Part shown: one piece after another, positions 1 through 36,130 of the stretch
Numbering within the stretch: the first letter of the stretch is position 1
How the letters are laid out: each line of letters opens with the position of its first letter
Assembly (NCBI GenBank): GCA_003141095.1
Contig: PLKM01000014.1
Span: 1 to 36,130, forward strand
DNA: 36,130 bases
Reading direction: 5' to 3'
Origin: Acidimicrobiaceae bacterium
GTDB lineage: Bacteria; Actinomycetota; Acidimicrobiia; Acidimicrobiales; RAAP-2
Notes under the pieces: generated by a model
Told to the model about the DNA's origin: nothing
Seen by the model: the letters and a program-made list of their open reading frames with translations, nothing else
The model's database searches: none
Translations under genes and position numbers: made by a program

Positions 1-2
1 GC

Positions 3-446
3 ATGGTCGATGTGAGCGCCAAGGCCGAGACCTTGCGCGAGGCCGAAGCCGAGGCTGTGCTGTGGGTGGGCACGGCGGTGATGAAAAAAATCCGCAGCGG
101 CGACACGCCCAAGGGCAACATTTTTGAGACGGCGCGCATTGCCGGAATCATGGGGGCCAAGCGCACCTCGGATCTGATTCCGCTCTGCCATCCGCTGCGT
201 CTGACCCATGCGTCGGTTGACATGGAAGTGCTGGATGACCGCATTGTGATCCGCTCCAAGGTGAAAACCCTCGGTAATACCGGGGTCGAGATGGAGGCGC
301 TGACGGCTTGCGCGTTCGCCGCCCTTAGCGTCATGAATTCGCTGGTCGAAGAGGACCCGCATTCACGGATGGAAGATCTTGTCCTGCTTCGAAAGAGCGG
401 GGGCAAGTCTGGCGAGTGGGGTCGCTCGGTGGACGGCGCCCGTTAG
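3..446 (+). CDS. moaC: Cyclic pyranopterin monophosphate synthase MoaC (5' end cut by window)
   Basis: MoaC turns the GTP-derived 3',8-cyclo intermediate made by MoaA into cyclic pyranopterin monophosphate, an early step of molybdenum-cofactor synthesis in the cytosol. The family signature is clear: MVDVSAKAET, KGNIFETARIAGIM, DLIPLCHPL, TGVEMEALTA and the C-terminal KSGGKSGEW. Family members usually carry about 14 residues before MVDVS, so the true start most likely lies left of the window; the ATG at 3 is probably internal. Oddity: aligned without gaps to E. coli MoaC as I remember it, Lys51 (here K37) and His77 (H63) are kept, as is the VEME pair, but Asp128 is Asn (N112) and Lys131 is Val (V115). 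The gene precedes a molybdoenzyme, which fits its role. Identity is certain; normal catalysis is not. Confidence 0.93.
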   Translation: MVDVSAKAETLREAEAEAVLWVGTAVMKKIRSGDTPKGNIFETARIAGIMGAKRTSDLIPLCHPLRLTHASVDMEVLDDRIVIRSKVKTLGNTGVEMEALTACAFAALSVMNSLVEEDPHSRMEDLVLLRKSGGKSGEWGRSVDGAR

Positions 447-731
447 GACATGTTGATCGCGTGGAGTGATCACTCGGTGCTCCGTTGGTGCTCGGCCACG
501 CACTTACCGTCCTGAGGGTTCGTAGTGACGAGGGTGCTTTCGCTGGTCTGACCTCAGCGCCAAATTGTCCGTCATCGGCAACGCTGACCGGTCCACTGAA
601 GGTGAGTTCAATTCCGTCGCCTGCGCCAAGTAAATCTGTAATGCATTTCGCCGTGCGGGAATAGTAGAGGTGAACGGGTCGTCCGATTCAACTACTGAAA
701 TAGGAACTGCGAAACCCGCAGGGAGGAACCA
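447..731. other. Intergenic stretch with a 12-base palindrome
   Basis: No convincing gene. A perfect palindrome GAGTGATCACTC lies at 464-475, shortly after the moaC stop codon, and could be a terminator stem without a T tract or a protein site. A GGGAGG ribosome-binding site at 721-726 leads into the small ORF that starts at 732. Confidence 0.4.
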
Positions 732-902
732 ATGGTTTCGAATTTCATCAGATTTAAAATCTCCAACGTCCTTGGTCAGAAGGCAGAACCAATGGCGAGG
801 CGTCGCGGCGCAGGTCCGCGGGAGTTCTCCGACCACTGCCTCGGCCGTCGTCGTGCAGGGCAAAGCTCGCACGACCTTTACTATGACTTCAATGCCAGTT
901 GA
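732..902 (+). CDS. Possible small protein of 56 residues upstream of the molybdoenzyme
   Basis: An ATG at 732 follows a strong GGGAGG Shine-Dalgarno at a spacing of five bases and opens a 56-codon frame that ends TGA at 900-902. That stop overlaps the start region of the next gene (ATG at 883 or 892), the layout expected for translational coupling. The product begins MVSNFIRFKISNVLGQ, has an Arg-rich middle (ARRRGAGPRE) and ends in DLYYDFNAS. I recognise no family and see no signal peptide or membrane segment. It could be a real small protein, a leader peptide that sets expression of the molybdoenzyme, or chance. The ribosome-binding site is better than that of the molybdoenzyme itself, which is the main reason to list it. 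Confidence 0.35.
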   Translation: MVSNFIRFKISNVLGQKAEPMARRRGAGPREFSDHCLGRRRAGQSSHDLYYDFNAS

Positions 903-1611
903 CACCCCATCCGGTGAGCCGCCCAAACGGGTGGCCGTAGGGCGAAGGGTATTCATCGGCATTGCGGCCATCGGCGCGCTCGGGGTCGCCTTCGGGGCTG
1001 ATGTGCAGAGCTTCTTCGGCAACGCCGTCGGGTCCGGTCTCGGTGGTCTTCTGCCCGGCGGCGATCGGTTTCGGATCTACTCGATCACTGGCGCGTATCC
1101 CCAAATCAGCCGTAGGAAGTACCGCCTCGAGGTCAGCGGGCTGGTGGAACGCCCCGCGACCTTTACGATGGCCGACCTCGAAGCCATGCCCGCCACGTCG
1201 TTCGTGAAGACCTTCCAGTGCGTCACCGGATGGAAGGTCCCCGACGTCCACTGGGAAGGTGTCAAGTTGTCCGATATTTTGGAAACCGTCGGAGTGAGGC
1301 CCAGCGCCGTCGCTGTGACCTTCGAATCGTACGACCGCGCCGATACCGAGAGCCTCACGATCGACCAGGCTCATTTGGCGGACGTGATCGTGGCGTATCG
1401 GATGCTCGGAGCGCCGGTGACCACCGAGCACGGCGGGCCGGTGCGTCTCTACGTCGCTCCGATGTTCGGCTACAAGTCGCTGAAGTGGCTTTCGGCGATT
1501 CGTGTCGTGGACAAGGTCGAGCCCGGGTACTGGGAGATGAACGGGTACCCGGTCAACGGTTGGCTCGATGGCACGACGGGCGCGACCAATCCAGACCCCA
1601 GGCTGACCTGA
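883..1611 (+). CDS. Tat-exported sulfite-oxidase-like molybdopterin oxidoreductase
   Basis: A 242-residue molybdopterin-binding oxidoreductase of the sulfite-oxidase fold (YuiH/MsrP-like group). The N terminus has a twin-arginine signal, GRRVFIG at about 20-26 followed by a hydrophobic stretch, so the folded enzyme is exported. Cys113 in FQCVTGW is the expected Mo ligand; IHWEGV-like VHWEGVKLSDIL, the EHGGPVRLYVAPMFGYKSLKWL block and the C-terminal GYWEMNGY belong to the same fold. The open frame continues upstream to 670, but the signal peptide fits a start at 883 (or ATG 892); there is no good Shine-Dalgarno at either. The next gene, five bases on, encodes a cytochrome b, the likely electron partner. 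The substrate is unknown; protein methionine sulfoxide or sulfite-type compounds are possible by family. Confidence 0.85.
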   Translation: MTSMPVDTPSGEPPKRVAVGRRVFIGIAAIGALGVAFGADVQSFFGNAVGSGLGGLLPGGDRFRIYSITGAYPQISRRKYRLEVSGLVERPATFTMADLEAMPATSFVKTFQCVTGWKVPDVHWEGVKLSDILETVGVRPSAVAVTFESYDRADTESLTIDQAHLADVIVAYRMLGAPVTTEHGGPVRLYVAPMFGYKSLKWLSAIRVVDKVEPGYWEMNGYPVNGWLDGTTGATNPDPRLT

Positions 1612-1616
1612 CGACG

Positions 1617-2267
1617 ATGACCCAGACCCAAGTTGACGCCGTGGGAGCACTCGGATTGCTACGCTTTGATCGCGTCCAGCGCTGCGCGCACTGGGTCAAT
1701 GCCGCCCTCTTCGGCGTTCTTATGGCCACCGCCATCCCGCTGTACTTCGGCTCCTTCTTCGGAGTTGTGCTCGAGCGTCACGTCGTTGCCCAGGTTCATC
1801 TCTGGAGCGGACTCGCGCTGCCAGTTCCGCTCATCGTGTCATTGACTGGACCGTGGGGTCGCCAGATGCGCCGTGACCTCCGGCGAATCAACTACTGGAC
1901 GCGCGATGAGATTCTCTGGATGAGGTCGCTCGGAAACTCCGGGCTGTCAGTCGACAAGTTCAATCCCGGCCAGAAGCTGAACACCATCTTCGTCGGCGGG
2001 GCCATTCTTGTCATGGTGGCTACGGGGTCGATGCTGCAATGGTTCAGATTTTTCCCGGTGCCGTGGCGCACGGGTGCGACGTTCGTTCACGACGTCTTCG
2101 CCCTCGCGGTGTTCGGGGTGGTCTTGGGCCACATCGTGATGGCCCTGACGCATCGAGATTCCCTCCGGTCGATTTTCGGGGGCCGGGTGAGCGAGCGGTG
2201 GGCCGCCGTGCACGCCCCCGGCTGGTTGCAGGAGCAACGATTGAAGGGTCCTCCCGGATCCGATTAG
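1617..2267 (+). CDS. Cytochrome b561-type membrane subunit (formate dehydrogenase gamma/MsrQ-like role)
   Basis: A 216-residue integral membrane protein with about four hydrophobic helices (near 27-45, 58-77, 122-140 and 158-178). Candidate haem-b ligands are His25 (QRCAHW), His61 (QVHLWSG), His158 (FVHDVF) and His172/His179 (GHIVMALTH), as in the di-haem cytochrome b subunits of formate dehydrogenase and related quinol-linked enzymes. It begins five bases after the molybdoenzyme stop codon, so the two are surely co-transcribed. The inferred role is to pass electrons between the quinone pool and the exported molybdoenzyme. The frame is open far upstream, but ATG 1617 follows the upstream stop and leaves a sensible N terminus. 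Confidence 0.85.
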   Translation: MTQTQVDAVGALGLLRFDRVQRCAHWVNAALFGVLMATAIPLYFGSFFGVVLERHVVAQVHLWSGLALPVPLIVSLTGPWGRQMRRDLRRINYWTRDEILWMRSLGNSGLSVDKFNPGQKLNTIFVGGAILVMVATGSMLQWFRFFPVPWRTGATFVHDVFALAVFGVVLGHIVMALTHRDSLRSIFGGRVSERWAAVHAPGWLQEQRLKGPPGSD

Positions 2268-2310
2268 GGATGCTGGGTTGAACGGTTGCCGCCACGGCTG
2301 CCCGGATCGT

Positions 2311-2787
2311 TTAGCGATTCTCGTAACCCGACTTGAGCGCGGTCAGTTCCGCTAGGTGTTGCTCATCCAGGTTCACGAGACAGTCGGCGAAATCGACAGA
2401 GGCGAGCGACCCTCCCTCGTTCACGTCAGCCTCACTTGAGCACGTGGCGCGGCGATAAACGAACCAATCAACTTCACCGACAATGAAACGGCGTTTCGCC
2501 GCGTTGTCGAAGAGATCCGGAAACAGTTGGTGTCGAAGAACTCTTATCTGACTGTCCAAGGTCAGAATACGGCGCTCGGCGCATCCCTCCAATCCGATGG
2601 TTGTTGTTGGTGAACAGGGCAAGACAGTGAAGGACTCCCTCAGCGCAGGCATGGTGAGCCCCGGTTGAGCACCGACCAGGGTCGGTGCTGTGGCGACAAC
2701 CAATGCCTGCGAGTGGCGACCGAGCAAGAATGCTCCGGTCACCAGCAGTAACGCCACCAGGACCGCTACGGGGAGAAATCGGCGCAT
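2311..2787 (-). CDS. LprI/DUF1311-like anchored extracellular protein
   Basis: A 158-residue protein starting MRRFLPVAVLVALLLVTGAFLLG, an uncleaved or cleaved N-terminal membrane segment with no lipobox. The exported part carries the DUF1311 (lysozyme-inhibitor LprI) pattern: a Cys near the start of the domain (GLEGCAERRILTLDSQI), a Trp-Tyr-Arg-Cys region (DWFVYRRATCSSEAD), GGSLA and a last Cys (DFADCLVNLDEQHLAEL). Cysteines probably form disulfides. An earlier Met exists eleven codons upstream, but the shorter start puts the basic residues directly before the hydrophobic helix. It is convergent with the cytochrome b gene, with 43 bases between the stop codons. Family members can inhibit lysozyme; that function is not shown here. 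Confidence 0.7.
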   Translation of the reverse strand: MRRFLPVAVLVALLLVTGAFLLGRHSQALVVATAPTLVGAQPGLTMPALRESFTVLPCSPTTTIGLEGCAERRILTLDSQIRVLRHQLFPDLFDNAAKRRFIVGEVDWFVYRRATCSSEADVNEGGSLASVDFADCLVNLDEQHLAELTALKSGYENR

Positions 2788-2914
2788 CGACCGAGTATGG
2801 CACGGCCGCAATATGACCAAGAAGATCAGGGACGTCGTTAGTGCGGCTCGCGAGACAACCTTGTGACGTCACCGGTCCTCCAAGGCGACGGGAGATGACC
2901 AAGGCTGACGCTGG

Positions 2915-3574
2915 CTAGACGGTCGACCGAGAATGGCTGATGACAATGTCCACGGCGTCGGGAATCGTTAGGGCCATGCCGTCTGGTCGCGGCACCGAGG
3001 ACTCCCAGGTTCGACCTCTGGTCATCCAAATGGTTCTCAGCCCGACCGCGTGGCCACCGGCAATGTCGGCGATTTGAGAATCCCCAATCATCCAGCCGGA
3101 GAGGGGAAGAGAGCACCGTCGAGCGGCCTCCTCGAATATTGCGGCGTCGGGTTTTCGAACGCCGACCACTTCGGAGATACAGACTGCATCAAACTCATCG
3201 ATCAGATTCGTGACCTCAAGCTTCCTCAGTTGCGAGGGTGGACCGTTCGTCACGACTCCAAGCTTGTAGCCGCGTGAGTGCAGTCTCCTTAGGGCTCGCA
3301 CCACGTCATCGCTCACCGTGTAGCAAGCGGGATACTCGACGTAATATCGAGCGAGCAGAACCTCTACCTCAGACGCGATGCCAAAGAGCTCCTTCGTCTC
3401 CTCGAAGAGGATTCTTCTCGGCGTGGAGCCATCCACGTCAATTCGAATGATCGTTGCGAGTGAATCGGGCGCGAGTTGATTCTCCCGGACAAACTCTGTT
3501 GCCCAGACTTTGAACGCGGCGTCGCGATCGAGCAGTGTGTTGTCTAGGTCGAAGAGGACGAGCTCATGAGCCAT
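2915..3574 (-). CDS. HAD-superfamily hydrolase (phosphatase, subfamily IA)
   Basis: A 219-residue HAD hydrolase. Motif I is FDLDNT (nucleophile Asp9, acid/base Asp11), motif II is the Thr of VVTNG, motif III the Lys of VGVRKPD, and motif IV IGDSQIADIAG, which binds Mg2+. The segment between motifs I and II is an alpha-helical cap of the C1 type, so small phosphorylated metabolites are likely substrates; YjjG/haloacid-dehalogenase-like proteins are the nearest I can name. The ATG at 3574 was preferred over a start 24 codons upstream because it lies seven residues before motif I, the family norm. Specific substrate unknown. Confidence 0.85.
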   Translation of the reverse strand: MAHELVLFDLDNTLLDRDAAFKVWATEFVRENQLAPDSLATIIRIDVDGSTPRRILFEETKELFGIASEVEVLLARYYVEYPACYTVSDDVVRALRRLHSRGYKLGVVTNGPPSQLRKLEVTNLIDEFDAVCISEVVGVRKPDAAIFEEAARRCSLPLSGWMIGDSQIADIAGGHAVGLRTIWMTRGRTWESSVPRPDGMALTIPDAVDIVISHSRSTV

Positions 3575-3895
3575 GAGTCGTACGGTACTTGAGAGACGCG
3601 CATCCCTCGTCAACGTTGGACTACTCGTCACGTCCGGCAATCGCAATCGTCAGCGTGGCATCAATTTGTGGTCGCCATGAATCGGAACTCTCGAAATGAG
3701 CGCCGTTCCAGCCGTGATCACGGCCCGTGAGGACATTTTCGAAGGCATCGTCGATATCGAAGGGCAGAACAATTCCCACCAGAGGCCGCGGCGAAGGAAT
3801 CACCAGAAAGCATCGGGACACTTCTACCAGTCACCTGACGGGCTCGTCTCTGAATCTCGGCGCCTTCGCCGTACCAATTGCTGCGGTGAGTCCCC
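3575..3895. other. Intergenic region, no clear gene
   Basis: About 320 bases between two minus-strand genes. A 66-codon minus-strand frame (3621-3821) ends in a protein-like DATLTIAIAGRDE, but its third-position GC is ordinary and I know no relative. It may be a gene remnant. No hairpin with a T tract was seen. Confidence 0.3.
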
Positions 3896-5080
3896 TCACC
3901 GGACCGCCAGCGATTTGAAGCGCAGTGCGCTCGCGAAGGTGAGTAAGTCCAATCCGGCGAACACGGCGATGGTGAGTGGCACAACGTGCACGCTGAAGAT
4001 TGAGACCATCAGACTAAGAGCCCCGGGTCCCGCCACTCCGCCAATCATCATGAAGAGAATGAGCCATGAGATCCCGTCGCTGTCGTGGGGACAGAGCATT
4101 GAGTACCACATCAATCCCATGGGGAAGATTGAGGCGAGGATGAGCCCCAATAGTGGGTAGGCGTACGGAGCCAGAGGTCTGGCGAAGGCCGCGAGGCAGA
4201 TGATGATGGCGAGCGCCAGACCGCCGAGGACCAGGATTTTGTCCGAGAGGCGGTGGTAGAGGGGTCCGCCGAGTGAACGCCCGATGGCCATCCCACTCCA
4301 GAATCCCGCGGTGACAAAACTGCCGGCCGACTGAGAGAAGCCTTCCCCGTGCAGTTGGGTGGCCATCCAACCGGCGGCGCCGGTTTCGATGGCGACGTAG
4401 AGGATGTACGCGACGACGAAGGTGATGAGAATCGGACGTCGTTCAGCTTTCATCGCCGATATCCTGCGTTGCAGCAATTCGGCGTGGAGGGGTGGGGCGT
4501 GTACCCCTCCGTTCAACGTTGAGAGGATCAACGCGACGACGCCAATCCCCGCAAATATCAGCGGGAAGTTATTCGGTCGAACCAGGACGATGATCAGCGG
4601 ACAGATGACGGCGCCCACGCCGTAGCCCGCGTTGCCCACGCTGAGTCGAAAAGCCCGACCCTGCAACGACGTGCGGGCGAGCAGCGTGTTGAGGCTGATG
4701 TCCAAACCGCCGAATCCCAGTCCAATGAAAAACACGCTGACGAGGAACAAAGCCCAGCGGTGAGCTAACGACGCCCCGCACGCACCCAGTGCGACGGTCA
4801 GTAGCGAAATGACCAGTACCACTCGGCCCTCGAGGCGTTTCATGCCGAGCCAACCCGGCAGTACGCCAAAAAGTGCCCCGACGAAGTAGACGCTCAGCGC
4901 GGCGCCGGCGCTCGGCAGTGAAAGGTGAAATCGGTGAGTGAAACTCACCAGCAGTGGCCCGAAGAGCGACGACGTTGCGCCGATGAGAATGAAGATGCCC
5001 GTCGTGCTCGCGAATGCGAATGGCAGAAAAGTTACCTCGGTCGCTGGTCTTTCGGATGCCGGAGTCGCGCTGGATTCCAC
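3896..5080 (-). CDS. MFS transporter, sugar-permease-like
   Basis: A 394-residue polytopic membrane protein with about twelve hydrophobic helices, consistent with the major facilitator superfamily. The loop after helix 2 (GWLGMKRLEGRVVL) resembles the MFS A-motif, and the overall pattern GLGFGGLDISLNTLLAR and VGNAGYGVGAVICPLI is that of the fucose-permease-like branch, which carries sugars with protons. It starts GTG at 5080 with no Shine-Dalgarno; a TAGAAT -10 element lies on the minus strand at 5092-5097, giving a leader of only about five bases. It is divergent from the ROK kinase gene, so uptake of a sugar that the kinase phosphorylates is a reasonable inference. Substrate not provable from sequence. 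Confidence 0.75.
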   Translation of the reverse strand: MESSATPASERPATEVTFLPFAFASTTGIFILIGATSSLFGPLLVSFTHRFHLSLPSAGAALSVYFVGALFGVLPGWLGMKRLEGRVVLVISLLTVALGACGASLAHRWALFLVSVFFIGLGFGGLDISLNTLLARTSLQGRAFRLSVGNAGYGVGAVICPLIIVLVRPNNFPLIFAGIGVVALILSTLNGGVHAPPLHAELLQRRISAMKAERRPILITFVVAYILYVAIETGAAGWMATQLHGEGFSQSAGSFVTAGFWSGMAIGRSLGGPLYHRLSDKILVLGGLALAIIICLAAFARPLAPYAYPLLGLILASIFPMGLMWYSMLCPHDSDGISWLILFMMIGGVAGPGALSLMVSIFSVHVVPLTIAVFAGLDLLTFASALRFKSLAVR

Positions 5081-5243
5081 GGGAAATCTCGATTCTAAGA
5101 GCGGGGGGACTGGCCGCGGGCCGGTCGTGGTGAAAGCTCCCGTTGCGTACGTAGGTTAGAACGAATGGCGACGGTCATCAAAAGAGAGAGTACGCAGTCG
5201 AGCGGCCCCGGGCTGACTCAAGCAGCGTTATTACAATTCGCGT
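5081..5243. promoter_or_regulatory. Divergent promoter region of MFS and ROK genes, with dyad
   Basis: Holds both promoters. An inverted repeat GACTGGCC-gcg-GGCCGGTC (5108-5126, one G-T mismatch) lies on the transporter side and could be an operator. Towards the kinase, TACAAT at 5232-5237 ends exactly seven bases before the ATG at 5244, which suggests a leaderless transcript. Inferred from sequence alone. Confidence 0.4.
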
Positions 5244-6020
5244 ATGGCGAATGCACCCGAAGTACCAGGAGAAAATATCTTGGCAATTGATATTGGCGCA
5301 ACCAGTATCAAGTTCGCCATGGTTGATTCGAGCGGTCATCTCGGCGAGCCAGTTCGCAGCGTCGCCACCCCGTATCCGTGCTTGCCCGGGCGCCTCATTG
5401 AGGTCGTGGCGAAAGAGATCGCGTTGAGCGGATGCTCACGCGTCGGTATTGGGTTTCCCGGCGATCTCGACGATGGTGTCGTGGTGGAGCCCGGTAATCT
5501 TTCGCGTCCGGGCGGGATCACCACGGAGATTGATCCGACGATTCACGAAGCGTGGCAAGACTTCGACCTGCAACGAGCCCTGCGAGATGCGTGTCCGCAA
5601 GAAGTCCGAGTGGTCAATGACGCGACGCTCGCGGCACTCGGCTACAGCAATGGAACTGGCCGGGAGCTCGTTTTTACCTTGGGCACGGGATTCGGGATTG
5701 CTCTCGTCGTTGAGGGTTCGATTGAGAAGATTCGCGATGTTGGCGCGGAGATATTTTTCGAAGGCCAGACTTACGATCAACTGCTGGGAGAGATGTCGCG
5801 GTCGCGTGATCAAGTCCGTTGGGGCGAACTGCTGCATCTGGCGGTCGAGAATTTTGCTGAAGAGTTCCACGCTGACACGGTCCATCTCGGCGCTGGGAAC
5901 GCCCGCCATGTTGATCTCGCGCTGTTTGACGATGCGTCGTATCGAGTTGAAGTGAACGACAACGACGGCACATTGCGCGGCGCCGCAAAGTTATTCGAGC
6001 AACTCGAGTCGGGGCACTAG
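5244..6020 (+). CDS. ROK-family sugar kinase (polyphosphate-glucokinase-like)
   Basis: A 258-residue kinase of the actin/hexokinase fold. AIDIGATSIKFAMVD (14-28) is the phosphate-1 loop, VVNDATLAALGY holds the catalytic-base Asp126, TLGTGFGIAL (145-154) is the phosphate-2 loop, and VHLGAGNARH the adenosine region. It lacks the Cys-rich zinc site (CxCGxxGCxE) of typical ROK glucokinases and GlcNAc kinases and is short, both features of polyphosphate/ATP glucokinases. It is followed 97 bases on by the NagB-II-like gene and faces a sugar-type MFS transporter. Likely job: making the 6-phosphate of glucose or of an amino sugar in the cytosol. Glucose versus N-acetylglucosamine cannot be decided here. 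No Shine-Dalgarno is visible before the ATG. Confidence 0.8.
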   Translation: MANAPEVPGENILAIDIGATSIKFAMVDSSGHLGEPVRSVATPYPCLPGRLIEVVAKEIALSGCSRVGIGFPGDLDDGVVVEPGNLSRPGGITTEIDPTIHEAWQDFDLQRALRDACPQEVRVVNDATLAALGYSNGTGRELVFTLGTGFGIALVVEGSIEKIRDVGAEIFFEGQTYDQLLGEMSRSRDQVRWGELLHLAVENFAEEFHADTVHLGAGNARHVDLALFDDASYRVEVNDNDGTLRGAAKLFEQLESGH

Positions 6021-6117
6021 CGGGCGCAACGAAGGACGTTCCGTTAGTCGTGGTTGCAAAGTGCCCAACTACACTGCGGTTAGGTTTTGAGTTCGGCTGT
6101 CCGACGAATGAGGATGA

Positions 6118-7143
6118 ATGACCACAATCTTTGAAGAGGAGATCCGCTCGCAGGCTGGCATCCTTCGTCGACGAGTGAATTCTGGCACGGAGCAGGCTCA
6201 GCGGGTCGCCGATTCATGGAGCGGCATCATGTACGCGCTCGTTGGCGCTCGCGGTTCATCGGACAACGCAGCCCTCTTCTTCCAGTACCTCGCCGGCAGC
6301 GAGTTGGGTCTCCTGGTGGCGCTCGCCACGCCGTCGCTCTACGAAGGCGGGAAGGCGATTGATTTAGCCGGAGCCGGCGTGCTCGTCATCTCGCAGTCGG
6401 GTCGTTCGCCGGGCATCGCCGAGGTGCTCGAGCAAGCTCGGCTGCAGCATCGTCCGAATGCGGTCATTACCAACGACATCACTTCGCCGCTCGCGATGAG
6501 CTGTGAAACCGTCATTGATCTGGCGGCGGGCCTGGAACGGGCGATCGCCTCGACCAAGACCTTCTCTTCGTCGTGGCACGCCCTGGCCCAGTTAGTGCAA
6601 GCCCTTAAGGGGAGCGCGCTTGAGGGTCTCGACACTCTTCCCGATGTCGTCGGTCGTGTTGCCGAGTGGGCATTGTCGACACAACTACCCACTTCACTGC
6701 TCAATGCGCCCCGAGGCCTGACCGTGGTCGGGCGAGGACTCGGGTTTGCCAGCGCCTGCGAGATCTCCCTGAAGATTCGAGAAGTTACCGGAATCCGGTC
6801 AGAGGCCTACGCCGCGCCCGACTACGCCCACGGGCCCATCGGAGCCGATGGTGAAGATGCCACACTCCTGCTGGTCGTGACCGAGGAGATGACCGATGAG
6901 CTCTGTGCACTAATTCTTGACGGATGTCGTCAGACTGGAATGGCGACGGTGGTGTTGAGGCCATCGAGTCGAAGCGCGATGAAGTGCGACGCTGAAATCG
7001 TTTTGGACGAAATGCTTCCAAATTGGAGCCTGGGGCTCGCCGAGGTCATTGTCGGTCAGGTCTTGGCGTTGCGGTTGGGTGAGCTTCGCGGTCGTCCCAT
7101 CGACACGTCCCCGGGGCTGAGCAAAATTACCCTCGGCGTGTAG
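6118..7143 (+). CDS. SIS-domain glucosamine-6-phosphate deaminase (NagB-II type) or relative
   Basis: A 341-residue protein made of two SIS (sugar isomerase) domains, without the glutaminase domain of GlmS. First domain: VGARGSSDNAA (42-52), ATPSLY and VISQSGRSPGIAEVL (90-104), which bind the sugar phosphate, then the ERAIASTKTFSSS segment typical of GlmS/NagB-II. Second domain: VVGRGLGFASACEISLKIREVTGI, then APDYAHGPIG with the His that helps ring opening. This architecture is that of NagB-II, which converts glucosamine-6-phosphate to fructose-6-phosphate and ammonia; AgaS-type galactosamine-6-phosphate enzymes look similar. The neighbours (ROK kinase, GH20 hexosaminidase, oligosaccharide importer) support an amino-sugar role. 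Start ATG 6118 has only a weak GAGG upstream. Confidence 0.82.
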   Translation: MTTIFEEEIRSQAGILRRRVNSGTEQAQRVADSWSGIMYALVGARGSSDNAALFFQYLAGSELGLLVALATPSLYEGGKAIDLAGAGVLVISQSGRSPGIAEVLEQARLQHRPNAVITNDITSPLAMSCETVIDLAAGLERAIASTKTFSSSWHALAQLVQALKGSALEGLDTLPDVVGRVAEWALSTQLPTSLLNAPRGLTVVGRGLGFASACEISLKIREVTGIRSEAYAAPDYAHGPIGADGEDATLLLVVTEEMTDELCALILDGCRQTGMATVVLRPSSRSAMKCDAEIVLDEMLPNWSLGLAEVIVGQVLALRLGELRGRPIDTSPGLSKITLGV

Positions 7144-7206
7144 CTGTAGGTGGCTCGATAACTCCGATCGTCGCTAGGCAGAGATGTTCGCTTTGGTGCT
7201 CGGCAT

Positions 7207-7255
7207 CGGGCCGCGCTAAGGAGCCTGCGGAGTTGGGACTCCGCGTCTCGGCCCG
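7207..7255 (+). terminator. Nested hairpin after the NagB-II gene
   Basis: Two perfect stems, one inside the other: outer CGGGCCG/CGGCCCG (7207-7213 with 7249-7255) and inner GCGGAGT/ACTCCGC (7227-7233 with 7238-7244, loop TGGG). It ends well before the operator and promoter of the next operon and is not followed by a long T tract, as is common for terminators in GC-rich Actinomycetota. Confidence 0.5.
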
Positions 7256-7292
7256 TGAGTCTGAGAATTTATTCCGTGAAATTCAACTCAAT

Positions 7293-7344
7293 TGTTAAAA
7301 TCTCTCAACTTGGGGTGAATTGTGTTAAAAAATCGCATATTGTG
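7293..7344 (+). promoter_or_regulatory. Two-box operator and promoter of the ABC-importer operon (DeoR-type, inferred)
   Basis: Box 1 at 7293-7310 (TGTTAAAATCTCTCAACT) and box 2 at 7322-7344 (beginning GTGTTAAAAAATCGCAT) recur before the deoR gene at 15636-15688 with 16/18 and 20/23 identity and nearly the same spacing (29 against 30 bases start to start). A candidate -10, CATATT at 7336-7341, lies inside box 2, so a bound repressor would block transcription. The start point would be near 7348, leaving a leader of about 115 bases. Binding by the DeoR protein encoded at 15694 is an inference from the shared sequence. Confidence 0.6.
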
Positions 7345-7462
7345 ACTCGATGGTCACTGTGCTTGTCTTCTCAAGGGCCATACGAGTTGATCTGAAGTAG
7401 CAATTGGTAGTGAGTACTTTGAACCGTCGAACCCTCGGGTTCTTTAAAAAAGGAGCTGGACT

Positions 7463-9118
7463 ATGAGAGAAAAGTTTAAAGGGGGTCTCGCCGCTCTGGC
7501 TCTCGCCCTCGTCGCAAGTACTTGCGTGCTCGCGCCATCAGTTGCGGGTGCCTCGGGTCAAGTGCCCTTGAACCTCGACAACGAGCAGGGAATGGAATGG
7601 GCCTGTTCGTTCAATCCCTTTCTCCCAACGTCGTCGCCGTATTCGGTTGGCGTCACGTATGAGACACTCGATTTCATCGACGCCCTGCAAAATGCCAAAG
7701 TGACGCCGTGGCTCGCTTCCGCGGATGCGTGGAGCAACAATGACAAGACGCTCACGTTCACGATTCGCTCCGGAGTGAAGTGGACCGACGGCAAGCCCTT
7801 CTCGGCTGCTGACGTGGCCTACACCTTCAACCTGCTCAAGAAGTACCCAGCCCTCGACTCCAACGCAGTCTGGTCGGTGCTTTCGAGCGTGAAGCAAGTG
7901 GGTAGTGACAAGGTCGTCTTCAACTTCTCGACCTCGGCAGTGCCGTACTTCTACTACGTCGCGGACCAGGTGCCAATCGTTCCCGAGCACATCTGGAGCA
8001 AGATTGCCAACCCCGTGACCGACCCCATCTCCAGTCCGGTTGGTACGGGTGGTTACATCATGTCCAAGTGCACGCCACAGAACATTCAATGGACGTCCAA
8101 TCCGCACTACTGGCAGCCCGGCTTGGCGCAGGTGAAGACGGTCAACATGCCCGCGTTCTTGTCGAACAACACCGCCAACGAATACTTGGCCACTGGCCAG
8201 TCCCAGTACGGCGCTCAGTTCATTCCGAACATCAAGTCGTACTACGTTGACAAGAAGGCCGGCAATAGCTACTGGTTCCCACCGGTCGCCAACGTGTCGC
8301 TCTTCCCGAACCTGACCGTCGCGGGCTTGAGTGACGTTGCCGTTCGCCAAGCAATCAGCTACGGCATTGACCGTGCAGCTGTTTCCAAGATTGGCGAGTA
8401 CGGCTACGAGCCGGCGGCCAGCCAGACCGGCATTGTGGCACCGACGTTCTCGTCGTGGTCGAGCAGTACCGCGATGAAGAGTGCGGGCTCCGGCTACGAC
8501 CCCGCGAAGGCGAAGGCGCTCTTGAAGGCCGACGGCTACAAGCTGGACAGCAGCGGCGTCTACGCGAAGAATGGCAAGCAGTTGGCGTTCACGGTCATCA
8601 CCAACGGTGGATACTCCGACTGGATCGCCTCGATGCAGGTCCTGAGCACGCAGTTGGCGAAGATCGGTATCAAGATCACGGTGGACCCGATCGCGAGCAG
8701 CAACTTCTACGCCGATGTCTACGCCGGCAAGTTCCAGCTCGCCTACAACGTTGAGACCGGTGGACCCTCGCCGTTCTACGAGTTCCGCCAGTGGCTGTAC
8801 TCGAAGAACTCGGCGCCCATTGGCCAAGCCGCGGCATCGAACTGGGAGCGTTACAACAGCCCCGCCGTCGACAAGCTGCTCAATCAGTACGGAGCGACGA
8901 CCAACGTGGCGACCCAGCACTCGATCATGAACCAGTTGCAGACGATCATGGTCCAGCAGGCGCCGGTCATCCCGGTCCTCGAAGAGGTCGACTGGTTCCA
9001 GTACAACACCAAGGAGTTCTCGGGATTCCCAACGGCGAAGAACCCCTTCGCGCAGCCAGCTCTGTACAACGAGCCCGACTGGGGCGTTGTTCTGCTGCAT
9101 CTGAAGCCGCTTAGTTAG
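7463..9118 (+). CDS. ABC importer substrate-binding protein, family 5 (oligosaccharide/peptide)
   Basis: A 551-residue extracytoplasmic binding protein of the SBP_bac_5 (OppA/DppA) family, which also contains cellobiose- and chito-oligosaccharide-binding members. Residues 1-30 are a Sec signal peptide (basic start, AALALALVAS core, cleavage likely after VAGA). Family landmarks follow: TFTIRSGVKWTDGKPFSAADVAYTF near 98-122, SSPVGTGGYIMSKC, then DVAVRQAISYGIDRAAV and the long C-terminal lobe. The AGGAG at 7451-7455 sits seven bases from the ATG. There is no lipobox: Cys21 is preceded by AST inside the hydrophobic core. In a one-membrane bacterium that is unusual for such proteins, so retention may depend on another feature. 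It leads the operon with permeases, ATPases and a hexosaminidase, hence chito-oligosaccharides are the inferred ligand. Confidence 0.88.
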   Translation: MREKFKGGLAALALALVASTCVLAPSVAGASGQVPLNLDNEQGMEWACSFNPFLPTSSPYSVGVTYETLDFIDALQNAKVTPWLASADAWSNNDKTLTFTIRSGVKWTDGKPFSAADVAYTFNLLKKYPALDSNAVWSVLSSVKQVGSDKVVFNFSTSAVPYFYYVADQVPIVPEHIWSKIANPVTDPISSPVGTGGYIMSKCTPQNIQWTSNPHYWQPGLAQVKTVNMPAFLSNNTANEYLATGQSQYGAQFIPNIKSYYVDKKAGNSYWFPPVANVSLFPNLTVAGLSDVAVRQAISYGIDRAAVSKIGEYGYEPAASQTGIVAPTFSSWSSSTAMKSAGSGYDPAKAKALLKADGYKLDSSGVYAKNGKQLAFTVITNGGYSDWIASMQVLSTQLAKIGIKITVDPIASSNFYADVYAGKFQLAYNVETGGPSPFYEFRQWLYSKNSAPIGQAAASNWERYNSPAVDKLLNQYGATTNVATQHSIMNQLQTIMVQQAPVIPVLEEVDWFQYNTKEFSGFPTAKNPFAQPALYNEPDWGVVLLHLKPLS

Positions 9119-9142
9119 AGAACTGCTGGGCTGAGTCGGGAG

Positions 9143-10126
9143 ATGAGATATTTAGTACGCCGTGTGGGCTTCCTGTTAGTTGCACTATGGGCCGCCCTAA
9201 CGTTGAACTTCCTCATCCCCCGACTCATGCCCGGCAATCCTGCCGAATCGATGATGGCGAAATTCCACGGCCACGTGAACCCCGCCGCCATCAAAGCCCT
9301 CGAAGTGGCCTTTGGGATCAATAACCACCAAAGCCTGATCTCCTCGTACTTCGAGTACATCAACAACACGCTGCACGGGAATCTCGGTCTCTCACTCAGT
9401 TACTTCCCGATTCCGGTGAGTACGGTGATCATGCGAGCGCTGCCTTGGTCACTCGGCCTCGTGGGGGTGAGCACGATACTGGGCTTCGTCATCGGAACGG
9501 CGCTCGGGGCAGTGGCGGCGTGGCGGCGTGGCGGGTTGTTGGACAGCGTGCTGCCGCCCGTCTTCATCGTCATCTCGGCCTTCCCCTATTTTTGGATCGG
9601 CCTTCTCTCAGTGTGGTTCTTCGCGCTGACCCTCGGATGGTTCCCCATTCTTGGTGGCTACACCGAGACGGCGACGGTGACGTGGAGTTTCTCCTTCGTG
9701 GGCGACATCTTGTGGCACGCGGTACTGCCCGCGTTCACGATTCTGCTCACCTCGATCGGTGGCTGGATTCTCACCATGCGCAACAACATGATCACGGTCG
9801 TCGCGGAAGACTACGTGAAGATGGCGCGGGCGAAGGGGCTCAAGCCACGACGAATCCTTTGGCAGTACGCCGGTCGAAACGCCTTGCTGCCCAACCTCAC
9901 GGGTTTTGCGATGTCGCTCGGTTTCGTCATTTCGGGCGCGATCCTGGTGGAGTACGTCTTCAACTACCCGGGCCTCGGCTTCACCCTGCTGCAGGCGGTG
10001 CAGAATGAGGACTACCCGCTGATGCAGTCGCTCTTCCTGCTCATCACCGTCGCCGTGTTGGTCGCGATATTCATCTCTGACATCGCGACCGCTCTCTTGG
10101 ATCCTCGCACCAGGAGCAGCTCATGA
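9143..10126 (+). CDS. ABC importer permease, DppB/OppB type
   Basis: A 327-residue inner-membrane permease with about six hydrophobic helices. The N terminus MRYLVRRVGFLLVALWAALTLNF and the PRLMPGNPAESMM segment are typical of DppB-like subunits. The cytoplasmic coupling loop is EDYVKMARAKGLKPRRILWQYAGRNALLP, the EAA motif that docks onto the ATPase; the last third, with SGAILVEYVFNYPGLG, is also highly conserved in the family. It follows the binding-protein gene by 24 bases and overlaps the next permease by four (ATGA), so subunits are made together. Forms the translocation pore with the following gene product. Confidence 0.9.
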   Translation: MRYLVRRVGFLLVALWAALTLNFLIPRLMPGNPAESMMAKFHGHVNPAAIKALEVAFGINNHQSLISSYFEYINNTLHGNLGLSLSYFPIPVSTVIMRALPWSLGLVGVSTILGFVIGTALGAVAAWRRGGLLDSVLPPVFIVISAFPYFWIGLLSVWFFALTLGWFPILGGYTETATVTWSFSFVGDILWHAVLPAFTILLTSIGGWILTMRNNMITVVAEDYVKMARAKGLKPRRILWQYAGRNALLPNLTGFAMSLGFVISGAILVEYVFNYPGLGFTLLQAVQNEDYPLMQSLFLLITVAVLVAIFISDIATALLDPRTRSSS

Positions 10127-11022
10127 GGTTTCTGTCCTCTCTTGGTGGCGCGCTCGCGAGGGCCTCGAAGTTCATTCGGCGTGACAAGAAGGCCGCCGCC
10201 GGATCCATCATCTTGTTCGTGCTTCTGTTGATCACGGCCTTTCCGTCGTGGTTCGCCCCCGACAATCCGTCGGCCGAGATCTACACCCCCGGCGTGGGCC
10301 TCTCGTGGTCCCATCTTCTGGGCACCACCTCCTTTGGTCAGGACGTCTTTTCCCAGCTCATCGTGGGAACGCGCCAATCGGTGATGATCGCGCTAATCGT
10401 GGGCCTGCTTTCGACGATTCTCTCGGTGGGCATCGGCATCACCGCGGCGTACTCGGGGGGAATGGTCGACGACGCCCTGTCGCTCATTACCGACGTGGTG
10501 CTCGTCATTCCGACGTTCCCTCTCATCATCGTGATCACCGCGTACCTCAAGGCCGCCAGCTTCTGGCTCATGGTATTCGTCCTCGTCATCACGGGTTGGT
10601 CGTACGGGGCCCGCCAACTCCGGGTCCAGGCGCTGTCGTTGCGCAACCGCGACTACCTCCTCGCGGCGAAGGCGCGCGGTGAGTCCAGTTGGTACGTGAT
10701 CTGCGTGGAGCTCATTCCGCCCATGACGTCGCTCATCGTCGCCAACTTCCTGAGTTCGGCCCTCTACGCGGTGTTGATGGCGGCGGGCCTGCAGTTCGTC
10801 GGGCTCGGCAACATCAACACCGAGTCGTGGGGCACCATGCTCTACTGGGCCCAGAACAACGAGGCGCTTTCGATTGGGCTGCCGCTCTGGGCGCTGGCCC
10901 CGGGAGTCGCCATCGCCATTCTGGGCAGCGCCCTGGCCCTGCTGAACTACGCCTTTGACGAAATAGCCAACCCCGCGCTGCGCCCGGTCTCGGCGAGACG
11001 TCTGAAGAAGGCCGAAGCGTGA
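10123..11022 (+). CDS. ABC importer permease, DppC/OppC type
   Basis: A 299-residue partner permease. It has the DppC-family N-terminal helix (KKAAAGSIILFVLLLITAFPSWFAPDNP), the HLLGTTSFGQDVFSQLIVGTRQSV segment just after it, and the EAA loop RNRDYLLAAKARGESSWYVICVELIPP. About six membrane helices. The start overlaps the upstream stop codon (ATGA) and its stop overlaps the GTG start of the first ATPase (GTGA), so the four transporter genes are translationally coupled. Works with the 9143 permease as a heterodimer. Confidence 0.9.
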   Translation: MRFLSSLGGALARASKFIRRDKKAAAGSIILFVLLLITAFPSWFAPDNPSAEIYTPGVGLSWSHLLGTTSFGQDVFSQLIVGTRQSVMIALIVGLLSTILSVGIGITAAYSGGMVDDALSLITDVVLVIPTFPLIIVITAYLKAASFWLMVFVLVITGWSYGARQLRVQALSLRNRDYLLAAKARGESSWYVICVELIPPMTSLIVANFLSSALYAVLMAAGLQFVGLGNINTESWGTMLYWAQNNEALSIGLPLWALAPGVAIAILGSALALLNYAFDEIANPALRPVSARRLKKAEA

Positions 11023-11990
11023 GCCAACCTATCCTGCAACTTCGTGATTTACGGGTCGAGTACGCGACGCCGACGGGCCCCGCCCTGGCGGTGAGCGGTG
11101 TGTCGCTCGATCTCGAACAGGGCGAGTTCCTCGCCATCGTTGGCGAGTCGGGCTGCGGCAAGTCCACCCTGCTGTTCGCCATCGCGCAACTCCTCACCTA
11201 CCCCGCGAGCCTCACCGGCGGTACGGTCGTGTTCGATGGCGTTGACCTCACGTCGCTGTCGCCCGAGGATCTGCGTCTTCATCGCTGGCGTGACATCTCG
11301 GTCGTGATGCAGAGTGCGATGAACGCCCTCAATCCCACGCTGACCATCGGCGCGCAGCTCGCCGATGCCTGTCGGGCCCACACGGACTGGGACCACGAGC
11401 GCATTGCCGAGCGCTCGGCGGAGGTCTTCTCCATGGTGTCGATCGACCCGGTGCATCTGAAGAGTTATCCGTTCCAGCTCTCGGGCGGCATGCGCCAGCG
11501 GGCCATGATCGCCATGGCCCTCTTGTTGGAGCCGAAGCTGGTGATCATGGACGAACCGACGTCGGCCTTGGATGTGGTCGCCCAGCGCTCGCTGATGCGC
11601 CAGGTCGAGACCTTGCGCCGCGAACTGGGATTCTCGGTGCTCTTCGTTACCCACGACATGAGCGTCGTTTCGCACTTCTCGGACCGGCTCGCCGTTATGT
11701 ACGCTGGAGAAGTGGTGGAGCTCGGCGCAACCCGTGAAGTTTTCGACCGGCCCCAGCACCCTTATTCCCAAGGCCTGATGGAGGCCTTCCCCTCGTTGTT
11801 CGGTGAGGTTCGCCCGCTCACGGGGATAGCCGGCAACCCCCCGTCGCTGGTGAATTCGCCGCCCGGATGTCTCTTCGCGCCTCGTTGCCCGCACGTCATG
11901 GACGAGTGCCGAGAGTGGCGCCCGGAGTTGGTCACCAACGGAACCCACGCCGTTCGATGCCACCTCATCAACAAGGTGTTGCGCACGTGA
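11019..11990 (+). CDS. ABC importer ATPase, DppD/OppD type
   Basis: A 323-residue ATP-binding subunit starting GTG. Walker A GESGCGKST (42-50), Q-loop VVMQSAMNALNP, signature LSGGMRQR (154-161), Walker B LVIMDEP (174-180), D-loop SALD and H-loop VTHDMS are all intact. After the nucleotide domain comes the C-terminal oligopeptide-transporter extension with GCLFAPRCPHVMDEC, whose cysteines are known in several family members to hold an iron-sulfur cluster. Overlaps both neighbours by four bases. Pairs with the next ATPase to power uptake. Confidence 0.92.
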   Translation: MSQPILQLRDLRVEYATPTGPALAVSGVSLDLEQGEFLAIVGESGCGKSTLLFAIAQLLTYPASLTGGTVVFDGVDLTSLSPEDLRLHRWRDISVVMQSAMNALNPTLTIGAQLADACRAHTDWDHERIAERSAEVFSMVSIDPVHLKSYPFQLSGGMRQRAMIAMALLLEPKLVIMDEPTSALDVVAQRSLMRQVETLRRELGFSVLFVTHDMSVVSHFSDRLAVMYAGEVVELGATREVFDRPQHPYSQGLMEAFPSLFGEVRPLTGIAGNPPSLVNSPPGCLFAPRCPHVMDECREWRPELVTNGTHAVRCHLINKVLRT

Positions 11991-12955
11991 GCGAGCCCAT
12001 CCTCAAGGTGCAGAGCCTGTCACGACAGTTCCGGGTCGGTGGATTTCGATCGCGGGGGCAGTTGCACGCCACCGACGAGGTCTCGTTCGAGGTGGCACCC
12101 GGCGAGATCGTGGCGCTGGTGGGCGAGTCGGGTTCGGGAAAGTCGACCATCGCGCGCGTTCTCGCGGGACTGTACCCGCCGACGTCGGGTTCGATCGTGT
12201 TCGAGAACAAGGTCCTTGGTCGCAAGCCAACCCGCAGCGTCCGCGGGCGTATGCCGATGGTCTTCCAGGATCCCTTCGGTTCCATCAATCCGGTGCTGCG
12301 GGTCGGGCACAGCCTGCTTCGATCGCTGAAGTTACACCGACCCGACGTGGCGAAGTCGGAGCGCTTCGCTGAGGCGGTCGCCCTCTTGGAGAAGGTTGGC
12401 CTGACGCCCGGGGTCGAGGTCCTCGAGCGCTATCCCCACGAACTCTCGGGTGGCCAGCGCCAGCGACTTGGTTTCGCCCAAGCCCTCGCGTCGCGACCCT
12501 CGTTGATTTTGGCCGATGAGCCGGTGTCGATGCTCGACGTTTCGATTCGCATCGGTCTCTTGAACGTCATGAAAGGGCTTCGCGACAACGATGGCGTCTC
12601 GCTGCTCTACATCACTCACGATCTGGCGAGTGCCCGTTACGTTGCGGACCGCATGATCGTCCTGTACGCTGGGCGCATCGTCGAAGAGGGCCTCACCGAA
12701 GAAGTCATTGGATCGCCGCAGCATCCCTACACGCGCCTGCTCATGTCGACGGCCCCCGATCCGCGCTTGAAGCTCACGGACTACGAGGGCGCCGACGATC
12801 TGGGTGAGCCGCCCAAAGTCATCAACCCCGGCCCGGGGTGCCGTTTTGCACCACGGTGTCCCCTGGTCATGGCGCAGTGTCGAACGAGCACGCCGGCCAT
12901 GGTCGAGCTGTCGCCGACCCACCGAGCGGCCTGTTATGCAGTCGAGAAGAAGTAG
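11987..12955 (+). CDS. ABC importer ATPase, DppF/OppF type
   Basis: A 322-residue second ATPase of the importer. The GTG at 11987 overlaps the upstream stop (GTGA) and gives VSEPILKVQSLSRQF, the normal family N terminus; a longer frame exists but would run through the previous gene. Walker A GESGSGKST near 47-55, Q-loop VFQDPFGSINP, signature LSGGQRQR near 153-160, Walker B LILADEP and H-loop ITHDLA are intact. The C terminus again has the four-Cys extension, GCRFAPRCPLVMAQC. The last base of its TAG stop is the first base of the GTG start of the hexosaminidase. Confidence 0.92.
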   Translation: MSEPILKVQSLSRQFRVGGFRSRGQLHATDEVSFEVAPGEIVALVGESGSGKSTIARVLAGLYPPTSGSIVFENKVLGRKPTRSVRGRMPMVFQDPFGSINPVLRVGHSLLRSLKLHRPDVAKSERFAEAVALLEKVGLTPGVEVLERYPHELSGGQRQRLGFAQALASRPSLILADEPVSMLDVSIRIGLLNVMKGLRDNDGVSLLYITHDLASARYVADRMIVLYAGRIVEEGLTEEVIGSPQHPYTRLLMSTAPDPRLKLTDYEGADDLGEPPKVINPGPGCRFAPRCPLVMAQCRTSTPAMVELSPTHRAACYAVEKK

Positions 12956-14487
12956 TGAATCTGGGACTGGTACCCCAGCCGCGTTCGATTGCGGCCCGGC
13001 CCGGGGGCGTCGTGTGGGAGTCGCCGTTACGAATCTCGGTTGAAGACGATTGGCGCGAGATCGTTGAGACCTTCGCCGTTGATCTGAGTGCCTCGATTGG
13101 TTGGCGGGTCGAGATCGTGGACGAACAAGCGAAACCCGATATTCAAATCCTGCGGGTTCTTGAGTACCGCGACGAGGACTACCAGATTCGAACCGGCGAG
13201 TGCACCACCATAGAGGCGAGCTCTCGGGCGGGCGCCTCCTACGCGCTGACGATGCTGCGCCAAATGGCGCCAGTGGCGCTGTGGTCGAACACCCTTCGAG
13301 AACTCGAAAAGATCGAGCTTCCACGATTCGTGATCAATGATGGTCCAAAATTCCGTTGGCGTGGGGTGCACCTCGACGTGGCGCGCCACTTCTGGGACGT
13401 GGCGACGGTGTGCCGGCTGATCGATCAACTGGCGGCGCATCGGCTCAATAAGTTGCACCTCCATCTGAACGACGATCAAGGCTGGCGGGTCGAGATTCCC
13501 ACGTGGCCGCGGCTGAGTGAGGTCGGTTCACGGCGCCGGTCCTCGCCCCTTGGTCACGAGGTCGACGGTCGTGATGACAACATTGCCCACGGTGGCTCTT
13601 ACAGCGCGAACGATCTCGCCATCATCCGAGAGCACGCGGTCAAACGGTGCGTGCAGATAGTCCCCGAAATCGATCTGCCCGGTCACGCGCAGGCCGTCAT
13701 CGCCGCGTACGCGCAGTTGGGCAACGTGAGCGAGCCACTCGAGGTCTGGACGCGCTGGGGCATTTCGGATCACGTCCTCAACGTCGGGCCCGAAGCCCTC
13801 GATTTCGCCGAAGAGGTGGTCTGCTACGTCGCGAGCCTCTTTCCCGACAGCCCAGTGCATATCGGGGGCGACGAATGTCCGACGACGGAGTGGGAAAGCA
13901 GTGCCCTCGCCCGAGCGGTGATGGATGAACACGGCTTCACCGAGGCTCGCCAACTGCAGGGCCTCTTCACGAAGCGCCTGACCGGAGCGCTGCAGCGGGA
14001 TCATCACGAAGTGATCGCCTGGGACGAGGTACTCGATGCGGACGACTCACCGGGAACCGTGATCATGGCGTGGCGCAGCTCGAGAAAGGGCGTCGAAGCC
14101 GCGAGGCGGGGTCGCGACGTCATCATGGCGCCCATGCAGTTCCTCTACTTCGACTGGCTGAACAGCGTGGACGCGGGCGAACCAATCGCGCTGACGCTCG
14201 CGCCCCAGGCCACCACCTGGGAGAAGGTCTACGGATTCTCGATATTTCCGCCGGGTCTCGAACCCGACCTTCGCCACCACATTCGTGGAGCGCAGGCTCA
14301 ACTGTGGAGCGAGTACATCGCGACACGCGACCATCTCGACTACATGGCCTTTCCACGAATCAGCGCCTTCAGTGAGGTGGCGTGGGGAACCAGCACCATG
14401 GTGAGCGATTTTCGCAAACGCCTCGCCCTTCATCTCGAGCGCCTCAGCGCGATGGGCGTGGCCTATCGACCACTCGACCCCGCATAA
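12955..14487 (+). CDS. Cytosolic GH20 beta-N-acetylhexosaminidase
   Basis: A 510-residue family 20 glycoside hydrolase that removes terminal beta-linked GlcNAc or GalNAc by substrate-assisted catalysis. It has the N-terminal GH20b domain (about 1-125) and a TIM barrel from about 128: FRWRGVHLDVARHFW, HRLNKLHLHLNDDQGWRVEI, EIDLPGHAQAV and HIGGDECPTTEW with the catalytic Asp306-Glu307 pair; WDEVLD and QAQLWSEYI follow as in the family. There is no signal peptide, so it acts inside the cell on oligosaccharides brought in by the importer encoded just upstream. The GTG start shares one base with the preceding stop codon, and its own TAA shares one base with the next ATG. This gene is the best clue that the importer handles chitobiose or similar sugars. 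Confidence 0.92.
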   Translation: MNLGLVPQPRSIAARPGGVVWESPLRISVEDDWREIVETFAVDLSASIGWRVEIVDEQAKPDIQILRVLEYRDEDYQIRTGECTTIEASSRAGASYALTMLRQMAPVALWSNTLRELEKIELPRFVINDGPKFRWRGVHLDVARHFWDVATVCRLIDQLAAHRLNKLHLHLNDDQGWRVEIPTWPRLSEVGSRRRSSPLGHEVDGRDDNIAHGGSYSANDLAIIREHAVKRCVQIVPEIDLPGHAQAVIAAYAQLGNVSEPLEVWTRWGISDHVLNVGPEALDFAEEVVCYVASLFPDSPVHIGGDECPTTEWESSALARAVMDEHGFTEARQLQGLFTKRLTGALQRDHHEVIAWDEVLDADDSPGTVIMAWRSSRKGVEAARRGRDVIMAPMQFLYFDWLNSVDAGEPIALTLAPQATTWEKVYGFSIFPPGLEPDLRHHIRGAQAQLWSEYIATRDHLDYMAFPRISAFSEVAWGTSTMVSDFRKRLALHLERLSAMGVAYRPLDPA

Positions 14488-15491
14488 TGGTCGGCGATCC
14501 CGACACCCTCTCACGACTTCGTCGGTTCCTGCCCACGGCGCCGCCGGACGTCGTTGAGCGTGTGCGGACATTCTCCACGACGCAACTGGTCGTCGTCCTC
14601 GAAGGGCTGGATCTCGCCAAGTCCGCGATTGACGAGATTGCCGGGCACTGGGACGGCTTTCGACGCGACGAGGTTTGGATACAACTCTTGGCCGACCTGG
14701 TGGTCGTGGTCGAGGAGCAGCGGGGCAATATAGATGCTCCGCTGCTCGTATGGCCGGACATGGAAGAGAGTGGGCCGAGTGGGCGACTGCTGTTCTTCTA
14801 CCTTTTCGCCCTCTGTCACGACGGGACGAGGGATTTTCTTCGCACGGCGGGTTGCCCCGAGGACGTCATTCATTCGACGTTCAGCGTGCTCCGCCGTCAC
14901 GCGCAGCTCCATGAACGAAAAATTGGGACCCTCGGCGTCGACGCGGGTTGGTGGATGATGCCGACGCTGCGCGGCGAAATAGTCCACGTGGGCAGTCTGC
15001 AGTTTCATCGCGTCACCCTGGGTGTCGGGACCCTCAGCCCTTTCCCGTGGTACGACGACGACCACGTCGCGACGCTCGGGGTGGGATTCCGTCGCGGCGA
15101 TCCCTCGATCGGCCTCCACATTCCCGAAGGGACCGATCTGTCGCCCGCTGCGTTGGACGCGACGTTGGAGCGTGCCTGCACGGTGCTCGGCGCTATGTGG
15201 CCGGTCGATCAGCGTCGGCTCGCGACGTGTCAGACCTGGATGCTCGAGGACCGGCTCAACGGTTATCTCTCCGCGACCAGCAACATCGTGCAGTTCCAAC
15301 AGAGGTTCAGCATGTTGCCCACCTGGCACGAGGACGACGGCGACGTGCTCGAATTCGTATTTCGCCAAACGGCACCTGTGCTGAACGAACTAAAGCCGAC
15401 AACCACTGCGCAGCGAGCGGTCCTCGACGTGCTCGCGCACGGCGGACATTGGCGTATCCGTACGGGCTGGCTCGACTTCGATGGAGCGTAA
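14487..15491 (+). CDS. GNAT-like acyltransferase-domain protein (NAT_N + GNAT_C type)
   Basis: A 334-residue soluble protein. The C-terminal half matches my memory of the GNAT_C domain (formerly DUF5596): a conserved W-Mt region (DAGWWMMPTLRGEIVHVGSLQFHRV), GLHIPEGTDLSPAALDATLERA, then TCQTWMLEDRLNGYLSATSNIVQFQQRF. The N-terminal part (about 1-125) corresponds to the helical NAT_N domain found with it. Proteins of this make-up are named acyltransferases from fold, but I know of no established substrate. The ATG overlaps the hexosaminidase stop by one base, so it is the last gene of the importer operon and is made with it. A role in acylating or deacylating an amino sugar or its derivative is an inference from location only. 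Confidence 0.7.
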   Translation: MVGDPDTLSRLRRFLPTAPPDVVERVRTFSTTQLVVVLEGLDLAKSAIDEIAGHWDGFRRDEVWIQLLADLVVVVEEQRGNIDAPLLVWPDMEESGPSGRLLFFYLFALCHDGTRDFLRTAGCPEDVIHSTFSVLRRHAQLHERKIGTLGVDAGWWMMPTLRGEIVHVGSLQFHRVTLGVGTLSPFPWYDDDHVATLGVGFRRGDPSIGLHIPEGTDLSPAALDATLERACTVLGAMWPVDQRRLATCQTWMLEDRLNGYLSATSNIVQFQQRFSMLPTWHEDDGDVLEFVFRQTAPVLNELKPTTTAQRAVLDVLAHGGHWRIRTGWLDFDGA

Positions 15492-15527
15492 GAGCCCATT
15501 TTGACGAGCGAGCGGTGTTGGGCGGTG

Positions 15528-15567
15528 TGGTCGTTCCCCGGAGGTTTCCCGGTTTTGGGAGCGACCA
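15528..15567 (+). terminator. Hairpin ending the importer-hexosaminidase operon
   Basis: An 11-base-pair stem (15528-15538 with 15557-15567; TGGTCGTTCCC against GGGAGCGACCA, one G-T pair) with an 18-base loop, 36 bases after the acyltransferase stop. No T tract, so the terminator reading is likely but not sure. Confidence 0.5.
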
Positions 15568-15635
15568 GCGCTCATACCCGGGCAACCAAGAGCGAGGGCT
15601 GCACGGTCGTGTCTTCGTAAGGAGGGGGTAATTTC

Positions 15636-15688
15636 TGTCAAAATATCTCAACTCGTAGGCCACGAGTGTTAAAAAATCACATAATATG
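15636..15688 (+). promoter_or_regulatory. Two-box operator and promoter of the deoR operon
   Basis: Box 1 at 15636-15653 (TGTCAAAATATCTCAACT) and box 2 at 15666-15688 (beginning GTGTTAAAAAATCACAT) repeat the element found at 7293-7344. A good -10, TAATAT at 15682-15687, lies in box 2 and ends seven bases before the ATG at 15694, which points to a leaderless mRNA. A GGAGGGGG run at 15620-15627 is too far upstream to be the ribosome-binding site. The arrangement implies self-repression by the DeoR-type protein. Confidence 0.6.
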
Positions 15689-15693
15689 GGGCG

Positions 15694-16479
15694 ATGAACA
15701 CCAAAACTCGCAGAGCTGACATCGCTGGGCGTTTGCAGGTTGAAGGTGAAGCCGCAATTGTTGAGCTCGCGGCGCTCTACGGGACGTCGGAGATGACAAT
15801 ACGCCGTGACCTCGAACTGTTGGAGTCGGCCGGTTTGGCGCGTCGCACGCGCGGTGGCGCCATTTCAGTCCAGAGTCGTTCGTTCGAACCACCAATCTTG
15901 CAGCGCGCAGCGCACATGGCCGAGGACAAGCGACGCATCGGAGTCGCCGCGGCGGCGCTCTTGAGTGAGAACGAGACCGTGGTGTTCGACGTCGGAACGA
16001 CGATCCACGAAATGGCCAAGGCTGTCAGAGATGATCTCGCCATCACGGTGATTACGAGTTCACTCTTGATCGCCACCGAGCTGAGCACGCGACCGTCGGT
16101 GAGGACCATCGTGACCGGTGGGGTCGTGCGCATTGGTGAGATGAGTTTGGTGGGTCCTCGGGCCCAGGCGTCGTTTGATGACCTCAACTGCGACACGGTC
16201 TTTCTAGGGGTGGCCGGAATCAGCGACGTCAAGGGTCTCAGCGAGTACAACCTCGATGACGCCTACGTGAAACAGACAGCGATCAACTCGGGCCGACGAG
16301 TTGTCGTGTTGGCCGACGCATCGAAGATCGGTCAAATCGCATTCGTGACCGTGGCGCCCATCAGCGTGGTTGATCTGCTCATCACCACCGCCCTGCCTAC
16401 GAACCCCACCATTCATCGTCTTAAGGATCAAGGTGTCGAAGTGATGCACATCGAACCATTCAACAAGGAGAAGGACTGA
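15694..16479 (+). CDS. DeoR-family transcriptional regulator
   Basis: A 261-residue regulator. Residues 1-60 form the DeoR winged helix-turn-helix; MTIRRDLELLESAGLARRTRGGAI is the recognition-helix signature of the family. The rest is the sugar-phosphate-sensing DeoRC domain of the ribose-phosphate-isomerase fold, with FDVGTTIHEMAKAV (effector phosphate site), TSSLLIATEL, TGGVVRIGEMSLVGPRA and LADASKIGQIAFVTVAPI. Such proteins usually repress sugar genes until a phosphorylated sugar binds. It heads an operon with BtpA, FGGY kinase and SDR genes; its TGA overlaps the next ATG by one base. Its promoter carries the same element as the importer operon, so it probably rules both. The effector is unknown. 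Confidence 0.9.
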   Translation: MNTKTRRADIAGRLQVEGEAAIVELAALYGTSEMTIRRDLELLESAGLARRTRGGAISVQSRSFEPPILQRAAHMAEDKRRIGVAAAALLSENETVVFDVGTTIHEMAKAVRDDLAITVITSSLLIATELSTRPSVRTIVTGGVVRIGEMSLVGPRAQASFDDLNCDTVFLGVAGISDVKGLSEYNLDDAYVKQTAINSGRRVVVLADASKIGQIAFVTVAPISVVDLLITTALPTNPTIHRLKDQGVEVMHIEPFNKEKD

Positions 16480-17282
16480 TGTCCCGATTTCGTACAATCT
16501 TTCCCGATGTGGCCAAGCCACTCATCGCCATGGCGCACGTCCCACCGCTTCCGGGCACGCCGCTCTACGACGCCGCCGCTGGCGTGCAGGGTCTCATAGA
16601 TCACGTGAAGCGTGACACGGAGAAACTTCTCGACGGCGGCTTCGACGCGATACTTTTCTGCAACGAGGGAGACCGGCCCTATCAACTCAACGCTGGTCTC
16701 GAGGCTTCGGCGGTGATGGCTCGCGTGGCGGCCGAGTGCCGGCCGGCCGACCGGCCCTTCGGTGTCGACTTTCTGTGGGATGCGCAGTGCGCGCTCGCCA
16801 TCGCGGTGGGTAGTGGAGCATTCTTCATGCGTGAGGTGATCACCGGCTCGTGGGAGTCGGACATGGGTCCATGGAATCCCGACGCCGCCACGCTGCTGCG
16901 CAACCGGCACAACTTCGGACGTGACGATCTGGCCATATTCGCCAACATCACCCCGGAGTTCGCCTCGAGCATCGGTCAGCGCACGCCAGCGCAGATGGCC
17001 AAGTCGACGGTGGTGTCGAGCCTCGCGGACGTGATCCTGGTCTCGGGTCCCATGGCGGGCAGCGAGCCCGATGTCAGAACCGTCGCCGAGGTTCGTGAAG
17101 CCGTCGACAAATCGGTGCCAGTCCTGTTGAACACCGGCGCGAAGGCCGCGACCATCAAGGAGTTCTTCCGATTCGCCGATGGCTGCATCGTCGGCAGCGA
17201 CCTGAAGCGCGATGGCTACACGTGGAATGAAGTTGATCCCGAGAGAGTCAAGCGATTCGTCGACGCGGCACGTAGTGCCTGA
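16479..17282 (+). CDS. BtpA/SgcQ-family TIM-barrel protein
   Basis: A 267-residue soluble protein of the BtpA family (MAHVPPLPGTPLYD near the start, then FDAILFCNEGDRPY, FGVDFLWDAQCALAIAVGSGAFFMREVITG, DVILVSGPMAGSEPD and DGCIVGSDLKRDG). BtpA was first linked to photosystem I biogenesis in cyanobacteria, but relatives in other bacteria (such as SgcQ in E. coli) sit in sugar operons and have no proven reaction. The late GSDLK segment resembles a phosphate-binding loop of TIM-barrel enzymes acting on phosphorylated substrates. AAGGAG at about 16465-16470 is a good ribosome-binding site. Its stop overlaps the FGGY kinase start. In this context it is likely an enzyme of the sugar pathway controlled by the DeoR protein. 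Confidence 0.82.
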   Translation: MSRFRTIFPDVAKPLIAMAHVPPLPGTPLYDAAAGVQGLIDHVKRDTEKLLDGGFDAILFCNEGDRPYQLNAGLEASAVMARVAAECRPADRPFGVDFLWDAQCALAIAVGSGAFFMREVITGSWESDMGPWNPDAATLLRNRHNFGRDDLAIFANITPEFASSIGQRTPAQMAKSTVVSSLADVILVSGPMAGSEPDVRTVAEVREAVDKSVPVLLNTGAKAATIKEFFRFADGCIVGSDLKRDGYTWNEVDPERVKRFVDAARSA

Positions 17283-18765
17283 GTCGGGGCGCCAATTGCT
17301 TTTAGGAATTGATCTTGGATCGTCGGGTGTGAAGGCGGTACTGCTCGATCCGAGAAGCGGCATCGTGGCATCGCGGTCCCAGGACGTCGCTCTCCATTGC
17401 GATTACCCCGGCTGGGCGGAAGCCAATCCGCTCGATTGGTTCGCGGCGGTGTGCGCGTTGGTCCCACAACTCCTGCGCGCCGCGGGCGTTGCCAACTCGG
17501 CAATACGCGGCGTGGCCGTCGCGGGCATGGTGCCCGCGGTGCTGGCGCTGGACGAGAATGGTCGACCACTGCGCCGCGCCATTCTGCAAAACGACGCCCG
17601 CGCGACCCAGGAGATACGCGACGTCCGAGAGGCCCTCGGCGGCCTCGATCTCTTGCGCCTCACCGGCTCCGTGCTTTCCCAGCAGTCGGTCGCGCCCACT
17701 GCGCTGTGGCTCGCTCGACATGAACCAGACGTATGGTCGGCGACGTCGTCCCTGCAAGGTTCGTACGACTGGTTGGCGCGAACCCTGGGCGCCGAGGCGC
17801 ACGTGGAACAGAATTGGGCGCTCGAGAGCGGTCTGTACAACATCGACATGTCACCGCTCTCGGCGGTGATTGAGGCCACGGGTATCGCGTGGCCCGAACT
17901 TCTCGACGTGAAAGTGTCCGGCGCGCGTGTCGGCGAGGTGAGTCAGAGCGCCGCTCAAGCCACTGGTCTGCGAGCGGGCACCCCGCTGATCGTCGGCGGC
18001 GCCGATCACGTGCTGTCGGCGTTCGGCGCCGGCCTCGTGGAGCAGGGTGACTGCCTCGTCAAACTCGGCGGGGCCGGGGACATACTGGCGGTGACCGACC
18101 ACGTCTTTCTCGATGAGCGCCTGTACCTCGACAGCCACCCGATGCCCGGCAAGTGGTTGCCCAACGGTTGCATGGCGACCAGCGGATCGCTGCTTCGTTG
18201 GGAGCAGTCAATCTTCAACGCGGTGCCGCTGAGCGAGTTGGACGACGCGGCAGCGGCGAGCTCGCCGGGGGCGCTGCTCGCGTTGCCCTACTTCTTGGGC
18301 GAGAAGACACCGCTGCACGACCCCGACCTTCGAGGTGTGATGATTGGGCTGCACCTCGGCACGACGCGAGGCGACATCCATCGATCGTTCCTCGAGGCGA
18401 TCGCCTACGGATTCAGGACGCACTTCGACGTCTTCGCGCAGAGTGGACTGACGATCGGACGAACGAGAATCACGAACGGCGGCTCGAAGTCGCGCCTCTG
18501 GCGCGAAATATTGGCGGACGTGTTGAACCGCGACCTCATTTCCATCATCGATCACCCCGGCGCCTCCTACGGAGCTGCCGTCCTCGCCGGCATCGGCACC
18601 GGGCTCATCAGCGACTGGTCGTACGTGACGGCGGGACTGGAAGAAGGCGAGATTATCTCGCCGAATCAAGAGAACGTCGCGCTCTACGACGAGCGTTACC
18701 AGGAGTTCCTTGAACTGACCGAGGCCACCAGATCGATTTCCCACTTACTTGCGAGGAGTTCATAA
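17275..18765 (+). CDS. FGGY-family carbohydrate kinase (xylulokinase-like)
   Basis: A 496-residue kinase. The GTG at 17275, which overlaps the BtpA stop by eight bases, gives VPESGRQLLLGIDLGSSGVKAVLLD with the phosphate-1 loop at the proper place; a longer frame from 17212 is unlikely. Other landmarks are GWAEANPLDWF, the GGADHVLSAFGAG region with the probable catalytic Asp244, VKLGGAGDIL, YFLGEKTPLHDPDLRG and TNGGSKSRLWREILADVLN, with GASYGAAVLAG near the end, as in xylulokinases and related pentulose/polyol kinases. It should phosphorylate a ketose or polyol with ATP; the exact sugar cannot be read from sequence. Its TAA shares one base with the SDR start. Confidence 0.88.
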   Translation: MPESGRQLLLGIDLGSSGVKAVLLDPRSGIVASRSQDVALHCDYPGWAEANPLDWFAAVCALVPQLLRAAGVANSAIRGVAVAGMVPAVLALDENGRPLRRAILQNDARATQEIRDVREALGGLDLLRLTGSVLSQQSVAPTALWLARHEPDVWSATSSLQGSYDWLARTLGAEAHVEQNWALESGLYNIDMSPLSAVIEATGIAWPELLDVKVSGARVGEVSQSAAQATGLRAGTPLIVGGADHVLSAFGAGLVEQGDCLVKLGGAGDILAVTDHVFLDERLYLDSHPMPGKWLPNGCMATSGSLLRWEQSIFNAVPLSELDDAAAASSPGALLALPYFLGEKTPLHDPDLRGVMIGLHLGTTRGDIHRSFLEAIAYGFRTHFDVFAQSGLTIGRTRITNGGSKSRLWREILADVLNRDLISIIDHPGASYGAAVLAGIGTGLISDWSYVTAGLEEGEIISPNQENVALYDERYQEFLELTEATRSISHLLARSS

Positions 18766-19529
18766 TGACGAGACCAATTGCCTGCGTGACGGGAGCGGGA
18801 TCGGGCATCGGTGCCGCAATCGCGACGACGCTCGGACATCGTGGCTTTCACGTGGTGGTCACCGACATCGACGTCGCGAGCGCGCAACGGGTCGCCGACG
18901 GCATCGAAAGCGCCCAGGCTTTCGCTCTTGACGTGACGAGTCCCGCAGCGTGCGACGAGCTCGTAAGTGGTGTTGTCGGCGAGCACGGTCGTCTGGACGT
19001 GTGGGTTTCCAACGCCGGCATCTCCAAGATGCAGCGCTTTGTCGATATCTCTCCGGCGGACCTCGTCCGCAATTTCGAGGTCAACACCTACGGCGTCTTC
19101 TACTGTGGCCAGTCCGCCGCTCGCGCCATGATTGCTCTCGGGACGAAGGGTCGCATCATCAACACCGCCTCCATGGCCGCCAAGCAGGGCGGGGTCCCCT
19201 TCCTCGCGGACTACGTGGCGAGCAAGTTCGCGGTGCTCGGGCTCACCCAAGCCATGGCTTTCGAGCTCGCTCCCTACGGCATACGGGTGAACAGTGTGTG
19301 CCCGGGTTTCGTCGCGACCCCAATGCAGACGCGCGAACTCGCCTGGGAAGCCGAACTACGCGGCAGTGATCCCGAGAGCGTGAGGCAGTCGTGGATCAAC
19401 GACACCCCGCTCGCTCGTCTCGAGACACCCGACGACGTGGCGAAGGTGGTGGCGTTCCTCGCCTCTGAGGACGCCGACTTCCTTACGGGTGAGTCAATCT
19501 CGGTCAACGGTGGCGCGTACATGGATTGA
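18765..19529 (+). CDS. Short-chain dehydrogenase/reductase
   Basis: A 254-residue classical SDR. TGAGSGIG (9-16) binds the cofactor, Asp34 after the second beta strand favours NAD(H), NAGI lies at 83-86, and the catalytic Ser136 (NTASMAA), Tyr150 and Lys154 (DYVASKFAV) are intact; NSVCPGFVATPM follows. The C terminus GESISVNGGAYMD is typical. GAGGAG precedes the ATG, which overlaps the kinase stop by one base. In an operon with a pentulose-type kinase it probably oxidises a polyol to a ketose before phosphorylation, an arrangement known for several sugar-alcohol pathways. Confidence 0.88.
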   Translation: MTRPIACVTGAGSGIGAAIATTLGHRGFHVVVTDIDVASAQRVADGIESAQAFALDVTSPAACDELVSGVVGEHGRLDVWVSNAGISKMQRFVDISPADLVRNFEVNTYGVFYCGQSAARAMIALGTKGRIINTASMAAKQGGVPFLADYVASKFAVLGLTQAMAFELAPYGIRVNSVCPGFVATPMQTRELAWEAELRGSDPESVRQSWINDTPLARLETPDDVAKVVAFLASEDADFLTGESISVNGGAYMD

Positions 19530-19966
19530 GTTACGGGACTCAGTCGTGGCCGACTTTCTCACGCTCGAACCTCATTCCTTCGAAGACCGCGTCCGTTGAG
19601 TGAGGTGACTTCGACGCGAATCGTCAGTGGAGTTGAACAAAGGACAACCGCGGCGGTAACGTCCGAAGCGATGAGCCAAGCGCCGCGGATCGATGTCAAC
19701 GAGCACCTGGCGCTCGTCCAATCCGGCGTCACGCGTCGCGAACCAACGCCACGGACCATGAAGGGTCTCGTGTGGATTGGAAATGTCGGCGATTCATCGT
19801 GAGGGAATGCCGTACGTCAGAGTGTCACTCGATGATCGGTCGACGATGCACGAACTCGACCAGATCCACTGCGACAGTTTCACGGACCCCGTCCCGTTCG
19901 CACCGCTGCGAAGGCGGGGATTCGTGGATCGATGTCGTGGCGACCAATTAAGAGGAGAAGGCACAC
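19530..19966. other. 437-base gap with two small open frames of doubtful status
   Basis: Between the SDR and the 2-hydroxyacid dehydrogenase. A 43-codon frame starts ATG 19671 (MSQAPRIDVNEHLALVQSG) and ends TGA at 19800-19802; another starts ATG 19807 (MPYVRVSLDDRSTMHELDQ) in a different frame. Both have GC-rich third positions in part, so the stretch may be a decayed gene. No family is recognised. AGAGGAGAAGG at 19950-19960 is the ribosome-binding site of the next gene. Confidence 0.3.
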
Positions 19967-20992
19967 ATGCCCATCAACATTGTGATCGGTTCGTATCTCG
20001 AGCCCGAACTGATTGAGCGCATTCAATCGTTCGACGATGATCTCGCTGTCTTCTACCGGCCCGATCTGCTGCCCGTACCGCGTTACGCGTGCGACCATTC
20101 GGCGCCCGCGAGGCCGTTGTCGCCAGAGCAGCTCGACGAGTGGAGGAGCATATCGGCCCAAGCGGACGTGTTCTTTGACTTCGATTGGCTGGACACGGCT
20201 TCGATGGCGCAGCGTTGTCCGAATCTTCAGTGGATACAGGGGACGAGCGCGGGAATCGGTGGTCTCGTGCAACGAACGGGCCTCGACCAGAGTTCGCTGA
20301 CGTTCACCACCGCCGGGGGGATCCACGCGGTGCCCCTCGCCGAATTCGCCCTCATGGGCGCGCTCTATTTCGTCAAGGGTGTTCCTCAACTTATGAGGTC
20401 GAAGCGTGACCATCACTGGGAGCGACACACGACGCGTCAATTGAAGGGAATGCGGGCGCTGGTTGTCGGACTCGGTGGCCTGGGTCGCCAAATCGTGCGC
20501 CAAATGGCGGCCCAGGGAGTGGAAGTGTGGGGCCTGGGCCGCTCGGGCCACTCCTACGAAATCGATGGAATGACGAGAGTCTTCGAGCACTCCCAACTTG
20601 ACGGGCTCCTGCCCGACGTTGACCTGCTGATCCTGTCGTGTCCGCTCACGAAAGAAACCGAAGGCATGATCGGCGCGGCGCAGTTGGATCTGTTGTCGAG
20701 CCTCTCGATCGTTATCAACGTCTCGAGAGGTCCGATCATTGACGAGGACGCGCTGTTCAGATCGTTGTCCGAGCGCAGGATCGGTGGCGCCTGCCTGGAT
20801 GTGTTCGTCGAAGAACCCCTGCCCGAAACGAGTCCGTTGTGGGACCTCGACAACGTCCTTATCTCTCCACATTCGGCGTCGACGGTGCGAACTGAGAATG
20901 AGGATTTGGTCGATCTCTTTCTCGAAAACCTTGACCATTGGCGCCGTGGCGAGCCACAGAGGAATCTTTACGATCCGGTTGCCGGCTACTAA
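19967..20992 (+). CDS. D-isomer-specific 2-hydroxyacid dehydrogenase
   Basis: A 341-residue dehydrogenase that interconverts 2-oxo and D-2-hydroxy acids. The cofactor domain carries VGLGGLGRQIV (167-177); catalytic Arg254 (INVSRGPIID), Glu283 (FVEEPLP) and His302 (ISPHSAS) are all present. The residue after the second beta strand region is Arg192 (LGRSG) where NAD-specific members have Asp, so NADP(H) use is likely. The N-terminal substrate domain is slightly divergent (VFFDFDWLD, LQWIQGTSAGIGGL). A strong AGAGGAG precedes the ATG. It may belong to the DeoR-controlled pathway, for example reducing a 2-oxo acid, but the 437-base gap allows a separate promoter. Confidence 0.85.
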   Translation: MPINIVIGSYLEPELIERIQSFDDDLAVFYRPDLLPVPRYACDHSAPARPLSPEQLDEWRSISAQADVFFDFDWLDTASMAQRCPNLQWIQGTSAGIGGLVQRTGLDQSSLTFTTAGGIHAVPLAEFALMGALYFVKGVPQLMRSKRDHHWERHTTRQLKGMRALVVGLGGLGRQIVRQMAAQGVEVWGLGRSGHSYEIDGMTRVFEHSQLDGLLPDVDLLILSCPLTKETEGMIGAAQLDLLSSLSIVINVSRGPIIDEDALFRSLSERRIGGACLDVFVEEPLPETSPLWDLDNVLISPHSASTVRTENEDLVDLFLENLDHWRRGEPQRNLYDPVAGY

Positions 20993-21011
20993 ACCCAAAC
21001 CCCGGCGATTC

Positions 21012-21356
21012 GTGAGCGGCTTCGGCCCCTTGGGCGCCAAGAGTGCGAACGGTGGGCCCACCCGCGCCTCGTCGGAGCGACTGGCCGCGTGGTTCGAGGC
21101 TGACAAGCAACGCCCACGTGAAGTCACTTTTGGCAGTGGCGTGGCGGTGACGCTCGTTGGTCCGCCCGAGACCGAAGTAGTGGGTGTCCATCGAGTGGGG
21201 TCGCCAACAGGTGACGCAAACCCTGACGTGTCGAGGACGTTGAGGACGCCGAATCAATGGGATTGCCTCGTGTCGCGGGTAATTTTGGGCGGCGCCACCG
21301 GACCGAAAGTGACCAGGACTGGCCTTGAGATGGCCTCATCGAGCGTCATTTCTTGA
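21012..21356 (+). CDS. Possible hypothetical protein of 114 residues
   Basis: An open frame whose first usable start is GTG 21012, ending TGA at 21354-21356. About 69 % of third codon positions are G or C, and over 80 % in the first third, more than expected by chance. The product reads protein-like (SERLAAWFEADKQRPREV, then GVAVTLVGPPETEVVGV) and is soluble, without signal or membrane segments. I recognise no family. No Shine-Dalgarno is visible, and a long frame on the other strand overlaps it, so this is a weak call. It otherwise lies in a 444-base gap between the dehydrogenase and the surface-protein gene. Confidence 0.3.
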   Translation: MSGFGPLGAKSANGGPTRASSERLAAWFEADKQRPREVTFGSGVAVTLVGPPETEVVGVHRVGSPTGDANPDVSRTLRTPNQWDCLVSRVILGGATGPKVTRTGLEMASSSVIS

Positions 21357-21436
21357 AGGTTCATCGTAATTTCTAAGCAAACTCTAACTTCGCGACCCGA
21401 TGGAGGATTTTGCGATGGGCCTATCATTGATAGGAC

Positions 21437-23356
21437 GTGGTCAATCAATTAACGAAGGGTTTCGTCGCGGCAATTGTCGCGGTCGCGGGGTTCCTGGCAC
21501 CGATTTCCCTCGCCGGCGCCAGCACGGCCAAGGTCTCGACGTCAATCGGGTACGACATCAGCTACCCCCAATGCGGCGGCGACTTCCCCACATCCGCTGG
21601 ATTCGGCGTCATCGGCGTGAATGATGGACATCCGCTTTCGGCCAATCCCTGTCTGGCCAGTGAATTGAAGTGGGCGGAGACGTTGGCCAATGACGCTCCC
21701 TCCTTTTACATGAATACCTCGACGCCGGGCCCGGCGTACTCGTCGGGCTGGCCCAGCAGTCAGCAGACCCCCCAGGTCTGCTCCGGGGCGAACTCTCCCG
21801 CATGCTCCTACGACTACGGCTGGAATGCGGCGAAGGTGTCGTACGCCAATGCCGTCGCCGCTGAGACCCAGGACGGTGTCACGGCGCCTTCCACCGCGGC
21901 CATCTCCGCGCATTGGTGGCTCGACGTTGAGACCGGTAACAGCTGGGAGACCCTCGAGTCGAAGTACGGACCAACTGCGGCGTCGGACACGAATGACCAA
22001 CAGATGCTGCAGGGTTCGATCGCGTACCTCTCGGGTGTTGGTGTCACCTCGATTGGCATCTATTCGACAGGCTCGCAGTGGAGGACGATCACGGGAAATG
22101 CGGGTTCCACGTTCGCCGCGACCCAGGTCTGGATGCCGGGCTACGCGACGTTAAGCGCGGCGCAGTCCGCCTGCCTTCTGGCGTCATTCACGGGCGGGCG
22201 GGTGGCCATGATCCAATATCCATTGAACGGGCTCGACGGCGACTTCGTCTGCGGACTGTTGAGCACGCCAACCTCCGCGTCGGTGACGGTCCCCGGAGCA
22301 ACGACCTTCACCGACCAGCTCGCCGTCACGGGCAACATCGGAACGGTGACCTACGTGCAGACGGGCGGTAGTCCGAACGTGACCGTCTCGAGCACGGGTC
22401 TCGTGGCGACGAGCGGCGCCTTGAGTGCGGGCACCTACATCGCCACCGGTACGACGAGCGATACCAATGGCGACCAGGGCACCTTCACCTTCACCCTCAG
22501 CGTCGGCACGATCACGCAGGCCTCGCCCACCTCAACCGCCGTGACGGTGCCTGGATCGTCGACCTTCACCGACCAGCTCAACGTCACCGGCGCCGCCGCC
22601 TCGACGACGTACGTGATGACGAGCGGCAGTCCGGACCTGACGGTCTCGAGCCCCGGCGTCGTCGCATCAGTTGGCGCTCTGGCGCCGGGCACCTACACGG
22701 TCGCGGGCACGACGAGCGATTCGATTGGTGACCAGGGCACCTTCACCTTCACGCTCAGCGTCGGCACGATCACTCAGGCCACGCCCACGTTGTCTTTGGT
22801 GACGCCCACTGCATCGTCGAGCTTCAACCACCAGCTCGTTGTGAGCGGCAACATCGGGACGGTGACGTACGTTCAGACAACCGGCACACCGGACTTGACG
22901 GTCTCGAGCAGCGGTCTCGTCGCGACGAACGGCGCTCTTCCGACGGGCTCATACGTGGTGAGGGGTACGACGAGTGATCCGGGCGGCGACGTGGGAAAGT
23001 TCTTCTACAACCTCGTCGTTGCCGCTCCGACGACCACCACAACCACCACCACAACTCTTCCGACGTCCCCCACCACCACGACGACGATCCCGACGGTCTC
23101 GCTTCCTAATGCGTTCGGCGTCGCCGGCCACGCCGTCGCTGGAAGGTCCGTGATCCTCGCCATTTCGGGAGTCGGCTTCTTTGGTCGTCCTCTCGTTACC
23201 AGCCATACCGGTACGACTGCACTGGTCACCAGGGACAGCGGCACCTTGCTCGCCTTGAAGGTCACGGTGAAACCTCGATCACGTAACGGCGTCTTCACCT
23301 TCAAGATCATCTTGGCGAACGGCAAGTCCTGTCGAGTGAAATACAACCAGAGGTAA
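21437..23356 (+). CDS. Secreted surface protein: glycosidase-like domain, three repeats, Thr linker
   Basis: A 639-residue exported protein. Residues 1-30 are a Sec signal (VAAIVAVAGFLAPISLAGAS). Residues about 35-275 resemble the glycoside-hydrolase-like TIM-barrel domain found in actinobacterial secreted proteins (GYDISYPQCGG, GVIGVNDGHPL, SAHWWLDVETGNSW, GVTSIGIYSTGSQW, QVWMPGYA), similar in outline to GH25 muramidases; activity is not proven. Three 86-residue Ig-like repeats follow, then TTTTTTTTTLPTSPTTTTT and a C-terminal beta domain of about 85 residues. No LPXTG motif or membrane anchor is seen, so it is secreted or held by wall binding. The start is GTG; the ATG with a nice GGAGG at 21415 is out of frame. 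TATCAT at 21422-21427 may be a -10 only ten bases from the start. Confidence 0.75.
   Translation: MVNQLTKGFVAAIVAVAGFLAPISLAGASTAKVSTSIGYDISYPQCGGDFPTSAGFGVIGVNDGHPLSANPCLASELKWAETLANDAPSFYMNTSTPGPAYSSGWPSSQQTPQVCSGANSPACSYDYGWNAAKVSYANAVAAETQDGVTAPSTAAISAHWWLDVETGNSWETLESKYGPTAASDTNDQQMLQGSIAYLSGVGVTSIGIYSTGSQWRTITGNAGSTFAATQVWMPGYATLSAAQSACLLASFTGGRVAMIQYPLNGLDGDFVCGLLSTPTSASVTVPGATTFTDQLAVTGNIGTVTYVQTGGSPNVTVSSTGLVATSGALSAGTYIATGTTSDTNGDQGTFTFTLSVGTITQASPTSTAVTVPGSSTFTDQLNVTGAAASTTYVMTSGSPDLTVSSPGVVASVGALAPGTYTVAGTTSDSIGDQGTFTFTLSVGTITQATPTLSLVTPTASSSFNHQLVVSGNIGTVTYVQTTGTPDLTVSSSGLVATNGALPTGSYVVRGTTSDPGGDVGKFFYNLVVAAPTTTTTTTTTLPTSPTTTTTIPTVSLPNAFGVAGHAVAGRSVILAISGVGFFGRPLVTSHTGTTALVTRDSGTLLALKVTVKPRSRNGVFTFKIILANGKSCRVKYNQR
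22271..23020 (+). repeat. Three tandem 86-residue repeats within the surface-protein gene
   Basis: Units begin at 22271, 22529 and 22787; the first two are exactly 258 bases. Shared landmarks are SVTVPG.TTFTDQL, GTVTYV.T.GSP..TVSS.G, GTTSD..GDQGTFTFTL and SVGTITQA. The first two units are close to each other and the third is more divergent at its end (GDVGKFFYNLVV). They are probably Ig-like beta-sandwich spacers that hold the N-terminal domain away from the cell. Confidence 0.75.
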
Positions 23357-23373
23357 TCGGTCTGATCGACTTG

Positions 23374-23400
23374 GCGTGAAGCGCGGACTTTTCTTCACGC
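23374..23400 (+). terminator. Hairpin after the surface-protein gene
   Basis: Perfect 8-base-pair stem GCGTGAAG/CTTCACGC (23374-23381 with 23393-23400), loop of 11 bases, 17 bases after the stop codon. No T tract follows. Confidence 0.5.
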
Positions 23401-23558
23401 TCCAGCCTCTCCGTCGTACGTGTGGCGACGTCGCATCGTCGTACGCTCTCGCACTAGAGGCGACGAGCGGTTCGAGCGTGACAGCCTCCGGGCGTTCTGC
23501 GCACCAATTTGGCTCGGTGGATCGGGATGGGTAGGTTGGCATTGGAGAAAGGTTTGCC

Positions 23559-23981
23559 ATGAGTCAAACTATGAATGGACTGGTCGCGGTTGCCATGACG
23601 CGCGATGAGGCGCGCGTCTGGGCTACCGGAGTCGAGCGGGGCACGAAGCCCACGAACATCCGCGCACCGAGCGAGATGGAGCGTCATCATCACATTCGCG
23701 AAGCCCAGCATCATCCCGGCCACGACATCGACCACGACAGCTCGGCGTTCTACAAGTCGATCACCGAAGCAGTCGGCCCGGCGTCGGCGATTCTGTTGAT
23801 CGGCCACGGCAAGGGGAAGGCCAACGAGATGCTGCACCTCACGCAGTACTGGGAGCGCAAGCACCCCGACATCGCCCAGAAGGTCGTCGGTGCGATCGAC
23901 AGCGACCTCGAAGCTCTTTCCCAGGACCAGGTGCTGGCCCTGATTCGTGACTGGTACGAGGAGTACAAGGAGTTCATCTAA
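23559..23981 (+). CDS. eRF1/Pelota-like small protein, copy 1
   Basis: A 140-residue soluble protein of the group annotated as translational-machinery or bacterial eRF1-domain-3-like proteins. It starts MNGLVAVAMTRDEARVWATGVE (the usual DxxxARVW/F strand), has a His-rich middle (ERHHHIREAQHHPGHDIDHD) and the core FYKSITEAVGPASAILLIGHGKGKANEMLHL, followed by HPDIAQKVVGAIDSDLEALSQDQVLAL. The GHGKGK loop stands where relatives have GPGTAK-type sequences. Function is unknown; links to ribosome rescue or stress are inferred from the fold. AGAAAGG precedes the ATG. A paralogue lies 332 bases downstream. Confidence 0.75.
   Translation: MSQTMNGLVAVAMTRDEARVWATGVERGTKPTNIRAPSEMERHHHIREAQHHPGHDIDHDSSAFYKSITEAVGPASAILLIGHGKGKANEMLHLTQYWERKHPDIAQKVVGAIDSDLEALSQDQVLALIRDWYEEYKEFI
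23757..23938 (+). repeat. Near-identical 182-base block, copy 1
   Basis: Matches 24512-24693 with two mismatches in 182 bases, whereas the 5' parts of the same two genes are only about three-quarters identical. The abrupt edge at TCGATCACCG points to gene conversion rather than simple old duplication. Confidence 0.9.
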
Positions 23982-24313
23982 GCGTTCCTTCCCGGGTTAT
24001 TCGTCAAAGCGCGTCGGGCGCCTTGGTTCGCCCTTGCGGGCTGGGGTGGCTTATTGAGCCGCAGGGCGAACGTCCGAGCACGTTGGGGTGGGGTAGTTGG
24101 CGAAGTGGGCTCCGCGGGTGCAGAGATTGAGGAACCACGGCTAGTCCACGTTCGCCATTGACTCGATGAAGTTCTGCGAGCACCCGCAGAACCTGATGTC
24201 GAGTTCGCGACCGCCCTGAAGCGAGTTGTTGCGGATCGACTTGCTTGGTGCAATCGCTCAGTGGACTTGGATGACCCCTGTTGGATAGGTTGAGAAGGAG
24301 AGAGAGGTTTGCC
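23982..24313. other. Gap between the twin genes, with a hairpin
   Basis: No gene I can support. A perfect 8-base stem GTTCTGCG/CGCAGAAC sits at 24171-24178 and 24185-24192 with a 6-base loop. A short plus-strand frame around it (VLRAPAEPDVEFATALKRVV) looks protein-like but has no start, so the stretch may be the remains of a third gene. The last 30 bases, with GAGAGAGGTTTGCC before the ATG, resemble the leader of copy 1. Confidence 0.4.
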
Positions 24314-24736
24314 ATGAGTGAATCAATGAATGGTTTGGTGGCGGTGGCGATCATGCGCGATGAGGCGCGAGTGTGGGCCACGGGCGTCGAGCGGGGCACG
24401 AAGCCCGAAAGCGTCCACGCGCCGAGTGAGAAGGCACGTCACCATCATGTTCGCGAGGCCCAACACCACCACGGGCACGACACCGACCACCAAAGCTCGA
24501 TCTTCTACGAATCGATCACCGAAGCAGTCGGCCCGGCGTCGGCGATTCTGTTGATCGGCCACGGCAAGGGCAAGGCCAACGAGATGCTGCACCTCACGCA
24601 GTACTGGGAGCGCAAGCACCCCGACATCGCCCAGAAGGTCGTCGGTGCGATCGACAGCGACCTCGAAGCTCTTTCCCCGGACCAGGTGCTGGCGTTGGTT
24701 CGTAGCTGGTTCGACCAGTACGAAGAGATCGTCTGA
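24314..24736 (+). CDS. eRF1/Pelota-like small protein, copy 2
   Basis: A 140-residue paralogue of the preceding protein with the same length, start (MNGLVAVAIMRDEARVWATGVE), His-rich middle (KARHHHVREAQHHHGHDTDH) and GHGKGKANEMLHL core. It differs mainly in residues 1-65 and in the last ten (VRSWFDQYEEIV). The His clusters could bind metal. Leader GAAGGAGAGAGAGG gives a good ribosome-binding site; an in-frame ATG eleven codons earlier is less likely. Just after its stop, GAGTTCGTCTGA (24744-24755) repeats the kind of 3' end seen in copy 1, as if a tail of another copy were left behind. Function unknown. Confidence 0.75.
   Translation: MSESMNGLVAVAIMRDEARVWATGVERGTKPESVHAPSEKARHHHVREAQHHHGHDTDHQSSIFYESITEAVGPASAILLIGHGKGKANEMLHLTQYWERKHPDIAQKVVGAIDSDLEALSPDQVLALVRSWFDQYEEIV
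24512..24693 (+). repeat. Near-identical 182-base block, copy 2
   Basis: Partner of 23757-23938; the two differences are a G/C change in the GHGKGK codons and an A/C change next to the CTCTTTCC sequence. Confidence 0.9.
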
Positions 24737-24974
24737 TAGCAGGAGTTCGTCTGATCCCTCTTCGTGAGTTGACGGCTAGCTGACTGGTGCGCCAACGTCA
24801 GAGGGACCGTCACACGCAGCAAGGCCCTCGCGCCCGTGGGCATGCCCGTCGCGGTGTCCGCCATGCACCATTGATCGAGGGACTGCCTTGTTCTTGCGGT
24901 CTTCGACACCGTGGTCCAAGAAATCCGGACGACCGGCTATAGGTAGTTCAACGTCCGGCTCGGTGACGAGGGAC

Positions 24975-25931
24975 TCAGTCCGGTGGGAAGGGGTGCACGA
25001 CTAGGTGGCTCATCAGTTGCGCCAGACTCGCCGTCGCGACGCACACCACGCTGTCCGCGGCGCCGTAGTAGAGGTGCAGGGTGTCGCCGTCATCGCGCAG
25101 TAACCAGCCGCAGGGAAAGACGACGTCGGATACGTCACCCGACTGCTCGTAGGGCGCCTGAGGACCGAAGATCCACTCGTTTCCCCTCGCGAGGACCTTG
25201 GAGGGGTCGTCGCGATCGAGCAACGCCAATCCGAGGCGATAAATCGACCCCGAGGCGGTCACCCGCACGCCGTGGTAACAGATCAGCCAGCCCTCTTTCG
25301 TGAGCAGGGGCGGGGGACCGAGTCCGACCTTGTTGGCATCCCACCAGCCGCCGCGCCGCGCCGGGAGCAACACGCGCGCGTCGCCCCAGTAGTGCAGGTC
25401 GGGACTGAACGATAACCAAATGTGAGCGCCCAAGCCCGACGCCGCGGGAACCGGACGGTGAAGGAGGGCCCAACGGCCATCGAAGGTTGTAGGAAAGAGC
25501 GCGGCATCCTTGTCCTCAGGCGGCTGGAGGACACCGCAGCGCTCCCACTGAACGAAGTCACGGGTCTTGGCCAGGCACACGAGCGGACCGTACGCCGAGT
25601 AACCGACGTAGACGACGTAGTACTCGTCACCGATGCGGGTTATCCTCGGGTCCTCGATCCCCCAGCACTCCTCCGGGTGATCCGGGTCGGGTTCCAATCC
25701 CCTGGTCGGGTCGATCTGCCAACCGGTCAGCCCGTCGTCGCTCATCGCCACGGCCAAGGAGGAGAGGCCGGTGCGGTGCTCGACCCGCAGCAGCAGGAGC
25801 GTGCGGCCTTCGAACTCGGTAGCCCCGGGGTTGAACACCGCGTTCACCATCTTGGGAAAGTCGGCGGCGCTGAGAATTGGATTTCCCTCGAAGCGCTGGA
25901 ACAACTCGCGTGCATCGGTTTGCGGACTCAT
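24975..25931 (-). CDS. GH130 glycoside phosphorylase/hydrolase, first copy
   Basis: A 318-residue five-bladed beta-propeller enzyme of family GH130, which mostly phosphorolyses or hydrolyses beta-mannosides. Landmarks: FEGNPILSAADFP at the start, AVFNPGATEFEGRTLLLLRVEHRTG, then WGIEDPRITRI with the catalytic Asp94, YVVYVGYSAYGP, KDAALFPTTFDGRWALLHRP, GAHIWLSFSPDLHYWGD, GPPPLLTKEGWLICYHG and DVVFPCGWLL. The phosphate-binding basic residues cannot be judged securely, so phosphorylase versus hydrolase stays open. No signal peptide; cytosolic. The ATG at 25931 has GAGGGAT upstream. Divergent from the second GH130 gene with 114 bases between them. Confidence 0.88.
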   Translation of the reverse strand: MSPQTDARELFQRFEGNPILSAADFPKMVNAVFNPGATEFEGRTLLLLRVEHRTGLSSLAVAMSDDGLTGWQIDPTRGLEPDPDHPEECWGIEDPRITRIGDEYYVVYVGYSAYGPLVCLAKTRDFVQWERCGVLQPPEDKDAALFPTTFDGRWALLHRPVPAASGLGAHIWLSFSPDLHYWGDARVLLPARRGGWWDANKVGLGPPPLLTKEGWLICYHGVRVTASGSIYRLGLALLDRDDPSKVLARGNEWIFGPQAPYEQSGDVSDVVFPCGWLLRDDGDTLHLYYGAADSVVCVATASLAQLMSHLVVHPFPPD

Positions 25932-26045
25932 TGGTATCCCTCACTAGAAACTGCTTCACTCCTACACTTTGTCTACTCGTGCGCGTGGATGTGGGCTAGG
26001 GTCTTTCGTCCGTACGCGAAGGTTGGGGAGGATACAAGTCAGATC

Positions 26046-27044
26046 ATGGTGATGGTTCCCTATGACGCGCCCCGCGCCAGACGACTGCACGACCGACCGA
26101 TCGTCGAAGCGGGATCGGTGCCGGGTTACGGCGCGGTCTTCAACGCCGGGCTGCTGTACCACGACGGCACGTACCATCTCTTCGCTCGGGGCGTGCGCGA
26201 CGGTTACCGTCGCAACGAAGGATCGGGGCCGCGGTTCCTTGACTACATCTCGGACGTCTTGGTGCTGACGTCCAGCGACGGCATCTCCTACGAGTTCCAG
26301 TACGTTCTCGCACCCGCCGGCGCGTCGGGGGTGCACTGCTTCGAGGACCCACGAGTGCAGCGGGTGCAGAGTACTGACGGGGAGCGCATCGTCATGACCT
26401 ACACCTCGCTCCCGCCGCTCGAGAGCGGCCGGCCCTGGCGCATCGGCGCCCACTTACTGTCCTGGGACGGGGCCAGGTTCCATCTCGATGAGGAGACCGG
26501 CAGTCTTCTCGGGCCCCACGACGTGGCGAACAAGGACGCCATCGTCTTCACCCTCGCCGATCAGCGCGTGGCGATGATCCATCGCATCCACCCCGATATG
26601 CAATTGGCGATCTTTGACGATCTCGATCATCTGTGGCACGCTGGCCCGGACTACTGGGACACCTATATGACCGACCTCGACGCGCACACGCTGATCCGAC
26701 CGACGCCCGGAGCCCTCGGCATCGGTGCGGGGGCACCTCCGGTGGAGACGGACGCGGGGTTTCTGCTGTTCTTCCACGAGCGCCGCGCCGACGGCGCCTA
26801 CACCGTGAACCTGGCATTGTTGGACAAGGTCACTGGACAGCTGGTGAGCCGGCTTGATGAGCCACTTCTCGTGCCCGAACTCGATTGGGAGCGTCGGGGT
26901 GACATGGAGAACGTCGTGTTCGTCCAGGGCGCTCACCGTGACGGCGACATCGTGTACCTCACGTACGGGGCCGCCGATCGCTGCATCGGCGTCGCGACCG
27001 CGCAGATTGGTCACTTGCTCGACGCGCTGCTCGCCGCCGCCTGA
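26046..27044 (+). CDS. GH130 glycoside phosphorylase/hydrolase, second copy
   Basis: A 332-residue GH130 protein clearly different from its neighbour and so probably of another subfamily. VFNAGLLYHDGTYHLFARG, YISDVLVLTSSDGISYEF, VHCFEDPRVQRV with the catalytic Asp101, VANKDAIVFTLADQRVAMIHRI, GAGAPPVETDAGFLLFFHE and NVVFVQGAHRDGDIVYLTYGAAD mark the propeller blades. The frame is open for 600 bases upstream, but GGGGAGG at 26025-26031 and the family N terminus support ATG 26046 (ATG 26052 is an alternative). Its 3' end overlaps the end of the convergent toroid gene by 34 bases. Likely acts on a mannose-containing glycan in the cytosol. Confidence 0.87.
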   Translation: MVMVPYDAPRARRLHDRPIVEAGSVPGYGAVFNAGLLYHDGTYHLFARGVRDGYRRNEGSGPRFLDYISDVLVLTSSDGISYEFQYVLAPAGASGVHCFEDPRVQRVQSTDGERIVMTYTSLPPLESGRPWRIGAHLLSWDGARFHLDEETGSLLGPHDVANKDAIVFTLADQRVAMIHRIHPDMQLAIFDDLDHLWHAGPDYWDTYMTDLDAHTLIRPTPGALGIGAGAPPVETDAGFLLFFHERRADGAYTVNLALLDKVTGQLVSRLDEPLLVPELDWERRGDMENVVFVQGAHRDGDIVYLTYGAADRCIGVATAQIGHLLDALLAAA

Positions 27045-28054
27045 GACGTCACTTCGCGCAACCGGAGCATCGTGCCAACGAAAGCCAAGCTCGATTCCGC
27101 CCCCTCGTTGCGGTTCACGCCGGTAGCTTCCAGCCCGTCGAAGCCGCCACCGGTAACGGGGTCGAAGACCGCGACGCCGACGTCGTTGTCGCCTAGGAAC
27201 CACGCCGCCGCACGTTGCACGACCTGCGCCCAGCGAAGGTCGTGCGTATAGGCGAAGGCCCTCGCGCAGGCGTCCGCCATGGCCCATGCTTCGATGGGCT
27301 GCTGATCGAACATCGGAGGTGACGCCGACGCGTCGCCGCCGCTGACGGGCGTGAAACTGAAGTGACCGTCGAGCGTCTCTCGCTCGACGAGCCAGCGCAA
27401 CTGGTGCAGGGCATCCGCTGCCCGAGGCTGATCCCCCATCACGATCGCGACCGAGAGGGATGCTTCGGGGAGTAGCGCGTTGGCGTAACTCAGTCGGGAC
27501 TCGGGCCACGGCCACGAGTCGTTCGCCCCGGTCAGGTTCAGCCGGAGCGAGGCTTCAACCATCAAATGGCGCGCGCCAGCGTTCGCGGGCTTGGCAGACA
27601 CCAACTCGACGGCTCCCAAGGCGGCGTAGGCAACGGCGCGAAGGTGGTGCGAACGAAAGGAAGAAGCGTCATCGAAGAGAGCGAGTGCGCGCTCTCTCAG
27701 GTCTGTCCACGGGGCCCAAGCGACGGCGGTCCCGAGGCCGAACAGGGCGCGGCCCGTGGCATCGTCGCTCGGGCCATCGTCGGTCCAAGCACCGTCGCCG
27801 CTCTGACGTAGGCGGAATCCGGCGCCATCAAGATGGGCACGCTCGAGGAACCCCAGGGCAACGTCGGCCAATCGCAACGCGTCGGGGTCGCTCGACAGCC
27901 GAGACGCCAGAGCGAGCAGACGTCCGGCGTCGTCGGTGCAGTAGCCGTTCTCGCGCCGGGGACGACCCAATCGGACGTGCTCGAATATCCCATTGGAGTC
28001 CGTCAGCTCGGCGACGTAGCGCAGACTGGGCGGAGGTGCAGTGGACCCGATCAC
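27011..28054 (-). CDS. Alpha/alpha-toroid protein of GH130-GT4 clusters
   Basis: A 347-residue soluble protein. The opening LRYVAELTDSNGIFEHVRLGRPRRENGYCTDDAGRLLALA and the later DDATGRALFGLGTAVAW match a family I remember beside GH130 and GT4 genes in many bacteria (TDDTGIxQHxxxxxPxxxxGYCxDDNARAL, then DSHGRALWALG). The repeated helical pairs suggest a six-hairpin glycosidase-like toroid. It has no assigned reaction. Conserved acidic residues (TDD, DD) could be catalytic. It is translationally coupled to the upstream GT4 gene (ATGA overlap) and convergent with the second GH130 gene. The C terminus is Ala/Ser-rich and may be disordered. Confidence 0.7.
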   Translation of the reverse strand: MIGSTAPPPSLRYVAELTDSNGIFEHVRLGRPRRENGYCTDDAGRLLALASRLSSDPDALRLADVALGFLERAHLDGAGFRLRQSGDGAWTDDGPSDDATGRALFGLGTAVAWAPWTDLRERALALFDDASSFRSHHLRAVAYAALGAVELVSAKPANAGARHLMVEASLRLNLTGANDSWPWPESRLSYANALLPEASLSVAIVMGDQPRAADALHQLRWLVERETLDGHFSFTPVSGGDASASPPMFDQQPIEAWAMADACARAFAYTHDLRWAQVVQRAAAWFLGDNDVGVAVFDPVTGGGFDGLEATGVNRNEGAESSLAFVGTMLRLREVTSQAAASSASSK

Positions 28055-29259
28055 GCCACTTCTCGGCGCGACACGATCTCAGAGATCAAGGATCGATAGG
28101 TCGCTCCAACGGTCGGCCACAGCAGGGCGGTCGCCTCACGACGCGCGCATGCCTTCATTGTCTCGGCGAGGCCGGGCTCGTACAGCACCCGTTTGAGGGC
28201 GTCGCTCATGGCGAGCACGTCACCCTGGGGCACCAGGAGGCCGGCCCCTCGGGAAAGCAACTCTTGGGCGTGCGGGAACTTCGTCGCCACGACCGGCTGC
28301 CCCGATGCCAGAGCCTCGACGAGGACGCCTGAACTCTCCTGATCGAGTGAGTCGTAGGGCAGCAAGACCACGTCCGCACTCCGCACCAGAGCGCGCAGCG
28401 ACTCCCAATCGCGGTACCCGTCATCGAACTGCACCTTCTCAGCAATGCCCAGGTCCCGGCACTGCTGCTGCAGTCGGTGGCGGTAGCGCTCGCCCTCGGC
28501 GGCGAGGACCTTCGGGTGGGTGCGCCCGGCGATGATGTACGTCGGTGGCGAGGAATGATGCTGCAGGAGTGCGATGGCGGATATCGCGTGCTCGATTCCC
28601 TTCCCCGGGCCGAGCAGTCCCCACGTGAGGACGCGAGGGTGTTCCACGTCGGCTTGTGTCGATCCGTTGAAGTTCGCGGCTGCGCCGTGGGGCACTATCG
28701 CAATCTGAGCGGGATCCGCGTCGTAAATCGAAATCAGGCGGCGACGCGCGTCATTGCTCTGCACGACAATCGCCGCCGCGGCCGCTACCAGCCGATCGAG
28801 AATGACTCGCTGGTGCGACGTCGGGTGTGACAGGACCGTGTGCAGCACCACGATGAGGGGCTTACGCACACCGTCAACCAACTTCAGGACGTCCTGACCG
28901 TCCAACCCACCGAAGAGCCCGAACTCGTGTTGAAGCACGACAACGTCCGATGATTCGATGGCCGCGAGCGAGCGCGACAGCGAATCACGATCGCCGGCGA
29001 TCCATTGGGCGACCACCTCGTTGTGTGTTTCGACCTCGGGCTGATCGAGCACCCTGACGATTATGACTCGCCAGTGCGAGCGGGGAGGGGCGATCGCGGC
29101 CGATAGATTGCTCGTAAAGGTGGCCAAGCCGCAGGCGGTTGGCGGGTAGGTGCCAACCATTGCCACCGTTCGCGGGTGTTCGATGGCCCGGCTTCCAACG
29201 CGTGGACTCGAACCCGTCGACCTGAGTGCCGACACCTTCTCGGTTACTTCGATACTCAC
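28051..29259 (-). CDS. GT4-family glycosyltransferase
   Basis: A 402-residue GT-B-fold glycosyltransferase. N-terminal acceptor domain: MVGTYPPTACGLATFTSNLSAAI (33-55), VVVLQHEFGLFGG and LHTVLSHPTSHQRVI. C-terminal nucleotide-sugar domain: LTWGLLGPGKGIEHAISAI, YIIAGRTHPKVL and VLLPYDSLDQESSGVLVEALASGQPVVATKFPHA, the GT4 donor-binding segment (the first Glu of the common EX7E pattern is replaced, the second is kept). The start is GTG. It is cytosolic and likely transfers a hexose, perhaps mannose from GDP-mannose given the GH130 neighbours. The acceptor is unknown; a soluble oligosaccharide later trimmed by the GH130 enzymes is one possibility. Confidence 0.87.
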   Translation of the reverse strand: MSIEVTEKVSALRSTGSSPRVGSRAIEHPRTVAMVGTYPPTACGLATFTSNLSAAIAPPRSHWRVIIVRVLDQPEVETHNEVVAQWIAGDRDSLSRSLAAIESSDVVVLQHEFGLFGGLDGQDVLKLVDGVRKPLIVVLHTVLSHPTSHQRVILDRLVAAAAAIVVQSNDARRRLISIYDADPAQIAIVPHGAAANFNGSTQADVEHPRVLTWGLLGPGKGIEHAISAIALLQHHSSPPTYIIAGRTHPKVLAAEGERYRHRLQQQCRDLGIAEKVQFDDGYRDWESLRALVRSADVVLLPYDSLDQESSGVLVEALASGQPVVATKFPHAQELLSRGAGLLVPQGDVLAMSDALKRVLYEPGLAETMKACARREATALLWPTVGATYRSLISEIVSRREVA

Positions 29260-29581
29260 GTACTCACGCTAGTGCTGGATGGGCTCCCTGTATAGAGTCG
29301 AAGGTCACGCTCCTTCCAGGCCCGCACCGTGGCGAGCTCGATCATGTAACTTTCCATAGTCTGCCTGGTAATACGGTGACAGACGGAGTGCTAGCGTCAC
29401 GCTTTTTGAACTGCTGACGGCGGCTCGATCAGGTTCTCGCGGGCACTCTGCTCTCGTGTCCACTGGGTCTCGACTCATCGCAAGTCAGTCGAGACTCATT
29501 TGACGCGGCGCCGAAACGGGTTTAAGACTGTGGCGTCCGCCAGCGAGTGCCGACGCTTCCATAAGACAAGGATGGTTCGAC
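29260..29581. promoter_or_regulatory. Upstream region of the acyl-CoA synthetase gene, with a strong dyad
   Basis: Between divergent genes. A perfect 9-base inverted repeat GTCTCGACT/AGTCGAGAC lies at 29467-29475 and 29487-29495, centred about 100 bases before the GTG of the synthetase, and could be a TetR-type operator. AAGGATGG at 29567-29574 is the ribosome-binding site. No gene seen in the rest. Confidence 0.4.
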
Positions 29582-31282
29582 GTGACTTCAGCGACTGAAG
29601 AGTTCCGCAGCGCCCGCGATTTTCTATTGGCGAACCGGGCTGACTACGACACCGCGTACGAGAAGTTCGTCTGGCCCCGACCTGCAGAGTTCAACTTCGC
29701 CATTGACTGGTTCGACGCTGCGCTCACCGCCGAGCACCCCGAGCGCGTGGCCCTGCGCATCATCGAGGCCGACGGCGCCGACGCGTCGTACACGTACGCT
29801 CAACTGTCGACTCGATCGAACGAGCTTGCGAACTGGCTGCGCGCCCTGGGTGTTGGCCGCGGCACTCGCGTGCTGGTACTGCTTGGCAATCAGGTTGAGC
29901 TATGGGAGACGTTCCTCGCGGTGATGAAGCTCGGCGCGGTCCTCATACCGGCGACCACGATGCTGACACCGGCTGACCTTCGTGACCGCGTGGACCGGGC
30001 CGGAGCGGCCGCCGTGATCGCACGATCCGACGTCACGACGCACTTCGACGATGTCCCGGGTTCGTTCCTACGCGTCGCGGTCGGCGCCTCTGTTGAAGGC
30101 TGGCATAGGTACGCGGACTCGTGTGAGGGTGCCCCTTCGTTCGTTGCCGATGGACCCACCTTTGCGGATGATCCACTCCTCGTCTACTTCACCTCGGGCA
30201 CCACGGCGCTGCCCAAGATTGTCGAGCACACGCAGACCAGTTATCCGATTGGGCATCTCTCGACGATGTTCTGGATCGGTCTTCAACCCGGTGACGTGCA
30301 CCTCAATGTCTCCAGTCCCGGTTGGGCGAAGCACGCGTGGTCGTGCGTCTTCGCCCCATGGATTGCCGGTGCCACAATCTGCCTCTTCAACTACGAACGC
30401 TTCGACGCGGTCGCGATGCTCGACGTCCTTCGCGACGCTCAAGTGACCACGTTCTGCGCGCCGCCGACGGTATGGCGAACGCTGATTCAGCAGGACCTTG
30501 CCAAGTGGTCATTGTCGCTGCGCGAAGCGTTGAGCGCGGGCGAGCCCCTCAATCCTGAAGTGATCGATCACGTGAGGCGCGAATGGGGATTGATTATTCG
30601 CGACGGGTACGGTCAGACCGAGACCACCCTGCTCGTCGGCAACTCACCGGGTCAGCCCCTGAAGGCCGGTTCCATGGGCCGCCAGCTACCAGGCTTTCGT
30701 ATCGATCTCGTCGATCCCCTCACCGGCGACGTCGCCGACGACGGCGAAATCTGCGTGCGAAGTGACGAGGACCGTCCGGTTGGTCTGATGGTTGGTTATC
30801 AGATGGGATCCGCTTCGAGCGTTGAGTTGAATGAGCGCGCCTTTGAGGGCGGGCGCTACCACACGGGCGACGTTGCGAATCGCGACGCCGACGGCTTCAT
30901 CACGTTCATCGGTCGAACCGATGACGTCTTCAAGTCCAGTGACTATCGAATCAGCCCCTTTGAGTTGGAGAGCATTTTGATCGAGCATCCCGCGGTGGCC
31001 GAGGCCGCGGTTGTGCCGGCACCGGATGAAAGGCGCTTGAGCGTGCCCAAGGCCTACGTGGTGCTCGTCGCCGGGCAAGAGCCGAGCAAGGAGTTGGCTG
31101 GCGAGATCCTTGCCCACTGCCGCGAGAACTCCGCCCCGTACAAGCGAATTCGACGACTTGAATTCGCCGATCTTCCCAAGACAATCAGCGGGAAGATTCG
31201 TCGGGTCGAGTTGCGCAACATTGAACTGGAGCACGGTGAGATTCGACCGGACGGCGAATATCGAGAAGAGGATTTCGCTTAG
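29582..31282 (+). CDS. Acyl-CoA synthetase (AMP-forming, medium-chain type)
   Basis: A 566-residue ANL-superfamily enzyme that activates a carboxylic acid with ATP and loads it on CoA. Motif A3 is YFTSGTTALPKIVEHT, with Ala where most members have Gly; A5 is DGYGQTETTLLVGN, A7 YHTGDVANRDADGFITFIGRTDD, A8 the hinge VFKSSDYRISPFELE and A10 LPKTISGKIRRVELR with the catalytic Lys. The architecture and SPGWAKHAWSCVFAPW segment resemble medium-chain/benzoate-type synthetases (ACSM-like). Starts GTG. It stands alone between divergent and convergent genes. Substrate not readable; medium-chain or aromatic acids are plausible. Confidence 0.88.
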   Translation: MTSATEEFRSARDFLLANRADYDTAYEKFVWPRPAEFNFAIDWFDAALTAEHPERVALRIIEADGADASYTYAQLSTRSNELANWLRALGVGRGTRVLVLLGNQVELWETFLAVMKLGAVLIPATTMLTPADLRDRVDRAGAAAVIARSDVTTHFDDVPGSFLRVAVGASVEGWHRYADSCEGAPSFVADGPTFADDPLLVYFTSGTTALPKIVEHTQTSYPIGHLSTMFWIGLQPGDVHLNVSSPGWAKHAWSCVFAPWIAGATICLFNYERFDAVAMLDVLRDAQVTTFCAPPTVWRTLIQQDLAKWSLSLREALSAGEPLNPEVIDHVRREWGLIIRDGYGQTETTLLVGNSPGQPLKAGSMGRQLPGFRIDLVDPLTGDVADDGEICVRSDEDRPVGLMVGYQMGSASSVELNERAFEGGRYHTGDVANRDADGFITFIGRTDDVFKSSDYRISPFELESILIEHPAVAEAAVVPAPDERRLSVPKAYVVLVAGQEPSKELAGEILAHCRENSAPYKRIRRLEFADLPKTISGKIRRVELRNIELEHGEIRPDGEYREEDFA

Positions 31283-31611
31283 GTAACTCTGTTCACGTGT
31301 GCATGATTCTGCGATGCCGGGTTCGCGTAGGAGCGCTTTCGATGAAGATGGATGCCAATGGTCGGTGTCGTCACCGCCGGATTGGTCAGTGATGAAGCGG
31401 GGGATTTCTGGAGCGACCAGCGCAAAAGTTCAGCGCAGGTTCGAGCCAGGGGCCGGACCCATTGGACCTGTCACCACGCACGGGCTGTGAGAAGAATGTT
31501 GGTGTCGTCGTGTCGAGTCTGACCCGTGCACTGGCTGGGAAGTGCCCTTGAGCCGATCTGTCGATCACGCCGATCGCATGGTTGCAGCGGACGTTGGAAT
31601 CGAAGCGGTAC
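31283..31611. other. Convergent intergenic region, no gene seen
   Basis: Lies between the stop codons of the acyl-CoA synthetase and the beta-propeller gene. No frame with codon bias, no tRNA, no T-tract terminator. Only small GGACC repeats near 31456-31473 stand out. Confidence 0.3.
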
Positions 31612-32853
31612 TCAGAAAGTGACCGGGGCCCAATGGTGGCCACCGTCGAAGGTCATGATCATGGTGCTGGCTCCCTTGGACGACCGTACGAGACCGACTC
31701 CCTGGGTGGCGCTCGTGAATCCGAGGAAGAAGAGCTGACCCCGGTAGACGTTGGTCCAGTGGGTACCTCCGTCGAAGCTGGCCGTCAGATCCTTGCTGTC
31801 TCCAACGTCACCACTGACGACGATGACTCGCGGCGTCGGTGAAGCGAGGAGACCGTAGAAGAAGCCTTCAACTGGCCGAAGTTCGGGACCGGCTCTGAAG
31901 GTTCTTCCACCGTCGGTGGAGAAGTAGAGCCAACTGGACCCGACGGTCGCTCCGCGAGGAGCAGATTTCGACAGTGGTGAGGCGAAGCCACCCATCTCGC
32001 ACACCGCAACGAGATTGTTGGTCGTGGAGGCCGCGGGGACGGCGAGACTGTCGCCGACTGAGGCACACGGAGGGGTCCAAGCTACCCACTGGCCAGTGCT
32101 GGTGAGTCGGGCACTGCCGGAAGTGCCGCGATCATTGCCCTCGACTAACCACGCACTCGATCCTTCAATGACGATCGCACCTTCCAGTTGCCCCCCTCCA
32201 GCGGGGACGCCCAAGCCCACCGCATTGGATGCACGCCACTGATCCTCTCCAACCGGCGAACTCTCCACGGTGACCGTGAACGTCTTGTTCTGCGCCATCA
32301 TGAAGACAGTGCTGGCGTTGGCTTCGAGGTCGAGGATGGTGCCTTGCGTGCTCACCCACGGGAGAGGTTGCTTGCGCCAGGTGAGGCCACCGTCGTGGGT
32401 CGACCACAAGATCGCCTCGGCGCCAATGTAGGAGGCGTCTGACTGATGGATTGTGACCGCAAGCGATCCGTAGATCCAGCCGTCTCGCGCGTTGGCGAAT
32501 CGAATCTTCAATCCGCCACCGCCGTACAGCGCGGCGAGGGTGCCGCCGACCTTGCGGTCGGCGGCATTGAGCAGCGACGCCGGCAGCGACTCGGTGGACC
32601 AGGTTCGGCCCTCGTTGGTCGTCTTGCGAAGCGCCAGACAAGTGCTGTTGCGCGCGCACGGTGCGCTCCCCAACGTCCATCCGGTGTCCAACGAAACGAA
32701 GGTGACCGACGCCGGATCAAACTGCGTCACGACCGAGTTCGAAGGAAGAGTGGTTCCCACGGAAACCGAAACCTGTGACACGCTGGCTCTCCCGGCGAAG
32801 AACGCCCCGACGCCCACGGCGACGAGAATGACAAGAACGTGACGACTCCGCAT
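31612..32853 (-). CDS. Membrane-anchored Asp-box beta-propeller protein
   Basis: A 413-residue protein with an N-terminal anchor or signal (RHVLVILVAVGVGAFFAG, 4-21; no lipobox) and an extracellular beta-propeller marked by Asp-boxes: TTNEGRTW, STHDGGLTW, STDGGRTF, SFDGGTHW and TFDGGHHW at roughly even steps. VTFVSLDTGWTLG near the start of the domain is the usual blade before the first box. This is the layout of sialidase-like/Ycf48-like (PSII assembly factor-type) proteins, most of which in Actinomycetota have no known role. No sialidase catalytic Arg triad or RIP motif is evident, so an enzyme call is not justified. Cys pairs (PCARNSTC) probably form disulfides outside the cell. Confidence 0.72.
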   Translation of the reverse strand: MRSRHVLVILVAVGVGAFFAGRASVSQVSVSVGTTLPSNSVVTQFDPASVTFVSLDTGWTLGSAPCARNSTCLALRKTTNEGRTWSTESLPASLLNAADRKVGGTLAALYGGGGLKIRFANARDGWIYGSLAVTIHQSDASYIGAEAILWSTHDGGLTWRKQPLPWVSTQGTILDLEANASTVFMMAQNKTFTVTVESSPVGEDQWRASNAVGLGVPAGGGQLEGAIVIEGSSAWLVEGNDRGTSGSARLTSTGQWVAWTPPCASVGDSLAVPAASTTNNLVAVCEMGGFASPLSKSAPRGATVGSSWLYFSTDGGRTFRAGPELRPVEGFFYGLLASPTPRVIVVSGDVGDSKDLTASFDGGTHWTNVYRGQLFFLGFTSATQGVGLVRSSKGASTMIMTFDGGHHWAPVTF

Positions 32854-32962
32854 GCCGTTACGATACTTCTGTCTCCTCGACAGCAGGGCCCGTCAAAATG
32901 GAGTGGTGCACCCGGTCGGCCCGACATGACGGGCCGCTACTCAGCACCGGTTTGGTGGGAAA

Positions 32963-33859
32963 TCACAAAGTGAGTAGTGATGACGCCATCGCGGCGATCT
33001 CCTTGTAGTGCCGTGCGCGAGGAGTGGACGAACGCCACGCCAGTTCGATGCGGCGGCTGGGCTTGCCCGCGAGCGGGCGCACCATGACGCCGTTGCCGGG
33101 TCGCGCCTCGACGCTCGCAGCCATTGCCGGCAAGAGGGTGACGCCGATTCCCGCGGCGACCATTTGCACCAAGGTCGGCAGACTCGTCGCGCGCAGGTCG
33201 GTAGTGGTGGCGTGTATCTCCTTGCACAGCGAGAGAGTCTGGTCTCGAAGACAGTGTCCGTCGTTGAGCAACAGGACTTCGAGCTTGGCGAACTCCTTAA
33301 GAGAGATCTCGCCAGTGCCGCTCGCGAGGGCGTGATTCTGGCTAAAGGCGACGAGTAGCGGGTCGTCACCCACGTGCGCGACACTGAGAGTCTCGCTACC
33401 GAGAGGAGCTGCACACAGGGCGAGATCCACTTCACCTGATCGCAGTGCCGCAATCAGGAGTTCGGTCTGCAACTCTTCGATGAAGAGTTCAATGCCAGGC
33501 AAACGCTGCAGAATGAGTGGGACGAAGCTGCCTAGGAGATAGGGCGCGATGGTGGGAATGACGCCCACAACAAGTGGTCCGCGCAGCATGGCGTCGTCGG
33601 TGCTCGCAATCTCGATGAGTTCGTCAACCGACGTCAGGACCATGCGCGCGCGTGGCAGTAGTGCGGCTCCGGCTGGCGTGACACGCACGTCGCGCGGAAG
33701 TCGTTCGACCAACTGCACGCCGAGGCGGGACTCGAGTTCGCGCAACTGAGCGGAGAGTGCGGGCTGGGAGACCGAACAGACGTCGGCGGCCCGGGAAAAA
33801 CTTCGTTCATCAGCCACAGCTACGAAGTAGGCCAGTTGTTGCAGCGTGGGTCTACTCAT
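32963..33859 (-). CDS. oxyR: OxyR, LysR-family hydrogen peroxide sensor
   Basis: A 298-residue LysR-type regulator. Residues 1-60 are the winged helix-turn-helix (LQQLAYFVAVADERSFSRAADVCSVSQPALSAQLRELESRLG). The redox pair is Cys203 and Cys212 in GHCLRDQTLSLC, with exactly the spacing of Cys199/Cys208 of E. coli OxyR, where oxidation by peroxide forms a disulfide and switches the protein to an activator. It is divergent from the catalase gene, and a near-perfect OxyR half-operator overlaps its own start codon, so it should repress itself and activate katA. The ATG has no Shine-Dalgarno; TATAGT on the minus strand ends only eight bases before it, so the mRNA is leaderless or nearly so. Confidence 0.92.
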   Translation of the reverse strand: MSRPTLQQLAYFVAVADERSFSRAADVCSVSQPALSAQLRELESRLGVQLVERLPRDVRVTPAGAALLPRARMVLTSVDELIEIASTDDAMLRGPLVVGVIPTIAPYLLGSFVPLILQRLPGIELFIEELQTELLIAALRSGEVDLALCAAPLGSETLSVAHVGDDPLLVAFSQNHALASGTGEISLKEFAKLEVLLLNDGHCLRDQTLSLCKEIHATTTDLRATSLPTLVQMVAAGIGVTLLPAMAASVEARPGNGVMVRPLAGKPSRRIELAWRSSTPRARHYKEIAAMASSLLTL

Positions 33860-33894
33860 AGTTTTAAACTATACATAGGATAATTATAAAGTTT
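33858..33894. promoter_or_regulatory. OxyR-type operator in the oxyR-catalase intergenic region
   Basis: 33858-33872 reads ATAGTTTTAAACTAT, a perfect 7+1+7 palindrome that fits the known OxyR half-site ATAGnTnnnAnCTAT at every fixed position. Seven bases on, 33880-33894 (ATAATTATAAAGTTT) is a weaker second half-site at the spacing expected for an OxyR tetramer. The first site covers the oxyR start codon and its -10. A TATAAA at 33885-33890 may be the -10 of katA. Confidence 0.75.
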
Positions 33895-33961
33895 TTGCTT
33901 ATTAGGGTGAATGCCACCATGATGGAGATCTGGTCCGGATTGGTCCATCAAGGAGGGCACC

Positions 33962-35416
33962 ATGAGCGAAGAATTCCCGTTAACTACCGAGTCGGGCGCA
34001 CCCGTCGACGACAATCAGCACTCGCAGACCGCCGGAGAGCACGGGCCTGTTCTGCTGCAGGATCATCACCTCATTGAAAAGCTCGCGCACTTCAACCGCG
34101 AGCGAATCCCCGAGCGCGTGGTGCACGCGAGGGGCTCGGCGGCCTACGGCCACTTCGTGGTGACGAACGAGATGAGTCGCTACACGCGCGCGCATCTCTT
34201 TGGCGCGCGGGGACGCAGTACTGAAACGTTTCTGCGATGTTCAATCGTCGCCGGAAGCCGCGGCGCCCCAGAAGCCGTGCGCGATCCACGGGGTTTCGCG
34301 TTGAAGTTCTACACCGAAGAGGGCAACTACGACTTGGTCGGCAATAACACGCCGGTCTTCTTTATCAGAGACCCCCTGAAGTTTCCTGACTTCATCCACT
34401 CGCAAAAGCCGGACCCCTTCACTCACCGTCAAGAGCCCAACAACGTGTGGGACTTCTTCTCACTCTCGCCCGAGGCGACCCACCAGTTCGTCATCTTGTT
34501 CAGCGACCGCGGCATTCCCGCGAGCTACCGACACATGGACGGCTTCGGTTCGCACACGTTTCAGTGGGTCAACGGCCAAGGTCAACAGTTCTTCGTCAAG
34601 TATCACTTCAAGACCAACCAGGGCATCGAGAACCTGACCTCGCAAGAGGCTGCCGTGGTGGCCGGTCAGAGTCCCGAGTCGCACAACAGCGACCTCATCG
34701 AGGCCATTGAGCGAGGAGAGTTCCCCAGCTGGACGCTGAGTGTCCAGATCATGCCGGTCAGCGAGGCGGCGGGGTACAAGGTGAACCCATTCGACGTCAC
34801 CAAGGTGTGGAGTCACTCGGACTATCCACTCATCGAGGTGGGTACGTTGACCCTTGATCGCAACGCCGACAACTACTTCGCCGAGGTCGAGCAGTCCACG
34901 TTCTCGCCGGCCAACTTCGTGGCGGGTATCGGTCCCTCACCGGACAAGATGCTCCAAGGTCGGCTCTTTGGCTACGGTGACGCCCACCGTTACCGGGTGG
35001 GTGCCAATTCGGCTCACCTTCCCGTGAACGCAGCCAAGGCCACGACGGCGCAGAACTACAGCCGTGACGGATTCATGGCCGGTGGCACGAATGGCGGGCG
35101 CAGCGTTAACTACGAGCCCAACAGTTTGCACGGTCCCAAGGAAACCAACCAACCGCTCTACGCGGGCTTAGCGAGTGAAGGACTCTCGGGCAGCTACGTC
35201 TCGGACGAACATGACGGCGACGACTTCACCCAGGCCGGCGACCTCTATCGACTCCAGGAACCGGACGCGCAACAGCGCCTTATCGACAACATCGCCGACA
35301 GCCTGAGCCAGGTCACAATTGAAGGCGTCGTCGAGCGATCCATCGGGCACTTCGAGAAGGCCGACACCGACTTTGGCGCGCGGATCCGTGGGGCGATCGC
35401 GCAGCGACTCGCCTAA
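33962..35416 (+). CDS. katA: Monofunctional haem catalase, small-subunit clade 3
   Basis: A 484-residue catalase that splits hydrogen peroxide into water and oxygen in the cytosol. Catalytic His55 (RVVHARGSAAYGHF) and Asn128 (LVGNNTPVFFIRDP) and the haem-ligand Tyr338 (RLFGYGDAHRYRVG) are in place and have the same mutual spacing as His74, Asn147 and Tyr357 of bovine catalase. Length and the short C terminus mark a small-subunit enzyme without the flavodoxin-like domain. AAGGAGG at 33950-33956 is an ideal ribosome-binding site. The ATG was chosen for that reason. Expression is probably raised by OxyR through the operator just upstream. Confidence 0.96.
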   Translation: MSEEFPLTTESGAPVDDNQHSQTAGEHGPVLLQDHHLIEKLAHFNRERIPERVVHARGSAAYGHFVVTNEMSRYTRAHLFGARGRSTETFLRCSIVAGSRGAPEAVRDPRGFALKFYTEEGNYDLVGNNTPVFFIRDPLKFPDFIHSQKPDPFTHRQEPNNVWDFFSLSPEATHQFVILFSDRGIPASYRHMDGFGSHTFQWVNGQGQQFFVKYHFKTNQGIENLTSQEAAVVAGQSPESHNSDLIEAIERGEFPSWTLSVQIMPVSEAAGYKVNPFDVTKVWSHSDYPLIEVGTLTLDRNADNYFAEVEQSTFSPANFVAGIGPSPDKMLQGRLFGYGDAHRYRVGANSAHLPVNAAKATTAQNYSRDGFMAGGTNGGRSVNYEPNSLHGPKETNQPLYAGLASEGLSGSYVSDEHDGDDFTQAGDLYRLQEPDAQQRLIDNIADSLSQVTIEGVVERSIGHFEKADTDFGARIRGAIAQRLA

Positions 35417-35436
35417 AAGTCTCTCATCGCAATTGA

Positions 35437-35488
35437 AATCCTGCGTCGCTCGGCCCTTCAGCGACTGCTGTTCGAACGACGCAGGATT
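35437..35488 (+). terminator. Long hairpin after katA
   Basis: A perfect 12-base-pair stem AATCCTGCGTCG/CGACGCAGGATT (35437-35448 with 35477-35488). It extends by TCG/CGA (35450-35452 with 35473-35475) after one mismatch and encloses a small hairpin CAGC-gact-GCTG (35459-35470). It starts 20 bases after the catalase stop. No T tract; likely a structural terminator or a 3'-end stabiliser. Confidence 0.6.
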
Positions 35489-36130
35489 GGTGGGTTGACG
35501 TGGTCCCGAAGGTCGTTGCCGTACCCAGAGCGAAAGTTAGCACTCGAGTTGATGCCACTGCGACGACGGGTTCGGGCGGTGACTGACGATTGCGGAAGGT
35601 CCGACTTGAGAGATCGGAATCCTGTCAGGCAACTTGTTTCGAAACTTGTCCGCTTAGGACCACTCTTCACTGAAGTCGCTCGACGTACTTTGTGAGACCG
35701 CGACCCGGGCGGGCGAGTCGTCGGCGTCATTGCATGGTGGTGAGAAAATCTTGCTGTCCGCAGGGCCTGGGGAGATCTCTGAAACTTTGGACGATTGCGT
35801 AAAATTGAGTCCCAGTCTTGAAGGATGTCGGCGTGAAGGTCGCGGAACGGTGGCCAACGAAAGTGGTGAATGGCCGTGAATAACTACTCCGTCGAGCAGT
35901 CCAGCGCATTGATACGAAGGACTGAAAACTGATGACTCACGCCATGAGTGTAAATTTTGACGCCATTCATGGTGCTTGAAGGTGGCATGCGAGAGCCCTG
36001 AGATCAAGCCCTGAGTCCTGTAGAGGTGATGACACTCCCGCGACATCGCGATCTTGTGACTCGATCGCGCTGCTTTGACCGTGGAGAATCAGGGGGAGGA
36101 TCGAGGGATTTGGTGCCCGCCTCAATTGAG
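35489..36130. other. Gene-free 3' end with dyads
   Basis: No frame here has convincing codon bias or a known domain. Two dyads stand out: 35940-35950 with 35964-35974 (CCATGAGTG against CATTCATGG, stem of 11 including G-T pairs) and CGCGATC/GATCGCG at 36047-36053 with 36063-36069, loop of nine. GC content falls in parts. It could be a promoter region of a gene beyond the window or a decayed locus. Confidence 0.4.

Follow-up and report, generated by a model that had tools for sequence, protein, structure and literature searches.

Paired boxes before a DeoR-family regulator gene and a predicted chito-oligosaccharide importer operon in an Acidimicrobiaceae genome: candidate double operators of a local regulon

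Two promoters and the genes behind them

Within the window, the whole 36,130-nucleotide stretch of Acidimicrobiaceae DNA that was analysed, closely similar sequence stands upstream of two operons, one predicted to import chito-oligosaccharides and the other opening with the gene of a DeoR-family regulator. The question raised by this locus is whether that likeness marks both operons as targets of one regulator and, if so, of which. The relevant features, all on the forward strand, are as follows (R1 denotes a profile of related sites described below).

7293..7307, +, box O1 of the importer promoter, TGTTAAAATCTCTCA; inside the R1 match 7293-7343 (E 4.8e-7)
7315..7320, +, putative -35 of the importer promoter, GTGAAT, an inferred promoter element 17 bp upstream of the -10
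7323..7337, +, box O2 of the importer promoter, TGTTAAAAAATCGCA, between the -35 and the -10
7338..7343, +, putative -10 of the importer promoter, TATTGT (TANNNT)
7350..7400, +, mini-ORF of 16 codons, starting at the expected importer transcript start
7463..15491, +, importer operon: SBP_bac_5 binding protein, two permeases, two ATPases, GH20 hexosaminidase, NAT_N/GNAT_C acyltransferase
15636..15650, +, box O1 of the deoR promoter, TGTCAAAATATCTCA; outside the R1 match, which spans the O2 half only
15667..15681, +, box O2 of the deoR promoter, TGTTAAAAAATCACA; R1 match 15664-15687 (E 0.0065)
15682..15687, +, putative -10 of the deoR promoter, TAATAT, ending 6 nt upstream of the deoR start codon
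15694..16479, +, DeoR-family regulator, PF08220 and PF00455 above cut-offs; proposed ligand of all four boxes
16479..19529, +, rest of the deoR operon: BtpA-family protein, FGGY kinase, SDR dehydrogenase

In the importer operon, for which the permease and ATPase labels were read from the ORFs rather than from a library search, the binding protein belongs to SBP_bac_5 (PF00496) and has as a solved relative 1zty, Chitin Oligosaccharide Binding Protein (E 2e-54), and the solved relatives of the GH20 protein are beta-N-acetylhexosaminidases. Judging by the names of solved relatives, the range of family 5 binding proteins extends to peptides and further ligands; a chito-oligosaccharide substrate is nevertheless a reasonable prediction for the importer. 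The acyltransferase (14487-15491) is the last gene of the operon, and ROK and SIS genes lie upstream of the importer set. Elsewhere in the window, the neighbouring ORFs 23559-23981 and 24281-24736 have very similar translations, likely the outcome of a duplication.

By its domains the 15694-16479 protein is a member of the DeoR family with both domains intact, the helix-turn-helix PF08220 scoring 53.9 bits (cut-off 21) and the DeoRC sensor PF00455 148.5 bits (cut-off 31.8). The NCBIfam equivalog cut-off was not reached for any of three named subfamilies, namely E. coli DeoR (122.7 of 244 bits), AgaR (168.8 of 260) and haloarchaeal GlpR (181.8 of 300). The named relatives are from actinobacterial metagenome bins, Acidimicrobiaceae among them.

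The paired boxes: anatomy, chance and conservation

Each promoter carries two copies of a 15-bp box, O1 being placed upstream of the -35 and some three helical turns upstream of O2. An earlier sequence-only reading had drawn longer boxes and counted 36 common bases in 41, a figure reproduced here with those boxes (7293-7310 against 15636-15653, 16/18; 7322-7344 against 15666-15688, 20/23). The start-to-start spacings of 29 and 30 given there hold if box 2 begins one base earlier, and between homologous bases become 30 (7293 to 7323) and 31 (15636 to 15667); across the sites now collected the spacing is mostly 30-32 bp, again about three helical turns. That the boxes cover the -10 was true of the earlier 23-bp box 2, whereas the conserved 15-bp O2 adjoins it; and the spacers, previously described as unrelated, resemble each other less than the boxes do yet retain some likeness, with the -35 lying inside them. 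A third, degenerate box-like stretch, TCTGAGAATTTATTC, occurs at 7260-7274, 33 bp before the importer O1, and a similar one was seen 18 bp upstream of O1 at the importer promoters of four relatives (L057, L059, L060 and L061).

That the shared sequence might be a chance likeness between two A+T-rich promoters draws some substance from the G+C content of the intergenic regions (49% and 55%, against 62% in the window). However, the best ordered pair of 15-mers between the two regions, sought with spacings of 20-45 that differed by no more than 1 between regions, scored 27/30 and lay in the boxes; that score was reached in none of 1000 dinucleotide shuffles, of which the maximum was 24. These shuffles, together with the recurrence of the sites across the genus, refute chance likeness, the probability of which is close to nil. 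A four-box pattern allowing up to three mismatches, albeit one derived post hoc from the boxes themselves, returned four matches in the window, namely these four boxes, a number attained in 0/100 shuffles. In the genome of origin (2.51 Mb, 93% complete) the single-box pattern TGTTAAAAWATCNCA gave six matches at up to two mismatches, compared with two for the backward control: these four boxes, with 0-1 mismatch, and two single ones (L005 and L006) with two mismatches each, which R1 did not report and which were set aside as further targets. The random scatter through the genome that the sequence-only reading had named as its counter-case was thus not observed in the genome of origin, either by pattern count or by R1.

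A first-stage sample of 16 deoR upstream regions, reduced to 11 by leaving out five that were not BtpA-linked (L062, L064, L066, L067 and L068), had the paired box before 11/11 BtpA-linked deoR genes and 8/9 binding-protein genes; upstream of the five deoR loci lacking BtpA no such pair was found. In many relatives the box is a clear dyad, TGTGAAAAWTTCWCA, about one central base (5-6 of 7 pairs complementary), and the boxes of the window (TGTTAAAA, TGTCAAAA) have weaker symmetry, with 3-4 of 7 dyad pairs. TANNNT directly followed O2 in 19/19 sites, its TA having been part of the pattern by which O2 was located, and a TTG -35 was placed 17 bp upstream of the -10 in 14/19.

When the deoR and importer sites were compared within each of eight genomes, agreement was 105/120 (88%) in O1 and 111/120 (93%) in O2, falling to 59/126 (47%) in the spacer and to 79/240 (33%) and 53/144 (37%) in the flanks; TTGNNN stood at the putative -35 in 6/8 of these importer sites. 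These figures bear on the proposal that the two regions carry copies of one core promoter, retained for the sake of RNA polymerase and containing no operator. Such a duplicate would account for O2 adjoining the -10 in all sites, and for 15 of 20 importer sites having a start codon as far from the -10 as that of deoR, but it is improbable given that O1, which lies outside the core promoter, is conserved like O2, and that the sequence tracks one regulator across genomes (see below). The spacer sequence between -10 and -35 elements is, moreover, not normally conserved, which counts against it too.

Occurrence of the sites among relatives

Profile R1 was derived from 15 sites in other genomes, the window's own genome and its nearest relative (G028) having been left out. 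At E<=1 it matched the 2.51 Mb genome of origin at 7293-7343 and 15664-15687 only, and G028 only at the two expected places; upstream of the ROK-SIS genes no R1 site was returned. These two scans, and that of the 99 genus genomes, were run with stricter filters under which part of the candidates were scored. A DeoR orthologue (E<=1e-60) was present in 35 of the 99, one genome (G014) whose match at E 2.4e-45 fell below the cut-off being counted as negative. R1 at E<=0.1 matched 25 genomes, all possessing the orthologue, and 0/64 of those without it; with the nine training genomes removed, the comparison was 16/26 against 0/64 (Fisher p 2.5e-11, relatedness ignored), figures to be read in the knowledge that R1 was trained on DeoR-positive genomes only and that the genus genomes, being related, do not give independent counts. 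At E<=1 a single weak partial match (E 0.39-0.83) was recorded in each of three orthologue-free genomes (G023, G033 and G056).

The 51 R1 rows obtained at E<=0.1 reduced to 47 distinct places, four being opposite-strand readings, of which 25 stood directly before deoR and 20 directly before the importer binding-protein gene. The other two, before neither gene, were weak matches: G010:C52 (E 0.022), preceding a probable lipoprotein gene, and G451:C142 (E 0.040). The earlier suggestion of one regulon with self-control consequently gains support at the sequence level, the pair occurring before deoR and the importer gene in many genus genomes and almost nowhere else.

A wider scan of the order, in which no more than 14 candidates from any one genome were scored so that weak sites could be lost, gave matches at E<=0.05 in 7/397 genomes: G000, G018 and five partial matches (E 0.029-0.038) which are no more than chance expectation at such E-values. 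Among 80 named DeoR loci scanned with R1, five (L115, L116, L118, L119 and L120) matched at E<=0.1 and three (L121, L117 and L191) only at E 0.13-0.18, the other 72 giving nothing at E<=1; L115-L120 are contigs of G458, G457, G441, G024, G473 and G477, and L122 of G011, and each was counted once. A Chloroflexota bin (L125:1239 onward) has the same order DeoR-BtpA-FGGY-SDR with unlike upstream sequence, and the cassette is therefore more widespread than the operator.

The distribution also bears on the suggestion that a different regulator, for instance one of the Crp/FNR type, binds the boxes. The O2 of relatives, TGTGA-AAAAT-TCACA, is indeed near a Crp site, which is of the TGTGA...TCACA kind with half-sites 6 bp apart. 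In the present boxes, however, the half-sites are 5 bp apart; a global regulator would be expected to have many sites, not two places in its own genome; and at E<=0.1 none of the 64 genus genomes without DeoR has an R1 match. Binding by such a protein is accordingly considered very unlikely.

Orthologues of DeoR in genomes of the same genus mostly share the gene order deoR-BtpA-FGGY-SDR, with BtpA directly after deoR in 29/35 DeoR-positive genomes. All 29 of these BtpA-linked deoR genes have kept the site core (an O2-like box of at least 11/15, TANNNT, and a start codon 6-7 nt further on), O1 scoring at least 10/15 in 26 and R1 being passed by 25. The ten DeoR-positive genomes without an R1 match comprise four that are BtpA-linked (G328, G480, G441 and G291), which have the O2-like box and a weak or absent O1, and six that are not, namely five orphans and G439, where the DeoR match begins at residue 23 and the start was not located. 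The five orphan deoR genes lacking BtpA (L247-L251) differ in site geometry, with a TTGACT -35 flanked in 5/5 cases by TGTGAR and TGTGAA at a distance of 21 bp from each other. The deoR site is also present in three genomes (G010, G441 and G480) where no importer adjoins the deoR-BtpA-FGGY-SDR cassette.

According to the available text of PMC3160421, leaderless genes are recognised by TANNNT some 12 bp upstream of the start codon. The 29/29 BtpA-linked deoR genes in which TANNNT ends 6-7 nt before the start codon fit that description, and the deoR mRNA is probably leaderless because of this short distance from the -10.

By comparison the importer site is lineage-dependent, being found in 20/26 testable genomes against 29/29 for the deoR site core. 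The 26 leave aside G478, in which the binding-protein gene is at the very start of the contig, as well as G441 and G480, with no importer in the stretches fetched; the site is absent from G003, G010, G018, G477, G328 and G291. Before the binding-protein gene, the site-less G010, G003 and G328 (L098, L099 and L244) share GTACTAGGTT followed by GCAGGT(G/T)CATTC, and something similar occurs in G018 and G477; this is possibly another promoter or a regulator site.

Proposed control, its age and its setting

The reading preferred here is that the four boxes would very probably constitute two double operators of the local DeoR protein, which would repress its own and the importer operon. It is favoured because the sites are conserved before both gene sets and matched by R1 (E<=0.1) only in DeoR-positive genomes, because the boxes agree far better than the spacers or flanks, and because the DeoR domains are intact. 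Against it stand the weak dyads of the window, the poor -35 of its deoR promoter and the restriction of the R1 match to the O2 half there, as well as the 10/35 DeoR-positive genomes without an R1 match and the importer site missing in 6/26. On the proposed mechanism, a DeoR dimer would occupy each box, with O1 and O2 on one helix face and bound cooperatively; occupation of O2 would bar RNA polymerase, so that the deoR-BtpA-FGGY-SDR and importer operons would both be repressed, and release would be brought about by a sugar phosphate, either derived from the chito-oligosaccharide taken up or produced by the FGGY kinase.

Were DeoR to bind the boxes and yet activate one or both operons, the location of O1 upstream of the -35 would be apt, as would the poor -35 elements of the window (GTGAAT, and GCCACG at the -35 position of a deoR promoter that lacks a good one). 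The position of O2 between -35 and -10 is, however, that of a repressor, and 21/29 BtpA-linked deoR promoters have a -35 of the TTG type at 17 bp from the -10; activation is consequently assigned only a very small likelihood.

The two sites may differ in age. When a tree of DeoR+BtpA is rooted on the orphans, the early branches are G010 and a G003-G328 pair, G018-G477 fall near the window's clade and G291 is late; in a separate tree of 16 loci, two deep nodes had support of only 55 and 62. Since the importer site is absent on the early branches, the deoR site may be the older, the importer having joined later with at least one subsequent loss. An ATG or GTG stands 6 nt after the -10 in 15/20 importer sites, which is the deoR start position; among the importer sites compared, the mini-ORF peptide was not conserved. 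Because the early branches G010, G003 and G328 lack the site and 15/20 sites keep ATG/GTG, the importer could conceivably have entered the regulon by acquiring a duplicate of the leaderless deoR promoter together with its start codon, a tentative idea that is on balance doubtful. If true, the sequence would record the expansion of a regulon through transfer of a promoter, and the importer mRNA would bear a leaderless mini-ORF, the translated leader being a relic or a second control.

The E. coli DeoR site is TGTTAGAATTCTAACA, which resembles the boxes described here. In the accessible portions of the sources, palindromes are the sites recognised by DeoR regulators from E. coli, B. subtilis and Salmonella, SugR being different in this respect (PMC2222622), and the several operators of E. 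coli DeoR, about 600 bp apart, are used together and joined by loops (PMC8053113). The window protein would be akin to E. coli DeoR, on what those portions describe, in family, in acting on more than one operator and in the joint use of operators, the palindromic character of the E. coli sites being matched by a clear dyad in many relatives and more weakly in the window; it differs in that the E. coli operators are single sites, whereas here pairs 30-32 bp apart lie within one promoter, and in scoring 122.7 against the cut-off of 244. SugR of Corynebacterium glutamicum, in the same accessible text, is a DeoR-type protein that represses genes for sugar uptake until sugar phosphates release it, and it is pleiotropic with a 21-bp A+C-rich non-palindromic motif (PMC2222622). 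It is alike as an actinobacterial DeoR-type regulator for which, as proposed here, sugar uptake genes are targets of repression, and unlike in motif and breadth, a dyad and two targets in the genome being found here. AgaR shares the family and the amino-sugar theme and is the second-best NCBIfam model (168.8 bits); it is unlike in that the score is under the cut-off of 260 and in that the genes nearby here encode BtpA-FGGY-SDR and an importer of the binding-protein type accompanied by GH20.

No description of this regulon was recognised in the open-licence literature among the matches listed. As far as sequence comparison can tell, the locus most likely represents a DeoR regulon that is local, controls itself and uses a compact double operator; control of this sort is ordinary, while the group of bacteria has been little studied. 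A DNA motif, two target operons and a metabolic context would thereby be assigned to a so far uncharacterised DeoR protein from an actinobacterial genus known through metagenomes. Chito-oligosaccharide uptake would be tied to the BtpA-FGGY-SDR cassette, the substrate of which becomes testable because the cassette should be induced along with the importer.
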